DNA from: Mangrovibacillus cuniculi
Lineage (GTDB): Bacteria; Bacillota; Bacilli; Bacillales; R1DC41
Direction of reading: 5' to 3'
DNA length: 64,000 nucleotides
Assembly (NCBI RefSeq): GCF_015482585.1
Contig: NZ_CP049742.1
Span: forward strand, 392,501-456,500
This document shows positions 1 to 64,000 of the stretch, piece after piece. How positions within the stretch are numbered: position 1 is the first letter of the stretch; each line of letters starts with the position of its first letter. The notes beneath the pieces are model-generated. The model did no database searches, was not told the DNA's origin, and saw nothing but the letters and a program-made list of their open reading frames with translations. The position numbers and the translations under genes were made by a program.

Positions 1-27
1 TCACCGGTTCAAATCCGGTTGCCGCCT
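1..27 (+). tRNA. tRNA-Cys, 3' end only (cut by window edge)
   Basis: Only the T arm (ACCGG, loop TTCAAAT, CCGGT), the 3' acceptor strand TGCCGCC and discriminator T are in the window. They match the 3' part of Bacillus tRNA-Cys. CCA is not encoded. Confidence 0.75.
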
Positions 28-37
28 TAATAGATTT

Positions 38-120
38 GCCGGTGTGGTGGAATGGCAGACACGGTGGACTCAAAATCCACTGCCAGCGATGGCGTGCCGG
101 TTCGACCCCGGCCACCGGTA
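38..120 (+). tRNA. tRNA-Leu (anticodon CAA)
   Basis: A full cloverleaf with a long variable arm fits here. Acceptor GCCGGTG pairs with CACCGGT (one G-U). The anticodon stem GTGGA/TCCAC holds loop CTCAAAA, giving anticodon CAA for UUG codons. The T arm is GCCGG, TTCGACC, CCGGC and the discriminator is A. CCA is not encoded. It lies 10 bp after tRNA-Cys and closes a tRNA cluster. Confidence 0.93.
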
Positions 121-142
121 TCTGAGCGAAACTTATAATAAA

Positions 143-176
143 AAAACGCTTCTCTATTTTAGAGAAGCGTTTTTTT
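143..176 (+). terminator. Terminator of the tRNA cluster
   Basis: Stem AACGCTTCTCT / AGAGAAGCGTT with loop ATTTT, followed by a run of T. Confidence 0.9.
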
Positions 177-212
177 ATTAATATTGGATAACTTTGCAAA
201 GAACAAGTAGCA

Positions 213-240
213 ACATTTTTGAAAAGGCTTTCAAAAATGT
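213..240. repeat. 12-bp-arm inverted repeat upstream of the sugar operon
   Basis: ACATTTTTGAAA and its exact complement TTTCAAAAATGT are separated by 4 bp. It lies between the tRNA terminator and the activator-type direct repeats. It could be an operator or a second terminator, though no T run follows it. Confidence 0.6.
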
Positions 241-247
241 CACAATA

Positions 248-278
248 GTGCACCATTTTCATCAATTCTGTGCACCAT
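248..278 (+). promoter_or_regulatory. Paired direct repeats, likely site for the AraC-type regulator
   Basis: GTGCACCAT occurs at 248-256 and again at 270-278, exactly 22 bp apart (two helical turns). The second copy overlaps the weak -35 region of the promoter at 297-302. This is the usual geometry for an AraC-family activator. The YesN-type regulator encoded at 5473 is the obvious candidate. Confidence 0.6.
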
Positions 279-319
279 GACCTTAAACCGGTTCTTTATA
301 ATAAAAGAAAGCGATTACA
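274..319 (+). promoter_or_regulatory. Promoter and cre-like site of the sugar ABC operon
   Basis: A TATAAT -10 box at 297-302 has no good -35 at 17 bp (274-279 reads ACCATG), as expected for an activator-dependent promoter. Just downstream, AGAAAGCGATTACA (306-319) resembles the CcpA cre consensus with one clear mismatch. It sits where bound CcpA would block transcription. Confidence 0.5.
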
Positions 320-337
320 TAAAAGGCGGTGACAAGT

Positions 338-1279
338 TTGGAGCCAAAACTTTCTCCACAAGACATTTCTGTAAAATCTTCCGTAAAGCTCGCATCAAAG
401 AAAAAGGCTAAATGGAAAAGTGTCTTAACGTATGCAGCATTCGTAGGACCAGCAATACTTTTTTTCACCATTGTTCAATTAGTTCCATTCTTCATGGGGT
501 TATATTATTCTTTTACATCATGGAACGGAGTTAGTTCTACAGCTGAGTGGGTAGGGTTTGCTAACTATCTCAAGATCTTCACTAATGATAAAGACTTCCT
601 GAACTCATTTTTATTTACAACGAAATTTATGTTAGCAGCAGTAGTCATTAGTAATCTCATTGGCTTTAGTCTTGCGTTACTTCTTAATGCAGCATTAAAG
701 TCGAAGAACATATTAAGAACAGTCTACTTTATTCCAAACGTTATTGGTGGATTACTATTAGGATTCATCTGGCAGTTCATCTTTGTTAAAGGATTTGCTG
801 CGGTTGGTGCTGCGACAGACATTGCATTCTTCAAATTACCATGGTTAGGCGACGAAACAACCGCTTTTTGGGGTATTGTCATCGTATTTGCTTGGCAGAT
901 TAGTGGATACATGATGGTCATCTACATTGCAGCTTTACAAGGAGTAGATCCATCTTTACTGGAAGCGGCAAAAATTGATGGGGCTTCTAGTTGGATGATG
1001 TTACGTAAAATTATCATCCCATTAATACTACCTGCATTTACTATCTGTTTCTTCTTAACCATCTCAATGGCATTTAAAATCTTTGATTTGAACTTATCGT
1101 TAACTGGTGGAGGTCCGTTTAATTCAACACAATCGGTTGCTATCAATATTTATAACGAAGCGTTCCAATATAATCGATACGGTTTAGGTACAGCAAAATC
1201 GTTTATTTTCTTCCTTATCGTAGCAGTATTTACAACGCTTCAAGTAGTGTTAACGAAGCGTAAGGAGGTTCAGGCATAA
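338..1279 (+). CDS. Carbohydrate ABC transporter permease (MalF/UgpA type)
   Basis: Integral membrane subunit of a CUT1-family sugar importer, 313 residues. The N-terminal segment AFVGPAILFFTIVQLVPFFMGLYYSFTSWNG is typical of the family, and an EAA loop (LLEAAKIDGASSWMML...IPLILP), which docks the ATPase, lies near the C-terminus. A GTG at 329 opens the frame, but TTG 338 is preferred because AAAGGCGGTGAC, almost the full anti-Shine-Dalgarno complement, precedes it at proper spacing. It overlaps the second permease by 1 nt (TAATG). No ATP-binding subunit is encoded nearby, so a shared MsmX-type ATPase is inferred. The substrate is not evident from this gene. Confidence 0.92.
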   Translation: MEPKLSPQDISVKSSVKLASKKKAKWKSVLTYAAFVGPAILFFTIVQLVPFFMGLYYSFTSWNGVSSTAEWVGFANYLKIFTNDKDFLNSFLFTTKFMLAAVVISNLIGFSLALLLNAALKSKNILRTVYFIPNVIGGLLLGFIWQFIFVKGFAAVGAATDIAFFKLPWLGDETTAFWGIVIVFAWQISGYMMVIYIAALQGVDPSLLEAAKIDGASSWMMLRKIIIPLILPAFTICFFLTISMAFKIFDLNLSLTGGGPFNSTQSVAINIYNEAFQYNRYGLGTAKSFIFFLIVAVFTTLQVVLTKRKEVQA

Positions 1280-2106
1280 TGAGAAATAAATATACTATCG
1301 GAACACTTGGATTAGAGGTAGTAGGGATTGTTGTTGGATTAATCTTTTTAATTCCGTTCTATTTTGTATTGATTAATTCTGTAAAATCATTTTCGGAAAT
1401 TCTCCTAAATGCTGCAGCACTTCCTAAAGAGGTTCTGTTCGCTAACTATATGAAAGTATGGGAAGTTATCAACTTTCCACGTGCATTCTGGAATTCGTTA
1501 ACCATTACTGTTTTCAGTAATATTGGTTTAGTTGTAATTAGTTCCATGGCGGCATGGAAGATGGTAAGAACGCCAGGGAAGTTTAGTAAAATTCTATTTA
1601 TCATATTTGTTTCCGCAATGGTAATCCCATTCCAAACGGTAATGATCCCTTTAATGAAAGTGGGAGGAACGCTTGGAATTATGAATAGTATTCCTGGATT
1701 AGTATTTATGTACTTTGGCTTTGGGGTCCCACTTTCTCTATTTTTATATCATGGTTTTGTAAAGACTGTACCAATAGAAATTGAGGAATCTGCCAGGATA
1801 GATGGTTGTAGCTCTTTTGGGGTGTTCTGGCGTATTGTATTTCCGTTATTAAAGCCAATTACTGTAACAGTAATTATTTTAAATACGCTATGGATTTGGA
1901 ATGACTTCTTACTACCATTACTAGTTTTACAAGATCCAAACTTAAAGACAATCCCACTTGCAACAAGCTCCTTCTTTGCCCAATACACAAAGCAATGGGA
2001 TATGGGCTTAGCAGCTCTGATGATGGGTATTACACCAGTAATCATATTCTTCTTGTTTTTACAAAAACATATTATTAAAGGAATTGCTGCTGGTTCTATC
2101 AAATAG
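1279..2106 (+). CDS. Carbohydrate ABC transporter permease (MalG/UgpE type)
   Basis: Second membrane subunit of the sugar importer, 275 residues with about six predicted membrane segments. The EAA loop reads EESARIDGCSSFGVFWRIVFPLLKP, the form seen in MalG-like partners. Its ATG overlaps the stop of the first permease and AAGGAGG lies upstream, so the two are translationally coupled. In the 71-nt gap to the binding-protein gene a small stem (ATCTC / GGAGAT around 2114-2136) may uncouple expression of the binding protein from the permeases. The order permease, permease, binding protein is less usual than binding protein first. Confidence 0.92.
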   Translation: MRNKYTIGTLGLEVVGIVVGLIFLIPFYFVLINSVKSFSEILLNAAALPKEVLFANYMKVWEVINFPRAFWNSLTITVFSNIGLVVISSMAAWKMVRTPGKFSKILFIIFVSAMVIPFQTVMIPLMKVGGTLGIMNSIPGLVFMYFGFGVPLSLFLYHGFVKTVPIEIEESARIDGCSSFGVFWRIVFPLLKPITVTVIILNTLWIWNDFLLPLLVLQDPNLKTIPLATSSFFAQYTKQWDMGLAALMMGITPVIIFFLFLQKHIIKGIAAGSIK

Positions 2107-2177
2107 ATATAACATCTCTTTTTATTAATAGGAGATTTATATAATACATTTACACGAACTATGGGGAGGTCAATAAA

Positions 2178-3452
2178 ATGAAAAAAGCTTGGCTAATGTG
2201 TTTGTCTTTCTTACTTGTACTAGGCATTCTTGCTGGTTGTACATCGGAAGGAACAACAAGTGAACCTGGTGACGGAACAACAGACGGGGAAGTTGTAACG
2301 TTAAACCTGTTCCAATTTAAAGTAGAAATTGCAGATCAACTTGCAGAAATGATTAAGGAGTTTGAAGCAGAACATCCAAACATTAAAGTGAAGTTGGAGA
2401 CAGTCGGTGGGGGTGCTGACTACGGTGCTGCTTTAAAAGCAAAATTTGCTTCTGGTGAAGAGCCGGATATCTTCAACAACGGTGGATTCAAAGAATTAGA
2501 GCTTTGGCAAGAAAAGTTAGCTGACTTATCAGAAGAGGCGTGGGTAGAGCACGTTTTACCAATCGGTAAAGTACCAATGACAGGAACAGACGGTAAACTT
2601 TACGGTATGCCAGTTAACTTAGAAGGTTATGGATTTGCATACAACAAAGATCTCTTTGAGCAAGCTGGTATCACAGAAGCTCCAAAAACAGTGGATGACT
2701 TAAAAGCTGCTGCACAAAAGTTAAAAGATGCAGGCATTACTCCTTTCGCAGCTGGATACGGCGAGTGGTGGGTAATCGGACAACATTTACTTAACATTCC
2801 TTTTGCTCAACAAGATGATCCTGTAGCATTTATTGAAGGATTATATGCTGGTACAGAATCAATCGTTGGAAACGAGCATTTTGAAGCATTTAAAGAAGTA
2901 CTAGATACTGAGCTTGGATTTGCGAACGACAATCCAATCACAACAGATTACAACACACAAGTAACATTATTTGCTTCTGGTCAAGCAGCAATGCTGCAAC
3001 AAGGTAACTGGACAGAAAACATGATCTATGAAATCAACCCAGACATGAGCATGGGCTTCCTTCCAATCGCAATGACAAACGATGCTAGTGCAGACCGTCT
3101 TCCAGTTGGAGTACCTAACAACTGGGTAGTAAACAAAAACTCTGAAAATCTAGAAGAAGCAAAGCTATTCTTAGATTGGATGGTATCTTCTGAAACAGGT
3201 AAACGTTTTGTGACAGAAGAATTTAAGTTTATCCCTGCGTTTGATAACATCGAGCCAAATGGATTAGGTGACTTAGGTCTATCTATTCTAGATTATTCTA
3301 AAGAAGACAAGACAATCCCTTGGACTTGGTTTAGATGGCCAGATGGTGCGAACCAAGAATTCGCTGCGGCAATTCAAGAATATGCTGCTGGTAAAATCGA
3401 CTATCCAACATTACTGGAGAAATTCCAACAATCTTGGGATAAGTTGAAGTAA
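2178..3452 (+). CDS. Sugar ABC transporter substrate-binding lipoprotein
   Basis: Extracellular solute-binding protein (family 1, MalE-like), 424 residues, anchored to the outer face of the membrane. The leader MKKAWLMCLSFLLVLGILAGC ends in a lipobox, so Cys21 is the predicted lipidated residue. A Thr/Gly/Glu-rich linker follows, then the mature fold opening with VTLNLFQFKVE. GGGGAGG precedes the ATG. A terminator follows, so this closes the transporter unit. It determines the specificity of import; a di- or oligosaccharide is likely given the downstream ThuA/ThuB-like genes, but this cannot be read from the sequence. Confidence 0.93.
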   Translation: MKKAWLMCLSFLLVLGILAGCTSEGTTSEPGDGTTDGEVVTLNLFQFKVEIADQLAEMIKEFEAEHPNIKVKLETVGGGADYGAALKAKFASGEEPDIFNNGGFKELELWQEKLADLSEEAWVEHVLPIGKVPMTGTDGKLYGMPVNLEGYGFAYNKDLFEQAGITEAPKTVDDLKAAAQKLKDAGITPFAAGYGEWWVIGQHLLNIPFAQQDDPVAFIEGLYAGTESIVGNEHFEAFKEVLDTELGFANDNPITTDYNTQVTLFASGQAAMLQQGNWTENMIYEINPDMSMGFLPIAMTNDASADRLPVGVPNNWVVNKNSENLEEAKLFLDWMVSSETGKRFVTEEFKFIPAFDNIEPNGLGDLGLSILDYSKEDKTIPWTWFRWPDGANQEFAAAIQEYAAGKIDYPTLLEKFQQSWDKLK

Positions 3453-3459
3453 TAAAATG

Positions 3460-3495
3460 GGGAGAAGGCCTGAAACTGGTCTTCTCTCTATTTTG
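3460..3495 (+). terminator. Terminator after the sugar-binding protein gene
   Basis: Stem GGAGAAGGCC / GGTCTTCTCT (with G-U pairs) around a 7-nt loop, followed by a T-rich tract. Confidence 0.8.
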
Positions 3496-3704
3496 TTTTG
3501 AGCTCCACAGTAACCACTTATAACCTGATGAGAAATGTAGTCATGTTGCTACTAAATAGTTCATTCAGACTGAAATGTAAAAAATGAACAAACTACACAA
3601 TCGCTTTCGTGCACTTTTCACAAAGATAAAAGAAAGCCTTTTCATTACACTTCTTTTCCAATTATACTGAAGCTAAAGAGATAGAATGGGAGGTTGATAG
3701 TAAC

Positions 3705-5471
3705 TTGATCCGCAAAAGTATAAGAAACAAACTTATTCTGCTCTTGTTATTAGCAACCATCATTCCGTATGGTAGCTCTATCTTAATTACTTACTACTAT
3801 ACAAAAAGCTCTTTAGAGGACCAGTTAATTGAAGAAAGTAGTAACTTACTTTTTCAAGGAAGAACTAATTTAGAGAACTACCTTCAAGATTTAAGTGATC
3901 TTACACTTTCTGTTTACAACTATCCTGATTTTTTGAACTACATTCGCTCTTCTTCCAACGACCAACAAATAAATATTGGAGGAGTTCGAAATATCGTTCA
4001 AGCTATTTTAAATACGGAAGACACCATAGATGGCGTTTACCTAACATTTGCTAGTGATCAACGTGTGGTGCAGGCGACAAAGCATTCCACAGTAGTTTTC
4101 ACTAACAAGAATCATGATCGGGTTCAAAACTCTTTTAACCGAGCACAATTGGATCCACATAATATTTACATAGAACCAACAAACGTGTACCCTGCATATT
4201 TTCGACCAGGATCTTCGGATTTATTATTTCACAGAGTGTTACGTAACGTGCCTTCTGATAGAGTTCTAGCATATATGACCTTACAAATCTCTCGCGAAAG
4301 AATAGAAGAGCTAAGTATGAATCTATATCAAAGTGATTCGGAAGATCTCTTTCTAGTCACAAGAGATGGAGAGGTTGTGTACAGTTCCAATCCAGAAGAG
4401 GAGAAGCAAGAATGGACGAAAAACATCTTATCGCAAGAAGAACCGTTTGGAGCGATAGAATGGAAGGATGAATCGTTTGATGGTGTGATGCTTTACTCGA
4501 AACTTTCTGCGAAAACAGGAGGCTGGTACTTAATTAAACGAGTACCTTATGATAACTTGTACGAAAGCGCTTACAGCGTTATCAAGATTAATATCTTATT
4601 TGGAATCTTAGGCTTATCGCTAGTCATATTAGCAACGTTATTTATTTCATTTAAAATTACTTCTCCAATTAGAGTGCTTTTACAAACGATTGAGCAAGTG
4701 GAAAACGGTAATTTACGAGTAAAGCTCCCATCCTTTGGTTCGGATGAAATTGGCCTATTAAGCCGAAGATTTCAACAAATGATGGAACGAGTAAACAAAC
4801 TGATTATAAGAGAATACAAGTTAGAGCTTGAAAATAAGAATAATCAGCTAAAAGTACTGCAATCACAAATTAATCCACATTTTCTCTTTAATGCCCTGCA
4901 ATCCATTGGAACCATTGCTTTAAAAAACAAAGTACCACAAATCTATTCCTTAATTACACACCTATCTAATATCATGCGCTACAGCATGAACGTGGGGGAA
5001 GACCTCGTACCTTTGCACAAAGAAGTGAAATACACCGAAGCATTCATGGAATTACAAAAAGAACGTTTTGGGGATCACCTTCATTACGAGGTAAAAATTG
5101 AGGATTCAATTAGAAACACACTGGTACCAAAAATGATTATCCAACCACATGTGGAAAACTTCTTTAAGCATGGCTTTTCCTTAAGGGAGAACAATGGGGA
5201 AATTCGTATTGTTTGCATAGAGAGTAATGGTTATTTGCACATGATTGTTCGAGATAACGGAATTGGTGTTAAAAAGGAAAGATTAGAAGAGATACAGAAA
5301 ATCCTTCAAGAAAAAAAGAAAACAAGTTCAGACCAGCATATTGGATTAAAAAATGTTTATGCACGGCTAACGTTGTATTACGGTCTAGATGCACAAGTAT
5401 ATCTTCGTAACCTTGAGCCATCAGGTTTTGAAGTAACCATGACCATTCCATTAGAAAAGAGTGGTGAATAA
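3705..5471 (+). CDS. Sensor histidine kinase, YesM family
   Basis: Membrane sensor kinase, 588 residues. A membrane segment near residues 10-28 is followed by a large extracytoplasmic sensor region, a second membrane segment around 295-313 (FGILGLSLVILATLFISF), a HAMP linker, then the His_kinase core with phospho-acceptor His392 in SQINPHFLFN. The ATPase domain shows QPHVENFFKHG and DNGIG. Start is TTG 3705 with GGGAGGTTG upstream. It ends 1 nt before the response regulator start. YesM/YesN-type pairs next to CUT1 sugar transporters usually sense the sugar outside the cell and activate the transporter; the direct repeats at 248-278 are a plausible target. Confidence 0.93.
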   Translation: MIRKSIRNKLILLLLLATIIPYGSSILITYYYTKSSLEDQLIEESSNLLFQGRTNLENYLQDLSDLTLSVYNYPDFLNYIRSSSNDQQINIGGVRNIVQAILNTEDTIDGVYLTFASDQRVVQATKHSTVVFTNKNHDRVQNSFNRAQLDPHNIYIEPTNVYPAYFRPGSSDLLFHRVLRNVPSDRVLAYMTLQISRERIEELSMNLYQSDSEDLFLVTRDGEVVYSSNPEEEKQEWTKNILSQEEPFGAIEWKDESFDGVMLYSKLSAKTGGWYLIKRVPYDNLYESAYSVIKINILFGILGLSLVILATLFISFKITSPIRVLLQTIEQVENGNLRVKLPSFGSDEIGLLSRRFQQMMERVNKLIIREYKLELENKNNQLKVLQSQINPHFLFNALQSIGTIALKNKVPQIYSLITHLSNIMRYSMNVGEDLVPLHKEVKYTEAFMELQKERFGDHLHYEVKIEDSIRNTLVPKMIIQPHVENFFKHGFSLRENNGEIRIVCIESNGYLHMIVRDNGIGVKKERLEEIQKILQEKKKTSSDQHIGLKNVYARLTLYYGLDAQVYLRNLEPSGFEVTMTIPLEKSGE

Positions 5472-5472
5472 G

Positions 5473-6183
5473 GTGAAGGCAATCATTATTGATGATGAAA
5501 AACACGTTCGAGAAGGACTACTATTGCTAGGCGAATGGGAAGAAAACGGCATTCATTCTATTTTAGAAGCAGAAAATGGAGAAGAAGGGATTCAGCTTAT
5601 CCAACAGCAAAAACCTGATTTGATTTTTACCGATATGCAAATGCCTATTAAAGATGGTATCTCTGTTCTAGAGTGGCTACATTCGTCCGCTTACCATGGA
5701 AAAACAATCGTAGTGTCTGGTTATGACGATTATCACTATATGAGAACGGCGATTAATTATCAAAGTTTTGATTACATTTTAAAACCAATTGATCCTGCTT
5801 TACTAAATGAAACGTTAAGAAAAGCTGTGGAACTTTTAAGGGAAAATGAACCACCACCCAATGTAGTTGATTCTGAGATTACGAAATACGTAGAGGAACA
5901 TTTCCGTGAAGAAATTAACTTACAAGACATAGCTAATACCTTCTTCATGAGTCGTGAACACATTTCTCGTAAATTTAAGCAAGAACACAATTTAACCATT
6001 ACGGAATATATCACGAAAAAAAGATTAGAAGAATCAAAGAAACTGTTAAAGAAACCACAACTAAAAATTTATGAGGTTGCGTATCAAGTAGGTTATCAGA
6101 ATGATAAGTACTTTAGCAAAGTATTCAAAAAGTACTACGGCATTACACCAAATGACTACCGAGAAGGATTAGAGAAGGGATGA
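5473..6183 (+). CDS. Response regulator, YesN family (receiver plus AraC HTH)
   Basis: DNA-binding response regulator, 236 residues. The receiver domain shows the acidic pair Asp7-Asp8 and phospho-acceptor Asp54 ([10 protein letters not shown]), with the conserved Lys in ILKPID. An AraC-type double HTH fills the C-terminal 100 residues ([49 protein letters not shown]). It is short for YesN proteins, which often carry a long central linker. GTG 5473 gives the standard MKAIIIDDE start; an in-frame GTG at 5461 would overlap the kinase. Its stop overlaps the ThuA start (ATGA). Confidence 0.92.
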
Positions 6184-6914
6184 GGAAAATGGTTAACGTT
6201 TTAGTTTGGAATGAAAACCGTCATGAACAAAAGAGTGAAAAAGTGAGAGCTGTCTATCCAGATGGTATTCATGGAGCGATTGCTTCCTTTTTACAAGCAC
6301 CGGAAGTTCAAGTAGAGACGGCCACTTTAGATGAGGAACAACATGGTTTAACGCAAGAGCGATTAGATCAGACAGATGTTTTAGTTTGGTGGGGACATAT
6401 TGCGCATGATGAAGTATCTGACGAAGTGGTGGAACGTGTTCGTCAACGTGTGTTAGATGGTATGGGACTTATTGTTTTACACTCTGGGCATTTCTCTAAA
6501 ATTTTTAAGAAGCTGATGGGAACTTCCTGTGACTTAAAATGGAGAGAAGCAGATGAGAAAGAAAGGCTGTGGGTAGTAGATCCAAGTCATCCAATTGTAG
6601 AAGGAATTGGAGAGTATATCGAGCTAGAGAAAGAAGAAATGTACGGAGAGCACTTTGATATCCCATCTCCAGAACAGTTAGTCATGATGAGTTGGTTTGA
6701 AGGTGGAGAAGTATTCCGAAGTGGTTGTACGTATACACGAGGAAACGGGAAAATCTTCTACTTCCGACCAGGACATGAAACGTACCCAACTTATTATAAT
6801 GAGAAAATTCAACGCGTTATTCAAAATGCAGTTCAGTGGGCAGCACCTGTAAAAAGAGAGAGACCAGTGTACGGAAACGCAAAACCATTAGAAAACATTA
6901 CAGTGAAAGCATAA
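6180..6914 (+). CDS. ThuA domain protein (trehalose utilization-like)
   Basis: A 244-residue cytosolic protein of the ThuA family, a class I glutamine amidotransferase-like fold. Visible family features are the N-terminal [52 protein letters not shown] and the C-terminal [17 protein letters not shown]. In rhizobia ThuA works with the dehydrogenase ThuB on 3-keto derivatives of trehalose and related disaccharides. Here it stands directly before two ThuB-like dehydrogenases. ATG 6180 overlaps the regulator stop; ATG 6189 (MVNVLVW) is an equally plausible start. Confidence 0.85.
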
Positions 6915-6927
6915 GGAGGAAAAAATT

Positions 6928-7953
6928 ATGACTACGTTAAAAATTGCTGTTATCGGTTGTGGAAGTATTGCAAAGCACCGTCATATGCCTGAATATGATG
7001 CGTTAGAAACGACAAAGATTGTTGCGGTGTGTGACATTGTGGAAGAGCGTGCGCAAGTGTTTGGTGAATTGTATGATGCGAAAGTGTATACAGATTATAA
7101 AGAATTACTAGAAGATCCAACAATTGATGCAGTGAGTGTATGTACACCAAACTATCTTCATGCGCCGATTTCCATTTTAGCTTTAGAAAAAGGAAAACAC
7201 GTCCTGTGTGAAAAGCCTATGGCGACTTCCAAAAAAGAAGCAGAAGCAATGATCGCAGCAGCAGAAAATAGTGGTAAAAAGCTAATGATTGCACATAATC
7301 AACGCTTTGTAAGATCGCATGAGAAAGCTCGTCAAATGATTGCTTCTGGAGAACTTGGAAAAGTATATAGCTTCCGTTCGGCTTTCGGTCACGGTGGACC
7401 AGAAGGATGGAGTGCAGATGGAGCGGACAGCTGGTTCTTCAAGAAGGAACAAGCATTTATCGGTGCGATGGGAGACCTAGGGGTACATAAAACGGATCTA
7501 CTTCGCTACGTACTAGGTGAGGAATTCGTTGAAGTAGGAGCTTTCGTTGAGACGAGCTCCAAAGAAGGAGATGTAGATGACACAGCGGTTTGTGTACTGA
7601 AAACGGAAAGTGGCGTAATTGGTACGCTTGCTGCTAGCTGGTCTTACGTTTCCAAAGAGGATAACTCAACGATTATTTACGGAGAAAAGGGCATTTTACG
7701 TTTAGAAGATGACCCTACTCATTCTCTTATTGCTCAATACCGTAACGGAGAAGTAGTGAAGTATGAACTAGGTGGTATTCAAACTAATGATGACGGTGGC
7801 CAAAGAAGTTCTGGTGTCATTCACCATTTTGTAAACAGTATTTTGACAGACACACCACCATTAATTACTGGTGAAGAAGGATACAAATCTTTACAAGTGG
7901 TATTGTCAGCTCTAGAGTCTAGCGAAACGAAGCAAATCGTAAAAATCTCTTAA
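6928..7953 (+). CDS. Gfo/Idh/MocA-family oxidoreductase (ThuB-like)
   Basis: NAD(P)-dependent sugar dehydrogenase, 341 residues. The Rossmann fold opens with IAVIGCGSIAKHRHMPEY (GxGxxA-type nucleotide loop), and the catalytic lysine lies in HVLCEKPMATS. The C-terminal domain carries MGDLGVHKTDLLRYVLG with the His/Asp typical of the family. AAGGAGG precedes the ATG; a 12-nt gap separates it from the next gene. Position after ThuA suggests oxidation of the imported sugar at C3, the role known for ThuB. The exact substrate is not visible. Confidence 0.9.
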   Translation: MTTLKIAVIGCGSIAKHRHMPEYDALETTKIVAVCDIVEERAQVFGELYDAKVYTDYKELLEDPTIDAVSVCTPNYLHAPISILALEKGKHVLCEKPMATSKKEAEAMIAAAENSGKKLMIAHNQRFVRSHEKARQMIASGELGKVYSFRSAFGHGGPEGWSADGADSWFFKKEQAFIGAMGDLGVHKTDLLRYVLGEEFVEVGAFVETSSKEGDVDDTAVCVLKTESGVIGTLAASWSYVSKEDNSTIIYGEKGILRLEDDPTHSLIAQYRNGEVVKYELGGIQTNDDGGQRSSGVIHHFVNSILTDTPPLITGEEGYKSLQVVLSALESSETKQIVKIS

Positions 7954-7965
7954 AGGAGTCTACCT

Positions 7966-9003
7966 ATGTCTAAACTTCGAATCGGGATTGTTGGTGTCGG
8001 CGGAATTGCCGTCGGCCGCCACATCCCAACTTTTCAGCAAATGAATGATTCTGTAGAAATAACTGCGGTGTACGACGTGAATGAAGAACGAGCAGCACAA
8101 GTCGCAAAGGATTTCGATATTCCAAACGTGGTAAAAGATTTGGAAGATATCTTTCCTCTTGTAGATGCAGTCACCATCTGCACACCGAATAAATTTCATG
8201 CAGAATTCACTATAGCGGCTTTACACGCAGGTGTTCATGTCTTTTGTGAAAAGCCAATGGCGATGACACCAGATGAGTGTGAACGTATGAGGGAAGCAGA
8301 AGAGAAGTCTGGCAAAGTGCTCTCCATTGCTTACCATTACCGCTTTATGAAAGAAGCACAAGCTGCCAAAAACATCATGCAAGAAGGTGTGGTTGGAAAT
8401 CCACTTGTGACAAGAGTAAAAGCGCTTCGCAGAAGGAAAGTACCTGGTTGGGGCGTATTTACAAATAAAGAACTACAGGGTGGCGGAAGTTTGATCGATT
8501 ACGGCTGTCACTTATTGGATTTATCGCTTTGGCTCTTAGGAAATCCAAAGCCTGTGGAAGTGCTTGGCCGAGTATATAACTCTGTCAGTCGCAAACCTAA
8601 TTTGTTGAATGAATGGGGAGACATCAACGCAGAATCATTTTCTGTAGATGATCATGTAACGGCATTTATCACGTTTGAGGACGGATCGTCACTGCAATTT
8701 GAAACATCTTGGGCTGCAAACATCCCAGATGACGAAGAGTCTATCAGCATTTCTGGTGATTTAGGTGGAATGGATGTATTCCCAGTTCGTATTTATAAAC
8801 CAAGTCACGGTGTGTGGACTAACTCAGATGTTACTTGGATGAGTGGGGATGACAATCCAAGTGTTCCACAAGCGACAAATTTTGTAGAGACATGTTTAGG
8901 TCAGGCGGAGCAAGTAGTGAAATCAGAGGAAGCGGCAACGGTATCTACTATTATAGACGCGATTTACAGAAGTCATGAACTAGGCACAAGCATAAAACTG
9001 TAA
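7966..9003 (+). CDS. Gfo/Idh/MocA-family oxidoreductase, second paralogue
   Basis: A second NAD(P)-dependent dehydrogenase of the family, 345 residues. It has the nucleotide loop IGIVGVGGIAVGRHIPTF, the lysine motif HVFCEKPMAMT and GGGSLIDYGCHLLDLSLWLLG with the usual His. It is only distantly related to its neighbour, so this is not a recent duplication. GGAG precedes the ATG. Paired dehydrogenases fit a pathway in which the 3-keto sugar is made by one enzyme and reduced again after cleavage by the other, but the division of labour is inferred. Confidence 0.9.
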   Translation: MSKLRIGIVGVGGIAVGRHIPTFQQMNDSVEITAVYDVNEERAAQVAKDFDIPNVVKDLEDIFPLVDAVTICTPNKFHAEFTIAALHAGVHVFCEKPMAMTPDECERMREAEEKSGKVLSIAYHYRFMKEAQAAKNIMQEGVVGNPLVTRVKALRRRKVPGWGVFTNKELQGGGSLIDYGCHLLDLSLWLLGNPKPVEVLGRVYNSVSRKPNLLNEWGDINAESFSVDDHVTAFITFEDGSSLQFETSWAANIPDDEESISISGDLGGMDVFPVRIYKPSHGVWTNSDVTWMSGDDNPSVPQATNFVETCLGQAEQVVKSEEAATVSTIIDAIYRSHELGTSIKL

Positions 9004-9015
9004 GGGGGAGTTACG

Positions 9016-9984
9016 ATGAAACTAGGAGTGTTTACGGTACTTTTTGCAGATAAAAATGTAGATGAGATGTTGGATTACGTTCAACAAGCCGGAGTGGAAG
9101 CGGTCGAAATTGGCACTGGTGGTTACCCGGGACAACAACACTGCCCAGTGGATGAATTATTGGAAAGTGAAGAAAAGCGCGTGGAATTCATGGAAAAGGT
9201 GACATCAAGAGGGCTAACGATTAGTGCTTTTAGCTGTCACGGAAATCCAATTTCTCCGGACAAAGCATTCGCAGAGCAATCTAATCGTGACTTGGAAAAG
9301 TCTATTGAACTTGCTAGCTTGATGAATGTTCCAGTAGTAAACTGTTTCTCTGGAGTTGCGGGTGATTCTGAAACTTCCCAGTACCCTAACTGGCCAGTGG
9401 CACCTTGGCCGAATGAGTACGGAGACATTTTGACTTGGCAATGGGAGCAAAAGTTGATTCCATACTGGAAACGAATCGGTGAATTGGCTGAGAAGCGTGG
9501 AGTGAAAATTGGTTTGGAGCTTCATGGAGGTTTCTTAGTGCATACACCTTACACGTTGCTGAAATTAAGAGAAGAAACAAGCCCAGCGATTGGGGCGAAC
9601 CTAGATCCAAGTCATCTTTGGTGGCAAGGAATCGATCCTGTAGCAGCGATTAAGATTTTAGGAAAAGAAGGTGCCATCCACCATTTCCACGCAAAAGACA
9701 CGTACATCGATCAGGATAACGTAAACATGTATGGGCTAACAGATATGCAACCATACGGAAATGTTCAAACTCGTGCGTGGTCGTTCCGTTCTGTCGGATG
9801 TGGACATTCGCTGCAAGAATGGTCTGATATGGTAAGTGCACTTCGTACGTACGGGTATGATTATGTGGTGAGCATCGAGCATGAAGATCCATTAATGTCT
9901 ATCGAAGAAGGATTCGCGCGTGCGGTAACGAATTTGAAATCAGTAATTATTAAAGATCAGCCTGCAGCTATGTGGTGGGTGTGA
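9016..9984 (+). CDS. Sugar phosphate isomerase/epimerase family protein (TIM barrel)
   Basis: A 322-residue xylose isomerase-like/AP-endonuclease 2 fold protein. Likely metal ligands appear in the family order: Glu in GLELHGG, Asp and His in NLDPSHLWW, His in IHHFHAKD, Glu in VSIEHED. Related proteins act as epimerases, isomerases or lyases on sugars or keto-sugars, often beside Gfo/Idh/MocA enzymes. AAGGGGGAG precedes the ATG. It is the last gene of the sugar operon and is followed by a terminator. The specific reaction cannot be assigned. Confidence 0.88.
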   Translation: MKLGVFTVLFADKNVDEMLDYVQQAGVEAVEIGTGGYPGQQHCPVDELLESEEKRVEFMEKVTSRGLTISAFSCHGNPISPDKAFAEQSNRDLEKSIELASLMNVPVVNCFSGVAGDSETSQYPNWPVAPWPNEYGDILTWQWEQKLIPYWKRIGELAEKRGVKIGLELHGGFLVHTPYTLLKLREETSPAIGANLDPSHLWWQGIDPVAAIKILGKEGAIHHFHAKDTYIDQDNVNMYGLTDMQPYGNVQTRAWSFRSVGCGHSLQEWSDMVSALRTYGYDYVVSIEHEDPLMSIEEGFARAVTNLKSVIIKDQPAAMWWV

Positions 9985-9995
9985 TTGGTTGAGGG

Positions 9996-10033
9996 AGCTA
10001 GTGCCAGGAGGGATCTTGGTGCTGGCTTTTTTT
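9996..10033 (+). terminator. Terminator of the sugar catabolic operon
   Basis: Stem AGCTAGTGCCAGGA / TCTTGGTGCTGGCT with several G-U pairs, followed by TTTTTTT. Confidence 0.8.
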
Positions 10034-10084
10034 GTTGTGCTTTGGTTGGGAGAAGATGGTGTGGATTGGAAAATTGGCAACGTA

Positions 10085-10438
10085 AGCGCTTAAGCCACCG
10101 GGTAGGAGCGGGACGGAAGGCGACAAAGTGGTTAAGTCGCCATGCGGGAGCGGGAGAGATGGCGACAAAAGGGTTAAGTCGCCATGTGGGAGGGGGAGAG
10201 ATGGCGACAAAAGGGTTAAGTCGCCGTGTGGGAGGGGGAGAGATGGCGACAAAAGGGTTAAGTCGCCGTGTGGGAGGGGAGAGATGGCGACAAAAGGGTT
10301 AAGTCGCCATGTGGGAGCGGGAGAGATGGCGGCAAAAGGGTTAAGTCGCCATGTGTAGAGAACAATCAGTGGTACAAAAGCGGTTAAGCCGCTGGAAAGG
10401 TGAAGGAAAAACGGGTACAAAAGCGCTTAAGCCGCCAC
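10085..10438. repeat. Tandem palindrome array A (42-bp units)
   Basis: About eight units of 42 bp lie between convergent genes. Anchors (start of ATGGCGAC or its variant) fall at 10117, 10159, 10201, 10243, 10284 and 10326; further diverged units follow at about 10368 and 10410. Each central unit holds GGCGAC, 11 nt, GTCGCC, able to form a hairpin, then a purine-rich GGGAGNGGGAGAG spacer. The outer units drift toward GCGCTTAAGCCGCC, the form found in array D. Confidence 0.95.
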
Positions 10439-10460
10439 ACACAGAGAGAGAGTGGGGAAA

Positions 10461-10525
10461 AGGACACTCATCTAAATACAGGCCACATCACGTGACCAAC
10501 GATGAGTTGTTACTGTTCACGTAAC
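10461..10525 (-). repeat. Array-associated dispersed element, copy 1
   Basis: Contains the palindrome TCACGTGA and ends in GTTACTGTTCACGTAAC (outer GTTAC/GTAAC). It lies between the terminator of the minus-strand acyltransferase gene and array A. Related copies lie at 29151-29194 and, on the other strand, 40941-41004. Confidence 0.85.
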
Positions 10526-10528
10526 AAA

Positions 10529-10566
10529 AAAACCGCCCAGAAAGAATAATTCTTCCTAGGCGGTTT
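10529..10566 (-). terminator. Terminator of the acyltransferase gene
   Basis: On the minus strand, AAAACCGCC / GGCGGTTTT arms extended by AAGAATT / AATTCTT, followed by a T run. Confidence 0.85.
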
Positions 10567-10574
10567 TGGCTCTA

Positions 10575-11570
10575 TCATCCATGTGAATTTCGGCTTTGAT
10601 AGGTGAAGTATCTAGTTGTGTTTACTAATGGATCAACAATTTTTCTTGTGATTCGGTGCTTCGTGATAAAGCATATTGCTACTGTAAAGACGATTAGCAA
10701 CCAATACAAAGAGTTTTCGGAAATAAAGTCTCTAATAGGAGTTGCTACTACTAGCTTAACTAATAGCAAATGAAGCAAGAAAATATAAAGTGAATGTTGA
10801 CCATATGAAGTGAAGAAAGTTTCTCTCTTTGGAATCAGCGTTAAGACGCACAAGGAAACTAGTGCAATGGCCAGGTATAAACAGAATCGATAAGACCATG
10901 CATAAATTAACTGAGAATCTGCTAATTCAAAGTAATTACGCTTACCCATAAGCCAAGTCTTTACTTCGATTGGACTTAACAACCATAAAAAGACAAAAAC
11001 GAGTGTTAGTCCAAATCCAGCAGTCCATTGATAAGGTGTTTTCTTCAAAGCTAAGAAGTGTTCTTTTTTCAAATAGTAACCGGCTAAGAAGAATGGGAAA
11101 AAGAAAAACGTTCTAGATAAACTCAGTTCGGCGCTGACAAAAGGAATATAACCAGCTGCCAAGCTAAAAAGAACAGCCCACCACATACCATTCTTAAATT
11201 TAGTAAATACAAACAACATTAAATTCCAGAAGAATAAGCTTAATAAAAACCACATCGCCCATCTAGGGGTAACCAAGGTAAATCCTACTGGATCATCAAA
11301 TGCTTTGTAGTACAATGTGTAAAGTAGCTGAAAAATTATATAAGGAATAATTAACTTACCTGCTAATTTTTTTACGTACCCTTTATCGTGAAACTTTTTG
11401 GAAAAGTAACCAGCAATTAAAATAAATAAAGGCATGTGAAATAAAAAGATAAACAAGTAAACAGCGTCTAAAAATGCATTTTCTTCTAAAAAGCTAGATA
11501 ACATATGGCCGAAGACGACAAGGAAGATGAGAATACCTTTTACATTGTCAAAATAAGCTATTCGATTCAT
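10575..11570 (-). CDS. Acyltransferase family 3 membrane protein
   Basis: Polytopic membrane O-acyltransferase, 331 residues, roughly ten hydrophobic segments. The N-terminal NRIAYFDNVKGILIFLVVFGHMLS is the family signature with the catalytic-type His, and LFIFLFHMPLFILIAGYFSKK follows as in fucose/exopolysaccharide acetyltransferases. ATG 11570 was chosen over the longer frame (to 11666) because it starts at the conserved motif and has AGAAGG upstream. It probably transfers acetyl groups to an extracellular glycan. Single gene with its own terminator. Confidence 0.87.
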   Translation of the reverse strand: MNRIAYFDNVKGILIFLVVFGHMLSSFLEENAFLDAVYLFIFLFHMPLFILIAGYFSKKFHDKGYVKKLAGKLIIPYIIFQLLYTLYYKAFDDPVGFTLVTPRWAMWFLLSLFFWNLMLFVFTKFKNGMWWAVLFSLAAGYIPFVSAELSLSRTFFFFPFFLAGYYLKKEHFLALKKTPYQWTAGFGLTLVFVFLWLLSPIEVKTWLMGKRNYFELADSQLIYAWSYRFCLYLAIALVSLCVLTLIPKRETFFTSYGQHSLYIFLLHLLLVKLVVATPIRDFISENSLYWLLIVFTVAICFITKHRITRKIVDPLVNTTRYFTYQSRNSHG

Positions 11571-11738
11571 CTGTATTACCTTCTTCTCTATTAGTTTTGT
11601 ATTCAAGTGTATAATTCTACTCTTTTTTTTATATTTTTCAAGAGTGAAATGGATGATAAATACCAATACCCAAATAACTTCTTGGAGAAACTGGTAAAAT
11701 ATATCTATTTAACTTTAAAAATATTTTTTTAAAAAGTA

Positions 11739-11767
11739 TTGACGTATTATACCATTTCGTGTAAGAT
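11739..11767 (+). promoter_or_regulatory. Promoter of tRNA-Gly
   Basis: TTGACG, a 17-bp spacer, then TAAGAT, placed 27 bp before the tRNA. Confidence 0.7.
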
Positions 11768-11794
11768 AAACATTGTCTTCGATACGAAGCATAT

Positions 11795-11868
11795 GCGGGT
11801 GTAGTTTAATGGTAAAACCTCAGCCTTCCAAGCTGATGTCGTGGGTTCGATTCCCATCACCCGCTCCA
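11795..11868 (+). tRNA. tRNA-Gly (anticodon TCC)
   Basis: Complete tRNA with encoded CCA: acceptor GCGGGTG / CACCCGC, anticodon stem TCAGC/GCTGA, loop CTTCCAA (anticodon TCC). A weak hairpin (CTTCT / AGAAG) and long T runs follow at about 11878-11911 and probably terminate it. Confidence 0.96.
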
Positions 11869-11928
11869 ATTTTTTCTTCTTACCAGAAGTTCTTTTTTTT
11901 TGTTTTTTTTTTCTACTTATAATAAAGA

Positions 11929-11965
11929 GAAAACATGCACTTCCCACAGGGAGGTGCATGTTTTC
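11929..11965 (-). terminator. Hairpin downstream of the B3/B4 protein gene
   Basis: A 16-bp stem (GAAAACATGCAC plus TTCC/GGAG pairs) lies 11 bp past the stop of the minus-strand gene at 11977 and is followed by a moderately T-rich tract. Confidence 0.75.
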
Positions 11966-11976
11966 GTATATAGATT

Positions 11977-12648
11977 TCAAATAGTATAATTAGTTACCTT
12001 GTGATCTCCACCGTGTACCTGTGTAAACATTTTTGCAAGGGATTCTGTCAGTTTCTTAGCGTTGTCATCTGAAATACTTGGTTGATGGAAAACGATCTGC
12101 AGAGCATCAGTTGTAGACTCCGTTACTGCAGTGCGAACAGAATCAACATATGGACTGCCAAAGATACCTTGTTCATCCTTTGCAACCAACAAGCCTTCTG
12201 CGTGAATATCACGTCCATTTAATCCGGAATAGGTTTCTCCTTCTTGGCCAATGGCAATAGTAACAGTGTCACCTTTTATCTTACTTGTATCATAAATTCC
12301 AATTGGAATGGCATATTCCATCGAGAAAAAGTTGTTGATATCGGTTGCAGAGTGGTGACTTTGTAAAAATTGTTGTTTTTGTACTCGGCGATACAATGCT
12401 TCGTTAGAAGGACGATAGCGACTTGGGTTATACCCAGTCTTTTTAAAGATATCTCTCCACTCTGATATTCCACTAAAGTCACTTACTTGCTTTTCTTGCA
12501 AATCTAAAAAAAGAGCTTCTTGAAAAAGTTGTAGGCGACCTTTTATCATCTGTGGAGAAGCGCCTACCTGTATGGTAGTATAGTGAATTAGACTGATTTT
12601 TACGTCATTTAGTCGTGATTTTACGGAGTCATCTATAAAAAATTGCAT
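11977..12648 (-). CDS. B3/B4 domain protein (Phe-tRNA synthetase beta-like)
   Basis: A 223-residue stand-alone B3/B4 domain protein, related to the tRNA-binding/editing portion of phenylalanyl-tRNA synthetase beta. The diagnostic stretch is WRDIFKKTGYNPSRYRPSNEALYRRV, followed by DINNFFSMEYAIPIGIYD and GRDIHAEGLLV. No catalytic synthetase domain is present. Stand-alone members may edit or bind mischarged tRNA, but their role is not established. It is divergent from queG, which starts 83 bp away; the two could share a control region. Confidence 0.85.
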   Translation of the reverse strand: MQFFIDDSVKSRLNDVKISLIHYTTIQVGASPQMIKGRLQLFQEALFLDLQEKQVSDFSGISEWRDIFKKTGYNPSRYRPSNEALYRRVQKQQFLQSHHSATDINNFFSMEYAIPIGIYDTSKIKGDTVTIAIGQEGETYSGLNGRDIHAEGLLVAKDEQGIFGSPYVDSVRTAVTESTTDALQIVFHQPSISDDNAKKLTESLAKMFTQVHGGDHKVTNYTI

Positions 12649-12731
12649 GGATGAAAGCCCTCTTTCTAAATTAATTTTCCTTATCGTACCATATATTACT
12701 TTCCTTTTTCATGTGAGAGGAGTTGAAACGT

Positions 12732-13862
12732 ATGAATACAGCTCAACTAAAAAAAGAAATTCAAGAAAACTGTCGTAATCTTGGCATAGATTTAGTGGGT
12801 TTTGCGGCTGCAAACCCTTTCGGCGAGATGAAAAATCGTCTTATTAGATTTGAAGAATTAGGTCACGCATCTGGATTTGAAGAAAAAGATATCGAAAAAC
12901 GAACGAATCCATCTTTAATTTTTGACGACACACCTAAATCTATTATCTCTATTGCCGTTGCTTATCCTAATAAAATGTCCAATGCCCCAAAAGGCAAAAA
13001 GGGGGAACGTCGAGGTATTTTTGCACGAGCTTCTTGGGGACAAGATTATCATACCGTATTGCGAGATAGATTGTGTAAATTAGAACAATTCATCTCAGAA
13101 CGTTATCCAAGTGCTGTAATGCGATCCATGGTAGATACCGGCGAACTGGTAGATCGTGCAGTTGCAGAGCGTGCCGGGGTTGGTTGGAGCGCGAAAAATT
13201 GTTCGATTATCACAGAAGAATTTGGTTCGTATGTTTATTTAGGAGAAATGATTACGAATATCCCTTTTGAAGAAGACGAACCAATTATGGACCAGTGTGG
13301 AAGCTGTAGGAAATGCATAGACGCTTGTCCAACAGGTGCTCTTGTCGGTGTTGGAGGTCAGTTAAATGCGCAAAAATGTATTTCCTTCTTAACGCAAACG
13401 AAATCCTTTTTGCCAGAAGAATATATGAAGAAAATTGGTAATCGCCTTTATGGATGTGACACGTGTCAAACAGTATGTCCAAAAAATAAAGGCATTAATG
13501 CAACGCACCAAACAGAATTTCACCCAGATCCGGAGAGAGTAAAACCACTTTTAGAGCCACTGCTTTTTTTATCGAATAAGGAGTTTAAAGAACTTTACGG
13601 AGAGATGTCTGGTGCTTGGCGAGGCAAGAAACCGATTCAAAGAAATGCACTTATTGCTTTGGGGAATTTTAAAGAAGTCTCTACAATTCCAAGTATCCAA
13701 CAGGTGCTATGGAAAGATCCTCGTAACGAAATTCGTGCAACAGCAGCGTGGGCGTTAGGTGAGATGAAGACGGAAGAATCAAAGGGGATTTTATTAGAAG
13801 CAATCCAAAAAGAAAAAGATGAATTAGTTTGTGAGCAAATAGAATTAGCATTAAGGAAATAA
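12732..13862 (+). CDS. queG: Epoxyqueuosine reductase QueG
   Basis: Cobalamin-dependent iron-sulfur enzyme that performs the last step of queuosine formation in tRNA, 376 residues. Two [4Fe-4S] motifs are visible: CGSCRKCIDACPTGAL (from Cys189) and CDTCQTVCPKNKG. The RSMVDTGELVDRAVAERAGVGWSAKNC region carries the conserved catalytic-site residues. The C-terminus has HEAT-like repeats (IRATAAWALGEM). ATG 12732 sits 9 nt after GAGAGGAG; the upstream TTG at 12723 abuts the ribosome site and is rejected. The B12 uptake locus at 22.5 kb could supply its cofactor. Gene order with yhbB and trmL matches B. subtilis. Confidence 0.95.
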   Translation: MNTAQLKKEIQENCRNLGIDLVGFAAANPFGEMKNRLIRFEELGHASGFEEKDIEKRTNPSLIFDDTPKSIISIAVAYPNKMSNAPKGKKGERRGIFARASWGQDYHTVLRDRLCKLEQFISERYPSAVMRSMVDTGELVDRAVAERAGVGWSAKNCSIITEEFGSYVYLGEMITNIPFEEDEPIMDQCGSCRKCIDACPTGALVGVGGQLNAQKCISFLTQTKSFLPEEYMKKIGNRLYGCDTCQTVCPKNKGINATHQTEFHPDPERVKPLLEPLLFLSNKEFKELYGEMSGAWRGKKPIQRNALIALGNFKEVSTIPSIQQVLWKDPRNEIRATAAWALGEMKTEESKGILLEAIQKEKDELVCEQIELALRK

Positions 13863-13925
13863 ATTAATGGTTTGTCCTATCCGTTTTTCCACATAGAGTA
13901 AAAGTGGAAGAGTAGGAGGGATACC

Positions 13926-14792
13926 ATGAAGAAGCAAATAGCGGATTTAACAAACAACCGACTACAAATGCTGACGAACTCCAACATGAAATCTGTGTGT
14001 CCAACAATGGAGCAGAGAGCGAAATTAGCAAAGGTACAAAATAATGAAATACGAAAAGCCATGGCAAAAGGAAAGATAAAAGATCAGTTTCAAAACGGTG
14101 ATTATACGTATGTTCATTACGATGTGCATTTTTCCTTTTATCGAGTCCAAGGGAAGAGGCACTATATGGAGGAACTGGTAGAAAACCGAGTGGCTTCTTT
14201 TTTTAAAGACGAGTTGTATGATGATTATGAATGGTTACCGGAAGAAGAGGAAACAGAAGAGAGTCTGTTACCTGATTCTTCAGATGAACGAGTTGCTTTT
14301 GTATACGATAGGCGTAAAGCTGTACAATACGCAGAACAATATTGGAATAAACCGAATCCTGCATACAAATACTTTGAGAACAATTGTACTAATTATATTT
14401 CTCAATGTTTGCGCGCTGGGGGAGCTCCAATGAGAGGAAATCCAAATAGAGGTTCGGGGTGGTGGTATACAGGATCATCTTGGAGCTGGAGTTGGGCAGT
14501 AGCACATGCGTTTCAAGGTTATTTTGCTAATTCAAAGACTGGTCTTCGAGCAAGACGAGTAACTGATGCAAGCCAATTAATTCTAGGAGATATCATTTGT
14601 TACGACTTTCAAGGAGATGGTAGGTTTGATCACTCCACCATTGTAACAGCGAAAGATGAAAACGGAATGCCTTTAGTAAATGCCAATACGTACAACAGTC
14701 GAATGAGATATTGGGCGTACGAGGATTCTACTGCGTATACGCCAAATATAAAGTATCGTTTTTATCATATTTTAGATGACAATTCTAGGTAA
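13926..14792 (+). CDS. Amidase domain protein, YhbB-like
   Basis: A 288-residue protein with a C-terminal putative amidase domain (Amidase_6 family). The catalytic-type Cys lies in YFENNCTNYISQCLRAGGAPMRG and the later His in GRFDHSTIVT. The N-terminal 120 residues are charged and lack a signal peptide, so it is probably cytosolic or made inside the forespore or mother cell. GTAGGAGG precedes the ATG. It sits between queG and trmL as yhbB does in B. subtilis. Function beyond the fold is unknown. Confidence 0.87.
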   Translation: MKKQIADLTNNRLQMLTNSNMKSVCPTMEQRAKLAKVQNNEIRKAMAKGKIKDQFQNGDYTYVHYDVHFSFYRVQGKRHYMEELVENRVASFFKDELYDDYEWLPEEEETEESLLPDSSDERVAFVYDRRKAVQYAEQYWNKPNPAYKYFENNCTNYISQCLRAGGAPMRGNPNRGSGWWYTGSSWSWSWAVAHAFQGYFANSKTGLRARRVTDASQLILGDIICYDFQGDGRFDHSTIVTAKDENGMPLVNANTYNSRMRYWAYEDSTAYTPNIKYRFYHILDDNSR

Positions 14793-14848
14793 GTAAGAAA
14801 ACATCATGCTATAATGTCCGTTGAAGAGAAATGAACGAGGTGACAAAA

Positions 14849-15322
14849 GTGGGAATACACGTAGTACAATATCAACCAGAAATCCCAGCAAACACGGGTA
14901 ACATTGCTAGAACCTGTGTAGGGACAAATGCAACATTACATTTAATTCATCCGCTTAGTTTTTCTATTGATGATAAACAAGTAAAGAGAGCTGGACTGGA
15001 TTATTGGAAAGATACGAAGGTAGTAGAGCATAATTCATTAGAAGATTTCTTAGAGTATAGTAAAGATGGAGAGATTTTCTTAATTACGAAATTCGGAGAA
15101 CACTATTACGACCAATTGAATTATAGTGACCCAGATAAAGATTATTATTTTATTTTTGGAAGAGAAACGACGGGGTTGCCAGTGGAGTTTCGTGAAGCGA
15201 ATAAAGATCGTGCCATGCGCATTCCAATGACAGAAGGAATCCGTTCGTTGAATGTTAGTAATACGGCAGCGATTTTAATTTATGAAGCGTTGAGGCAGCA
15301 AGGTTTTCCGAATATGAGGTAA
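14849..15322 (+). CDS. trmL: tRNA (cytidine(34)-2'-O)-methyltransferase TrmL
   Basis: SPOUT-family methyltransferase of 157 residues that 2'-O-methylates the wobble base of tRNA-Leu. It shows PEIPANTGNIARTC, the knot motif FGRETTGLP and RIPMTEGIRSLNVSNTAAILIYEALRQ, closely matching B. subtilis TrmL (CspR). GTG 14849 with GAGGTGAC upstream gives a start aligned with that protein; the ATG at 14831 has no ribosome site and would add six residues. It is followed by a terminator shared with a small convergent gene. Confidence 0.95.
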   Translation: MGIHVVQYQPEIPANTGNIARTCVGTNATLHLIHPLSFSIDDKQVKRAGLDYWKDTKVVEHNSLEDFLEYSKDGEIFLITKFGEHYYDQLNYSDPDKDYYFIFGRETTGLPVEFREANKDRAMRIPMTEGIRSLNVSNTAAILIYEALRQQGFPNMR

Positions 15323-15328
15323 AGAAAA

Positions 15329-15355
15329 AGAAGTTGCGATGGCAACTTCTTTTTT
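15329..15355. terminator. Bidirectional terminator between trmL and a small gene
   Basis: Stem AAGAAGTTGC / GCAACTTCTT with loop GATG, with T runs on both strands. It lies just past the stops of trmL (+) and the small gene at 15359-15463 (-). Confidence 0.88.
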
Positions 15356-15358
15356 CGT

Positions 15359-15463
15359 TTAATGAGAGGTTTTCTTCCCCGGCTTATCATCATATCCAGC
15401 TGTAAAAATCGCTGTTAAGAACGCTACACATACCCCTAAAATTAAAATCGTTCCCATGTTCAT
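15359..15463 (-). CDS. Small predicted membrane protein (34 residues)
   Basis: A 34-residue reading frame: a single hydrophobic segment (MNMGTILILGVCVAFLTAIF) followed by a charged tail (YDDKPGKKTSH). A strong CAAGGGGGCA ribosome site precedes the ATG, and the stop is backed by the bidirectional terminator. This arrangement supports a real gene. A second in-frame ATG lies two codons in. No function is recognised; one-span membrane microproteins of this type are common in bacilli. Confidence 0.65.
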   Translation of the reverse strand: MNMGTILILGVCVAFLTAIFTAGYDDKPGKKTSH

Positions 15464-15620
15464 TGCCCCCTTGCTTGTTGATAGTAATAGTATTGTTTCA
15501 ATTATAGCTTATTTCCATTCTGATGTGAACGTTTTCTATTGGAATAAATAGGCTTGCTTTCTTGTAACTCTATGAACCTTTCTTCGACTAATATAGCAAG
15601 AGTGAATTTTTAGGGGGATT

Positions 15621-16010
15621 ATGATGAAAGGCGTACTATGTTTGGTCATTATGTCAATATCGGCTATGCTAACGGTTGGACATCTGAAAAATACTGATGA
15701 ACTGATTCCGGTAAAACAAACGAAAGAAATTAGTGTGGAGTTTGGGGAAAACGGACGTATTTATCACAAAATTATTACGGACGCTTCAGTCATTGCGGAA
15801 GTTATTAATCAAATTAATACCGGTGTACGACAAGATTTAGCAGCAATTACAATGGAACCCTTCACAGAGAATGATGGGAAAATAAATATAATTACACCAG
15901 ATAAAACGTATACGCTCTATGTCCATAACGGAAGTAATGATGTCATTACGGATCATTATTTAATTGATACAGATTTAGATTTTATGAACTTGGACAATAA
16001 AACAAAATAA
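15621..16010 (+). CDS. Hypothetical exported or membrane-anchored protein
   Basis: A 129-residue protein with an N-terminal hydrophobic segment (MMKGVLCLVIMSISAMLTVGH) that may be a signal or anchor and lacks a clear lipobox. The remainder is a polar alpha/beta domain (ISVEFGENGRIYHKIITDAS, KINIITPDKTYTLYVH). AGGGGG precedes two adjacent ATG codons; ATG 15624 has slightly better spacing. It stands alone between trmL and prkA, roughly where yhbD-yhbF lie in B. subtilis, but it does not obviously match them. I do not recognise the family. Confidence 0.7.
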   Translation: MMKGVLCLVIMSISAMLTVGHLKNTDELIPVKQTKEISVEFGENGRIYHKIITDASVIAEVINQINTGVRQDLAAITMEPFTENDGKINIITPDKTYTLYVHNGSNDVITDHYLIDTDLDFMNLDNKTK

Positions 16011-16030
16011 ATCTTCCTGCGATTACGTTT

Positions 16031-16058
16031 CATCATTTCGTGATTTCGTGCATACCTT
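16031..16058 (+). promoter_or_regulatory. Candidate sigma-E promoter of prkA
   Basis: CATCATT, 13 bp, CATACCTT resembles the sigma-E pattern (-35 near KMATATT, -10 CATACAHT). prkA in B. subtilis is mother-cell expressed. Confidence 0.4.
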
Positions 16059-16097
16059 AGAATAATCGTTTAGCCCAAACGAGAAAGGAAGGGTTAT

Positions 16098-17993
16098 ATG
16101 GACATTCTAAAAAAGATTGCACAATTCAGGGAAGAAGAACAGTCGCTACGTTGGGAAGGTACATTTGCTGAATATTTGGAGATTGTAAAAGAGAAACCTT
16201 ATGTAGCTCAGTCCGCTCATTCGCGAATCTACAATATGATCAAAGATGCTGGTGTCTATGAAGAAAATGGTGTGAAGCGCTATGAGTTCTTCGGTCAGCA
16301 GCTTTTCGGATTAGAAGAATCCTTAGAGCGTTTAGTGGAAGAATATTTCCACCCAGCTGCAAGAAGATTAGATGTTCGTAAACGTATCTTGCTTTTGATG
16401 GGTCCCGTTTCAGGTGGTAAATCAACTTTAGTAGCACTTTTGAAAAAAGGATTAGAGAATTATGCTAGAACGGACAACGGAGCAGTTTACGCGATTAAAG
16501 GATGTCCGATGCACGAAGATCCACTACATTTAATTCCGTCACACTTACGTAAAGACTTTTTTGACGAGTATGGTGTTCGAATTGAAGGGAACTTATCTCC
16601 GCTTAATACGATGCGATTAGAGCAAGAGTATGGAAATCGCATGGAAGATGTAGTAGTTGAGCGTATTTTCTTCTCAGAGGATAAACGTGTTGGTATTGGT
16701 ACATTTTCACCGTCTGATCCAAAGTCACAAGATATTGCTGACTTAACTGGTAGTATTGATTTCTCAACGATTGCACAGTTTGGTTCTGAGTCAGATCCAC
16801 GTGCTTACCGTTTTGACGGGGAGTTAAACAAAGCAAACAGAGGAATGATGGAATTCCAAGAGATGTTAAAATGTGATGAGAAATTTTTATGGCATCTATT
16901 ATCTCTGACGCAAGAAGGAAATTTTAAAGCGGGAAGATTCGCTTTAATCTCTGCGGATGAATTAGTGGTTGCTCATACGAATGAAACGGAGTATCGTTCG
17001 TTTATTTCTAATAAGAAAAACGAAGCATTGCATTCCCGTATTATCGTGATGCCAATGCCATACAATTTACGAGTATCACAAGAAGAGAAGATTTATGAAA
17101 AAATGATTGCTGAATCCGATGTAGCAAACGTTCATATCGCACCACACACGATGCGCGTTGCTGCAATGTTTACTATATTATCCCGCCTAAAAGAACCGAA
17201 GCGCGGTGACCTGGACTTAGTAAAGAAAATGCGACTATACGACGGGGAAGCGGTAGAAGGTTTTACGAGTGCGGATGTGAATGAAATGAAGAAAGAGTAT
17301 CAAGATGAGGGGATGAGTGGGATTGACCCTCGTTATGTCATCAATCGAATTTCCAGTACGATTATTCGTAAAGATGTGGCATCCATTAATGCGTTAGACG
17401 TTCTTCGCTCTTTAAAGGAAGGATTAGACCAACACGCATCCATCTCCAACGAACTTCGTGAACGCTATTTAAGTTTCATCTCGCTTGCAAGAAAAGAGTA
17501 CGACGATATAGCAAAGAAAGAAGTACAAAAGGCATTTGTTTACTCGTACGAAGAATCTGCTAAGACACTTATGGATAACTATCTGGATAATGTAGAGGCT
17601 TATTGTAATAAAAATAAACTTCGTGATCCTCTAACAGGAGAAGAACTGAATCCTGACGAGAAGTTAATGCGTTCGATTGAAGAGCAGATTGGTATTTCAG
17701 AAAATGCGAAGAAAGCTTTCCGAGAAGAGATTTTGATTCGAATTTCTGCTTATGCACGTAAAGGGAAACGCTTTGACTATCAATCTCATGATCGTCTTCG
17801 GGAAGCCATTCAAAAGAAATTGTTTGCGGATTTAAAAGATGTGGTGAAGATTACGACATCTACGAAAACACCTGATGAGCAGCAGTTGAAGAAGATGAAT
17901 GAAGTGGTTGCAAGGCTAGTAGATGAGCATGGATATAATTCTACAAGCGCAAATGATTTACTTCGTTACGTAGGTAGTCTATTAAATCGTTAA
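16098..17993 (+). CDS. prkA: PrkA, AAA+ ATPase of sporulation
   Basis: A 631-residue PrkA protein, the family once described as a serine kinase and now also reported as an ATP-dependent Lon-like protease. The Walker A motif GPVSGGKS spans residues 102-109; the PrkA AAA core occupies roughly the first 370 residues and the C-terminal PrkA domain the rest. GGAAGG precedes the ATG. PrkA/YeaG is functionally tied to YhbH/YeaH and SpoVR/YcgB in many bacteria; all three are in this window. A 48-codon gene follows, then yhbH. Confidence 0.96.
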   Translation: MDILKKIAQFREEEQSLRWEGTFAEYLEIVKEKPYVAQSAHSRIYNMIKDAGVYEENGVKRYEFFGQQLFGLEESLERLVEEYFHPAARRLDVRKRILLLMGPVSGGKSTLVALLKKGLENYARTDNGAVYAIKGCPMHEDPLHLIPSHLRKDFFDEYGVRIEGNLSPLNTMRLEQEYGNRMEDVVVERIFFSEDKRVGIGTFSPSDPKSQDIADLTGSIDFSTIAQFGSESDPRAYRFDGELNKANRGMMEFQEMLKCDEKFLWHLLSLTQEGNFKAGRFALISADELVVAHTNETEYRSFISNKKNEALHSRIIVMPMPYNLRVSQEEKIYEKMIAESDVANVHIAPHTMRVAAMFTILSRLKEPKRGDLDLVKKMRLYDGEAVEGFTSADVNEMKKEYQDEGMSGIDPRYVINRISSTIIRKDVASINALDVLRSLKEGLDQHASISNELRERYLSFISLARKEYDDIAKKEVQKAFVYSYEESAKTLMDNYLDNVEAYCNKNKLRDPLTGEELNPDEKLMRSIEEQIGISENAKKAFREEILIRISAYARKGKRFDYQSHDRLREAIQKKLFADLKDVVKITTSTKTPDEQQLKKMNEVVARLVDEHGYNSTSANDLLRYVGSLLNR

Positions 17994-18060
17994 GCGGTGA
18001 TTATCTCGGTAATTTTCGGTCATCCTATGAATAAACCAGCTTTTTAAGGAGGAATAACCG

Positions 18061-18207
18061 ATGAAGAAACGAGAAGAAATGTTTAACGGAAATATGACGA
18101 ATTCGTTTGAAGACATGGTTTGGCTTGGGAAGCAAATGGATCGATTACGTGACGAAGAACAGCTAGAGGAAGATGGAAGAATGGCTGATCCAGAACAATA
18201 TTCTTAA
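18061..18207 (+). CDS. Small acidic protein between prkA and yhbH (48 residues)
   Basis: A 48-codon reading frame with the near-perfect ribosome site TTAAGGAGGAATAACCG. The product starts MKKREEMFNGNMTNSFEDMVWLG and is polar, strongly acidic toward the C-terminus (RLRDEEQLEEDGRMADPEQYS) and probably helical. It lies 67 bp after prkA and is closed by its own terminator, so it is probably co-transcribed with prkA. I do not recognise a family. Co-expression with PrkA makes it a candidate adaptor or substrate, which is only inference. Confidence 0.8.
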   Translation: MKKREEMFNGNMTNSFEDMVWLGKQMDRLRDEEQLEEDGRMADPEQYS

Positions 18208-18213
18208 TAAATG

Positions 18214-18247
18214 GAAAGGTTGTCGATGCGGTTTTCGACAGCCTTTT
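18214..18247 (+). terminator. Terminator after the prkA operon
   Basis: Stem AAGGTTGTCGA / TCGACAGCCTT (one G-U) followed by TTTTT. Confidence 0.88.
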
Positions 18248-18453
18248 TCATTCTAATGATATATAGAAGGCTTGTCCAAGTTTGTGGGCTACTGCCTAAT
18301 TATCTAAATATTTAGTAAATAAATAATAGAACTTGCATAGGATAGAGATATAACCGACGCTTATACAATTCATATATGTATGGGCACACAACACTTTAAT
18401 TTATGCAACGTATAAAGAAATAGTGACACTAAATTGTATGGGAGGGGAAAAGA

Positions 18454-19626
18454 TTGACTAACCCAGAGAAGCCATTGTTTGTCCTATCAAAAGAAGATTG
18501 GTCCCTCCATCGCAAAGGTCATGATGATCAGCAACGTCATCAAGAAAAAGTGCAAGATGCCATCAAACAACAACTACCTGATTTGGTTACAGAAGAACGT
18601 ATCATTTTATCTAATGGAAAAGACATCGTGAAAATTCCCATTCGCTCATTAGATGAATATAAAATTCGTTATAGTGATGAAAAGAATAAACATGTCGGCC
18701 AAGGAAAAGGTGATAGTAAAGTTGGTGACGTGGTAGCGCGAGACGGTTCTCCACAAAAAGGTCAAGGTCAAGGACAGCAAGCAGGAGATAAAGCAGGGGA
18801 GGATTATTACGAAGCAGAAGTATCTTTAATGGAAATTGAAGAAGCGTTATTTTCCCAGCTAGCACTGCCAAAACTTGCTCGAAAAGAACGAGACGAAAAC
18901 AAAGTCGAACATATCGAGTTTAATGACATTCGAAAAACAGGCCTTATGGGGAACATTGATAAAAAGAAAACAATGCTAACAGCTTTTAGACGAAATGCAT
19001 TATCAGGCGAACCAAAATTTCATCCAATTATTCCAGAGGATTTGAAATTCAGAACGTGGACCGAAACGGTAAAACCGGAATCGAAAGCAGTTGTTTTAGC
19101 GATGATGGATACGAGTGGATCTATGGGGATGTGGGAGAAATACATGGCCCGAAGCTTCTTCTTCTGGATGACTCGATTCCTGCGCACCAAGTACGAAAAA
19201 GTAGAAATTGAATTCATTGCCCATCATACCGAAGCAAAAGTCGTTACAGAGGAAGACTTCTTCTCGAAAGGAGAGTCTGGGGGAACGATATGTTCATCCG
19301 CTTACCGCAAATCACTGGAATTAATCGATTCAAAATACTCTCCTGATCGCTACAACATTTACCCCGTCCACTTTTCCGATGGTGATAACTTAACTTCTGA
19401 CAATGCTAGATGTATTAAGCTAATTCAAGAACTCCTAACAATGAGTAACATGTTTTATTACGCAGAAGGTAATCAGTATAACCGCAACTCTACTTTAATG
19501 AACGCATACCGCAATCTTCAGCATGAAAGATTCCAATACTATGTATTAAAGCAAAAAGCAGATGTCTTTAACTCCTTAAAGTACTTTTTTAAACAAGACG
19601 AGGAGTCGACAGCGATGAATAGATAA
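18454..19626 (+). CDS. yhbH: Sporulation protein YhbH
   Basis: A 390-residue YhbH/YeaH family protein (DUF444) with a von Willebrand A-like domain: metal-site motif [27 protein letters not shown] in the middle, then THEAKVV...[17 protein letters not shown]. The N-terminal part is charged, with a Gly/Gln-rich stretch. Start is TTG with GGGAGGGG upstream. TATACAAT (18362-18369) resembles a sigma-E -10 but no good -35 is seen. B. subtilis yhbH is mother-cell expressed and needed for normal sporulation. It acts in the PrkA/SpoVR functional set. Confidence 0.94.
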
Positions 19627-19635
19627 ATTCTTGGG

Positions 19636-19665
19636 AAAGGACTCCGAAAGTAGGGGTCTTTTTTG
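19636..19665 (+). terminator. Terminator of yhbH
   Basis: Stem AAGGACTCC / GGGGTCTT with a GAAAGTA loop, followed by T6. Confidence 0.75.
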
Positions 19666-19717
19666 TGTTGGTTGTAACAAATATTGGTAGGTTGTCGTCT
19701 AGAGTTTGGAATGAGTA

Positions 19718-20690
19718 AATCTTGCAGAGCACCTGATGAAGGAAAAGCATTGTCAGGTGTCCCATGAGAGCGTCTTGCGGATCACCTAAAGGGTTAAAAG
19801 TGATGTCAGGTGTTCCAGGAGAACGTCTTGCGGAACACCTAAAGGGTTAAAAGTGATGTCAGGTGTCCCGGGGGAGCGTCTTGCGGAGCACCTGAGGGGT
19901 TAAAAGTGATGTCAGGTGTTCCAGGAGAGCGTCTTGCGGAGCACCTGAGGGGTTAAAAGTGATGTCAGGTATTCCAGGAGAGCGTCTTGCGGAACACCTG
20001 AATGGTAGAAAGTGATGTCAAGTGTCCCAGGAGAACGTCTTGCGGAGCACCTGATGAAGGAAAAGCATTGTCAGATGACCTGCGAGAACATCCTGCGGAA
20101 TAGCAGAAGAGCAAATCCCGGCGTCAGGTATACCGCAGGAACGTCCCGCGGTATAGCAGAAGCGCAAATCCCGACGTCAGGTATACCGCAGGAGCGTCCC
20201 TCGGTATAGCAGAAGAGCAAATCCCGCCGTCAGGTATACCGCAGGAACGTCCCGCGGTATAGCAGAAGCACAAATCCCGTCGTCAGGTATACCAGAGGAG
20301 CGTCCCTCGGTATAGCAGAAGAGCAAATCCCGTCGTCAGGTATACCAGAGGAGTGTGCCGCGGTATAGCAGAAGAGCAAATCCCGTCGTCAGGTATACCA
20401 GAGGAGTGTGCCGCGGTATAGCAGAAGAGCAGATCCCGTCGTCAGGTATACCAGAGGAACGTGCCGCGGTATAGGAGAAGAGCAGATCCCGTAGTTAGGT
20501 ATACCGCAGGAGCGTGCCGCGGTATAGGAGAAGAGCAGATCCCGTCGTCAGGTATACCAGAGGAGCGTGCCGCGGTATAGCAGAAGAGCAAATCCCGTCG
20601 TCAGGTATACCGCAGGAGTGTCCCGCGGTATAGCAGAAGAGCAAATCCCGTCGTCAGGTATACCAGAGGAACTTGAACCCATAGTCAAAA
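19718..20690. repeat. Tandem palindrome array B (18 units of exactly 53 bp)
   Basis: The loop anchor (CGTC or variant) recurs at 19771 and every 53 bp to 20672, 17 intervals without a single net indel. The first six units have arms AGGTGTTCC / GGAGCACCT; the unit at 20089 is a hybrid; the remaining units have arms GTATACCGC (or TATACC) / GCGGTATA. The loop core AGRRCGTC is common to both. It lies between convergent yhbH and the acetate-transporter-like gene and has no coding potential. Confidence 0.97.
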
Positions 20691-20743
20691 CCGTCAAACC
20701 AGCACCACTCCAAACACAAAGCGTGCAGTCACAACTTTATTAA

Positions 20744-20778
20744 ACAAAAAAACCGCCTGCAAATGTACTTTGCAGACA
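20744..20778 (-). terminator. Terminator of the acetate-transporter-like gene
   Basis: On the minus strand, stem GTCTGCAAA / TTTGCAGGC, then T7. Confidence 0.85.
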
Positions 20779-20790
20779 GCTCATAACAAC

Positions 20791-21408
20791 TTACTTTTTA
20801 AAGATTCCGAATGGCTTACCAACTGGCAAGAACTCGCGGCCGAAATGAGTGTTTAACACAGCAGCAGCAGATCCATAGAAACTTAAGATTGCAATTAATA
20901 ACTCAGAGATTGCAGCCACCATATGGAAGAAGTGAGGAGCAATTCCGAAACTAGATAAAGATAAACCGATGAATAGGAAGTTGATTAGGAAGAAGATCGA
21001 GAATAATACCTTATGCGTTTCCATAGCACCGATTGTCATGTAGATCGTAAAGATTAGGTAACCAACGAACGCGACACCTAATTGGCTTGGATCAACTGCC
21101 GCCGCAGCTTCTTCACCGAATACACCGAATTGAATTAACCAAGACATTCCGACACCGAACCAGAATAATCCGAATGCACCGAAAGCAGTTGCTCCGAACG
21201 TGTTGTTATGTTTTGCATCTTGAATAGAAGCGATTAGCTGAGCTAGTCCTCCTAAGAAAAGCGCCCAAGGTAGAACGAAAGCTAGTCCATCTGTCCATCC
21301 TAATTTTTGGGATGACGCTACTAATGTTACCATCGCCAATCCGAATAGTCCGAATGCGGAAGGATCTGACGTTACAATTTTGACTGATTGTTGCTCAAGT
21401 TTAGACAC
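20791..21408 (-). CDS. GPR1/FUN34/YaaH family transporter (acetate uptake-like)
   Basis: A 205-residue membrane protein with about six hydrophobic spans, of the SatP/AceTr family that takes up acetate or succinate with protons. The N-terminal SDPSAFGLFGLAMVTLVAS corresponds to the family NPAPLGL motif and the C-terminal YGSAAAVLNTHFGREFLPVGKPFG is typical. GTG 21408 was chosen because TAAGGAGG lies upstream; the open frame continues to 21576 without a better start. It is divergent from the gene at 21575 and has a terminator before array B. Confidence 0.88.
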   Translation of the reverse strand: MSKLEQQSVKIVTSDPSAFGLFGLAMVTLVASSQKLGWTDGLAFVLPWALFLGGLAQLIASIQDAKHNNTFGATAFGAFGLFWFGVGMSWLIQFGVFGEEAAAAVDPSQLGVAFVGYLIFTIYMTIGAMETHKVLFSIFFLINFLFIGLSLSSFGIAPHFFHMVAAISELLIAILSFYGSAAAVLNTHFGREFLPVGKPFGIFKK

Positions 21409-21574
21409 AGTTGTTTTCCTCCTTAAAAAATCATACTGTACCACTTTACTCGATTCTTGTCGAAATTGGTAGAGGGTTTTGGAGATGTAAGCGAAATTTT
21501 CATTGTTACTTTTTTGGTAAGGGATCAAATGTTTCCACGTAATTGTAATATAATGGGTTAAAGGGGGAGTCTGC

Positions 21575-22150
21575 ATGCGAGTTTGTGTGAAGATAATTAC
21601 TATGGTGCTTCTATTGTTGTTGGTTCCGGTTTCGGTAATGGCTGCAATGGAGCCGACAGAGGTGGAAAAAATACATCAGGAAGCATCCATACAAGTAGAA
21701 GGAAAAGTTCTAGAAGATGCTTTCCATTCCTTTCAAGAGGAAAAGCAATTTCGAACGGCTAAAGTAGCAGTAACTAAGGTGATAAAAGGAGACGTAGAAG
21801 TAGGAGAAGTAATTCCTGTTCGTTATTTCTATGTGTCTAGTTATACAGCTAGAGAGTCTGAAGGTTTGGGAGCCTTAGTCTTGGTACCAGGTGATGAAAT
21901 TGAAATTTATTTAGAGAAAGAAAATGAGTATTTTACTCCTGTATTGCATGCCTACTCAGTCACAGTCTCAAAGATGGTGGAAGAAAGACCACTTCATGAA
22001 GATGTATCAGTCCTAAAGAAATGGAGCGTCTTTTATAGTGGCATACCAATGTGGCAAAAAGAAGTAGCTCTATCCGTCAGTTCCATCGTTGTGCTGCTGT
22101 CCCTACCTTTCATCATGTTAGGAATGAGTAGAAAAAAGAAATCTTATTAA
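21575..22150 (+). CDS. Hypothetical exported protein with C-terminal membrane anchor
   Basis: A 191-residue protein with a signal peptide (ITMVLLLLLVPVSVMAA, cleavage likely after AMA) and one C-terminal membrane span (EVALSVSSIVVLLSLPFIMLGM) followed by a basic tail (SRKKKSY), so a cell-surface protein with an extracellular middle domain. The middle contains FRTAKVAVTKVIKGDVEVGEVIPVRYFY, an arrangement seen in small beta-rich surface proteins. AAAGGGGGAG precedes the ATG. No family is recognised. The B12 riboswitch follows about 65 bp downstream. Confidence 0.75.
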   Translation: MRVCVKIITMVLLLLLVPVSVMAAMEPTEVEKIHQEASIQVEGKVLEDAFHSFQEEKQFRTAKVAVTKVIKGDVEVGEVIPVRYFYVSSYTARESEGLGALVLVPGDEIEIYLEKENEYFTPVLHAYSVTVSKMVEERPLHEDVSVLKKWSVFYSGIPMWQKEVALSVSSIVVLLSLPFIMLGMSRKKKSY

Positions 22151-22216
22151 CTCTGTTTCTTTTTTTGACAAAGTTCGCTATGATGAAATGGAGCGACAAA
22201 CTTCATAAGTAACAGA

Positions 22217-22425
22217 CAAAGGTGTTCCGAATTTTCGGACTTAAAAGGGAAGTTGGTGAAAATCCAGCGCGGTCCCGCCACTGTAAGTGTGAAGCAATGC
22301 CAAGTAAGTTCCACTGTAGCAAAATTGCTATGGGAAGGAGTTGGGATTGCTGCTTTAGCACGAGCCAGGAGACCTGCCTATTGTCTAGCACCAAGAGACC
22401 TACGAGGATAGGGTGGTGTGCGACG
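22217..22425 (+). ncRNA. Cobalamin (AdoCbl) riboswitch
   Basis: Hallmarks of the cobalamin aptamer appear in order: AAAAGGGAA, GGTGAAAATCC, GCGGTCCCGCCACTGTAA and GCCAGGAGACCTGCC. It precedes btuF. Downstream, the 10-bp hairpin AAGTGTTTTT / AAAAACGCTT (22453-22478) and the terminator at 22486 form a plausible expression platform, so transcription should stop when B12 is plentiful. Confidence 0.95.
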
Positions 22426-22485
22426 GACTTTTCGTATTTCCGCATGCACGCTTAAGTGTTTTTGCATAAAAACGCTTTCACTCCC

Positions 22486-22515
22486 AAACATCTCAGCGTA
22501 GAGGTGTTTTTTTAT
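22486..22515 (+). terminator. Riboswitch-controlled terminator
   Basis: Stem AAACATCTC / GAGGTGTTT around AGCGTA, then T7, 35 bp before the btuF start. Confidence 0.85.
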
Positions 22516-22549
22516 TGCTCAAAAATAGAGACAGACGGAGGAGAAAGAA

Positions 22550-23485
22550 ATGAAAAAGTGGTTGTTAACACCAATGCTTGCCTTGCTTTTAGCAGGGTGT
22601 CAAGACGAATCAGCAAAGGAGCCCGTGGAAAATGCAGAAGTACAGCAAGAGGAGAGTACTTCTTTTCCACTTACTGTGACGGATGCGTTAGGAAATGAAG
22701 TAACTTTGGAAGAAGATCCTGGACGCATTGTTTCCTTAGTGCCTAGTAACACAGAAATTTTATTTGCCGTTGGAGCTGGCGATGAGGTAGTTGGTGTTGG
22801 AGATGCAGATAATTATCCAGAGGAAGTTAAGTCTATTGATAAAATCGGTGGTCTAGAGCTGAACGTAGAGAAAATTATTTCATTAACTCCGGATTTAGTA
22901 ATAGCTCATGAGATGGTAGCTGGAACTTTTGAAGGAGCTTTAGAGCAATTAAGAAATGCTGGAATCACTGTATATACTGTGAATGACGCTATTTCAATTA
23001 GGGACGTACAGGATACCATAATAGATATAGGGAAACTAACTGCTGAAGAGGAAAATGCTAAAGAAGTTGTATCAAACATGAATGTAAAAATAGAAAATCT
23101 TCGTGTTAAAACTGCTTCTGTTGAAACTAAAAAGTCGGTATATGTAGAAATAGACTCAAGTCCTTTTTCCGTGGGAAGCGGAACACTTATGGATAACATG
23201 CTAAAAGAAATTAACGCGACAAACGTCTTAGGTGATCAAGAAGGATGGATTCAAGTAGACCCAGAATCGATTGTTTCCTTAAATCCAGAGGTAATCTTGT
23301 CTACATACGGAGAAGAGTCTGTTGCACAAATTAAAGACCGTAACGGATGGAACACGGTAACAGCTGTCGAAACAAATCAAGTTGCTGCAATCGATGGTGA
23401 TATTGCTACTCGCCCTGGTCCTCGTTTAGTAGATGCACTGGAACTTTTTGCAAAGGCCATCTATCCAGATGCATTCCAAGAGTAA
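22550..23485 (+). CDS. btuF: Corrinoid ABC transporter substrate-binding lipoprotein BtuF
   Basis: A 311-residue extracellular B12-binding protein. The leader MKKWLLTPMLALLLAGC gives a lipobox with Cys17 as anchor. The periplasmic-binding fold typical of iron/B12 carriers opens with PLTVTDALGNEVTLEEDPGRIVSLVPSNTEILFAVGAGDEVVGV. GGAGGAG precedes the ATG. Control by the cobalamin riboswitch identifies the ligand as a corrinoid rather than a siderophore. It overlaps the next gene slightly. Confidence 0.93.
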   Translation: MKKWLLTPMLALLLAGCQDESAKEPVENAEVQQEESTSFPLTVTDALGNEVTLEEDPGRIVSLVPSNTEILFAVGAGDEVVGVGDADNYPEEVKSIDKIGGLELNVEKIISLTPDLVIAHEMVAGTFEGALEQLRNAGITVYTVNDAISIRDVQDTIIDIGKLTAEEENAKEVVSNMNVKIENLRVKTASVETKKSVYVEIDSSPFSVGSGTLMDNMLKEINATNVLGDQEGWIQVDPESIVSLNPEVILSTYGEESVAQIKDRNGWNTVTAVETNQVAAIDGDIATRPGPRLVDALELFAKAIYPDAFQE

Positions 23486-24503
23486 CGTTCCTGTCACGTA
23501 TATAGGAGCCGCCATTTTTCTTTTGGCGGCTTTTTTCTTCAGCTTATCGATTGGTTCCGTCACCATTTCATTAAATGATATTAGTGCGACATTTCTTCAT
23601 AGTTGGTTTGGATTAGGTCAACCAGTAGATGCACAAACAGCAGCTATTATTTTAAATATTCGACTGCCTCGAGTTGTATTGGCTTGTCTAGTAGGGATGT
23701 CTCTTTCTCTTGCTGGAGCTAGTTTACAAGGGTTACTAAGAAATCCACTTGCTGACCCATATACGCTAGGAATTTCATCGGGTGCATCACTTGGCGCCGT
23801 GTTAACACTTTCTTTCGCATGGACTATTCCAGGGTTAGCAATTTTTTCACTGCCTATTATTAGTGCTACCTTTGCTTTTATTACATTAATTTTAGTCATT
23901 CTTTTCACGAATACATTTGACCGCTCTATGCGTGTCGAGTCGTTAATTTTAACAGGCATCATCACTAGCTCTTTCCTAGGTGCTATTATGTCCCTAGTTA
24001 TTGCTTTATCCGGAGAAGAGTTAAGGCAAATTATCGGATGGCTTCTTGGCAGTGTATCCATGAGAGGTTGGTCATACACACTCATGCTTTTACCGTTCTT
24101 TTTGTTGGCCTCTATTCTCTTACTCTGGCAAGTAAATGAATTAAATGCACTGGCGCACGGAGAAAATCGAGCGCATCATTTAGGAGTAAATGTAAAAAGG
24201 AGTAAGTGGATTGTATTAACTGCTGCTTCTGTTTTAGCAGGGGTGGCAGTATCTGTATCTGGAACAATTGGGTTTGTAGGACTCGTCATTCCTCATTTAG
24301 TTCGACTAATCACTGGGGCAAATCATCGCCATGTACTGCCTTTGTCTGTAATTATTGGAGGAGGATACCTCATGCTTGCAGATCTCTTTGCAAGAACCGT
24401 CATCTCTCCTACTGAACTACCAATTGGTGTGGTTACTGCATTAATTGGTGCGCCTGTCTTCGGTTTGCTAGTTTACGCTCGAGCAAGGAGGAATAGAAGT
24501 TGA
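23469..24503 (+). CDS. btuC: Corrinoid ABC transporter permease BtuC
   Basis: FecCD/BtuC-family permease with about ten membrane spans. Family motifs include IRLPRVVLACLVGMSLSLAGASLQGLLRNPLADPYTLGISSGASLGAVL and GFVGLVIPHLVRLITG...LPLSVIIGG. The ATG at 23469 gives 344 residues and overlaps btuF by 17 nt; an upstream ATG at 23433 would overlap more. Neither has a strong ribosome site, which suggests coupling to btuF translation. Its stop overlaps the next start (TTGA). Confidence 0.92.
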   Translation: MHSKSNVPVTYIGAAIFLLAAFFFSLSIGSVTISLNDISATFLHSWFGLGQPVDAQTAAIILNIRLPRVVLACLVGMSLSLAGASLQGLLRNPLADPYTLGISSGASLGAVLTLSFAWTIPGLAIFSLPIISATFAFITLILVILFTNTFDRSMRVESLILTGIITSSFLGAIMSLVIALSGEELRQIIGWLLGSVSMRGWSYTLMLLPFFLLASILLLWQVNELNALAHGENRAHHLGVNVKRSKWIVLTAASVLAGVAVSVSGTIGFVGLVIPHLVRLITGANHRHVLPLSVIIGGGYLMLADLFARTVISPTELPIGVVTALIGAPVFGLLVYARARRNRS

Positions 24504-25948
24504 TTAATGTAGAAGGACTTTCTGTAAATCTAGGAGAAAAAGAAATATTACATGACATCTCTTTTTCTGTGAAAGAAGGGGAATTCATTGGTATTATTGG
24601 CCCTAATGGAAGTGGGAAATCTACGCTACTTCAAACCTTAACGCAATGGAATAAGCCGAGTGCAGGGGCCATTTCTTTACTAGAGAAACCTTTAGACTCG
24701 TACTCCATGAAAGAGCGTGCTAGTTTGGTAGCATTATTATCACAGCATATGGACCACTCTTTAGGGCAAACAGTAAGAGAGACGATTCAGCTTGGAAGAT
24801 ATGCACATAAGCGAGGCATCTTTCAACAGTGGACAGAGGAAGATGAGGAGCAAGTAAACGAAGCTATCGCGTGGTTAAAACTGCAAAATTACACGAATCG
24901 AGCGGTCTCTGATTTATCAGGGGGGGAGAGACAACGGGTTGCTTTCGCTCAAACAATCGTACAAAATCCAAAGGTTCTTTTGTTAGATGAACCAATCAAC
25001 CATCTAGATGTTCGCTATCAAAAGGAACTTTTAGATTATGTGACGACTTGGGTGAAAGAGTCTTCGAGGTCCGTCATCACGGTGTTTCATGATATCAATA
25101 TGGCTGCGTTATATTGTGATCGACTGCTTGTGTTACAAGGTGGAAAGCTCGTTAAGGACGGTAAACCTGAAGCCATTTTACAGCAGTCTTTAATAGAAGC
25201 AGTTTTTGAGACGAAACCATTTATCTTACCACACGCCACGTTGCCAAAATCGCAGGTGATGTGGACGCCAAGCTCTTCCTATCTACAAGAGGAAACGTCG
25301 TTAGACACCACATCTATCACCATTACGGAGACGATGATTCATTATCACACCAAAAAGAAATTACGAACGATTTCGTCTGGCATTACAGGAGCGGGAATCG
25401 GCTGGCACAGTCACTTTGTTAATCGCCACGTCACACCCTACTATGATAGTGAACAGCCGAAAGAAGAGATGGAGCAATTCTTACAAGCGCACGGCATTCC
25501 ATTTTATGATGCAGTGAGCATGATGACGGCGGTGGATATAGAGGATGTAGCGGTGAAAAAAGTGGAAGAACCGTATCCGATGCTTCTCGTTGCGACCGCT
25601 GGATTAGGGGATGCCATTGATCCTGTCACGCGTCCATGTCGTAAGGAAATGCAAAATCCTGGTACAATTAATCTATGGATTTTCGTGCATGCAACTCTAC
25701 CGGATGAGGCGTTACTGCAAGCGTGCATGACAGTGACGGAAGCGAAAGTAAAAGCGTTGCATGATCTAGGTGTAAAAGATTCAGAGACTAATACAATTGC
25801 AACAGGAACTGCAACGGATTCGTTGGTTATTGGAGCTACGCAAACGGGACCCCGATTGCCATTTGCAGGGACTGGAACGGAAATTGGTAGCCAGTTGGCA
25901 AAGCAAGCGTATGAGATTATTGCGAAAGCCGTGGGAAACAGAGGATAA
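24500..25948 (+). CDS. btuD: Corrinoid ABC transporter ATPase fused to CbiZ amidohydrolase
   Basis: A 482-residue fusion. Residues 1 to about 255 are a BtuD/FecE-type ATPase: Walker A GPNGSGKST (34-42), signature LSGGERQRVAFAQ, Walker B VLLLDEP and the switch His in VFHDIN. Residues from about 285 form a CbiZ domain (TSGITGAGIGWHSHFVNRHV, LLVATAGLGDAIDP, CMTVTEAKVKALHDLGVKD, ATGTATDSLVIG), adenosylcobinamide amidohydrolase, which removes the lower-ligand side of foreign corrinoids so they can be rebuilt. Start is TTG with AGGAGG. The fusion couples import to remodelling. Confidence 0.93.
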   Translation: MINVEGLSVNLGEKEILHDISFSVKEGEFIGIIGPNGSGKSTLLQTLTQWNKPSAGAISLLEKPLDSYSMKERASLVALLSQHMDHSLGQTVRETIQLGRYAHKRGIFQQWTEEDEEQVNEAIAWLKLQNYTNRAVSDLSGGERQRVAFAQTIVQNPKVLLLDEPINHLDVRYQKELLDYVTTWVKESSRSVITVFHDINMAALYCDRLLVLQGGKLVKDGKPEAILQQSLIEAVFETKPFILPHATLPKSQVMWTPSSSYLQEETSLDTTSITITETMIHYHTKKKLRTISSGITGAGIGWHSHFVNRHVTPYYDSEQPKEEMEQFLQAHGIPFYDAVSMMTAVDIEDVAVKKVEEPYPMLLVATAGLGDAIDPVTRPCRKEMQNPGTINLWIFVHATLPDEALLQACMTVTEAKVKALHDLGVKDSETNTIATGTATDSLVIGATQTGPRLPFAGTGTEIGSQLAKQAYEIIAKAVGNRG

Positions 25949-25959
25949 GGAGTGGGAGC

Positions 25960-26163
25960 ATGATTTGGGGGATTATCATCTTAGGGGTTCTATTTGGTTT
26001 CTTAATGTCTATATTTATGAAAACATTTAAAAGCGGCTATGGTTTATCCAATGATTTATATGAACATGCTAGTACGATTAAAATTTGCAAAAATTGTGGG
26101 GAGAAGATACCTCGTTCCTATAAAAAGGCAATGTGTCCTTCTTGTCATAAATTAATTGAGTGA
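25960..26163 (+). CDS. Small membrane protein with zinc ribbon
   Basis: A 67-residue protein: one N-terminal membrane span (MIWGIIILGVLFGFLMSIFM) followed by a cytosolic-side zinc ribbon with CKNCGEKIP and CPSCHKLIE, four cysteines in two CxxC pairs. It lies 11 bp after btuD-cbiZ with AAGGAG upstream, so it is co-transcribed and may also be under riboswitch control. Whether it relates to corrinoid metabolism is unknown; proC follows after a 69-bp gap that holds its own ribosome site. Confidence 0.8.
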   Translation: MIWGIIILGVLFGFLMSIFMKTFKSGYGLSNDLYEHASTIKICKNCGEKIPRSYKKAMCPSCHKLIE

Positions 26164-26232
26164 TAGGGGAACAGTTGTCTTCTTTCTGAAATACGGGTAT
26201 GGTTAATAAGAACGAAAAAAGGAGGAAGATCA

Positions 26233-27039
26233 ATGAGTATAATTGGATTTATCGGCTGTGGAAATATGGCTCAAGCTATTATCGGAGGTATTTTAGCTTC
26301 TGACTATGTACCAGCTGATCACATTATTGCTAGTGCACGTTCTCCTAAAACGTTGGAAAATGCAGCAACTCAATTCGGAATTCGTACGACTCTACATAAT
26401 AAAGATGTGGCAAAAGAAGCAGATGTCCTATTCTTAGCAGTAAAGCCAAATCAATATGCAAAAGTAATGACCATGATTTCTGACTATCTGAAAGAAGACG
26501 TTTTAATCGTCAGCATGGCAGCGGGGGTAACCATTAACCAAATGGAAGACACCTTAGGGGACGACCGTAAAATCGTGCGCACCATGCCTAATACCCCTTC
26601 TTTTGTTCGACAAGGAATGACTGCTTACACGGTGAATGGGAAGGTAAGTAAAGATGAGAAGTATTTAATCAATGAGTTGTTAGAGCAGTTTGGGAAAGCG
26701 GAAGAGATTTCCGAACAATTGATGGACGCTATTCCAGCAGTGAGCGGATCCTCGCCTGCTTACGGATTCGTGATGATTGAAGCGATGGGGGACGCAGCTG
26801 TAAAACAAGGAATCCCTCGTGATCAAGCGTATCGCATGGCAGCACAAAGTATGCTAGGTGCAGCGGCGATGGTACTAGAAACTGGTGACCATCCGGCATT
26901 ACTGAAAGACCGAGTTTGTTCGCCGGGCGGCGCAACAATCGAAGCAGTGATGGAGTTAGAGCGAAGTGGATTCCGTCACTCCATTCAATCGGCGATGGAA
27001 GCATGTACAAATAAGTCCATTGCGATGGGGAAAAAGTGA
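26233..27039 (+). CDS. proC: Pyrroline-5-carboxylate reductase
   Basis: Last enzyme of proline synthesis, 268 residues. The NAD(P) loop is IGFIGCGNMAQAIIGGIL and the C-terminal signature DAIPAVSGSSPAYGFVMIEAMGDAAVKQGIPRDQAYRMAAQ followed by CSPGGATIEAV is diagnostic. AAAGGAGG precedes the ATG. Bacilli often carry several paralogues (proI, proG, proH), so the exact role (housekeeping or osmotic) cannot be decided. A terminator and array C follow. Confidence 0.94.
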   Translation: MSIIGFIGCGNMAQAIIGGILASDYVPADHIIASARSPKTLENAATQFGIRTTLHNKDVAKEADVLFLAVKPNQYAKVMTMISDYLKEDVLIVSMAAGVTINQMEDTLGDDRKIVRTMPNTPSFVRQGMTAYTVNGKVSKDEKYLINELLEQFGKAEEISEQLMDAIPAVSGSSPAYGFVMIEAMGDAAVKQGIPRDQAYRMAAQSMLGAAAMVLETGDHPALLKDRVCSPGGATIEAVMELERSGFRHSIQSAMEACTNKSIAMGKK

Positions 27040-27048
27040 ATTTGGGAG

Positions 27049-27078
27049 CCTCCACTATACTTAGTGGGGGTTTTTTCT
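27049..27078 (+). terminator. Terminator of proC
   Basis: Stem CCTCCACTA / TAGTGGGGG followed by T6. Confidence 0.88.
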
Positions 27079-27084
27079 TTACTG

Positions 27085-27660
27085 GGGAGGGCTATTCTCA
27101 TCTTGGGTGAGGATTTTCGTGTTGAGAAGAGTATCGAGGGCTTCTATTCTCATCTGGAGGGTGGATTTCCGTTGCGAGAAGGGTATAGAGGGCTTCTATT
27201 CTCATCTGGAGGGTGGATTTCCGTTGCGAGAAGGGTATAGAGAGCTTCTATTCTCATCTGGAGAGTGACTTTCCGTTGTGAGAAGGGTATAGAGAGCTTC
27301 TATTCTCATCTGGAGGGTGGATTTCCGTTGTGAGAAGGGTATAGAGGGCTTCTATTCTCATCTGGAGAGTGACTTTCCGTTGCGAGGAGGGTATAGAGAG
27401 CTTCTATTCTCATCTGGAGGGTGAATATCCGTTGTGAGAAGGGTATAGAGGGCTTCTATTCTCTTCTGGAGTGTAAATTTCCGTTGCGAGAAGGGTATAG
27501 AGAGCTTCTATTCTCATCTGGAGGGTGGATTTCCGTCGCGAGAAGGGTATAGAGGGCTTCTATTCTCATCTGGAGGGTGGTTTTCCGTCGCGAGAAGAGT
27601 TTAAGGAGCTCTTATTCTCTTCTAGAGCGAGGATCTCAGTCGCTAGGAGAGTTTAAGCCT
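27085..27660. repeat. Tandem palindrome array C (52-bp units)
   Basis: About eleven units lie between convergent proC and the SIMPL gene. CTTCTATTCTC starts at 27141 and recurs every 52 bp to 27557, with a last diverged unit at 27609 (nine exact intervals). Each unit has TTCTC ... GAGAA outer arms and an inner GGA ... TTCC. Its sequence is unlike arrays B, E, F and G, but the length is nearly the same. Confidence 0.95.
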
Positions 27661-27672
27661 AGAAATACAAGG

Positions 27673-27704
27673 AAGCCGCAGAGTCTCCAGCGACTTCACG
27701 GCTT
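27673..27704 (-). terminator. Probable terminator of the SIMPL gene
   Basis: Stem AAGCCG-AGAGTC / GACTT-CGGCTT, 12 bp past the stop. The T run after it on the minus strand is weak. Confidence 0.55.
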
Positions 27705-27715
27705 AACGAGATTGC

Positions 27716-28378
27716 TTATAAATGAAAAATAACGCCAATCGATGCCGATACGGAAAGTGTAGATGGCGGGGTCACCGGTGTTGCCGCACTTTTAACCATA
27801 GATTGAAAAGGTACCGGAACGGAAGTTTGTTCTAATTCCTCATAGAACTGAACTGGAACTAATTGATATTCATTGCCATATCCCGCTGCTTGTGCGAGGA
27901 TAGATGCTTTCGTATACGCATCTTGATAAGCGAGCTGCAGCGCTTGTTGTTCTGCTGGCCCTGTGTCGTTAACTGTAAATTCAATGGACTGAACTAGTGT
28001 TGCCCCACTGTTAACAGCCTCATCTATTACTTTACCCGTAGCGCTTGGTGGTTTAATAGTGACTAGAAATAGATGTCTAACTTGATAACCTTTAATTTGA
28101 GAACTTCCACTAGTTTGATAGTCGTACTGTGGATAGATCGAGTAGTCGACAGTTGCGACAGAATCTTTATCGATACCAAGACCATACAAGGCTTGAAGTA
28201 GATTCTCACTTTGCTGAGCATTTTGCCTTTGTGCTTTCTGTAAGGAAGCGTCCTCCGTCTCCACACCGACACGAAGGAGTGCAGTATCTGGTTGTACCTG
28301 AACAACTCCCTTACCAATCACTTGAATTTCCGCTGTGTAAAAAGGACCTTGAGACTCATTTTGGTTAGATCGTCTCAT
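27716..28378 (-). CDS. SIMPL domain protein (DUF541)
   Basis: A 220-residue SIMPL-domain protein. Visible features are the opening beta motif AEIQVIGKGVVQVQPDTALLRVGVETEDASLQKAQRQNA, VATVDYSIYPQYDY and YQVRHLFLVTIKP, and the helical AYQDAYTKASILAQAAG. Unlike many SIMPL proteins it has no signal peptide. The proline-rich coat-like gene ends 3 bp upstream, so the two form an operon and may both be spore-surface proteins. Function of the domain is poorly known. Confidence 0.8.
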   Translation of the reverse strand: MRRSNQNESQGPFYTAEIQVIGKGVVQVQPDTALLRVGVETEDASLQKAQRQNAQQSENLLQALYGLGIDKDSVATVDYSIYPQYDYQTSGSSQIKGYQVRHLFLVTIKPPSATGKVIDEAVNSGATLVQSIEFTVNDTGPAEQQALQLAYQDAYTKASILAQAAGYGNEYQLVPVQFYEELEQTSVPVPFQSMVKSAATPVTPPSTLSVSASIGVIFHL

Positions 28379-28381
28379 GGG

Positions 28382-28903
28382 TTACACACACTGAAACGAT
28401 TTAATTTCAGTTAAATCTACTCCGTAATACAGCCAAATAAATCCATACCAACGATAACCGGAGATAGACTTTCTTCCAACGAAAGTAGGAAACATCCAAA
28501 ACTGTTCGCGGCCTTCTAAACGAATATACGTATAACGATTAAGACATCCTCTGATAGCTCCGGAATCCACCGCTTTTAAACTTGGACCACTTGCTGCAGC
28601 CGCTGCTGGTGGACTTGCAGGAGGTGGTGGCAACTGATTAGGATTTAGTGCAGGACCGCCACCTGGATTTTGTCCTTGTCCAGGAAACCCTGGAAACGGT
28701 GGAACGTTGCTAGTATTCCCACCAGGACCGAATGGAGGAAATGTTGGAGCATTCTGGTTCCCGCCAGGCAGTCCGAAAAATGGGAAGCCAGGTGTTCCTT
28801 GTCCTCCTGCTCCTGGGAAAAATGGAGGAGGAGTGGTGGGTGGCCCTTGCTGCCCAGGTGGAAAAGGAAATAAGTTTATCTGACGAGGATCGTAGTAATA
28901 CAT
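28382..28903 (-). CDS. Proline/glycine-rich protein, possible spore surface protein
   Basis: A 173-residue protein. Residues 1 to about 110 are low-complexity Pro/Gly/Phe/Gln (PFPPGQQGPPTTPPPFFPG, FPGFPGQGQNPGGG) with a Pro/Ala tract; the C-terminal 65 residues form a compact aromatic domain (GCLNRYTYIRLEGREQFWMFPTFVGRKSISGYRW...) with two cysteines. ATG 28903 follows AAAGGAGTG; the frame's upstream ATG lacks a ribosome site. This composition is common in spore coat or crust proteins of bacilli. The assignment rests on composition and context. Confidence 0.7.
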   Translation of the reverse strand: MYYYDPRQINLFPFPPGQQGPPTTPPPFFPGAGGQGTPGFPFFGLPGGNQNAPTFPPFGPGGNTSNVPPFPGFPGQGQNPGGGPALNPNQLPPPPASPPAAAAASGPSLKAVDSGAIRGCLNRYTYIRLEGREQFWMFPTFVGRKSISGYRWYGFIWLYYGVDLTEIKSFQCV

Positions 28904-29009
28904 GGGTGTAACACTCCTTTCGTCTATGTGCATTCATTGAATTGTATGCAGGGAATCTAGTCTTTTGCCTGGCCAATTTAGAAAAGTGGCGAGGACGAGG
29001 GGGATTTTG

Positions 29010-29118
29010 GCGGCTTAAGCGCTTAAGTCGCAGGGGGGAGTGAGGGGAAAAGGGTACAAAAGCGCTTAAGCCGCCGTGGAGAGTAAGGGAAAGCGGGTAC
29101 AAAAGCGCTTAAGCCGCC
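29010..29118. repeat. Short tandem array D (42-bp units)
   Basis: Three units with anchor AGCGCTTAAG at 29018, 29061 and 29103 (43 and 42 bp apart). The unit matches the diverged edge units of array A (GGTACAAAAGCGCTTAAGC then CGCC). It lies between two minus-strand genes. Confidence 0.85.
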
Positions 29119-29150
29119 CTCCAGCCCCTCCCAAACAAGAAAAAGTATGG

Positions 29151-29194
29151 ACCACATCACTTGGTCAATGATGAGTTGTTACCGATCACGTAAC
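29151..29194 (-). repeat. Array-associated dispersed element, copy 2
   Basis: Similar to 10481-10525: CCACATCAC, then GATGAGTTGTTAC, then TCACGTAAC. It abuts the purine permease terminator on one side and array D on the other. Confidence 0.8.
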
Positions 29195-29226
29195 AAAAAC
29201 CACCCCAAGCAAAACTCAGGGTGGTT
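29195..29226 (-). terminator. Terminator of the purine permease gene
   Basis: Stem AACCACCC / GGGTGGTT with an 11-nt loop; T5 on the minus strand. Confidence 0.88.
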
Positions 29227-29236
29227 ACAGATACTA

Positions 29237-30538
29237 TTAGTGTGGTAAGAACGCCAATTGGATAAAGAATAACACTGCAAAAATGTAAACTAGTGGGTGC
29301 ACTGCTTTCCACTGACCTTTTGCAACTTTTAAAATTGGGTAAGAAATGAATCCTAACGCGATACCAGTTGCGATACTGGATGTAAGCGGCATGCTCAAGA
29401 TGACAATGAATGCTGGGAACGCTTCGTCTAACTCATCCCAGTTGATGTGTTTTACTGCACCAATCATCAAGCTTCCTACGATAATCAATGTTGGAGCTGT
29501 GATAGCAGAAACGCCTGATACTGCACCAACTAGTGGTCCGAAGAATGCTGCAACGATGAAAAGTCCAGCAACGACAACGGATGTTAAACCAGTTCTTCCT
29601 CCAGCTGCAACACCAGATGATGACTCGATGTACGCAGTTGTTGGACTCGTTCCGAACATTGCTCCACCTGTAGTAGCGATAGAATCTGCTAGCAAGGCTT
29701 GGCGAGCGCGTGGCATCGTGTTGTTTTTCATTAATCCAGCTTGTTGCGCTACTCCAACCATCGTACCAGTTGTATCAAAGATAGTAACTAGTAAGAAAGA
29801 GAAAACAACAGCATATAATCCATAAGAAACGACATCACCAATAGCAGTAAGCGGATTTACGACCATCATCCCTTCTGGTAAAGAAGGAAGTGCAACGAAT
29901 CCGGAAGTGAATGTCAATTGACCAGTGAAAAAGGCAACGATCCCAGTTAACAACATACCGATAAACAGTGCACCGTTCACGCGAAGAACCATTAATACTA
30001 ATGTCACGATTAAACCACCTAGCGCTAACATAACAGAAGGTTGGTGTAAGTCGCCTAGCTTCACAAGGTTGTTTGGATCTGATTCAACGATACCTGTTAG
30101 TCGTAAACCGATAAATGCGATGAACAATCCAATTCCTGCTGTAATTCCGTGTTTTAAATTATCAGGAATTGCTTCAATAAGCATTTTTCGAAAAGGTGTA
30201 AGAGATAAAATAATAAAAATAAGACCAGCTACAAAAACTGCAGAGAATGCAATTTGGTACGTAATGTTTTCGTTTGCCCCAACTACGGAGTACGCAAAGT
30301 ATGCGTTCAATCCCATTCCTGGTGCGATAGCGATTGGATAGTTAGCAGCTAGTGCCATCCAAAGAGTACCGATTACAGTAGCGATAATAGTTGCTAAGAA
30401 TACTTGATCAAATGGAACTCCTGCATCAGCAAGGATGAACGGGTTAACGATTACGATATAAACCATTGTTAAAAAGGTTGTTAAACCAGCCACAAGTTCC
30501 GTACGAACGGATGTCCCGTTTTCTTTTAACTTAAACAT
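29237..30538 (-). CDS. NCS2 family purine permease (PbuG/PbuO/AdeP-like)
   Basis: A 433-residue membrane transporter of the AzgA-like branch, for hypoxanthine, guanine or adenine. Signatures are RTELVAGLTTFLTMVYIVIVNPFIL, IAPGMGLNAYFAYSVV, FDTTGTMVGVAQQAGLM and SPTTAYIESSSGVAAGGRTGLTSVVV. ATG 30538 is preceded by GGAGG; the frame starts five codons earlier at a weaker site. PurBox-like sequences lie upstream, and no guanine riboswitch aptamer is visible, unlike pbuG of B. subtilis. Confidence 0.92.
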   Translation of the reverse strand: MFKLKENGTSVRTELVAGLTTFLTMVYIVIVNPFILADAGVPFDQVFLATIIATVIGTLWMALAANYPIAIAPGMGLNAYFAYSVVGANENITYQIAFSAVFVAGLIFIILSLTPFRKMLIEAIPDNLKHGITAGIGLFIAFIGLRLTGIVESDPNNLVKLGDLHQPSVMLALGGLIVTLVLMVLRVNGALFIGMLLTGIVAFFTGQLTFTSGFVALPSLPEGMMVVNPLTAIGDVVSYGLYAVVFSFLLVTIFDTTGTMVGVAQQAGLMKNNTMPRARQALLADSIATTGGAMFGTSPTTAYIESSSGVAAGGRTGLTSVVVAGLFIVAAFFGPLVGAVSGVSAITAPTLIIVGSLMIGAVKHINWDELDEAFPAFIVILSMPLTSSIATGIALGFISYPILKVAKGQWKAVHPLVYIFAVLFFIQLAFLPH

Positions 30539-30551
30539 GAGGTATACCTCC

Positions 30552-30598
30552 AAAAATACGAACGTTTTTTAAACACAATGATTATATTATTCGTATTT
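30552..30598 (-). promoter_or_regulatory. Inverted PurBox-like pair (PurR operator candidate)
   Basis: AATACGAACGTT (30555-30566) and, inverted, AATACGAATAAT (30587-30598) resemble the B. subtilis PurBox (AWWWCCGAACWWT), each with some mismatches. Both lie just upstream of the purine permease start. Confidence 0.45.
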
Positions 30599-30663
30599 AC
30601 TATTAGAATCAAGTGGGGGGACAGATTTTGTAATCAAATTGTAATATAAAATCCAATAAATAG

Positions 30664-30699
30664 AAAAGACGTATAACATATAAATGTTATACGTCTTTT
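30664..30699 (-). terminator. Terminator of the nitroreductase gene
   Basis: A perfect 16-bp stem, AAAAGACGTATAACAT and its complement, with a 4-nt loop, 25 bp past the stop. Confidence 0.92.
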
Positions 30700-30723
30700 A
30701 GTCAAACTAAATTTGGCATGAAA

Positions 30724-31332
30724 TTACACCCAAGTAGTAAGCTCTTGAATCGGCAAGCGGCCAGACTCGCGGCCTTCTTTTAACGCTTTTCCGACAGTAA
30801 TCAGCATGACTGGGATATAGCGGCTATCCACGTTAAATTCTTCTACGAACTGCGCTGGGTTAAAGCCACCGATTGGGCAAGTGTCCCAACCTTTTGCTTT
30901 TGCAGCAAGCATTAGTTGCATCGAAGCTAGGGATGCGTTGCTATAAGCAGCGTCACGAGCATATTGTGGACTTGCGTATGCTCCGTTAATTTGACCAGCT
31001 AACACTTGTTTGATTTCTGGTGTCATGTGTCCACCTTCAACTGCTGGATCAAATACAGGGTCTATATTCTTGTTAGCTTCTAAATCTCCAAGAACTGCGA
31101 TAACAGCAGAAGACTCCACGATTTGTTGCTGGTTATACGCGATTGGAAGAAGTTTTTTCTTTGCTTCCTCTGATTGAATAACGATGAAATTCCATTGTTG
31201 CAAGTTCCAAGCGGAAGGAGCTGCTCCTGCTGCTTCTAGAATCTCCGTTAACTCTTCACGAGAAATTTCTACATCTGCCTTATATACTTTCGTAGCACGT
31301 CTGCTTTCCATTACATCAAAAAAATCTGCCAT
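30724..31332 (-). CDS. Nitroreductase family protein (YodC/YdgI-like)
   Basis: FMN-dependent NAD(P)H oxidoreductase, 202 residues. FMN-binding features are the N-terminal SRRATKVYKADVEIS with paired Arg, APSAWNLQQWNFIVIQ, and the C-terminal GWDTCPIGGFNPAQFVEEFNV...VMLITVGKALKEGR. AAGGAGG precedes the ATG. Such enzymes reduce nitro compounds and quinones; the natural substrate is unknown. It is divergent from mscL. Confidence 0.9.
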   Translation of the reverse strand: MADFFDVMESRRATKVYKADVEISREELTEILEAAGAAPSAWNLQQWNFIVIQSEEAKKKLLPIAYNQQQIVESSAVIAVLGDLEANKNIDPVFDPAVEGGHMTPEIKQVLAGQINGAYASPQYARDAAYSNASLASMQLMLAAKAKGWDTCPIGGFNPAQFVEEFNVDSRYIPVMLITVGKALKEGRESGRLPIQELTTWV

Positions 31333-31544
31333 GGGAAAGACCTCCTTGTCAAATTGAATTCATGATTTTGATAATCAATCAACACTTTAGGATGAGTACA
31401 ACAGAAAGTCAATTAACTTGATTGTAGAATGTGTTTTCCCCCAATCTTCTTTACTATTTGCTTTCCTCAAATGATTACACGTGGAAACACCTTCATAATT
31501 ATTGCTTGTCCTCATATACATGTGAAAAAAGGAGGCTGATAAGA

Positions 31545-31934
31545 TTGTGGAAAGAGTTTAAACAGTTCGCCATCCGCGGAAACGTCATCGAATTGGCGAT
31601 TGCTGTCATTCTTGGTACTGCATTCACCAAGATCATCGACACCATTGTGAAAGATTTATTTATGCCGGTCCTAGGAATGGTCATAGGGAATGTTGACTTT
31701 ACTTACATACGAATAGTCTTTCATGGTCAAGAAATATTTATAGGTAATCTCCTACAAGTAACCGTTGAATTCCTATTTATTGCTTTTGCTTTATTCATCG
31801 TGGTGCGCGGCATCAATCGAGTGAAGCGTCGAATTGGACAACAAGAACATATTGCGGACAAATCTCAACTTGATATTCTGTTAGAAATTCGAGACATTTT
31901 AGCGGAACAAAATAATTCAAAGAAGTTGCCTTAA
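31545..31934 (+). CDS. mscL: Large-conductance mechanosensitive channel MscL
   Basis: Pentameric membrane safety valve for hypo-osmotic shock, 129 residues. The N-terminal helix and first span are WKEFKQFAIRGNVIELAIAVILGTAFTKIIDTIVKDLFMPVLGM; the second span is VEFLFIAFALFIVVRGI, followed by the charged C-terminal helix LLEIRDILAEQ. TTG 31545 follows AAAGGAGG and aligns with the family start; the open frame reaches back to 31431 but those codons have no family match. A long hairpin overlaps the stop codon. Confidence 0.95.
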   Translation: MWKEFKQFAIRGNVIELAIAVILGTAFTKIIDTIVKDLFMPVLGMVIGNVDFTYIRIVFHGQEIFIGNLLQVTVEFLFIAFALFIVVRGINRVKRRIGQQEHIADKSQLDILLEIRDILAEQNNSKKLP

Positions 31935-31955
31935 ATGTTGGGCAACTTCTTTGAA
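31916..31955 (+). terminator. Hairpin overlapping the mscL stop codon
   Basis: A perfect 15-bp stem, TTCAAAGAAGTTGCC and its complement, with a 10-nt loop containing the TAA. The T tract after it is weak, so it may protect the 3' end rather than terminate. Confidence 0.65.
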
Positions 31956-32085
31956 TTGATTAGAATATTATGGTATTATTATAACTTGCTCCCCACAAAC
32001 GCCTAGCAGCTTGAGCAAAGACTCGCTGCACCTGTTCTTTTGAAAAAAAGTATGCCCACTTAACAAGTTGGAAGGAGAACAAACA

Positions 32086-34362
32086 ATGGCGAAAGAAATA
32101 CCTCATGTAACAGAACATCCAGATTATTCCACAGAATTAGACAGACTAACCTTTACGAAAGCCTACATACGAGCTGTACTCAAAACAGCAGAGACAAATC
32201 AAGATCAATTCTTAGAAAACATTCAAGAAGCATTTAAAGATGAAGATTTTAAAGAATCCTCTAACGCTTACACGAACCTATTGTTAAACGCTAGTTTTTT
32301 TAGCATGTCTTCAGAAGAAATTGCTGCGTTAAAAAGAGCGCTAGACAAGCCTTATTTTGCGCGAATGAATTTTGTTCGAGAAGAAACAGGCGAAGAAGAA
32401 ATTCACTATTTAGGAAAGACGTCTTTATATCAACGAGAGAACCAAGAGCCGATTATCGTGGATTGGCGTTCACCAATTGCCAACCTTTATTACGAAGGTC
32501 GGATCGGCCCTATTCATTATGAAGCGCAAGGGGAAGAGTTCGCAGGTAATTTAACATTGAAACGTCAGTTAATGGTGGAAAAAGGACAATTAGAAGACAT
32601 TCGAGATATCGATTTAACGACGACGGATGAACTCCTTCAGGAATCGCTCTCCAAAAGTTCCAGCAACCGTCTGACCGATATCATTACCACTATTCAAAAA
32701 GAACAAAATAAAATCATTCGTGCAGACTTAAATAAGCCAATTTTGGTGCAAGGTGCTGCAGGAAGTGGAAAAACGACAATCGCTCTTCATCGAATTAGTT
32801 ACTTCATCTATCAATACAAACAACACTTTAACCCGAGACAACTAATGATTTTAGCACCCAGCCATCTGTTTATCGACTATATCTCAGAGGCTTTACCAGA
32901 GCTAGGTGTGGATAAAATACGTCAAACAACGTTCCAAGACTATTGTCTTGATACATTAGAGGAGACATACACACTTCTAGAAGACCGTAAGTTAATAAAC
33001 CTTGTGGAAAAAGCAAATGAAGATGCTTACTTAGAAGCATGGGTATCTGGTATGAAGGGTTCTCGAACGTTTTATCAAATTCTCCGCAGATACATTCAAG
33101 AAATCGAGAACAGGATGATTCCTAAAGATGATTTCTTTGTCGGGCAATATCGTCTTTTTTCTAAGCAAAAGTGGGCAGATTTGTTCCTAGAGGACTACGT
33201 TTACCTGCCAATCTACCGTCGTTTGGAGAAATGTAAGAGCGTTCTTAAATCGACGGTGGATAAAAAGAAAGGAACGATGACCAAAAAGGTAGAAGACTTC
33301 TATGATGAGCGAATTGACCGAGCTTTATTGCATCGAAAAGACCCAGCAAAGAGAAAAGAGTACGTAACAAAAGCGTTAGATAAAAAAGCAGAAATGCTTG
33401 CTGAAACAAAGAAAAATCTGCGTACGGCATTACCTTCCTATATGAAGCAATTTGATAAGAAGAAAACTTCGACATATTTGTATGAATTATATGAACAACC
33501 AGAGTTATTAGTGGAGTTTTCCAACGGGGAATGGACGATGGATGAAGCAATTAAGTTGTCTCAACATAGTGCCAAAAACCTGAAAAAGAAAAAAGTAGAG
33601 CTAGAGGATCTTGCTGCACTACTATTCTTAGAAAAGCACTTATATGGAATTGATCCAGAAAAAAGAGTAAAGAATATTGTTATTGATGAGGTGCAGGACT
33701 ATAGTTATCTACAGTTAAAATCATTACAAATAGCGATGGAAACAGATATGTTTACGCTCGTAGGAGACTTAGCCCAAGGAATTCACCATTATAGAGGTAT
33801 TCAGTCATGGGAAGAAGTACTTTATGATATATTTCCGAGAGCTACATACACCGAGCTACAAAAAAGTTACCGAACAACGGTAGAAATTATGGAGAAAGCA
33901 AATAAATTGCTAGCTTATCTGCCTTATACTTTCCCTAAGGTCGAGCCGGTTGTTAGGCATGGTCCGACGCCAGAGTGGAAAAAGTTCTCGACAGAAAATG
34001 AGCTAGTTCAACAATTAACGAATATTTGTGAGAGTGAAAAAGAGTCCGGTTTTGAAACAATCGCTATCATCACCAAGACCAAAAAAGATGCAGAAGCAAT
34101 TCAACAAGTTTTACAGGATCACTTGCCTGTCACTCTTTTAGAAGCAGCCGCAGCAATACCAAAGAATCGTGTAGTTATTGTTCCAAGTTATTTATCCAAA
34201 GGACTAGAATTTGACGTGGTGATTCAAACTTCGTGGAGTGAATCATTTGACGTTAATCAAGAGCTTGATGTTAAATTGCTTTACGTAGCTATGACAAGAC
34301 CACTTCACAAGTTACATTTTGTATATCACGAGCAGTTTGAGAAGTATGGGTTTATTGATTAA
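32086..34362 (+). CDS. helD: HelD-type RNA polymerase recycling ATPase
   Basis: UvrD/Rep-like superfamily 1 ATPase of the HelD group, 758 residues, which clears stalled RNA polymerase from DNA. The N-terminal coiled arm (about 1-70) precedes the split ATPase: Walker A GAAGSGKT (223-230), VIDEVQDYS, VGDLAQGIHHYRG, and the C-terminal VPSYLSKGLEFDVVI...LLYVAMTRPLHKL. GGAAGGAG precedes ATG 32086; the TTG at 32068 lacks a ribosome site. B. subtilis HelD has the same architecture. Single-gene unit. Confidence 0.93.
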   Translation: MAKEIPHVTEHPDYSTELDRLTFTKAYIRAVLKTAETNQDQFLENIQEAFKDEDFKESSNAYTNLLLNASFFSMSSEEIAALKRALDKPYFARMNFVREETGEEEIHYLGKTSLYQRENQEPIIVDWRSPIANLYYEGRIGPIHYEAQGEEFAGNLTLKRQLMVEKGQLEDIRDIDLTTTDELLQESLSKSSSNRLTDIITTIQKEQNKIIRADLNKPILVQGAAGSGKTTIALHRISYFIYQYKQHFNPRQLMILAPSHLFIDYISEALPELGVDKIRQTTFQDYCLDTLEETYTLLEDRKLINLVEKANEDAYLEAWVSGMKGSRTFYQILRRYIQEIENRMIPKDDFFVGQYRLFSKQKWADLFLEDYVYLPIYRRLEKCKSVLKSTVDKKKGTMTKKVEDFYDERIDRALLHRKDPAKRKEYVTKALDKKAEMLAETKKNLRTALPSYMKQFDKKKTSTYLYELYEQPELLVEFSNGEWTMDEAIKLSQHSAKNLKKKKVELEDLAALLFLEKHLYGIDPEKRVKNIVIDEVQDYSYLQLKSLQIAMETDMFTLVGDLAQGIHHYRGIQSWEEVLYDIFPRATYTELQKSYRTTVEIMEKANKLLAYLPYTFPKVEPVVRHGPTPEWKKFSTENELVQQLTNICESEKESGFETIAIITKTKKDAEAIQQVLQDHLPVTLLEAAAAIPKNRVVIVPSYLSKGLEFDVVIQTSWSESFDVNQELDVKLLYVAMTRPLHKLHFVYHEQFEKYGFID

Positions 34363-34375
34363 AGCCTGGCTGAGT

Positions 34376-34435
34376 GCGCGCCATGCGTTTTTCTTGGTGT
34401 CCAGCTCCAGGTGCGCAACCGCGCGACTTGCACTA
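34376..34435 (+). repeat. Fragment of dispersed repeat R1
   Basis: GGTGTCCAGCTCCAGGTGCG and neighbouring GAGTGCGCGCCATGCG match the R1 family (fuller copies at 36010 and 51309). Only the start is preserved. Confidence 0.7.
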
Positions 34436-34536
34436 TTCTGAGAAATTTGTCGAACGTTCCTACTTCAGACCGCTCGGATATATGTTACCATTGAAAGGGC
34501 TTTCATAGAGACTAATACAGATATGAGGTAGATATC

Positions 34537-34959
34537 ATGAACATTGCATTTTTATTATTACCTAAACAAGATGTCGCTTACGTTTTCGAAAGTTTTACGG
34601 TGCGTCAAGCATTGGAGAAAATGAAATATCACGGATATCAATCGATTCCGATGTTAAATAAAGAAGGAAAGTATGTTGGTACCATTAGTGAGGGAGACTT
34701 ACTATGGGCAATTTTAGATTGGCAGAGAGAGGGAACGGTTGATTTGGAGAAACGCTCGTTAGCAGACGTGCCACTTCGAACACAACATGAAGCTGTTTCT
34801 GTATATGATGATGTCCAAACGGTGTTAGACCGTTCTGTAGACCAAAACTTTATTTCGGTGAAAGATGATGCTGGATTTTTTATCGGCATCATTCGCCGAA
34901 AAGATATTATCGAATTCTTAACAAAACAGGTGGACACAAAACAACCAAACGTGTCTTGA
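34537..34959 (+). CDS. CBS domain protein
   Basis: A 140-residue protein made of a CBS pair: first repeat VRQALEKMKYHGYQSIPMLNKEGKYVGTISEGDLLWAIL, second VQTVLDRSVDQNFISVKDDAGFFIGIIRRKDIIEFL. CBS pairs bind adenine nucleotides and usually sense energy state. It carries no other domain, so it is probably a stand-alone regulator. A B. subtilis protein of similar build, YhcV, lies beside yhcT-yhcU; here those genes lie 2.3 kb away, which may reflect a rearrangement. Confidence 0.85.
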   Translation: MNIAFLLLPKQDVAYVFESFTVRQALEKMKYHGYQSIPMLNKEGKYVGTISEGDLLWAILDWQREGTVDLEKRSLADVPLRTQHEAVSVYDDVQTVLDRSVDQNFISVKDDAGFFIGIIRRKDIIEFLTKQVDTKQPNVS

Positions 34960-35028
34960 GCAAATTATTGGTAAACGGGAAATTTTTATTTTAAAATAAC
35001 GAAGAGTTTTCGAAAAGAGGAGGAATAC

Positions 35029-35856
35029 ATGATGAATTTAACATCTACTGCTGCATTTCATAACGGCAAAGCAATACCGAAAGTAGGACTTGGCGTATTC
35101 AAAATGAGTGACGAAGCAGAAACAATTCGTGCGGTGCAACATGCCATTCAAACTGGTTACAAGCTAGTTGATACTGCTGCTATCTACCAAAACGAAGAAG
35201 CAGTTGGTCAAGGAGTGAGAGAATCAGGAGTTGCGCGTGAGGATTTATATATTACCTCCAAAGTGTGGAACAGCGATCAAGGATATGAGACGACATTAAG
35301 AGCGTTTGATGATACGTTGAAGCGCTTGAAAATGGATTATCTTGACCTATACTTAATTCACTGGCCTGTGGAAGGCAAAATTAATGATACATGGAAAGCG
35401 ATGGAGAAGCTTTATGCAGATGGACTAATCAAGTCCATCGGTGTGAGTAACTTCCATCAACACCATTTTGAGAAATTATTTACGACGGCTAACGAAAAGC
35501 CTGTCCTTAACCAAGTGGAGTTACACCCACATCTATCTCAACAGCCACTTCGCGAATATTTAGCGAAAGAGGACATCGTTGTGCAAGCATGGTCTCCGCT
35601 AGGACAAGGCCAACTTTTAACGAACGATACGTTGAAAGAAATTGCGGGTAACTATGACCGTTCTGTAGCTCAAGTAATTTTACGTTGGCACTTACAAAAT
35701 GATATTACAATCATTCCAAAATCCGTAACGCCATCTCGTATTGAAGAAAATGCTCGTTTATTCGATTTCGAATTAACGAAAGAAGATATGGAGCGTATCG
35801 ATGCGTTAAACCGTGACGAGCGTGTAGGGCCAGATCCGGATAACTTTGATTTTTAA
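35029..35856 (+). CDS. Aldo/keto reductase (YvgN/YtbE-like)
   Basis: NADPH-dependent TIM-barrel reductase, 275 residues. Catalytic tetrad residues can be seen in DTAAIYQNEEAVG (Asp, Tyr), LYITSKVW (Lys) and LYLIHWP (His). IIPKSVTPSRIEENARLFDF is the NADPH-binding signature. The family reduces methylglyoxal and other aldehydes. GAGGAGG precedes two adjacent ATG codons. It is followed by a terminator of the GGTACATTC type that recurs in this window. Confidence 0.92.
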   Translation: MMNLTSTAAFHNGKAIPKVGLGVFKMSDEAETIRAVQHAIQTGYKLVDTAAIYQNEEAVGQGVRESGVAREDLYITSKVWNSDQGYETTLRAFDDTLKRLKMDYLDLYLIHWPVEGKINDTWKAMEKLYADGLIKSIGVSNFHQHHFEKLFTTANEKPVLNQVELHPHLSQQPLREYLAKEDIVVQAWSPLGQGQLLTNDTLKEIAGNYDRSVAQVILRWHLQNDITIIPKSVTPSRIEENARLFDFELTKEDMERIDALNRDERVGPDPDNFDF

Positions 35857-35863
35857 TAGTGTG

Positions 35864-35899
35864 AAAAGAGGTACATTCATAAACGAATGTGCCTCTTTT
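35864..35899 (+). terminator. Terminator (GGTACATTC family), copy 1
   Basis: Stem AAAAGAGGTACATTC / GAATGTGCCTCTTTT. Closely similar stems end wrbA (37054) and malL (44492), and each is followed by an R2-type repeat. Confidence 0.92.
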
Positions 35900-35969
35900 G
35901 TATTTTGGATTATATCTTAACGCCAACTAATAACTATGTCAGTTCGAAATCTTTAATTTTCTTGTATTA

Positions 35970-36210
35970 TCGTTGGGATTGGAGCGGAAGGGGGCGACTC
36001 CTACGGGATAGGTGTTGTGTCTAGCTCCAGGTGCGCAACCACTCGGGAAAGTCCAAAAGCTCTCCGGTGGCTGGAGAACTGCCTCCTCGATCTACTGAAT
36101 TTTCCTGCCGTGGCTGAACGCGCGCCCTCCGCTTTTCGAGGTGGAAAGCGTCCCCCTGCAGCGGAAATCCCAGTGCAGTCACTTTCGGGTTTTGTCCCAG
36201 CCTCTTTTTT
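35970..36210 (+). repeat. Composite dispersed repeat R2-R1-R2
   Basis: Begins with the R2 head (GGGATTGGAGCGGAAGGGGG then CGACTCCTACGG), contains a full R1 unit (from GTGTCTAGCTCCAGGTGCGC to the GCGCGCC near 36125) and ends with the R2 tail (GGAAAGCGTCCCCCTG, GTGCAGTCACTTTCGG, GTCCCAGCCTC). R1 thus appears to have inserted into R2. No gene lies between 35857 and 36413. Confidence 0.85.
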
Positions 36211-36243
36211 GTTAAAATTTTTTCCTAATTTAAACATTCTTAA

Positions 36244-36290
36244 TTGACAATATCTCGAATTCGTAATATTATTATCTCGAATTAAAGATA
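36244..36290 (+). promoter_or_regulatory. Strong promoter with two MhqR-like boxes upstream of wrbA
   Basis: TTGACA (36244-36249), a 17-bp spacer and TATTAT (36267-36272). TATCTCGAATTCGTAATA (36251-36268) fills the spacer and TATCTCGAATTAAAGATA (36273-36290) follows at the start point. Both match the B. subtilis MhqR operator core (tATCTcgaAtTCgAGATa). They are 22 bp apart. Quinone-induced derepression of wrbA is expected. Confidence 0.75.
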
Positions 36291-36413
36291 AATAAAGAAA
36301 ACATTTCCTCTGGTTTATGTATGGAATTTTTGGGAAAAGAAACACTATATTAGTGGATTTAATGTGCTTATCACACATTAATATAATTTTAAAAACAAAA
36401 AGGAGCGGTACAC

Positions 36414-37025
36414 ATGACAAACGTGAAATTAGCAGTAATCTATTATAGTTCAACAGGAACAAACTATCAGATGGCACAATGGGCAGAGGAAGCTGGTAAG
36501 GAAGCTGGAGCAGAAGTAAAATTACTTCGCGTAGCGGAAACAGCTCCAATGGCTGCAATTGAACAAAATGAAGGCTGGAAAGCTCACTTTGAAGCGACAA
36601 AAGATATTGTACCGGAAGCACAACTTAGCGATTTAGAATGGGCAGATGCCATCATCTTCTCCGTACCAACTCGTTTCGGTGCTATGCCTTCTCAATTAAA
36701 AGCTTTCATTGATACTACTGGTGGTCTTTGGTTCCAAGGTAAACTTGCAAACAAAGCGGTGAGTGCAATGGCTTCTGCTTCCAATGCTCACGGTGGTCAT
36801 GAGGCTACAATCCTTTCCTTATATACAACAATGATGCACTGGGGAGCAATCATTGCGGCACCTGGTTACACAAGTGATGCAATCTTTGCAGCTGGTGGGA
36901 ACCCTTACGGAACAAGCGTAACGCAAGGTCAAGACGGTAAGATGATTGAGAACGTAGAGCCTGCTGTTAAGCACCAGGCTAAACGTACAGTTGCTGTTGC
37001 TGCTGCGTTAAAGAATAACCTATAA
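36414..37025 (+). CDS. wrbA: NAD(P)H:quinone oxidoreductase WrbA
   Basis: Flavodoxin-like FMN protein, 203 residues, catalysing two-electron quinone reduction. The FMN loop is VIYYSSTGTNYQMAQWAEEAG; PTRFGAMPSQLKAFIDTTGGLW and ASASNAHGGHEATILSLYTTMMHWGAIIAAPGY are diagnostic of the WrbA group. AAAGGAGCG precedes the ATG. Regulation by an MhqR-like repressor, read from the upstream boxes, fits a quinone-detoxifying role. The leader from the promoter to the start is about 130 nt. Confidence 0.94.
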   Translation: MTNVKLAVIYYSSTGTNYQMAQWAEEAGKEAGAEVKLLRVAETAPMAAIEQNEGWKAHFEATKDIVPEAQLSDLEWADAIIFSVPTRFGAMPSQLKAFIDTTGGLWFQGKLANKAVSAMASASNAHGGHEATILSLYTTMMHWGAIIAAPGYTSDAIFAAGGNPYGTSVTQGQDGKMIENVEPAVKHQAKRTVAVAAALKNNL

Positions 37026-37053
37026 CCTTTTAAAAAAGGGGCTAAGACCAAAC

Positions 37054-37092
37054 AAAAAAGGTACATTTCGAAAAAACGAATGTACCTTTTTT
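37054..37092 (+). terminator. Terminator of wrbA (GGTACATTC family), copy 2
   Basis: Stem AAAAAAGGTACATTTCG / CGAATGTACCTTTTTT. Confidence 0.92.
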
Positions 37093-37139
37093 GCGTTATA
37101 TTTAAGTTTATAATACTGCAGAATTAGTGCATTTGCAGA

Positions 37140-37217
37140 ATTTATCGTTGGGATTGAAGCTTCCCCCTGAAGCGGAAATTCCAGTGCAGTCACTTTCGGA
37201 TTTTGACCCAGCCTCAT
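37140..37217 (+). repeat. Dispersed repeat R2, internally deleted copy
   Basis: TATCGTTGGGATTGAAGC joins directly to the R2 tail (TTCCCCCTGAAGCGG, GTGCAGTCACTTTCGG, GACCCAGCCTC). The middle is missing compared with the copies at 35970 and 44579. Confidence 0.8.
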
Positions 37218-37221
37218 TTTG

Positions 37222-38112
37222 TTATTTTAGTTCAGAAAGGAAAGAATCCCAATTCCTCGGCAAAGGAGCTTCCACCACTATTTCTTTTGCTAAGAATGGA
37301 TGGTAGAAACGAAGCTCCTTTGCATGCAGAGCTTGGTGTTTTAGCATCGGCTTTCCACCATATAACGTATCTCCTACAATAGGATGACCGTAGTGCGACA
37401 AATGTACCCGGATCTGATGCGTTCGTCCTGTGTCTAATTGACAGGCAACGAGACTAAAGGTGGGTGAACTCTTCAAAAGTGTCACATGGGTCACAGCTGT
37501 CTGTCCCCGATTAGAAACTCTTCTTCTAGAACCGTGATGTCGGTCTTCCCCAATGGAATCGCGAATGGTCATAGACTTTTTCCACTTCCCGTGCACCAAC
37601 GCATGATACGTCCGTTTTATCTCGCGTTCTTGGAGGGCTTTGTCCAACATTCGGTGAATAAATTTATGTTTAGCAAACAAAATGGCGCCACTTGTATCTC
37701 GGTCTAGGCGATGGACAAATAAGGCATCTTCTTTTTTTCCTCGAGAAGCCAAATAAGCTTCTACTCTATTGGTCAAAGTCCCGCTTTGGGCTAAATCATT
37801 AGGGTGAGTATCTATTCCACTAGGTTTATGTATAACAAGGATATGATCGTCTTCATACAATACATCAATAGGTGCAGTATCCCGTACATAGTGTGTGGTT
37901 TTTTCCGCTAAAAGAGGAAGCGACAATACATCACCACTCTTCACCACATCCGAAAAGCGACTTTCTTCTCCATTCACCAAAACACGCTTAGACATCCTTA
38001 ATTCATGTAAAGGTTTCTTTGGAAGTTGCCACACTCCTTTAAATAGTTCTTCCATCGTCAAGCCGTTCCATCTATCTAAAATAGGTATTGTTAGTAAGTC
38101 TTGTTGTTCCAT
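37222..38112 (-). CDS. RluA family pseudouridine synthase (YhcT-like)
   Basis: A 296-residue enzyme that isomerises uridine in rRNA or tRNA. The catalytic Asp lies in ALFVHRLDRDTSGAILFAK; VLYEDDHILVIHKPSGIDTHPND and LDTGRTHQIRVHLSHYGHPIVGDTLYGG are further family motifs. An S4-like N-terminal region (VLVNGEESRFSDVVKSGDVLSLP) is present. It is divergent from the yhcU-like gene, the same pairing as yhcT-yhcU in B. subtilis. Confidence 0.92.
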   Translation of the reverse strand: MEQQDLLTIPILDRWNGLTMEELFKGVWQLPKKPLHELRMSKRVLVNGEESRFSDVVKSGDVLSLPLLAEKTTHYVRDTAPIDVLYEDDHILVIHKPSGIDTHPNDLAQSGTLTNRVEAYLASRGKKEDALFVHRLDRDTSGAILFAKHKFIHRMLDKALQEREIKRTYHALVHGKWKKSMTIRDSIGEDRHHGSRRRVSNRGQTAVTHVTLLKSSPTFSLVACQLDTGRTHQIRVHLSHYGHPIVGDTLYGGKPMLKHQALHAKELRFYHPFLAKEIVVEAPLPRNWDSFLSELK

Positions 38113-38214
38113 CGTATCCTCCTACCAATTAATTGGTGTCATTTCCCTTTTAAAGTAAAAACAATTCTATGTTATCCTTACTATAGCATGTCTAGGAAAA
38201 AAGGTGGAATTACG

Positions 38215-38613
38215 GTGAAAGTATTATTGGCAGCAACAGAAGAGCAGGAGAAAGAAATAGTAGACCATGTGCAGTACATATTTACATGGATCCTCCCCAA
38301 ATTCTTCACCGACGAGGAGATTGATCAATTTCAAGAATGGGGAGTTCTAAAGAAAGATGAGAAGGTTCCGTACTTTGGAACTATGAAAGAAGCGTTTCAA
38401 ATCATTACAAGCCTTCAGGTGATTAGATCCATTTTATTAACAGATGAAAGAGAATGGACAGATCACCACGTAGAAATGTTTGATAGAAACACGGAAAGAT
38501 TAGAGGAAATGGGGTACTCTTTTCCGTTCTTTTTGAGTCATTTTACAAAAGAAAGACAATTGGAGCAGTCAATTTCCCAATATGCGAAAGCAGCGAACGA
38601 GCTACTATTATAG
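38215..38613 (+). CDS. YhcU-like protein (DUF5365)
   Basis: A 132-residue cytosolic protein with no signal or membrane span. GTG 38215 with AAAAGGTGG upstream begins VKVLLAATEEQEKEIVDHVQYIFTWILPKFFTDEEI; the rest is mostly helical and charged. The family resemblance and the divergent position next to a YhcT-like synthase agree with B. subtilis yhcU. Function unknown. A hairpin terminator overlaps the stop. Confidence 0.8.
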   Translation: MKVLLAATEEQEKEIVDHVQYIFTWILPKFFTDEEIDQFQEWGVLKKDEKVPYFGTMKEAFQIITSLQVIRSILLTDEREWTDHHVEMFDRNTERLEEMGYSFPFFLSHFTKERQLEQSISQYAKAANELLL

Positions 38614-38630
38614 AAGATAGTAGCTCTTTG
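38599..38630 (+). terminator. Terminator overlapping the yhcU-like stop
   Basis: Stem GAGCTACTAT / ATAGTAGCTC, then TTTG. Confidence 0.75.
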
Positions 38631-38736
38631 CATGGAGAGGAAAAGATAAAATGTAACAAAAATACACACAATTTTTACACAATATTTGGAATTTTCAGCC
38701 ATAAAACTAGTTAGAATAATCAGATATTGTCGAATT

Positions 38737-38817
38737 AGGGAAAATTTTGGTGCGTATTTTACTAAGTAAATTTTGCATAATTGCTTGGTAAAGATAGGTT
38801 ATTGAGCAATTTTCCCT
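38737..38817 (+). promoter_or_regulatory. Protease upstream region with a 10-bp inverted repeat
   Basis: The 333-bp gap before the protease holds AGGGAAAATT (38737-38746) and its exact complement at 38808-38817, plus a nested AGATAGG / CCCTATCT. The spacing suggests looping or a structured leader; no clear sigma-A promoter was fixed. Confidence 0.4.
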
Positions 38818-38946
38818 ATCTGTCGGAAACCATTAATTGGATATGTAAGCGGATTAACCCGAGTGAAAGTGTCTGAATTTTCCCAATACACATTAAGACC
38901 TACCTCTGTTACGATTATCCTATCAAAGCTAAGGAGGGCATGATAA

Positions 38947-40854
38947 ATGAATAAAAAGTGGAAATTGTTCACAGCTTCCGCAATGGGAGTAGCAGTAGTA
39001 GCTTCAACAATGGCACAAACACCTGGAGTTTCAAACGCTGGTCAAGGTGAGTTAGAGTTTGTTGGAGTAGAAGACGGTGTAGCCGTTAGTGGAGAGCGTG
39101 CTTATGGAAGTAAAGCACAGTTTTTAGTAGAGAAAGAGTTAAATAAGGTTCCTAAAGGAATTCTTAAAAAGTTAGAGAAAGTGCCTGCTGACAATAATTT
39201 ATTCATTCTCCAATTAGATGGACCTGTAACGGAAGAAAAGAAAACAGAGTTAGAAGCGCAAGGTGTTGAACTTTTAGAATATATTCCAGCATACGCATAT
39301 GTAGCAAGAGTAACGGGAGATCATACTGCCGTAAAAAACATAGCTCATGTAACGGATGTTAAACCTTACGCACCACTATATAAAATTGATCCTGCTTTAT
39401 TAAATAAAGCTAATCTTAAACAAATTAAAGCACAAGTGAAAAAATTAAGAGGAGAAACAGAGGAATTTGAAGGTAAAAATTTAGATGCAATCATCGAATA
39501 TTTATCTAGGAACGACGTTCTCTTCGTAGAAGAAAAACCAACGTTCACTCTAGCAAACACAGAAGCTCACAAAATTACCAAAACAACAGTAGCGAACACT
39601 ACATACGGCTTACAAGGAAGTGGGCAAGTAGTAGCAGTAGCAGATACAGGTTTAGATACAGGACGTAACGACTCCTCTATGCATGAATCTTTCCGTGGAA
39701 AAATTTCTGCATTATATGCTTGGGGCCGCACAAACAATTCCAATGACCCGAACGGACATGGTACGCACGTAGCAGGATCTGTACTTGGTAATGCTTCGCA
39801 CAAAGGAAGTGCACCTCAAGCTAGCCTAGTATTCCAATCGATCATGGATGCAAATGGTGGACTTGGCGGACTTCCTAGTAACCTAGCGAACCTATTTAAC
39901 CAAGCAAAAACTGCTGGTGCAACTATCCATACTAACTCATGGGGAGCACCGGTAAACGGAGCGTATACAACAAACTCTCAACAAGTAGATAGCTATGTTT
40001 ATAACAACGACATGACGATTCTATTTGCTGCAGGTAACGAAGGATCTGGTGCAGGAACGATTTCTTCTCCAGGTACAGCGAAGAATGCTATCACAGTTGG
40101 AGCTTCTGAAAACTACCGTCCTTCATTCGGTTCTTATGCAGATAACTCTAGCGATATTGCAGTATTCTCTTCACGTGGACCTACAAAGGATAACCGTATT
40201 AAGCCTGATATCGTAGCACCAGGAACGTTCATTCTATCTTCTCGTTCATCTTTAGCGCCGGATTCTTCTTTCTGGGCTAACTTCGATAGCAAGTATGCGT
40301 ACATGGGTGGTACGTCAATGGCGACGCCTTTAACAGCTGGTAACGTAGCATTACTTCGTGAAAACTTCCAGAAGAACTACGGAGTAACGCCTAAGCCATC
40401 TCTATTAAAAGCTGCGCTAATCGCTGGTGCAACAGATCTAGGTAAGAGCCGCTTTGACCAAGGATTCGGTCGCGTAGATATGAGTAAATCTCTAAATCTT
40501 TCATTTGTAAATGAAGACCGTAACCTATCTACTGGTCAAAAAGCTTCTTACACGTTCTCTGCAACTGCAGGTAAGCCGCTGAACTTTACACTAGTTTGGA
40601 CGGACGCACCAGGTTCCACTTCTGCAACGTATTCTCTAGTTAATGACCTAGATATCGTTGTAACTGCTCCGAATGGAACGCAGTATGTAGGAAATGATAC
40701 TTCTGCTCCATTTAACAATAACTGGGATGGCGTGAACAACGTTGAAACAGTTAAAATCGCAGCTCCACAATCCGGAACGTACACGATTGAAGTTCAAGCG
40801 TACAACGTACCAAGTGGAACACAAGATTTCAGTTTAGCCATTGTAAACAACTAA
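38947..40854 (+). CDS. Secreted subtilisin-like serine protease, KP-43 type
   Basis: A 635-residue prepro-protease. A signal peptide (to about residue 31) and a propeptide of some 170 residues precede a mature region starting near residue 204. The catalytic triad is Asp233 (VADTGLDTGRNDSSMHE), His271 (NGHGTHVAGS) and Ser457 (GGTSMATP); the intervals nearly match KP-43. The C-terminal beta-barrel (from about 515) ends DFSLAIVNN. Long stretches match KP-43-type oxidatively stable alkaline proteases of alkaliphilic bacilli. AAGGAGGG precedes the ATG. Nutrient scavenging outside the cell is the likely role. Confidence 0.95.
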   Translation: MNKKWKLFTASAMGVAVVASTMAQTPGVSNAGQGELEFVGVEDGVAVSGERAYGSKAQFLVEKELNKVPKGILKKLEKVPADNNLFILQLDGPVTEEKKTELEAQGVELLEYIPAYAYVARVTGDHTAVKNIAHVTDVKPYAPLYKIDPALLNKANLKQIKAQVKKLRGETEEFEGKNLDAIIEYLSRNDVLFVEEKPTFTLANTEAHKITKTTVANTTYGLQGSGQVVAVADTGLDTGRNDSSMHESFRGKISALYAWGRTNNSNDPNGHGTHVAGSVLGNASHKGSAPQASLVFQSIMDANGGLGGLPSNLANLFNQAKTAGATIHTNSWGAPVNGAYTTNSQQVDSYVYNNDMTILFAAGNEGSGAGTISSPGTAKNAITVGASENYRPSFGSYADNSSDIAVFSSRGPTKDNRIKPDIVAPGTFILSSRSSLAPDSSFWANFDSKYAYMGGTSMATPLTAGNVALLRENFQKNYGVTPKPSLLKAALIAGATDLGKSRFDQGFGRVDMSKSLNLSFVNEDRNLSTGQKASYTFSATAGKPLNFTLVWTDAPGSTSATYSLVNDLDIVVTAPNGTQYVGNDTSAPFNNNWDGVNNVETVKIAAPQSGTYTIEVQAYNVPSGTQDFSLAIVNN

Positions 40855-40904
40855 TACCATTCTGTTCAGGTTGACCCCCTTGAATATACATTAGGTTGGT
40901 AAGC

Positions 40905-40938
40905 AAACCACTGAGAATTTCGATTCTTGGTGGTTTTT
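40905..40938 (+). terminator. Terminator of the protease gene
   Basis: Stem AAACCACTGAGAAT / GATTCTTGGTGGTTT (minor mismatches), then T7. Confidence 0.85.
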
Positions 40939-40940
40939 TT

Positions 40941-41004
40941 GTTACGTGACCAGTAACAACTCATCGTTAGCCACGTGATGTGGCTTGCTCTTAGATGAGA
41001 CTCC
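40941..41004 (+). repeat. Array-associated dispersed element, copy 3
   Basis: Reverse orientation relative to copies 1 and 2: GTTACGTGACCAGTAAC, then CTCATCGTTAGCCACGTGATG, TTAGATGAG. It follows the protease terminator directly and precedes array E. Confidence 0.85.
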
Positions 41005-41035
41005 TTACTATTGTGGGTGGCAGACACTTGGTATT

Positions 41036-41650
41036 TGTCGCCGCGGTATAGCAGGGGGAGGTGATGATGTTTAGGTATACCGGGGGAAGTCGCTGCGGTA
41101 TAGCAGGGACGGGGAAAAGCGGTTTAGGTATATCAGGGGAAGCTGCCGCGGTATAGCAGAGAGGCGGAAATGTGGTCCAGGTATACCAGGGGAGGCTGCT
41201 GCGGTATAGCAGAGAGGAAGAAATACAAGTTAGGTATATCGCAAGAGCGTCTCGCGGACCACAAGAAGAGGAAAACCGAGGTCTAGGTAACCAGCAAGAG
41301 CGTCTCGCGGACCACGAGAAGCAGAAAATCGATAGTCAGGTGTCCCACAAGAGCGTCTCGCGGACCACGAGAAGAAGAAAACCGAGGTCTAGGTGTCCCG
41401 CAAGAGCGTCTCGCGGACCACGAGAAGAAGAAAACCGAGGTCTAGGTGTTCCGCAAGAGCGTCTCGCGGACCACGAGAAGAAGAAAATCGATAGTCAGGT
41501 GTCCCGCAAGAGCGTCTCGCGGACCACGAGAAGAAGAAAACCGAGGTCTAGGTGTCCCGCAAGAGCGTCTCGCGGACCACGAGAAGAAGGAAATCGATAG
41601 TCAGGTGTCCCACAAGAGCGTCTCGCGGACCACGAGAAAAACAGAATCCT
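41036..41650. repeat. Tandem palindrome array E (53-bp units, two arm types)
   Basis: The first units carry GGTATACC ... GGTATAGC arms; from 41236 the units carry GTGTCCCGC ... GCGGACCAC arms. The core anchor falls at 41195, 41248, 41301 and then every 53 bp to 41619, so the register is kept through the arm change. It lies between the convergent protease and thioredoxin genes. Confidence 0.95.
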
Positions 41651-41663
41651 ATAGTAGGACAAA

Positions 41664-41696
41664 TAAAAAACAGATCATCCATTAGAAGATGATCCG
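41664..41696 (-). terminator. Terminator of the thioredoxin/bdbC operon
   Basis: On the minus strand, GATCATC / GATGATC stem followed by TGTTTTTTATTT. Confidence 0.82.
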
Positions 41697-41708
41697 CTTG
41701 TAAAACTA

Positions 41709-42182
41709 TTATTCCACTGAATTCGTATTCAAGAAGTTCTCATACTCGACAGCCGACTGCGCACCAACGATACGTGCTACTTCTTTACCGTTTTTAAATT
41801 GCACTAGCGTAGGAGTACTTTCAATTCCATAATCACCGAAGCCTTGTTTAAATTCTTCTAAATTATATTGCTGCACCTCAACACCAAGTGAATCCGCTAC
41901 AGGCATTAAGATTGGCGTTGCTTGCTTACAAAACTGGCAAAGTGGAGAGTAGAAATAAACTGTTACATCATCTCCGTTTTCAAGAGCGCTATCCAAATCT
42001 TCCGGTAAGATAACATTTTGGTAATTCGGATCGTCCAATTGACTAACTGTTTCTGGGTGAAGAGAATCTTTCTTGTATGGATTATCCTCCGATACTTTTT
42101 CACTATTTTGCATTGAAGTTAAAACACCGATAGCTACAAAGATTGCTACAATAATACCGCCGAATATCAGTACTTTTTTCAT
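41709..42182 (-). CDS. Membrane-anchored thioredoxin-like protein
   Basis: A 157-residue thiol-disulfide protein. An N-terminal membrane span (VLIFGGIIVAIFVAIGVL) places the thioredoxin fold outside the membrane; the active site is CQFC in VTVYFYSPLCQFCKQATPIL, and the cis-Pro lies in STPTLVQF. It is encoded 13 bp after bdbC and has AAAGGAG upstream. Pairing with BdbC suggests it is the partner that passes disulfides to exported proteins. It is smaller than DsbA-type BdbD and lacks the helical insert. Confidence 0.88.
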   Translation of the reverse strand: MKKVLIFGGIIVAIFVAIGVLTSMQNSEKVSEDNPYKKDSLHPETVSQLDDPNYQNVILPEDLDSALENGDDVTVYFYSPLCQFCKQATPILMPVADSLGVEVQQYNLEEFKQGFGDYGIESTPTLVQFKNGKEVARIVGAQSAVEYENFLNTNSVE

Positions 42183-42195
42183 GATGATAGCTCCT

Positions 42196-42624
42196 TTAAT
42201 TTTGATTTCCTTTTTTTATGATGACTAAACTTACTACAAAAATCAAGATAAATGCCGTTAATGCTAGAAATGGAATAGTGATAAAACCTAACCAATTTAT
42301 GTATGCACCGATACATGATACTTGTCCACAAGCTGGAGCACTTTCTTGAAGAAAAGTGAGCTTCTGCAGCGCGTAGTGGTAACCAGATAATAAAATACCC
42401 ATCCCAGATAAAACTACCGTGTACATCGCAACCGACGCATCTTTTTTCGCCGTGGCAATCGCAAACAAAATTACTTGAGGGTACATTAGAATCCTTTGAT
42501 ACCAACATAATAAACAGGGTTCGTACATTCTAATTTCAGAGAAGTAAAGACTACCAAGCGTTGCAATCAATGCCACACCAAACCCAAACAGGAGGTAGTT
42601 CTCATTCCTTTTATCTCCAGACAT
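42196..42624 (-). CDS. bdbC: Disulfide oxidoreductase BdbC (DsbB family)
   Basis: A 142-residue, four-span membrane protein that reoxidises its thiol partner with quinone. The first cysteine pair is CLLCWYQRILMYPQ and the second CGQVSC in the extracellular loop, as in DsbB/BdbC. GAGG precedes the ATG. First gene of a two-gene operon with the thioredoxin-like protein. Confidence 0.92.
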   Translation of the reverse strand: MSGDKRNENYLLFGFGVALIATLGSLYFSEIRMYEPCLLCWYQRILMYPQVILFAIATAKKDASVAMYTVVLSGMGILLSGYHYALQKLTFLQESAPACGQVSCIGAYINWLGFITIPFLALTAFILIFVVSLVIIKKGNQN

Positions 42625-42683
42625 TCGATAGCCTCATTTCCTATATGGTAACTCTAGTATACTTCTTTTCTAGTACATGCGTA

Positions 42684-42766
42684 AAATGTAAGCGCTATGC
42701 AAAAGCGGAAATTGTGTTATAATTGTTGCGGATATATTTTTTTATACATTTGTGCAAACGGTTGCA
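42684..42766 (+). promoter_or_regulatory. malL promoter with cre / LacI-type operator
   Basis: TATAAT at 42718-42723 lacks a good -35. TGTAAGCGCTATGCA (from 42687) overlaps the -35 region and is cre-like. TGCAAACGGTTGCA (42753-42766) is a palindrome fitting the core cre pattern TGNAANCGNWNNCA and also the MalR/LacI-family pattern, placed downstream of the start point as a roadblock. Confidence 0.6.
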
Positions 42767-42789
42767 AAGATATAGAGGAGGAACACCGC

Positions 42790-44466
42790 ATGTCAAAACA
42801 ATGGTGGAAACAATCAGTTGTTTATCAGATTTACCCTAGATCATTCAATGATTCAAATGGAGATGGAATTGGTGATATTCCAGGAATTATTGAGAAATTA
42901 GATTATTTACAAAAGCTTGGAGTTGACGTTGTTTGGCTGTCCCCAGTGTACGAATCTCCAAATGATGACAATGGATATGACATTTCAGACTATCGCAAAA
43001 TTATGGATGAGTTTGGAACAATGGAAGATTGGGAGAACATGCTAGCGGAAATGCATAAGCGCGGCATCAAACTCGTAATGGATCTTGTGGTTAACCATTC
43101 ATCAGACGAACATGCTTGGTTCGTCGAGTCTCGCAAATCTAAAGATAACCCTTATCGTGACTACTACATCTGGCGTGAAGGAAAAGACGGGAAAGAACCA
43201 AACAACTGGGAATCGGCATTCAGTGGTTCTGCCTGGAAGTATGATGAGCAAACAGATGAATATTTCTTACACTTGTTCTCACAAAAACAACCAGATCTAA
43301 ACTGGGAAAATCCAACATTACGTGAAGAAGTTTACGATATGATGCGTTTCTGGTTTGAAAAAGGCATCGATGGTTTCCGTATGGATGTCGTTAACTTTAT
43401 TTCAAAAGTTCCTGGATTACCAGATGCTCCAAATCCAAATGGCCGTAAGTATGCTCCAGGTGGCGATTACTACATGAACGGACCACGAATTCATGAGTTT
43501 TTACATGAAATGCATCAAGAAGTTATGGCTAAATATGACTGTATGACGGTGGGAGAAATGCCAGGAGTTACGCCGGAAGAAGCAATTCTCTACACTGGCG
43601 AAGGTCGCGATGAAGTAAACATGGTATTCCAATTCGAACATATGGATGTCGATTCAGGGCCTGGTGGCAAGTGGGATGTGATTCCTATGGACCTAGTGAA
43701 GTTAAAAGAGATTTTAACAAAATGGCAAGTAGGACTTCATGGAAAAGGATGGAACAGTCTATATTGGAACAACCATGACCAACCTCGTATCGTTTCTCGT
43801 TTAGGTAACGACAGTGAATATCGCGTACGTTCTGCGAAAATGCTTGCGACAATTCTTCATATGATGCAAGGTACCCCGTACATTTATCAAGGTGAGGAAA
43901 TCGGTATGACGAACGTTCGCTTTGATTCCATTGAGGAGTATGAGGATATTGAGACGTTGAACATGTTCAAAGAAAAGCGCGAAGAAGGTAAGTCTGTCGA
44001 AGCGATTATGGAAACAATTTATGTTAAGGGGCGTGACAACGCTAGAACTCCGATGCAGTGGGATGCCACAGAAAACGGAGGATTCACAAGTGGAAAACCT
44101 TGGCTGAAAGTAAATCCGAACTTCTCATCGATCAACGTTGTGTCGGCATTAGAGGATCCAAACTCTGTATTCTATTACTATCAAACGCTAATCAAACTTC
44201 GTAAAGAATTAGAGATTATCGTGGAAGGAGACTTCGAAATCTTAGAAGCAGATCATCCAAGTCTTTACACATATGTGAGAAGATTTAATGGAGAAACATT
44301 GGTGGTTGCTGCGAACGTTTCAAACGAAGCAAATGAATTCGTAGTGCCAGAAGCTATTTCTTTAGAAAACGGAGAAGTGCTGCTTCATAATATGGAGGAT
44401 GCTCCTTCAGTGGAAAGAAATATGACCTTAGCTCCTTGGGAAGCTCGTGTTTATTATATGAAGTAA
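42790..44466 (+). CDS. malL: Oligo-1,6-glucosidase / alpha-glucosidase (GH13)
   Basis: Cytosolic glycoside hydrolase family 13 enzyme, 558 residues, splitting isomaltose, maltose-type or sucrose-type sugars. Catalytic residues are Asp199 (GFRMDVVNF), Glu256 (TVGEMPG) and Asp330 (NNHDQPR). The N-terminal WWKQSVVYQIYPRSFNDSNGDGIGDIPGI and DDNGYDISDY are diagnostic. GAGGAGG precedes ATG 42790; a frame extension to 42697 crosses the promoter and is rejected. Carbon catabolite control is likely from the cre-like sites. Confidence 0.94.
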   Translation: MSKQWWKQSVVYQIYPRSFNDSNGDGIGDIPGIIEKLDYLQKLGVDVVWLSPVYESPNDDNGYDISDYRKIMDEFGTMEDWENMLAEMHKRGIKLVMDLVVNHSSDEHAWFVESRKSKDNPYRDYYIWREGKDGKEPNNWESAFSGSAWKYDEQTDEYFLHLFSQKQPDLNWENPTLREEVYDMMRFWFEKGIDGFRMDVVNFISKVPGLPDAPNPNGRKYAPGGDYYMNGPRIHEFLHEMHQEVMAKYDCMTVGEMPGVTPEEAILYTGEGRDEVNMVFQFEHMDVDSGPGGKWDVIPMDLVKLKEILTKWQVGLHGKGWNSLYWNNHDQPRIVSRLGNDSEYRVRSAKMLATILHMMQGTPYIYQGEEIGMTNVRFDSIEEYEDIETLNMFKEKREEGKSVEAIMETIYVKGRDNARTPMQWDATENGGFTSGKPWLKVNPNFSSINVVSALEDPNSVFYYYQTLIKLRKELEIIVEGDFEILEADHPSLYTYVRRFNGETLVVAANVSNEANEFVVPEAISLENGEVLLHNMEDAPSVERNMTLAPWEARVYYMK

Positions 44467-44491
44467 GTGGAACAGGCTGTGACTAGACTAG

Positions 44492-44525
44492 AAAAGGTAC
44501 ATTTAAAAAACGAATGTACCTTTTT
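44492..44525 (+). terminator. Terminator of malL (GGTACATTC family), copy 3
   Basis: Stem AAAAGGTACATT / AATGTACCTTTT followed by T. Confidence 0.92.
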
Positions 44526-44682
44526 GAGTTATTTTTAAGTCATAGTAATGAAGAATTAGTGCTTTTACTGAATAATTCTTTGGGATTGGAGCGGAAGGGG
44601 GCGACTCCTACGGAAAAGGTGGGTAGCCGAGACCCCACAGGAGTTAGGATGAACTGCCCCCCTAAAATTGGACACAGATTAT

Positions 44683-45537
44683 TTAAGCAGCTTGCTCATA
44701 ATTTCTTCTATAGGCAACTGGGCTTTTTTTATTTAGTTTAGATTTAATTCTTAAGTGATTGTAGTAAAAAATGTAGTTTTCTAATTCATGTATGAAGTGC
44801 TCTACACTTTCAAATTGTTCTAACTGTATAAATTCTGATTTAAATATCCCAAAGAAGTTCTCTATAACTGCGTTATCGTAACAGTTTCCTTTTCTAGACA
44901 TACTTTGGGTGATATTGTGATCTTTCAATAATCGACGATATTGGGGCATTCGATAATGCCACCCCTGATCTGAGTGAATTAATAAATCATCACTTGTTTT
45001 TTTATGAGTAAGGGCTTGGAGCATCATATTTTCTACTAGATCGTATGTCGGTCTTGTTTGAAGGGTATAGGAAATAATCTCACCATTAAATAAATCTAAT
45101 ATAGGTGAGAAATATAGTTTCTGTCCAAATAGTTTAAATTCCGTAATATCTGTCACCCATTTTTGATTGGGCTTTGAGGCATGGAAATTACGATTTAATA
45201 TGTTTTCAGAAGCTTTTCCAAACCCACTGATGTACGATTGATATTTTTTCATTCTTACTATACAGCGTAACCCCAAATCACCCATGATACGATAGACTTT
45301 CTTTTTGTTTATACAGTGACCCTTTTCTTGGAGAATGTCTGTAATTCGTCTATATCCTAATCGACCTTTATGTTTTTTATAGATGAATTTAATGCGTCGT
45401 TTCCATTTTCGATCAGGATCTTTTCTTTGCCAACACTTCACAATGAAATAGTAAGTGCTTCTTGAAATTCTAGCTACTTTAACTAGGTCTTTAACGGGGA
45501 ATTCATGCCTTAGTTCATATATTACCTTGGCTTTCAT
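44683..45537 (-). CDS. IS3-family transposase OrfB (catalytic subunit)
   Basis: A 284-residue integrase-type transposase. An HTH_21 region (KKHKGRLGYRRITDILQEKGH) precedes the rve core with the DDE triad: Asp in WVTDITEFKLFGQKLYFSPILDLF, Asp in LLIHSDQGWHY and Glu in GNCYDNAVIENFFGIFKSEF. All three acidic residues are present. It starts by a 4-nt ATGA overlap with OrfA, so expression may be by coupling or frameshifting to give OrfAB. It ends 33 bp inside the left end of the element. Confidence 0.95.
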   Translation of the reverse strand: MKAKVIYELRHEFPVKDLVKVARISRSTYYFIVKCWQRKDPDRKWKRRIKFIYKKHKGRLGYRRITDILQEKGHCINKKKVYRIMGDLGLRCIVRMKKYQSYISGFGKASENILNRNFHASKPNQKWVTDITEFKLFGQKLYFSPILDLFNGEIISYTLQTRPTYDLVENMMLQALTHKKTSDDLLIHSDQGWHYRMPQYRRLLKDHNITQSMSRKGNCYDNAVIENFFGIFKSEFIQLEQFESVEHFIHELENYIFYYNHLRIKSKLNKKSPVAYRRNYEQAA

Positions 45538-46028
45538 TTCTTTGGTGATTTTTCCTGAACTAAGGCTTTCAACTTTTTTAAATAAGCATTTTCCATTCTC
45601 AGATAATCCAGTTCTTTTTGAAGTTCTTCTATTGATGGATTTGATTGTTTATCTTGTTTGGTATTTTTTGATTTGGTCATGTCTACTAGCCTCACTTCTT
45701 CTTGAAAGGCTTGGGATCCTTGACTTTCCCACTTCCTAATCCATTTACGCACCATAGAAGGATCAGGAATTTGAAAAATAGCAGCTGCTTTCCTAATAGA
45801 ATAGTCCAAGCCTTTAACGGATTTAATTACTTTTAGTTTAAAGGCTGAAGAATAGTTTGTATAGGGAAAGGAAAACGCAGTATCTCCATGATAGTGAACT
45901 AATGCCACCCAATGTCGAAGGACCGAAGGATCAATTCCTAGTTCTTTGGATAACGAGCGATAACTTACATTTTCAGTTTGATATCGATAAACAGCAAGTA
46001 ACTTTTGTTCTTTAGAAAATTGGGACAA
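45534..46028 (-). CDS. IS3-family transposase OrfA (DNA-binding subunit)
   Basis: A 164-residue helix-turn-helix protein recognising the element ends. Two HTH units can be seen: VSYRSLSKELGIDPSVLRHWVALVHYHG and SIRKAAAIFQIPDPSMVRKWIRKWESQG, followed by a leucine-zipper-like helix (IEELQKELDYLRMENAYLKKLKALVQE). TTG 46028 with GGAGGTG upstream lies inside the element; the longer frame to 46097 would begin outside it and is rejected. It overlaps OrfB by 4 nt. Confidence 0.92.
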   Translation of the reverse strand: MSQFSKEQKLLAVYRYQTENVSYRSLSKELGIDPSVLRHWVALVHYHGDTAFSFPYTNYSSAFKLKVIKSVKGLDYSIRKAAAIFQIPDPSMVRKWIRKWESQGSQAFQEEVRLVDMTKSKNTKQDKQSNPSIEELQKELDYLRMENAYLKKLKALVQEKSPKK

Positions 46029-46195
46029 AAAAACACACCTCCAACTGTGGAATGTGTGTCCAACAATTGGGGTGCAGTTCAGGAGCGAAGCGACCACGAC
46101 GAGGAGGCTTGGCTGCCCGCCCCGTGGAAAGCGTCCCCCTGGAGCGGAAATCCCTGTGCAGTCACTTTTTGCTTATGTCTCAGTCTCCTTTTCTT

Positions 46196-46786
46196 TCATC
46201 GTCCGCGTATCCCATAAAAGAAAAACTGATTCATTTCCTTCGTAAACTTTTCAACGTCTTCCTGGCTTTGTAATCCACTTGATGCTTGTCCAACGTTCTG
46301 TGTTAATGAATCAAGGACGAATAGAATGGTCTGATTTGAAATAGAAGTAGAGATGTAGCCGACTTCTTTTCCTGTATCGATGAATGATAGAAACGCTGGA
46401 ATCACGACATTTTTTGAATAGTCCATTAAAAGTGCTACGGCTGCTTCATTTTCCGAAAGTAATTCTCGTGTGAAATCAGGGCTTAGCTTGCTTGTTTGCT
46501 CTATCTTCATTTGAAAAAGGGCATTCCATTTTTCTTCATAAGGTAGCTCGCTCTGCAATATGGCATCAAACGCTGTTAACTGTTGATCTAAGTAATGCTT
46601 AATTGTTTCCACAACAAGTGTTTCTTTACTAGAAAAATAATTATATATCGTAACCTGCGACACTTCTGCCGCAGCGGCAATGTCTTGTATCTTCACTTTT
46701 TGTATGCCTTTTTCCGAAAACAAAGCAAAGGCAGTATCAAGAATTTTCTTCTGTTTTAATCGTGTTCGTCTTTCGTACCCGTCCAT
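46196..46786 (-). CDS. TetR/AcrR family transcriptional regulator
   Basis: A 196-residue repressor. The N-terminal HTH reads RLKQKKILDTAFALFSEKGIQKVKIQDIAAAAEVSQVTIYNYFSSKETLV, characteristic of TetR; the C-terminal ligand/dimer region is not assignable. GAGGTGA precedes the ATG. It is divergent from the yhcX-like gene, with direct repeats TCAGGTTTTA in the gap that could be its operator. The R2 repeat begins just beyond its stop. Confidence 0.9.
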   Translation of the reverse strand: MDGYERRTRLKQKKILDTAFALFSEKGIQKVKIQDIAAAAEVSQVTIYNYFSSKETLVVETIKHYLDQQLTAFDAILQSELPYEEKWNALFQMKIEQTSKLSPDFTRELLSENEAAVALLMDYSKNVVIPAFLSFIDTGKEVGYISTSISNQTILFVLDSLTQNVGQASSGLQSQEDVEKFTKEMNQFFFYGIRGR

Positions 46787-46796
46787 TTATGTCACC

Positions 46797-46855
46797 TCAG
46801 GTTTTATATTACGGAACTACCTACAGCTATGCAACTTTTGACATATCAGGTTTTA
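46797..46855. promoter_or_regulatory. Direct repeat in the TetR / yhcX divergent gap
   Basis: TCAGGTTTTA occurs at 46797-46806 and 46846-46855, 49 bp apart, in the 114-bp gap. TetR operators are usually palindromic, so the role is uncertain. Confidence 0.35.
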
Positions 46856-46900
46856 AAATCAGTAAACACGGGAAAATAAGTAGTAAAGGAGTGTATACGA

Positions 46901-48442
46901 ATGACACATGAATTGGACTTATCACAATTTGAGAAAAAGATGATTATCCGTAATATGGAATTTTCTGATATAGAGCAAATTATTCAATTGCAAAACGAAT
47001 GTTTTCCAGGAATGGATCCTTGGAAAGTTTCCCATCTTGAGAGCCATTTATCCATTTTCCGAGAAGGACAGATTGTAGCGGAGTTAGACGGAAAAATTAT
47101 TGGTTCTTGCTCTAGCTTAATTATCAATTTTGATGAGTACGATGACCGCCATACGTGGGATGATATTACGGACAATGGTTATATCCGTAATCATAATCCA
47201 GATGGATACAATCTTTATGGAATTGAAGTCATGGTGCATCCAGACTTTAGACGTATGAAGATTGGTCACCGTTTATATGAAGCTCGAAAAGAGTTAGCGC
47301 GCGAGCTAAATTTAAAGAGTATTATTATCGGAGGAAGAATTCCGAATTATCATAAACATGCAGATGAGATGTCTGCTAGAGAGTATGTGAACTCGGTTTC
47401 CCTACATAAAATTTATGATCCAGTGCTATCGTTTCAGTTGTTAAATGGTTTTACGCTGATGCGTATTAATCCTAACTATCTACCGGATGATAAAAAATCG
47501 CATAAATACGCGACCTTGATGGAATGGAACAACGTTGATTACCGCCCAACGTCCAAACGTCATTTTAAAACAAGTTATCCAGTACGAATTTGTGTCGTGC
47601 AATATTTAATGAGGCAAATCAAAAGCTTTGAGGATTTTGCCAATCAAGTGGAGTACTTTACTGATGTAGCTTCAGATGCGAAATCAGATTTCGTCGTATT
47701 CCCTGAAATTTTCACCACTCAGCTAATGTCGTTTATGGAAGAGCGGGCACCGTCGCTTGCTATCAGACGTATTACGGAATATACCGAAGAATACATTGAA
47801 TTATTTACAGACCTAGCTGTGCGCTACAACGTAAATATCATTGGTGGTTCTCATTTTGTAAAAGAGGAAAACGATGAGATTTACAATATTTCTTATCTGT
47901 TTCGTCGTGATGGAACGATTGAAAAACAGTACAAAATTCATATCACTCCAAACGAACGTAAATGGTGGGGAATTTCTGCAGGAGATCAAGTTCAGGTGTT
48001 TGATACGGACTGTGGAAAGATTGCTATTCAAATTTGTTACGATATCGAATTCCCAGAGCTTGCACGTATTGCGACAGACAAAGGAGCGAAGATTATCTTC
48101 ACGCCATTCTGTACCGAAGATCGACAAGGGTATCTGCGCGTTCGATATTGTGCCCAAGCCCGTGCGGTAGAAAATCAAGTTTACACCGTCATCTCCGGAA
48201 CAGTCGGAAACCTGCCGCAAACAGATAACATGGATATCCAATATGCACAATCCGGAATCTTTGCACCATCAGATTTTGAATTTGCGAGAGACGGCATCGT
48301 CGGTGAAACGAATCCGAACATTGAAATGGTACTGATTGGGGATGTTGACCTAGAAATCTTAGCGAGACAACGCCAAGATGGAACGGTTCGTCAACTAAAG
48401 GATCGTCGCCATGATGTGTATAGTATTCATTATAAAAAATAA
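46901..48442 (+). CDS. yhcX: GNAT acetyltransferase / carbon-nitrogen hydrolase fusion (YhcX)
   Basis: A 513-residue two-domain protein. The N-terminal GNAT fold (residues about 13-190) shows YGIEVMVHPDFRRMKIGHRLYEARKELA, the acetyl-CoA loop. The C-terminal nitrilase fold (about 228-500) has the Glu-Lys-Cys triad: Glu in FPEIFTTQLM, Lys in YKIHITPNERKWW and Cys379 in IQICYDIEFPELARIA. Length and order match B. subtilis YhcX. AAAGGAG precedes the ATG. The substrate is unknown; amide or nitrile hydrolysis linked to acyl transfer is inferred. Confidence 0.93.
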   Translation: MTHELDLSQFEKKMIIRNMEFSDIEQIIQLQNECFPGMDPWKVSHLESHLSIFREGQIVAELDGKIIGSCSSLIINFDEYDDRHTWDDITDNGYIRNHNPDGYNLYGIEVMVHPDFRRMKIGHRLYEARKELARELNLKSIIIGGRIPNYHKHADEMSAREYVNSVSLHKIYDPVLSFQLLNGFTLMRINPNYLPDDKKSHKYATLMEWNNVDYRPTSKRHFKTSYPVRICVVQYLMRQIKSFEDFANQVEYFTDVASDAKSDFVVFPEIFTTQLMSFMEERAPSLAIRRITEYTEEYIELFTDLAVRYNVNIIGGSHFVKEENDEIYNISYLFRRDGTIEKQYKIHITPNERKWWGISAGDQVQVFDTDCGKIAIQICYDIEFPELARIATDKGAKIIFTPFCTEDRQGYLRVRYCAQARAVENQVYTVISGTVGNLPQTDNMDIQYAQSGIFAPSDFEFARDGIVGETNPNIEMVLIGDVDLEILARQRQDGTVRQLKDRRHDVYSIHYKK

Positions 48443-48446
48443 GATC

Positions 48447-48488
48447 AAAAGCTGAAGAAAGGTAGTGACCTTGCTTCAGCTTTTTTTG
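48447..48488 (+). terminator. Terminator of yhcX
   Basis: Stem AAAAGCTGAAG / CTTCAGCTTTT around a 16-nt loop, then T7. Confidence 0.88.
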
Positions 48489-48514
48489 TGTGGTGCGGGT
48501 ATGAGTGCAATTTG

Positions 48515-49290
48515 CGCTGCGGTATAGCAGAGAAGGTCAAAATCATTTTAGCTATACCGCAAGAATATCTCCAGGACCACAAGAAGAGGAAAATCCAGGT
48601 TCAGGTGCCCCACAAGAGCGTCTCGCGGACCACGAGAAGAGGAAAATCCAGGTTCAGGTGCCCCACAAGAGCGTCTCGCGGACCACGAGAAGTGAAAAAC
48701 CAAGGTTCAGGTGCCCCACAAGAGCGTCTCGCGGACCACGAGAAGCAGAAAATCCAGGTTCAGGTGCCCCACAAGAGCGTCTCGCGGACCACGAGAAGCA
48801 GAAAATCCAGGTTCAGGTGTCCCGCAAGAGCGTCTCGCGGACCACGAGAAGAGAAAAATCCAGGTTCAGGTGTCCCGCAAGAGCGTCTCGCGGACCACGA
48901 GAAGAGAAAAATCCAGGTTCAGGTGTCCTGCAAGAGCGTCTCGCGGACCACGAGAAGAGGAAAATCCAGGTTCAGGTGCCCCACAAGAGCGTCTCGCGGA
49001 CCACGAGAAGAGGAAAATCCAGGTTCAGGTGCCCCACAAGAGTGTCTCGCGGACCACGAGAAGAAGAAAATCCGGGTTCAGGTGCCCCACAAGAGCGTCT
49101 CGCGGACCACGAGAAGCGGAAAATCTAGGTTCAGGTGCCCCACAAGAGCGTCTCGCGGACCACGAGAAGCGGTAAATTCAGGTTCAGGTGCCCCACAAGA
49201 GCGTCTCGCGGACCACGAGAAGCGGTAAATTCAGGTTCAGGTGCCCCACAATAACACCTCGCCGACCACCAAACGCGGAAATCAGAGCAA
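48515..49290. repeat. Tandem palindrome array F (12 exact 53-bp units plus edges)
   Basis: The core CGTCTCGCGG starts at 48619 and recurs every 53 bp to 49202 (11 intervals, one CGTC-to-TGTC variant). A GGTATAGC-type edge unit precedes it and a degraded unit follows. Units match array E (arms around GGTGCCCC / GCGGACCAC and a CTCG / CGAG mini-stem). It lies between two plus-strand genes, yhcX and pgcA. Confidence 0.97.
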
Positions 49291-49473
49291 CAAGTGATCC
49301 GCAAGCCTACTGTAAATGAATCCATAAATCTAATAGAACGAAACTATTCCATTTCTGCACCAATTCATGCATACTGTAAGGAGAAAAATATCGAGAAGAG
49401 ATGAAAATATTTAAAGGGATTTTCATCAATTTTCACGAAAGTACATAAGGAGACAACTGTAGGAGGGAAAGCC

Positions 49474-51216
49474 ATGTTAAATTGGAAAGAAGTTGCAAAG
49501 CGTTGGAGTGAAAGCGCTTTGGTAGATGCTGAACTAAAGAGAGAACTAGCAGAACTAGAACAAAACCCTGCACAGTTAGAAGATGCATTTTATCGCGATT
49601 TAGAATTCGGAACTGGCGGAATGCGCGGTGTTATGGGTATTGGAACGAATCGAATGAACGTGTTAACCATTCGAAAAGCATCCCTAGGATTAGCTCATTT
49701 TATTTTACATAAAGGGGAAGAGGCGAAGAACCGTGGTGTAGTGATTGCCTACGATAGTCGTCATCAATCGTATGAATTCGCACTAGAAGCAGCGACAACG
49801 CTTGCTTCAAACGGCATAAAAACGTATGTGTTCCAATCACTTCGTCCAACGCCACAACTTTCTTTCACGCTTCGCCACCTAAAAGCGTTTAGCGGAATTG
49901 TTATAACAGCAAGTCACAACCCGCCGGAATATAACGGGTTTAAAGTATATGGTGAAGACGGTGCTCAACTAGAGCCTATCTCTGCCGATGAAGTAATTGA
50001 CTATGTGCGTAACTGTCCATCAGAAGTAGAAATTGAAGTGGGAGACCGAGATGCATTAATGGCAGAAGGTCTTATCCAGTTGTTAGATGAAAACTATGAT
50101 GAGCCTTACGTGTCGGAACTAACCAACGTATTGCTGCAACCTGCTCTCGAAAATAAAGAGAAATTGTCGGTCGTTTTCACGCCACTTCATGGTACAGCAA
50201 CTGCGCCATTGATGAAAGCTTTCGAGCGAACAGGCTATGCCAATGTTCAAACGGTAGAAGAGCAAGTCGTAGTAGATCCAAACTTCTCTACGGTCAAATC
50301 TCCTAACCCGGAAGAAAAAGAAGCGTTTACGTTAGCGATGGAAAAAGGAAAGAAAGTAAATGCTGATTTACTTTTAGCAACGGATCCGGATGCTGATCGT
50401 TTGGGTTGCGCGGTGAAAACAGAAAACGGAGATTACACGCTTCTAACTGGTAACCAAACAGGAGCAGTGCTTCTTCATTACATTTTATCGCAGCGTGCGA
50501 AGAACAATACCTTACCGGAAAACGGCATTGTGTTTAAGACCATTGTTACATCTGAGTTAGGGAGAAAAGTGGCTGCACACTTTGGAATTCCGACTGAAGA
50601 CGTATTAACTGGTTTCAAGTTTATTGGAGAAAAGATCCGCCTGTATCAAGCAAGCGGAGAGCACACTTTCTTGTTTGGTTATGAAGAAAGCTATGGCTAC
50701 TTACTAGCAGATTTTGCTCGTGACAAAGATGCACTACAAGCTGCTGTTATGTTAGTAGAAGCTGCTGCTTACTACCAACAACAAGGGCTAACATTAGTAG
50801 ATGTGTTACATGAATTATATGAATTGCATGGATTTCATATCGAAGCATTGACGTCTGTGACGTTAAAAGGGAAAGACGGCTTAGCGCAAATGGGTGCAAT
50901 GATGGAGAGTTTACGTCACGAACCAGTAACGCAAGTAGGTGACACGGCAGTAGTTGCGGTAGAAGACTACCAATTACAGAAGCGCTTTGATTTAGCAACA
51001 GATGAACAAACAGATTTAACGTTACCACCTTCCAATGTTATTAAACTTTTCTTAGAAGATGGAACTTGGATTTGTGTTCGTCCATCTGGCACAGAGCCAA
51101 AAATTAAATATTATTATTCTGTGCAAGCAAACAGCGGACAGGAAGCGGAAGCGAAGCTAGCAGAATTTAAACAAACGTTTGAACAACATATGACGGGGTT
51201 AAGTACAATCTCGTAA
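49474..51216 (+). CDS. pgcA: Alpha-phosphoglucomutase PgcA
   Basis: A 580-residue phosphohexomutase interconverting glucose 6- and 1-phosphate, feeding UDP-glucose and wall polymer synthesis. The phosphoserine is Ser147 in VITASHNPPEYNGFK; the metal loop is TDPDADRLG; the sugar loop is FGYEESYGYLL and the phosphate-binding loop RPSGTEPKIKYY. GGAGGG precedes the ATG. In B. subtilis pgcA (yhxB) also stands before yhcY-yhcZ. Terminator follows. Confidence 0.94.
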   Translation: MLNWKEVAKRWSESALVDAELKRELAELEQNPAQLEDAFYRDLEFGTGGMRGVMGIGTNRMNVLTIRKASLGLAHFILHKGEEAKNRGVVIAYDSRHQSYEFALEAATTLASNGIKTYVFQSLRPTPQLSFTLRHLKAFSGIVITASHNPPEYNGFKVYGEDGAQLEPISADEVIDYVRNCPSEVEIEVGDRDALMAEGLIQLLDENYDEPYVSELTNVLLQPALENKEKLSVVFTPLHGTATAPLMKAFERTGYANVQTVEEQVVVDPNFSTVKSPNPEEKEAFTLAMEKGKKVNADLLLATDPDADRLGCAVKTENGDYTLLTGNQTGAVLLHYILSQRAKNNTLPENGIVFKTIVTSELGRKVAAHFGIPTEDVLTGFKFIGEKIRLYQASGEHTFLFGYEESYGYLLADFARDKDALQAAVMLVEAAAYYQQQGLTLVDVLHELYELHGFHIEALTSVTLKGKDGLAQMGAMMESLRHEPVTQVGDTAVVAVEDYQLQKRFDLATDEQTDLTLPPSNVIKLFLEDGTWICVRPSGTEPKIKYYYSVQANSGQEAEAKLAEFKQTFEQHMTGLSTIS

Positions 51217-51222
51217 GGGAGG

Positions 51223-51252
51223 AGCTGCACAGGTGAACTGTGCAGCTTTTTT
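51223..51252 (+). terminator. Terminator of pgcA
   Basis: Stem AGCTGCACAG / CTGTGCAGCT with loop GTGAA, then T6. Confidence 0.92.
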
Positions 51253-51280
51253 CTATTAGAGATAAGTTTGGCTTGGTGTC

Positions 51281-51555
51281 TGACCTAACGCGCGCCTTTT
51301 GCTTTTCGTGGTGTCTAGCTCCAGGTGCGCAACCGCTCGGGAAAGTTCAAAAGCCCTCCGTTGGCTGAAGAGCTGCCTACTCGGTCTTATGAACTTCCTG
51401 CCGCGGCTAAACGCGCGCCTTTCGCCTTTCGATATGTCTAGCTCCAGGTGCGCAACCGCTCGGAAAAGTCCGAAAGCCCTCCGTTGGCTGGAGAGCTGCC
51501 TACTCGGTCTTCCGAACTTTTCTGCCGCGGCTGAACGCGCGCCTTGCGCTTTTCT
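51281..51555 (+). repeat. Dispersed repeat R1, two tandem copies
   Basis: Two units of about 118 bp (from 51309 and 51427) each start GTCTAGCTCCAGGTGCGC, contain an arm-loop-arm segment (GAAAAGTCCGAAAGCCCTCC region against GGTCTTCCGAACTTTTCTGC region) and end AACGCGCGCC. A partial tail precedes them. They match 36013-36130. Each unit could form a long hairpin. Confidence 0.85.
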
Positions 51556-51647
51556 TTACTACGTCCAAAGATGTAGGTAACTTCCACCAAAAGATACGGG
51601 TCGTTTTAGGAATATATTGCTATACTATTAGTAACGAGGTGATAGCA

Positions 51648-52769
51648 GTGAAGCGGACTACGATGAGTAATGAGCAGTGGCAAGTGTTAAAGGATATTGC
51701 TGAGCGACTTAATGGGGAAACGGAATTGCAGCCAATGCTGCAAGGAGTTCTTCAGCAACTACTTCCATTGACTGGCCTGACGACAGGTTGGATTTTTCTT
51801 ATAGATGAGCGTGGCAAGCATACGCTAACGGCTTCGGTTAATTTGCCTCCAGCGTTAGAGAAAACAGGTTGCGACGCATTGAAACGTGGCGGTTGCTGGT
51901 GTGTGGATCGATTTAAAAATGGTACCTTGCATAAAGCGACGAATCTAATTCATTGCAAACGAATTGAGGAAGCGATTCAGGATAATGAATGTGAAGTGGA
52001 TGATATTGTGGATCATGCAACCGTTCCATTGCAAGCAGGTGGCGAGAGATTTGGTATTTTAAATGTTGCATCTCCTGGAAAGACAGATTTAAGTAAGGAA
52101 GAATTAGCATTATTAGAATCTGTTGCCTTGCAAATTGGATCCGCAATCAAACGAGTACAGTTGACGGCACAAGAAAAAGAAGTTGCACTGGTAGCAGAAC
52201 GAAATCGACTAGCTAGAGATCTACACGATTCCGTCAATCAATTGCTGTTTTCAATGAACTTAACAGCAAAAGCTGGATCTATGATGCAAGATGTTGAACA
52301 AAGTAAGGATGCATTTGGGACCATTCAACATTTAGCACAAGAAGCCATTCATGAAATGCGGTCCCTTATTTGGCAGCTTCGTCCGAAAGGGTTAGAACAA
52401 GGAATTGTGCAAGCAATTACGACCTATGCGGATCTTATTAGTTTACCAGTCAAAGTCAAACAAGATGGCGTAGCAGATATTCCCTCCCCTATTGAAGAAA
52501 GATTGTGGAGAATTTCGCAGGAAGCGTTAAATAATGCAAAGAAGCATGCAGATGCAGATAAAGTCTGGATTACCATTCAAAAAGAGCGCGATTCCGTCAC
52601 TTTTACAATAGAAGATAACGGAATTGGTTTTGATATGAGTGCCCTAGATTCCTTGCCAACAGTAGGGTTATCAGGCATGAAAGAACGAATAGAGGAAGCG
52701 GGAGGATCGTTTGAACTAGAGTCAGCCATTGGACGCGGCACAACGATTCAAGCGACGATTCCATTTTAG
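51648..52769 (+). CDS. yhcY: Sensor histidine kinase YhcY
   Basis: A 373-residue NarL-type kinase. A GAF domain (residues about 20-175, with a Cys-rich stretch GCDALKRGGCWC) senses the signal inside the cell; no membrane span is present. The dimerisation/phospho-acceptor segment is AERNRLARDLHDSVNQLLFSMNL with His193, followed by HATPase motifs NNAKKHADADKVW and DNGIGFD. GTG 51648 follows GAGGTGAT. It overlaps in operon sense with yhcZ 11 bp on. B. subtilis has the same pair; its signal is not known to me. Confidence 0.93.
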   Translation: MKRTTMSNEQWQVLKDIAERLNGETELQPMLQGVLQQLLPLTGLTTGWIFLIDERGKHTLTASVNLPPALEKTGCDALKRGGCWCVDRFKNGTLHKATNLIHCKRIEEAIQDNECEVDDIVDHATVPLQAGGERFGILNVASPGKTDLSKEELALLESVALQIGSAIKRVQLTAQEKEVALVAERNRLARDLHDSVNQLLFSMNLTAKAGSMMQDVEQSKDAFGTIQHLAQEAIHEMRSLIWQLRPKGLEQGIVQAITTYADLISLPVKVKQDGVADIPSPIEERLWRISQEALNNAKKHADADKVWITIQKERDSVTFTIEDNGIGFDMSALDSLPTVGLSGMKERIEEAGGSFELESAIGRGTTIQATIPF

Positions 52770-52780
52770 GAGGATAAACG

Positions 52781-53434
52781 ATGACGAGTATTTTAATCGT
52801 GGATGACCATCATGTCGTCCGTCAAGGTCTTCGCTTTTTCTTACAAACACAAGAGGATTTTCGCATCGTTGGAGAAGCAGAGAATGGCCAAGAAGCAGTG
52901 GGAAAAGTGAAAGAGTTGCAACCAGATATCGTGTTAATGGATTTAATGATGCCTGTTCTTGATGGAATTGGCGCGACAAAAGTGATTAAAGAGTCTTTTC
53001 CGAGTGTAAAAGTTATGGTACTGACGAGTTTTTCGGAATACGATCAAGTAATACCTGCGATGGAAGCGGGAGCGAATGGTTATCAGTTGAAAGATATTGA
53101 ACCGGATGATTTAGTGACTGCTATTCGCAAGATGGTAAAAGGGGAAAATTCTATCCATCAAAAAGCAACGGATCAATTAGTCAACCGAATGACGAACATC
53201 GATAAGCAGTCAGTACTTTTCAACAGATTAACCACAAGAGAAAAGGATGTCTTGTTAGAGATGGCCGAGGGGAAAAGCAATAAAGAGATTGCAGACGCTT
53301 TATTCATCTCAGAGAAGACTGTGAAGACACACGTCTCTCACTTGTTAAATAAACTAGAAGTCAGTGATCGAACGCAAGCAGCATTGTTAGCGGTAAAGTA
53401 TAACTTGCATCAAAAGCATGTTCGATCGGAGTAG
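52781..53434 (+). CDS. yhcZ: Response regulator YhcZ (NarL family)
   Basis: A 217-residue regulator. The receiver has Asp9-Asp10 type acidic pair (LIVDDHHVV) and phospho-acceptor Asp54 (DIVLMDLMMPVLDG), with Lys in GYQLKDIEPDD. The LuxR-type HTH is LTTREKDVLLEMAEGKSNKEIADALFISEKTVKTHVSHLLNKL. TAGGAGG precedes the ATG. The azoreductase-like gene follows after 9 bp and is probably its first target, as part of the same operon. Confidence 0.94.
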   Translation: MTSILIVDDHHVVRQGLRFFLQTQEDFRIVGEAENGQEAVGKVKELQPDIVLMDLMMPVLDGIGATKVIKESFPSVKVMVLTSFSEYDQVIPAMEAGANGYQLKDIEPDDLVTAIRKMVKGENSIHQKATDQLVNRMTNIDKQSVLFNRLTTREKDVLLEMAEGKSNKEIADALFISEKTVKTHVSHLLNKLEVSDRTQAALLAVKYNLHQKHVRSE

Positions 53435-53443
53435 GAGGAAATT

Positions 53444-53986
53444 ATGAATGTTTTAGTCATCAGTGCGAGCCCAAGAACGATTGGTAGAACAGGTGTGGTG
53501 GGAAGATACCTGAAAAATTCGTACGACGTAGAATTGATGGACTTGGCGAAAAATCCATTACCTTTATATACAGGGGAGCCAGCTCAGGCAGAGAGTGAGC
53601 AGATTAAAGATTTTCGTAAAAAAGTGCTGGATGCGGACGGAATTGTGCTTGTTTCACCCGAATATCACGGTGCGATGAGTGGTGCAGCGAAAAATGCATT
53701 AGATTTCTTAAGTGCTGATCACTTCCGATATAAAGCAACGGCGATTATGGTTTGTGCTGGAGGCGGAAAAGGTGGAATTAATGCGCTTGGAAACATGCGT
53801 ACGACCCTTCGCTCATTGTATGCAAATACGATTCCCACGCAGATGGTTTTAGACCCTGTTGATATTGACCGAGAGAATGATACGTTGATGGAAGGCATTG
53901 TTCCAAAGGTGCAGGGGTTAATGGAGGAGTTCTTTTACTATACGCAAGCTGGGATAGAGATTCGTAAAGCGAAGGCGAAAGGTTAA
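53444..53986 (+). CDS. NADPH-dependent FMN reductase (YhdA/azobenzene reductase-like)
   Basis: A 180-residue flavodoxin-fold reductase. FMN-binding features are VISASPRTIGRTGVVGRYL at the N-terminus and VSPEYHGAMSGAAKNALDFLS; the C-terminal region has CAGGGKGGINALGNMRTTLRSL. B. subtilis YhdA in the same position reduces azo dyes and quinone-like compounds. GTAGGAGG precedes the ATG. It is co-transcribed with yhcYZ, suggesting that the kinase senses an electrophile or redox signal. Confidence 0.9.
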   Translation: MNVLVISASPRTIGRTGVVGRYLKNSYDVELMDLAKNPLPLYTGEPAQAESEQIKDFRKKVLDADGIVLVSPEYHGAMSGAAKNALDFLSADHFRYKATAIMVCAGGGKGGINALGNMRTTLRSLYANTIPTQMVLDPVDIDRENDTLMEGIVPKVQGLMEEFFYYTQAGIEIRKAKAKG

Positions 53987-54003
53987 GAAAGTAAGGATTC
54001 TGA

Positions 54004-54250
54004 TTATAGCCAACGGTATAGCAGAAAGCGGAAAATCGTGATTAGGTATACCAGAGGAGCTTCCAGTGATATAGCAGAGAGCGGAAAATCGTGTTTAGGT
54101 ATACCAGTGGAGGGTCCAGCGATATAGCAGAGAGCGGAAAATCGTGATTAGGTATACCGGGGGAGAGTCCAGCGGTATAGGAGAGAGCCGAAAATCGTGA
54201 TTAGGTATACCAGAGGAGCGTCCAGCGGTATAGCAGAAAGCAGAAAACTA
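54004..54250. repeat. Tandem palindrome array G (53-bp units)
   Basis: Four to five units with anchors at 54060, 54113, 54166 and 54219. Arms TATACC ... GGTATA flank an AGNGTCC core, matching the second half of array B and the start of array E. It lies between the convergent yhdA- and yhdB-like genes. Confidence 0.93.
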
Positions 54251-54265
54251 AATCTAAACACAGAA

Positions 54266-54297
54266 AAGGAAGAGATAATCCGCATTATCTCTTCCTT
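54266..54297. terminator. Bidirectional terminator between yhdA and yhdB
   Basis: A perfect 14-bp stem, AAGGAAGAGATAAT and its complement, with a CCGC loop. The yhdB stop lies 21 bp away; T-rich tracts flank it. Confidence 0.85.
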
Positions 54298-54317
54298 CTT
54301 TTGTTTCCCTACTTATT

Positions 54318-54590
54318 TTAATCCGGATAGCTCGTTCCCACAGAGCTATCATCCATTCCAGTCATCCATTCTTCATCGACTTGCTCATTTGCATGGTCGA
54401 TGTAGCGTAACAATCCAAACATCTTTCGCTCTATTACGGTGTAATCGTTGGAAAAATGATAAGCATGTAGCAAATGTCCGATTCGCTTTGATAATAAATC
54501 ATCATCTGTACGAACCATCAATAGTAAAAGGTTGTCCCATTGGGAGCGATGCGCATAATACAATGCACGGTCATAATCTAATCTGTTCAT
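54318..54590 (-). CDS. YhdB-like protein
   Basis: A 90-residue soluble helical protein: MNRLDYDRALYYAHRSQWDNLLLLMVRTDDDLLSKRIGHLLHAYHFSNDYTVIERKMFGLLRYID with an acidic C-terminus. No signal or membrane span. GGAGGG precedes the ATG. Orientation and position relative to the yhdA- and yhdC-like genes match B. subtilis yhdB. Function unknown. Confidence 0.83.
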   Translation of the reverse strand: MNRLDYDRALYYAHRSQWDNLLLLMVRTDDDLLSKRIGHLLHAYHFSNDYTVIERKMFGLLRYIDHANEQVDEEWMTGMDDSSVGTSYPD

Positions 54591-54791
54591 TTGTAAGCCC
54601 TCCTTAAAGAGGTTGTTAGTAGTGTATGGAGGAATCTTTTTTTGTTACTGTGTAAAAGTTGTCACTTGATAACAAAGGGAAGGTTAATAATTGGATGTGT
54701 AAAATGCCTTTTTTCCGTAAAGTGTTTTTTCGAATAGCAAGAGAAAATTGGTGAATACTACAAAGGAAAATAGCTTAAGGAGTGGAATTAC

Positions 54792-55097
54792 ATGATGAAA
54801 AAATTCTTAGTAGCTTTATTACTTTTTGTATCAATCCAATCTGTATCACTAGCTCAAGTTGATTATGCTAAGTATGGTCGTATTGCGACTGCAGTTGTAA
54901 AAGAAGATTATACTGGAAGCCCGTTAAAGGAATATAAATACCTTGGTCGCCAAGAGGTTTCAAAAGATGAAGTGAAAGACGCTTTCCAATTTAGTGTGAC
55001 AGATGGCGGCAAAGATAAGCTGGTAGTTGTGGAAATCTCTCATAATTTAAAGAACGACAAGTTATTGAAGTTAAACGTTTACGAAACTAATTCTTAA
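54792..55097 (+). CDS. YhdC-like exported protein (DUF3889)
   Basis: A 101-residue protein with a signal peptide (MMKKFLVALLLFVSIQSVSLAQ, cleavage likely after LAQ or SLA) and a small secreted domain DYAKYGRIATAVVKEDYTGSPLKEYKYLGRQEVSKDEVKDAFQFSV. The KYGR...A.V...YKYLGR pattern is that of the DUF3889/YhdC group. AAGGAG precedes the ATG. Function unknown. Synteny with B. subtilis yhdC supports the call. Confidence 0.82.
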   Translation: MMKKFLVALLLFVSIQSVSLAQVDYAKYGRIATAVVKEDYTGSPLKEYKYLGRQEVSKDEVKDAFQFSVTDGGKDKLVVVEISHNLKNDKLLKLNVYETNS

Positions 55098-55191
55098 ATC
55101 AAATTTCGTCAAAAAGTTTTCATAGTCTTCTCCCTTAAAACTGTGGTACATTATATTCATACAACAGTGTCGAAAAAAGGGAGAAGAGATA

Positions 55192-55662
55192 ATGATTCAA
55201 ATTCAACAGAAGGATCGTGACATGGTTCGTTCTTTTTTCATAAAGCATTGGGGAAGTCCTCAAATGGTTGTGTCGAGTGGAAATTACCAGTGTGATGAGC
55301 TCGAAGGTATGTATGTGAAAGATGATGAGGGAAACATTCATGCGTTATTAACGTACATGATTCGATCGGGCGAATGTGAGATCGTATCAATTGATTGTAC
55401 GAAACCGAATAAAGGGTTTGGAAAACAGTTACTCCAAGCTGCAGAAGCTGTCGCGAAAGCAGCTGGATGTTACCGCATGAAAGTCATTACAACTAATGAC
55501 AACTTTGATGCACTTCGTTTCTTTCAGAAGAACCATTACTTTTTATCAGAGTTGAGGGTAAAAGCGGTGGATCAGGCAAGAACGGTGAAACGAGAGATTC
55601 CTTTGGTAAGTGCTGAGGGCGTTGCGATTAGAGACGAGTTAATTTTAGTGAAATCGTTATAA
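55192..55662 (+). CDS. GNAT family N-acetyltransferase
   Basis: A 156-residue acetyltransferase. The acetyl-CoA binding segment is CEIVSIDCTKPNKGFGKQLLQAAEAVAKAAGCYRMKVITTNDNFDALRFFQKNHYF, standard for small GNAT enzymes. The N-terminal FFIKHWGSPQMVVSSGNY matches a subgroup common in Firmicutes. GGGAGAAG precedes the ATG. Substrate unknown. It stands alone between the yhdC-like gene and spoVR. Confidence 0.88.
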   Translation: MIQIQQKDRDMVRSFFIKHWGSPQMVVSSGNYQCDELEGMYVKDDEGNIHALLTYMIRSGECEIVSIDCTKPNKGFGKQLLQAAEAVAKAAGCYRMKVITTNDNFDALRFFQKNHYFLSELRVKAVDQARTVKREIPLVSAEGVAIRDELILVKSL

Positions 55663-55791
55663 TTTTTATGGCTGATGAGAGATGGTATTGGATCTTTCAT
55701 CGGCTTTTTTGTTTTGTACAACTCTGCTTTCTCATGTTTTCGCTGTTTTTTTCATACTGTAGTAATATCCAGATGAAAAGGAGTGACTCTC

Positions 55792-57210
55792 ATGGCCTCC
55801 CAGTATGAAAAAGACCTTGAGCGTGCGATAGATGAGATCACAGAGATTGCCAAAGGATTTGGTCTAGATTTTTTCCCTATGAGATATGAAATTTGTCCAG
55901 CCGACATTATTTATACGTTTGGCGCTTATGGAATGCCAACGCGTTATTCTCATTGGAGCTTTGGAAAGCAATTTCACAAGATGAAGCTTCATTATGATTT
56001 AGGATTAAGTAAAATTTATGAGCTCGTTATCAACTCTGACCCTTGTTATGCCTTTTTATTAGATTCCAATACCTTAATTCAAAACAAACTTATTGTGGCG
56101 CATGTTTTAGCACATTGTGATTTCTTTAAAAATAATGTCCGTTTCCAGAATACGAAGCGAGATATGGTGGAAAGTATGGCTGCAACAGCGGAGAGAATTC
56201 GGGAGTATGAGATTAAGTATGGAAAGAAGGAAGTTGAGTCATTTTTGGATGCGGTGTTAGCAATTGAAGAACATATCGATCCATCGTTAGTTCGACCGAA
56301 ATTGTTATGGACACCGGAGGAAAGTGATTGGGAAGAAGAGCAGCCAAAGAGAGTAAGCGAGTATGATGATTTATGGGGCTTAGATGCTAAGAAGAAGGAA
56401 AGGGAGCCTGTGAAAAGAAAGAAAAAGGCATTCCCACCTCAGCCAGAGAAAGATTTAATTTTGTTTATTCAGGAACATAGTCGTCACTTAGAAGAGTGGC
56501 AGCGAGACATTTTGACGATGATCAGAGAAGAAATGTTGTATTTCTGGCCGCAGTTGGAGACGAAGATCATGAATGAGGGATGGGCGTCGTTCTGGCACCA
56601 ACGCATCCTTCGTGAAATGGACTTAACCACATCGGAATCCATTGAGTTCGCAAAACTAAATGCAGGTGTGGTGCAGCCTTCGAAAACAAGTATTAACCCT
56701 TATTATCTAGGATTAAAGTTATTCGAAGACATTGAACGTCGTTACGACAATCCGACGGAAGAAATGATTCGCCAGGGAGTGAAGAAGGGCTCTGGTCGAG
56801 AGAAGATGTTCGAAGTAAGAGAACTAGAATCCGACAGTTCCTTTATCCGCAATTACTTCACAAAAGAGTTCGTCGACCAAGAGGATCTGTATTTGTTCCA
56901 GAAGCAAGGAAAAGACTACAAAATCACGGATAAGTCGTGGACAAATGTGCGGGACCAATTAGTTTCTATGCGTGTGAACGGTGGTTTTCCTTATTTAATG
57001 GTGACAGATGGTGACTATTTAAAGAGTGGGGAATTGTATATTACTCATGCGTTTGAGGGAATAGAGTTGGATCTGAAGTATTTGGAGCGAGTAATGCCTT
57101 ATATGTATCAATTATGGGGCAGACCGATTAACGTGGAGACGATTGTGGAGAATCGGAAATTGTTGTTTAATTATGATGGGAAAGGGATTCATCGGAAGTA
57201 TATCTCGTGA
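55792..57210 (+). CDS. spoVR: Stage V sporulation protein R
   Basis: A 472-residue SpoVR/YcgB family protein involved in spore cortex formation. Signatures: [84 protein letters not shown] and the C-terminal YEIT-like [18 protein letters not shown], ending [11 protein letters not shown] 55792 follows AAAGGAGTGAC. It is intact. A decayed copy of its last 85-110 bp lies at 62785-62891. SpoVR works with PrkA and YhbH, both encoded upstream. Confidence 0.95.
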
Positions 57211-57213
57211 GAA

Positions 57214-57240
57214 AAGAACAGCCTTGGCTGTTCTTTTTTA
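57214..57240 (+). terminator. Terminator of spoVR
   Basis: Stem AAGAACAGCC / GGCTGTTCTT followed by T5. Confidence 0.92.
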
Positions 57241-57347
57241 TGTATTTGACTCAATAATTAATTTAAACTCGATTTATACTTTCGCTAGGATATCCTTTTA
57301 GATTTTCAAATGTTGTTCCAAGCTACAAACATCTTCCGTGCATAGTG

Positions 57348-57596
57348 TTAAAGAATATAAGTTATTATTATATCTTTAGTATGTGTAATCACCACATAGA
57401 GAAGTAGGATTGAACCAAGAAAGAATATTGTCCTCAATAAAAAATAATTAAACCAAGTTGGTAAAGGTGTATATTTCCTAAGGTAACTATAGGAAGGGTG
57501 ATTATAGAAATTCTCTTTGTTACAATCAAAGAACATGTAAACCCCTGAAATGAGCAATAAAACTAACATAATTATATAAAATAAGTTCTCTAACAC
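57348..57596 (-). CDS. Small membrane protein, unknown
   Basis: An 82-residue protein with two or three hydrophobic spans: LFYIIMLVLLLISGVYMFFDC at the N-terminus and LLRTIFFLGSILLLYVVITH near the C-terminus. GTG 57596 follows TTAGGAGTAG at good spacing. It is the first gene of the AT-rich stretch after spoVR. No family is recognised. Small double-span proteins with SUKH-type neighbours may be immunity proteins, but nothing in the sequence shows this directly. Confidence 0.6.
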   Translation of the reverse strand: MLENLFYIIMLVLLLISGVYMFFDCNKENFYNHPSYSYLRKYTPLPTWFNYFLLRTIFFLGSILLLYVVITHTKDIIITYIL

Positions 57597-57780
57597 TGTA
57601 CTACTCCTAACTACGCTAAATTTATACTTACATCTTTAAAAGCTGCTAATTCTGCATTAAAGTTTTAATAGTTTATCAACGAACTTGTAATTCTACAAGA
57701 CTGAGAAACTTTGTAAGTAAGGCGGGTTTGAGAGTAACAGAAAAGAGAATAAATAACGAACAATAAAGAGGAGAAATACC

Positions 57781-58239
57781 ATGCAAAAATACACATGTCC
57801 ATGTTGTGGATATAAGACATTAGACTAAGAAGCGACAGGTACCTTTGATATTTGTCCAAATTGTTTTTGGGAAGATGACATCGTAATGAATGAAGACCCT
57901 GATTACTGGACTGGAGCTAACGGTGTCAGCTTAAGACAAAGTCAACGGAACTTTCTTACGTTTGGTGCTAGCGAAAAGAGGTTTATAGACTTAGTGAGAA
58001 AAGGAGAATATGAAAAAGATCCATCTTGGGAGCCGGTATGGGAGAAAGAAAAAAGCTCAGGAAGTGAAAACATCTTAATCTTACAATTGAATGGATCTGT
58101 ACAGAACTCTCATAGCAAAAAAAACTTAGTTATAAATAAGTTTTCAGATGAATTTATGGAAATGTTAGAGAGAAACAATTGGACATTTGGTGGAGAGATA
58201 AAAGCAATAGCTTCAGAAATACTAAAGAGTAAACCATAA
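57781..58239 (+). pseudogene. CPCC family cysteine-rich protein, broken by an in-frame stop
   Basis: GAGGAG and ATG 57781 open MQKYTCPCCGYKTLD, the CPCC-family zinc-binding N-terminus, then TAA at 57826-57828 interrupts. The same frame continues EATGTFDICPNCFWEDDIVMNEDPDYWTGANGVSLRQSQRNF, exactly the family continuation, to 58239. The usual codon at this position is Glu (GAA), so a single G-to-T change explains the stop. An internal ATG at 57886 could restart translation but would lack both cysteine pairs. CPCC proteins are often found near toxin-immunity genes. Confidence 0.85.
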
Positions 58240-58352
58240 GAGACAAAGGGACTAATTCCTCGTCTCACCAATATCTCACATGTAAATGATGTCGGGCACT
58301 TTGTAATTCCTAAACATTTGTATAAAGACACAGTCCCGTTCCCCACTGTCCC
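58240..58352. repeat. About 105-bp dispersed repeat R3, copy 1
   Basis: GAGACAAAGGGAC ... TTCCTCGTCTC forms a GAGAC/GTCTC hairpin; the repeat continues through ATGTAAATGATGTCGGGCAC to AAAGACACAGTCCC. Copy 2 lies at 59032-59135. Confidence 0.85.
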
Positions 58353-58406
58353 ATATAAGAAGTAGTACATTAATTATTGAAACTAAAATAGGATTAAGGT
58401 GAAAAG

Positions 58407-58976
58407 ATGTTTAAGATTAAAACTTACTTAGAGAAACTATATTATGATTATGGTAATCCATATATTATGGACAATCCTAAAGAAAGGTATATTGATATAG
58501 ATGATTCATTAAAGATTAGTGAAATAATTGATCATAGGAAATTCACTGCAGATTGTATTCAAGAATTTATTTCGATTGAATACAATAACAAATCCATTGT
58601 TAATTTCGATGTGCCAAGCGGTTTGTCTTTATGGGAAGATACATATTTACCAGCAATAGAGGGTTATATTCAGAATGGTAAAGTTGAAATTATGTATGGA
58701 ATTGATCCTATATTGTTAAGTTTGGAGGAATCAAATAACAATGAAATGTTATTATCGATATATGATGAATGGAAGCCTAATGATATCTATGTCGAAGAAT
58801 TTTTACCTCAAAACGAATTTATAGAATCACTTTTGGATAATGCGAGTCATTACTATGAGAAACTAATGGAGTATAAAATTACTGAGGATAGAGAATTACG
58901 ACACTCCTCATCAAAAGATTATCCAGTGGAAATGTTGAACACAATTCTTGAATTACGGAAACAGATAAAGCGATAA
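58407..58976 (+). CDS. Hypothetical protein in the accessory stretch
   Basis: A 189-residue soluble, strongly acidic protein (MFKIKTYLEKLYYDYGNPYIMDNPKERYIDIDDSLKISEIIDHRKFTADCIQEF...). AAGGTGA precedes the ATG. No signal, membrane span or known motif. Size, acidity and its place between two R3 repeats in a row of short unrelated genes resemble immunity-gene clusters; no toxin gene lies beside it, so the role is inference. Confidence 0.65.
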   Translation: MFKIKTYLEKLYYDYGNPYIMDNPKERYIDIDDSLKISEIIDHRKFTADCIQEFISIEYNNKSIVNFDVPSGLSLWEDTYLPAIEGYIQNGKVEIMYGIDPILLSLEESNNNEMLLSIYDEWKPNDIYVEEFLPQNEFIESLLDNASHYYEKLMEYKITEDRELRHSSSKDYPVEMLNTILELRKQIKR

Positions 58977-59031
58977 CATTTATTAGATTTTCTCTAATTA
59001 TTTGTAATAAAGAGCGACAGGACTTGTTTCT

Positions 59032-59135
59032 GAGACAGAGGGTCTGGTTCCTCGTCTCACCAATATTTTAAATGTAAATGATGTCGGGCACTTTGTAATT
59101 CCTAAATATTTGTGTAAAGACACAGTCCCTGTCCC
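59032..59135. repeat. About 105-bp dispersed repeat R3, copy 2
   Basis: GAGACAGAGGGTC ... TTCCTCGTCTC, ATGTAAATGATGTCGGGCAC, TGTAAAGACACAGTCCC. Strongly similar to 58240-58352. The rest of the gap 58977-59350 shows nothing recognisable. Confidence 0.85.
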
Positions 59136-59350
59136 ATTACCTTCATCATTTTGATTAGACCATAAATAACGGTAGAGTATATTGAAGACACCGGCAAGTC
59201 TTTTTTTGTTTAAAAAGATTGCAGAACTCTAGAGTTTTTGTTGCAATCTTCGCTACTATTATTTTGCATTAAACAATTGTGTTTAGGTGAGAAGTATTCA
59301 TAGATTTTTAGCTCTAAAAATAAGTAATGATGAAGGGAGAGTGAAGTAAG

Positions 59351-59848
59351 TTGAAAAAGAAAAAAATCGCTTTATCTCTAATTTTAGTGCTGTTAATAAT
59401 ATCTTTATGGTTTAACGGTACTATTTTACAGAAACAAACGGGGTTAAAAGAATGGGAAGAGAGTACATACAATCAATTAGTCAGTAAATTATATATGGGT
59501 GGACAGTTATTAGGGTATGAAACACCTTGGTATGAACAAGCAAAAGCATCTTTAGAAATTGGCGAAGCCGCTGTGGTCCTTAACCAATGGATAGTATACA
59601 GTGAAAAAACAGGGAAGAAGGTAGGGATTCATGAAAAAGAAGTTGCAAAATATTTAAGGTATAGTGCGGATGTGTTAATAGACGCTGATAATCAGACAGA
59701 AAATGACGTTGCGAAGGTAGAGAAATATGTTAAAAGCGTGGCAGACATGCTTCGTTTGCAATTGGGGGAAAATGGAACCATTGGTGATATAACTGAAGAA
59801 AATAAGGAAGAGATTTTTAAAGAATTATATGAGCTAATCCAAGTGTAG
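59351..59848 (+). CDS. Hypothetical membrane-anchored helical protein
   Basis: A 165-residue protein: a basic start (MKKKK) and one N-terminal span (IALSLILVLLIISLWFNGTIL), then a helical, charged domain (LKEWEESTYNQLVSKLYMGGQLLGYETPWYEQAKASLEIGEAAVVLNQWIVYS). Start is TTG, with a GGGAGAGTGAAG region upstream at loose spacing. No lipobox. Family unknown. It ends in a very stable hairpin terminator. Confidence 0.65.
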   Translation: MKKKKIALSLILVLLIISLWFNGTILQKQTGLKEWEESTYNQLVSKLYMGGQLLGYETPWYEQAKASLEIGEAAVVLNQWIVYSEKTGKKVGIHEKEVAKYLRYSADVLIDADNQTENDVAKVEKYVKSVADMLRLQLGENGTIGDITEENKEEIFKELYELIQV

Positions 59849-59859
59849 TGATAGAGAAA

Positions 59860-59908
59860 ATAACAAACTAACCATGCAACTATATAGGTGGCATGGTTAG
59901 TTTGTTAT
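59860..59908 (+). terminator. Terminator with a perfect 18-bp stem
   Basis: ATAACAAACTAACCATGC and its exact complement with a 13-nt loop. Confidence 0.85.
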
Positions 59909-60579
59909 GAAGAATTTTTAAAAACATCATAATGACCACCTTGTAACATAAATAAAACTTACCTATTTGCTATAAATAGTTGGGTTTTCTAGCTTACTTC
60001 CCGTCCAAATTGTCTACGTGTTATTTTATCTAGTTCATTCATGACCAGAACGCCACATAGTGTCTTGGCAAAACTTCGAAAGATCCTCTACATCCAAATT
60101 TATATCCTTTAAAAATTCTCTTTTTCACCTTCGATTTGCCACCTCCAAGGATATTAGTGAGTAAGTGGCAGGTTGTTCAACAAAAAATACCTATTCCTTT
60201 GAAAATTTATGAGGACAATCCAATGTAGAAGGAAAGAAGTTAACACTCCTTACTGTTGGTGTGTCCTGCCCATTCGGCAACGTTTCAGAAGAAATTCCCC
60301 CATCGGTGGACATGGTTACATCGATTAAGTCGGATGTAGGCATTCCGTCATCGTTCACATATTGAACAAAAAGAAAAAATTGTTAATCTAGATAATGGTT
60401 TTTTGAACTAATATAAACCGATAATTTGTGGTAATACTCATAGAAAATATACGTTGAAATGAAGATTTCTATCTTCCTTGATAAAAACTTTATCAGTTTA
60501 TCAATGAAACTTCATTACAAAAAGACTGAAACGTGAAAAATTTTTTCTATATACACAAAGGTAGTAAGGAGTAGAGATA
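59909..60579. other. Gene-free stretch with decayed coding fragments
   Basis: No intact gene. On the minus strand two in-frame remnants are readable: about 60191-60373 (QYVNDDGMPTSDLIDVTMS, STDGGISSETLPNGQDTP, then a stop), and about 60000-60090 (AKTLCGVLVMNELDKITRRQ, FGREV). Neither has a start with a ribosome site or a recognised family. They look like relics of displaced genes. Confidence 0.45.
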
Positions 60580-61221
60580 TTGGATATACAAATCGGTTAC
60601 TTACCCAAGAGAACGTATAGTATACAACCGTCAATAGGTGGAAACTTTCCATTCGCGTTAACAAGTGATCCATCTTATGTTTTAAAAGTAGATCGAACCT
60701 ATCTTCCAGAAATCAACAGTGATTTTTTCCCGCTATGGATGAAGAATATAAAAGCCTATCCGCTATATATTTGTGCCGAGTTTCCACTAGATATGTTGGA
60801 TGAGTTTGAAAATGAATGTAAGGAACTTGTTATAAGTAATCGGTGCTTAAAGAGTAAGGATTACTCTTTAGTGGTTACGGAAATCAAAAATGAATTACAG
60901 TTTCGAGAGCTGTTTCCTTACTACATAACAATTGGCTTCGGAATTGGTTTAGTTCTTTGGTCCACGAATAAGGATATTATTAGCGTAGTAAAAAGAGAAT
61001 GGAAAGGAGGAAGTAATAAAGGCTATAGGAAAGGAAAACATAAACCACTAATTGAAGATACTTTAGTGGTAGATTTAGATGAAGAAACAAGTATCTTTTG
61101 GATTGGTTACGATGGTGATAATTTTGTAGTCATCTCTAATCGATCATCCTTTTCAACGTATGAGCAAATAGTCCAAACGTTACCGGATTTTGTTGTACCT
61201 AACATAGTTGAGTTTGAATGA
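60580..61221 (+). CDS. Hypothetical protein in the accessory stretch
   Basis: A 213-residue soluble protein. It starts at TTG with AAGGAGTAGAG upstream (LDIQIGYLPKRTYSIQPSIGG) and includes FPYYITIGFGIGLVLWSTNKDII and SIFWIGYDGDNFVVISNRSSFSTYEQI. No signal peptide or reliable membrane span. It is convergent with a SUKH-family gene and shares a long hairpin terminator with it. I do not recognise the family; an immunity or defence role is possible only by neighbourhood. Confidence 0.65.
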   Translation: MDIQIGYLPKRTYSIQPSIGGNFPFALTSDPSYVLKVDRTYLPEINSDFFPLWMKNIKAYPLYICAEFPLDMLDEFENECKELVISNRCLKSKDYSLVVTEIKNELQFRELFPYYITIGFGIGLVLWSTNKDIISVVKREWKGGSNKGYRKGKHKPLIEDTLVVDLDEETSIFWIGYDGDNFVVISNRSSFSTYEQIVQTLPDFVVPNIVEFE

Positions 61222-61230
61222 ATATAAGTA

Positions 61231-61286
61231 TAAAACACCTAAGACCCATAGAAAAGACCTGCTTTTTGTGGGTCTTAGGTGTTTTA
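61231..61286. terminator. Bidirectional terminator, perfect 18-bp stem
   Basis: TAAAACACCTAAGACCCA and its complement around a 20-nt loop; the right arm overlaps the SUKH stop codon. Confidence 0.88.
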
Positions 61287-61796
61287 ATAGGATGGCTCAA
61301 GCTGAGAGGGTCTCAAGTAAGGTTGATGAAATAGCAATGGTGAAAAATCTTTAAATGACGATGCAACGATTGTTTTGCTATAAGGAACATCAGCTTCTGA
61401 GTAATCTTCATAAAAGTAAACAACAGTCGGTTTTTCCGTACAATTTGTATAATCCATAGCAAAGCAAGAATGTGGATAGGTTTCCCACCCTAAAAGAACG
61501 ATATTTTCAGGAAGAGTTAACTTTTTTAACTCTTCTCTATACGAGAAAATCCCTTCACTATCTTCTTCTTCTGTCCCATCTAAATCAATCCCTAAAAAGT
61601 AGGGGATTCTACATTTGCCATAACTCTGTATGTGTATTTTATTAAAGTATAGCGTTCCGCCGTTACTTTCTTTTAACAACTCTATATATTCTTTAGGGAA
61701 CTCCACACCTAACTTATATTCAGCTTTTTCTATAACATCATTTTTGGCTGGAAGAACTTTTTCGTCCCAAAAGCCTTTTTCTCTATAGTAATGCAT
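61284..61796 (-). CDS. SMI1/KNR4 (SUKH) family protein
   Basis: A 170-residue SUKH-1 protein. The fold's signature can be read: VIEKAEYKLGVEFPKEYIELLKESNGGTLYFN, then YFLGIDLDG...EGIFSYREEL and LPENIVLLGWETYPHSCFAMDYTN. SUKH proteins are mostly immunity proteins against diverse secreted nuclease or deaminase toxins. GAGGTGG lies upstream of the ATG. No cognate toxin is in the window; such orphan immunity genes occur in polyimmunity clusters. Confidence 0.9.
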   Translation of the reverse strand: MHYYREKGFWDEKVLPAKNDVIEKAEYKLGVEFPKEYIELLKESNGGTLYFNKIHIQSYGKCRIPYFLGIDLDGTEEEDSEGIFSYREELKKLTLPENIVLLGWETYPHSCFAMDYTNCTEKPTVVYFYEDYSEADVPYSKTIVASSFKDFSPLLFHQPYLRPSQLEPSY

Positions 61797-61819
61797 AACT
61801 TCTTAATCCACCTCTGACT

Positions 61820-62083
61820 CTAAATCCTAGCACGCTGTTGATCTAGTAGTTTTATCAACTTACTTTGTGACTTAAGACTTCGTTCCATCCTTTTTACACG
61901 GATAGAACTTTGTAGATAGGCTCTTACCTTTCTATTGGTGAAAAACAATTTTCGATACTTTTTGTCCTCGTAGACCTTAACAAACCATTTATACTGTTTT
62001 AGCAGCTCTATATGTTTATCGATTTTCTTCGTGTTTAGTGAAATTGTGTTTACTTGGAAAAAACTTAATAAGAAATCAAGCAA
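61820..62083 (-). CDS. Uncertain basic protein or gene fragment
   Basis: An 87-residue, very basic frame (KKIDKHIELLKQYKWFVKVYEDKKYRKLFFTNRKVRAYLQSSIRVKRMERSLKSQ...). The only start at its beginning is TTG 62083 without a ribosome site, and the open frame extends a further 14 codons upstream to a stop at 62126, so it could be the 3' end of a truncated gene. It ends 24 bp before the SUKH start. Beyond it, 62127-62412 shows nothing recognisable. Confidence 0.4.
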   Translation of the reverse strand: MLDFLLSFFQVNTISLNTKKIDKHIELLKQYKWFVKVYEDKKYRKLFFTNRKVRAYLQSSIRVKRMERSLKSQSKLIKLLDQQRARI

Positions 62084-62412
62084 ATGACTGTCACACCAAT
62101 CTGTACTTTTATGATGTAAATTATATCATATGCACAAAAGAGCATTATATTGAATTTTTCAAGCACAGGCGTTTCTTTTTATTAGACATACTGTCAATCA
62201 AGAAACTAAGAAGTGCGAGAGAATCCTTTGTTATGGTAAATTAAGTTTATCAGAATGCAGACTGGTTAGTTCCCTCTCAAAGTATATAAACCAAGAATGG
62301 TAATTTATTTAATTAAGAGTATTTGGTAAAGTAGTAAGTAAAATTGAGCAATTGATGTTAACTGTAAACTAGATCTGCTAAATAATTTAATGTAGAGTTG
62401 CAGGTGAATATA

Positions 62413-62781
62413 ATGGAATCCTATCCTTCAGAATTAGATTTCATATCTTTATTTGAGTGTATACCAACAAAAAAAGATGAAAAGGAAATATTTCAGTACG
62501 ACGAGACCACTTTTGCATTTGGCATAAATGACTATGACTATGAAGTAATAGTCTCCCCTTTTTATCACAAATTTTCTCTTCTAGTAAGAACCATAGAAGA
62601 CAATGAAACCATAGGCTTTTACGACTTTAATTCAGTTGACAGGATTGAGATAATTTCTGATAGCAAGAACAAATCTTCTCTTAGATTATTTATGGAAAAT
62701 GATCGTGACAGGTTTCTAACGATTGTTGAAATTACTTTCAAACCAAGATTTAAGTTTCTGATGAAAGAATTGTACCGATAG
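62413..62781 (+). CDS. Hypothetical protein in the accessory stretch
   Basis: A 122-residue acidic soluble protein. ATG 62413 has GCAGGTGA upstream; the frame reaches a TTG five codons earlier. It contains FQYDETTFAFGINDYDYEVIVSPFYHKFSLLVRTIEDNETIGFYDFNSVDRIEI, a beta-rich pattern seen in several small immunity-like families. No catalytic motif. It ends directly before the decayed spoVR 3' end. Confidence 0.65.
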   Translation: MESYPSELDFISLFECIPTKKDEKEIFQYDETTFAFGINDYDYEVIVSPFYHKFSLLVRTIEDNETIGFYDFNSVDRIEIISDSKNKSSLRLFMENDRDRFLTIVEITFKPRFKFLMKELYR

Positions 62782-62784
62782 TAC

Positions 62785-62891
62785 AAACCTCATAATCATC
62801 TACCAGCAGAACGAAAAATATAGAAACAATAGTCTAGAATCGGAAGTTGTTTAACTTTGATAAGATAGTGATTCATCGCAAATATATCTCG
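62785..62891 (+). pseudogene. Decayed 3' end of a second spoVR copy
   Basis: The last eight codons, ATTCATCG then CAAATATATCTCGTGA, encode IHRKYIS and stop, identical in protein to the end of spoVR with synonymous changes. Upstream, AGAATCGGAA, TTGTTTAA and GCAGA-CGA blocks align with spoVR 57119-57180 with one 3-nt gap and many G-to-A changes; the frame is broken (several stops). No other part of spoVR is present here. Confidence 0.85.
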
Positions 62892-62892
62892 T

Positions 62893-62921
62893 GAAAAAAG
62901 ACGCCTTGGCGTCTTTTTTTC
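62893..62921 (+). terminator. Terminator following the spoVR remnant
   Basis: AAAAAGACGCC / GGCGTCTTTTT with a short loop, equivalent in position and shape to the intact spoVR terminator (shared CCTTGG loop). Confidence 0.88.
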
Positions 62922-62957
62922 TTAAATTTATATTGAGGAAGAGTATATTATATCTGA

Positions 62958-63254
62958 CTAGACACGAGTAACTTTCCTGTACTTTCGTTCTAAAAATATA
63001 GGTGCTATATTTAATAAGATAGAAACAATTGTCAAAAACCAAAATGCCCTTGCCATACCCGGTATTACGTCTGATAAAGCCGCCCAATCTTCTTCTATTA
63101 CCCACCGAGTTAGGTAACTGTAATCTGCACAAATTGTTAATGCTGTAAATGATAATGCCAACGCCATAGCGAGCTTATAATCTCTTCCTACCTTATACAA
63201 ATATAGATTTACAAAAGTTGATATTATTGCAATTACGCCAAATATTATCCACAT
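62958..63254 (-). CDS. Small three-span membrane protein
   Basis: A 98-residue integral membrane protein with three predicted spans: MWIIFGVIAIISTFVNLYLY, KLAMALALSFTALTICADYSYL and ARAFWFLTIVSILLNIAPIFL, then a basic tail (ERKYRKVTRV). GGGAGAA precedes the ATG. Family unknown. It is the last of three minus-strand genes beyond the spoVR remnant. Confidence 0.72.
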   Translation of the reverse strand: MWIIFGVIAIISTFVNLYLYKVGRDYKLAMALALSFTALTICADYSYLTRWVIEEDWAALSDVIPGMARAFWFLTIVSILLNIAPIFLERKYRKVTRV

Positions 63255-63320
63255 AAAGATTCTCCCGTAGTTATAAAAATTTTTTTCACATTCTCGCCTC
63301 TAACAATCCTCCAAGACATC

Positions 63321-63458
63321 TTAATAGTCGTCAAAGACCCCCTTAATTAAGCGGAACATCATTCTTGGAATAAAAGTTAGTATGTTCCATAGCAACTGAC
63401 CAACTAATTCACTACTAACATCCCTAAAAAAACGCCTAATAGATCTTCTTTTACTCAT
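63321..63458 (-). CDS. Small basic protein (45 residues)
   Basis: A 45-codon frame with a near-ideal TAGGAGGTAGAACGAAG ribosome site. The product (MSKRRSIRRFFRDVSSELVG, then QLLWNILTFIPRMMFRLIKG, then VFDDY) is a basic N-terminus followed by an amphipathic or membrane-associated helix. It lies between the frameshifted gene and the three-span protein on the same strand. No family recognised; its strong translation signal makes it likely to be real. Confidence 0.7.
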   Translation of the reverse strand: MSKRRSIRRFFRDVSSELVGQLLWNILTFIPRMMFRLIKGVFDDY

Positions 63459-63484
63459 CTTCGTTCTACCTCCTATTCTATTTG

Positions 63485-63951
63485 TCATTTCCGTACGTAA
63501 GACACATAGGAAGAAGCTCTTAACTGTAACGCAGGAGAACTGAGTTCAATTATTTCTGTCTTCCCATCAAGCGTAACCTTTGCATAGATGGAATTTGCAG
63601 ACTCAAAAGGAAATTCCAATTTGTTATTTGCACTCGTTGAACCTCCACCTCCAAGATTTACAGGGCCTCTATAGGGCATAGCAGACGAAGATAACCGTTT
63701 GTTACCCATGAAAAAAAGATGGCATAATCACTCACATTACCTTCTCCAATATAGGTAAGTTTGCCATTCCCATGAATAATTTCAGTGTTAGAAAGTTTCA
63801 CTAGGTAATCTTCAATCTTCCAACTCTCACTTTTACCTTCCAGTTGAAGTAAAAATAAATATTGGTCATCATTATCTTTCGTAAAATGTAACGCAACAAA
63901 AATACAATTAGAAATAAGTAACAAAATAATAGCAAGAAATTTAAATTTCAT
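63485..63951 (-). pseudogene. Membrane-anchored hypothetical protein with a frameshift in a T7 run
   Basis: AAAGGAGAATG precedes ATG 63951. The first frame encodes an N-terminal anchor (FKFLAIILLLISNCIFVALHF) and a domain with SWKIEDYLVKLSNTEIIHGNGKLTYIGEGNVSDYAIFF, then runs out of register at the seven-T tract (plus strand 63711-63717). Adding one T joins it in frame to MGNKRLSSSAMPYRGPVNLGGGGSTSANNKLEFPFESANSIYAKVTLDGKTEIIEL, a plausible continuation ending at 63485 (about 155 residues). This may be a real mutation, a phase-variable switch or a sequencing error. Confidence 0.65.
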
Positions 63952-64000
63952 AACTTCATTCTCCTTTAAACCTTTATATGCAAAATTAACATTCGTTTCC

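Follow-up and report, generated by a model that had tools for sequence, protein, structure and literature searches.

Fork-oriented tandem arrays of near-whole-turn period on a Bacillaceae chromosome, with 53-bp units conserved in core sequence and spacer length

Introduction

The usual readings of intergenic repeats in bacteria are RNA hairpins, debris of mobile elements, and markers for typing. Polar guide motifs, including the FtsK/SpoIIIE recognition sequences and Chi, are short octamers or pentamers, which are dispersed and oriented by replichore. Most REP and BIME repeats are situated between genes that are co-directional or convergent (PMC3733652), and transposition of IS200/IS605 elements into the lagging-strand template is established (PMC6006769). 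Noc (NBS) and SlmA sites are single palindromes, found chromosome-wide but scarce at the terminus, and the portion of PMC4331003 cited here does not state polarity among their features. Units of the archaeal Borg tandem repeats are perfect and nearly all unique in sequence, with about half in ORFs (PMC9879509), and CRISPR arrays combine regular repeats with unique spacers.

Here we describe at least 72 intergenic tandem arrays, sorted to eight reference sequences, on the 3.14-Mb chromosome of the Bacillaceae bacterium Mangrovibacillus cuniculi. With the FtsK/SpoIIIE guides they share orientation by replichore (66/66 arrays scored); unlike these guides and Chi, they are tandem and thin out toward the terminus. 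Over the 37.3 kb of arrays, the SpoIIIE/FtsK octamer GAGAAGGG has 13 copies against 5.8 in shuffles without being the repeated core, and AGCGG has 145 against 102; none of the Chi, SpoIIIE or Noc motifs matches a repeated core. As in the REP/BIME/REPIN elements and their RAYT enzymes (PMC3733652 and PMC6006769), there are many extragenic copies with inverted arms, a preference for gene ends (28 convergent and 25 co-directional gaps among 65 arrays), several families per genome, and a Y1 transposase. Unlike the elements portrayed there, the arrays are built head-to-tail at a fixed period in a direction set by replication, inverted pairs do not predominate (all 66 scored arrays take one direction), and no solitary copies occur among the matches listed. 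The REP terminal tag, GTAG/CGTC, is likewise lacking, as CGTC lies in the loop and GTAG is under-represented in the arrays (84 versus 329 in shuffles). The arrays resemble Noc/SlmA sites (PMC4331003) in being chromosome-wide but scarce at the terminus, where the last quarter holds 2 of 65, and differ from them in being tandem; the NBS palindrome has no exact copy in the 65 arrays. Unlike the Borg repeats in the cited account (PMC9879509), the units are diverged, common to several arrays and intergenic, and unlike those of CRISPR, the spacers repeat within an array, at 0.77-0.79 identity. Likeness to BIMEs, Noc/SlmA sites and translocase guides is incomplete, a tested feature of each being absent here. 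A search of titles and abstract openings in the open-licence literature, a scope outside which most subscription papers fall, found no prior description of such arrays.

Results

Array B and its surroundings

The analysis began from a 64,000-nucleotide stretch of the chromosome, hereafter the window, and from one array within it, array B. On the left it follows a DUF444 gene (PF04285; 18454-19626, + strand), and on the right it faces a convergent gene of the GPR1/FUN34/yaaH family (PF01184; 20791-21576, - strand), both drawn, like all genes here, from longest-ORF calls. A terminator-like stem lies after the DUF444 gene and before the array (19634-19664, +), and that of the right-hand gene lies on the far side (20750-20782, -); as a scan this is weak evidence, since shuffles lead one to expect 1.1 sites where 2 were found. 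The promoter-like scan found no site at array B.

Tandem Repeats Finder scores at period 53 (457 and 827) are far above chance, and the 53-bp register reported in an earlier note holds exactly: units begin at 19756 + 53n and the loop anchor at 19771 + 53n, with zero indels over n = 0-16, giving 17 complete units and a truncated 18th (unit 17, 20657), reduced to its left arm and a portion of the loop. The switch of arm type and the hybrid also stand. A 53b block (19718-20073, +), made up of a left-edge partial unit and units 0-5 with arms GGTGTYCC..GGANCACC, gives way to hybrid unit 6 (20074-20126, +) and then to a 53a block (20127-20674, +), made up of units 7-16, with arms GGTATACC..CGGTATAG, and the truncated unit 17; the two blocks and the hybrid have a common backbone. 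The six units of the first type are not, as had been supposed, identical in their arms, with GGTGTTCC exactly in 2/6, GGTGTCCC in two, GGTATTCC in one and AGTGTCCC in one, nor is the AGRRCGTC loop core strictly kept, as CGTC occurs, within the loop, in 10 of the 18 units. The spacer TGATGAAGGAAAAGCATTGTCA is present at each end of the 53b block (19718-19755 and 20053-20073) and is absent between them. From their sequence, the inner 53b units look as if they had expanded between two older ones.

Arm pairing within and between sub-families

The earlier note held that both arms change together such that pairing is preserved, which would suit transcribed hairpin arrays, whose RNA or single-strand stems would be under pairing selection, perhaps as small RNAs, terminators or 3' stabilizers. 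The arms of each unit can indeed pair, and counted naively in array B alone, 93.1% of cells of the 6-bp stem are paired, a level reached in 0/500 shuffles; with two inner pairs added the figure is 80.1%, still above every shuffle. Scanning of the fetched 53-bp arrays, 28 in number, recovered 190 53a and 122 53b units, and the pairing and covariation tests were confined to the distinct units among these (179 of 53a and 109 of 53b, 288 in all, from this genome). Within 53a, 73 one-sided stem changes kept the pair in 27 cases and broke it in 46, and two-sided changes numbered zero. Within 53b, 55 one-sided changes left a pair and 52 did not, compared with six and four, respectively, of the two-sided changes; moreover, in the 53b consensus two stem pairs of the six are T-C and C-A, and most 53b units are unable to pair there. 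Ranked by mutual information over the pooled sub-families, pairs 4-28 and 6-26 stand 9th and 5th of 1225, among other columns that mark a from b (e.g., 4-12 and 12-28). In 53a alone no stem pair ranks high, the best being 299th of 1225, and in 53b alone pair 6-26 ranks 14th of 1225, yet is paired in just 16/109 units. The signal in array B is misleading because one inherited difference between two sub-families is counted many times: the paired arm change is mainly a single difference between 53a and 53b. Stem covariation was rejected as an explanation of the arm change: a change in one arm often breaks the stem and is rarely compensated in the other, and the covariation check suggested in the earlier note gave no excess of compensatory changes within either sub-family. 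Judged on the aligned units, the arms act as conserved sequence and not as covarying stems.

Other evidence on transcribed hairpins is divided. Folding of 61 of the 65 arrays was stronger on both strands than in dinucleotide-shuffled controls (mean z -2.65 and -3.32; 15 shuffles each). Within window positions 26980-27760 there are six terminator-like sites, five inside the 52-bp array at 27092 and one, on the + strand, before it, together with one promoter-like site, and on this pattern the 52-bp family there could act as terminators. Against this, terminator-like sites shield array B on both sides, array orientation is independent of flanking transcription (see below), and an Rfam search of the window matched a cobalamin riboswitch, two tRNAs and nothing else. 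The riboswitch lies at 22203-22396 and scores 106.9 bits. On balance, we consider transcribed hairpins an improbable account.

A chromosome-wide set with fixed spacing

Similarity searches of the genome with three arrays of the window gave 44, 29 and 51 matches, and the stretches around these hold 65 intergenic arrays with a period of 42, 43, 52, 53 or 85. An extra 392 kb, sampled at spaced places, added seven arrays of period 52 or 53, some with a previously unseen core type, AACGTG, and others of the GACGGTC type. As the census derives from three queries and this sample, 72 is a lower bound and further families are likely. All 100 core matches listed, from a total of 180, lie inside arrays by reading, and no solitary copies were seen among them. 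Beside array B, the window itself contains a 42-bp array of the same set with the core GGCGACAAAAGGGTTAAGTCGCC (10105-10392), flanked on both sides by terminator-like sites; the 52-bp array (27092-27634), with its nearly palindromic unit; a 43-bp array of 2.4 copies between two - strand genes (29017-29118); a 53-bp array in which a 53a block is followed by 53b (41040-41638), again with terminator-like sites on both sides; a 53b array of 13.1 copies (48574-49269); and a 53a array of 4.5 copies (54010-54247), all on the + strand. A separate repeat (GTCTAGCTCCAGGTGCGC.. type), some 123-124 bp long, occurs in tandem at window 51287-51554 and at chromosome positions 328355-328745 and 849658-850000, one of the three places being on the terminus side.

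The 53-bp units, scanned on the strand given by their replichore, are spaced almost uniformly: the distance between neighbors in the 28 fetched arrays is 53 in 273/284 cases, 52 in seven and larger in four. This holds while spacers diverge, with 680 mismatches over 14 spacer columns in 262 adjacent same-type pairs. Spacer identity is 0.44 between arrays, where composition alone gives 0.32-0.33, and 0.77-0.79 within arrays, compared with 0.78-0.80 between and 0.87-0.89 within for core columns; within an array, neighboring units resemble each other more than distant ones. Cores are thus held by sequence and spacers, near-saturated in sequence, by length, and arrays are homogenized locally. Of the constraint on both spacing and pairing that the earlier note proposed, then, the part that concerns spacing survives, and the part that concerns pairing does not. 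The periods of the fetched families (42/43, 52/53 and 85) are near four, five or eight helical turns, in classes picked after they had been seen, and amount to 10.4, 10.5, 10.6 or 10.75 bp for each turn, with the result that phase drifts along long arrays.

Orientation and placement

Replichore arms were set from parS-like sites, which cluster at 2.58-2.76 Mb, and from GC skew, which reverses sign within 2.70-2.72 Mb and again within 1.12-1.18 Mb; on the right arm, skew is slightly negative in one stretch, at 3.083 Mb. When each array was scored on both strands, all 66 non-reference arrays pointed with fork movement, a count in which the 53a and 53b references derive from the replichore-stranded scan, and the other six references, among them the 42-bp array at 10105, are arrays excluded from it. 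The margin is clear in 65, the remaining one being the 52-bp array at window 27092 (0.67 versus 0.64). Strands of BLAST matches, likewise scored both ways, agree with the replichore in 43/44 and 51/51 rows for two queries, and the mixed strand of rows for the 52-bp query is explained by its nearly palindromic unit. Where both flanking genes run against the fork, the array still follows the fork (5/5), and on these grounds transcription was rejected as the orienting factor; opposed gaps are as frequent relative to co-directional ones as in the baseline (p 0.77). The ten genes that flank these five gaps gave six Pfam matches (HIT, permease, Mur ligase, TetR, ABC ATPase, and EamA), and three of the nine searched had no match. 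In the leading sense, the purine fraction is 0.658 over 65 arrays versus 0.530 in 784 windows. Purine richness was discarded as a general orienting feature, because in Bacillus fonticola the purine-richer strand, by reading, runs the opposite way.

Placed in fork direction, the 65 arrays occupy 25 co-directional, 28 convergent, five opposed and four divergent gaps, with one of unknown type and two lying behind presumed rRNA operons. These two, at 14423 and 2880115, appear divergent and were set apart in the count: both have an identical 105-aa ORF as the left "gene," which, we presume from its signature, runs antisense to an rRNA operon. Relative to baseline (77 co-directional, 28 convergent, 12 opposed, and 34 divergent), convergent gaps are enriched (28/64 versus 28/151, p 3e-4) and divergent gaps depleted (4/64 versus 34/151, p 0.003). 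By quarter of distance from the origin the 65 arrays number 22, 21, 20, and 2 (p 2e-6 for the terminus quarter), and the 392-kb sample is in weak agreement: 140 kb on the terminus side lacked arrays of such period, and 252 kb elsewhere had seven (p 0.045).

The enrichment in convergent gaps would be expected of BIME-like 3'-end elements, bound by gyrase or a similar protein, that absorb supercoils where transcription and forks meet, and the location of BIMEs and REPs described above counts for this reading. REP pairs, however, alternate in orientation, whereas the present arrays are head-to-tail and fork-following; four arrays occupy divergent gaps; and placement at gene ends is expected of any element that is excluded from promoters. 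We consider this explanation unlikely.

Arrays in other Bacillales

Homologues of array B were found in none of 40 genomes of the same order, none of which is of the same genus or family. Nonetheless, 93 loci from other Bacillales (80 + 13) hold arrays of unrelated sequence. Eighteen groups have a period between 30 and 70. Two, of period 36, lie in ORFs and were left out; the remaining 16, two of them in stop-free frames, have a period of 52 in eight cases, 41, 42, 62 or 63 in seven and 40 in one. The 41-42 and 62-63 periods mostly reflect multiples of a 20-21-bp unit, which leaves 52-53 as the class that stands apart. The DUF444 neighborhood is a recurrent site of unrelated arrays across species: directly downstream of DUF444 homologues there is a 20-bp array of 40 copies in B. 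fonticola (L151:7222-8030) and a 101-bp array at another locus (L103:7273-7679), and 52-bp arrays lie upstream at L086:4673-5690, L092:5390-5708 and L163:4971-5349.

Polarity extends to other species in varying degree. In C. massiliigabonensis, 24/24 rows agree in strand within each of three contigs, and the contig with a parS cluster near its start carries polar arrays out to 2.65 Mb. On the B. fonticola chromosome, 50 rows were merged by eye into 37 places, of which 33 match the arms defined by parS near coordinate 0; the query array itself, beside the DUF444 gene, is among the four exceptions. Polarity is weaker in B. tianshenii (3/3 on contig 5, 4/5 on contig 2, and one against one on contig 4).

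Such polarity, absolute in the M. cuniculi genome and present beyond it, is consistent with selfish or neutral satellites that spread via the single-stranded lagging-strand template, by a HUH/RAYT-like enzyme or by slippage, the fork setting their orientation and selection only clearing them from promoters. Local homogenization of spacers and avoidance of divergent gaps speak for this reading, as does the lagging-strand preference of IS200/IS605 elements noted above. The single Y1_Tnp match of the genome (IS200-like/RAYT-sized, 195 aa; - strand, L074:2269-2856, about 2436168-2436755 on the chromosome) lies some 100 bp from a 43/85-bp array, the one array beside it. Such satellites do not predict helical periods or a fixed length of saturated spacers, though, and solitary units were not encountered among the 100 core matches listed. 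C. massiliigabonensis has polar 52-bp arrays without a Y1_Tnp match, and among the Y1 loci fetched from other genomes (30 of 38 matches), 28/30 are without a repeat array within about 1.5 kb, leaving two with an array nearby. A RAYT as the general agent is unsupported on these two grounds. Two other genomes (L203 and L211) show 21/42-bp tandem arrays near IS200-like transposase genes. This is the main rival to the phased arrays discussed below; we regard it as possible, if rather doubtful.

Discussion

The arrays form families on one chromosome, keep register, conserve cores over spacers, follow replication, are scarce at the terminus and prefer convergent gene ends. As a set, they suggest a DNA element that operates at the level of the chromosome rather than RNA hairpins. 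We tentatively favor the explanation that they are phased, sequence-specific binding arrays for a putative protein, tied to replication or chromosome organization. Specific cores joined by spacers of fixed length, near whole helical turns, are what proteins positioned side by side on one face of a duplex would leave; polarity with the fork needs, in addition, a directional partner or directional copying.

Under this explanation, array B and the wider set would function as double-stranded DNA. The 53-bp unit would comprise a sequence-conserved core and a free spacer fixed in length, placing successive cores near the same helix face, five turns apart in the 53-bp arrays and four in the 42/43-bp families. 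A putative sequence-specific protein, probably one per core family, would bind adjacent units side by side, and the phased nucleoprotein array so formed may serve chromosome organization, segregation or a process linked to the fork. Polarity might then be imposed as the complex meets a directional process, either the fork or a translocase. Several points count against phased arrays: unrelated cores within one genome need several proteins, phase drifts in long arrays and the 20-bp arrays of B. fonticola are further off helical turns, polarity has exceptions elsewhere (4/37 places in B. fonticola, and mixed contigs in B. tianshenii), proteins that bind duplex DNA do not of themselves need polarity, and the excess of purines in the leading sense does not hold generally.

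More broadly, and with a little less assurance, Bacillaceae may carry an unrecognized class of polar, helically quantized satellite arrays, of four or five turns per unit and with sequences renewed by lineage, which would be docking scaffolds for proteins linked to replication or segregation, thinned at the terminus and oriented with the fork. Unrelated sequences, both in this genome and elsewhere in the order, converge on a small set of periods near whole turns, and in this genome also on fork direction. If confirmed, bacteria would possess a satellite-like DNA element in which geometry is kept rather than sequence, and the arrays would offer a handle on what reads the polarity of the chromosome outside the terminus.
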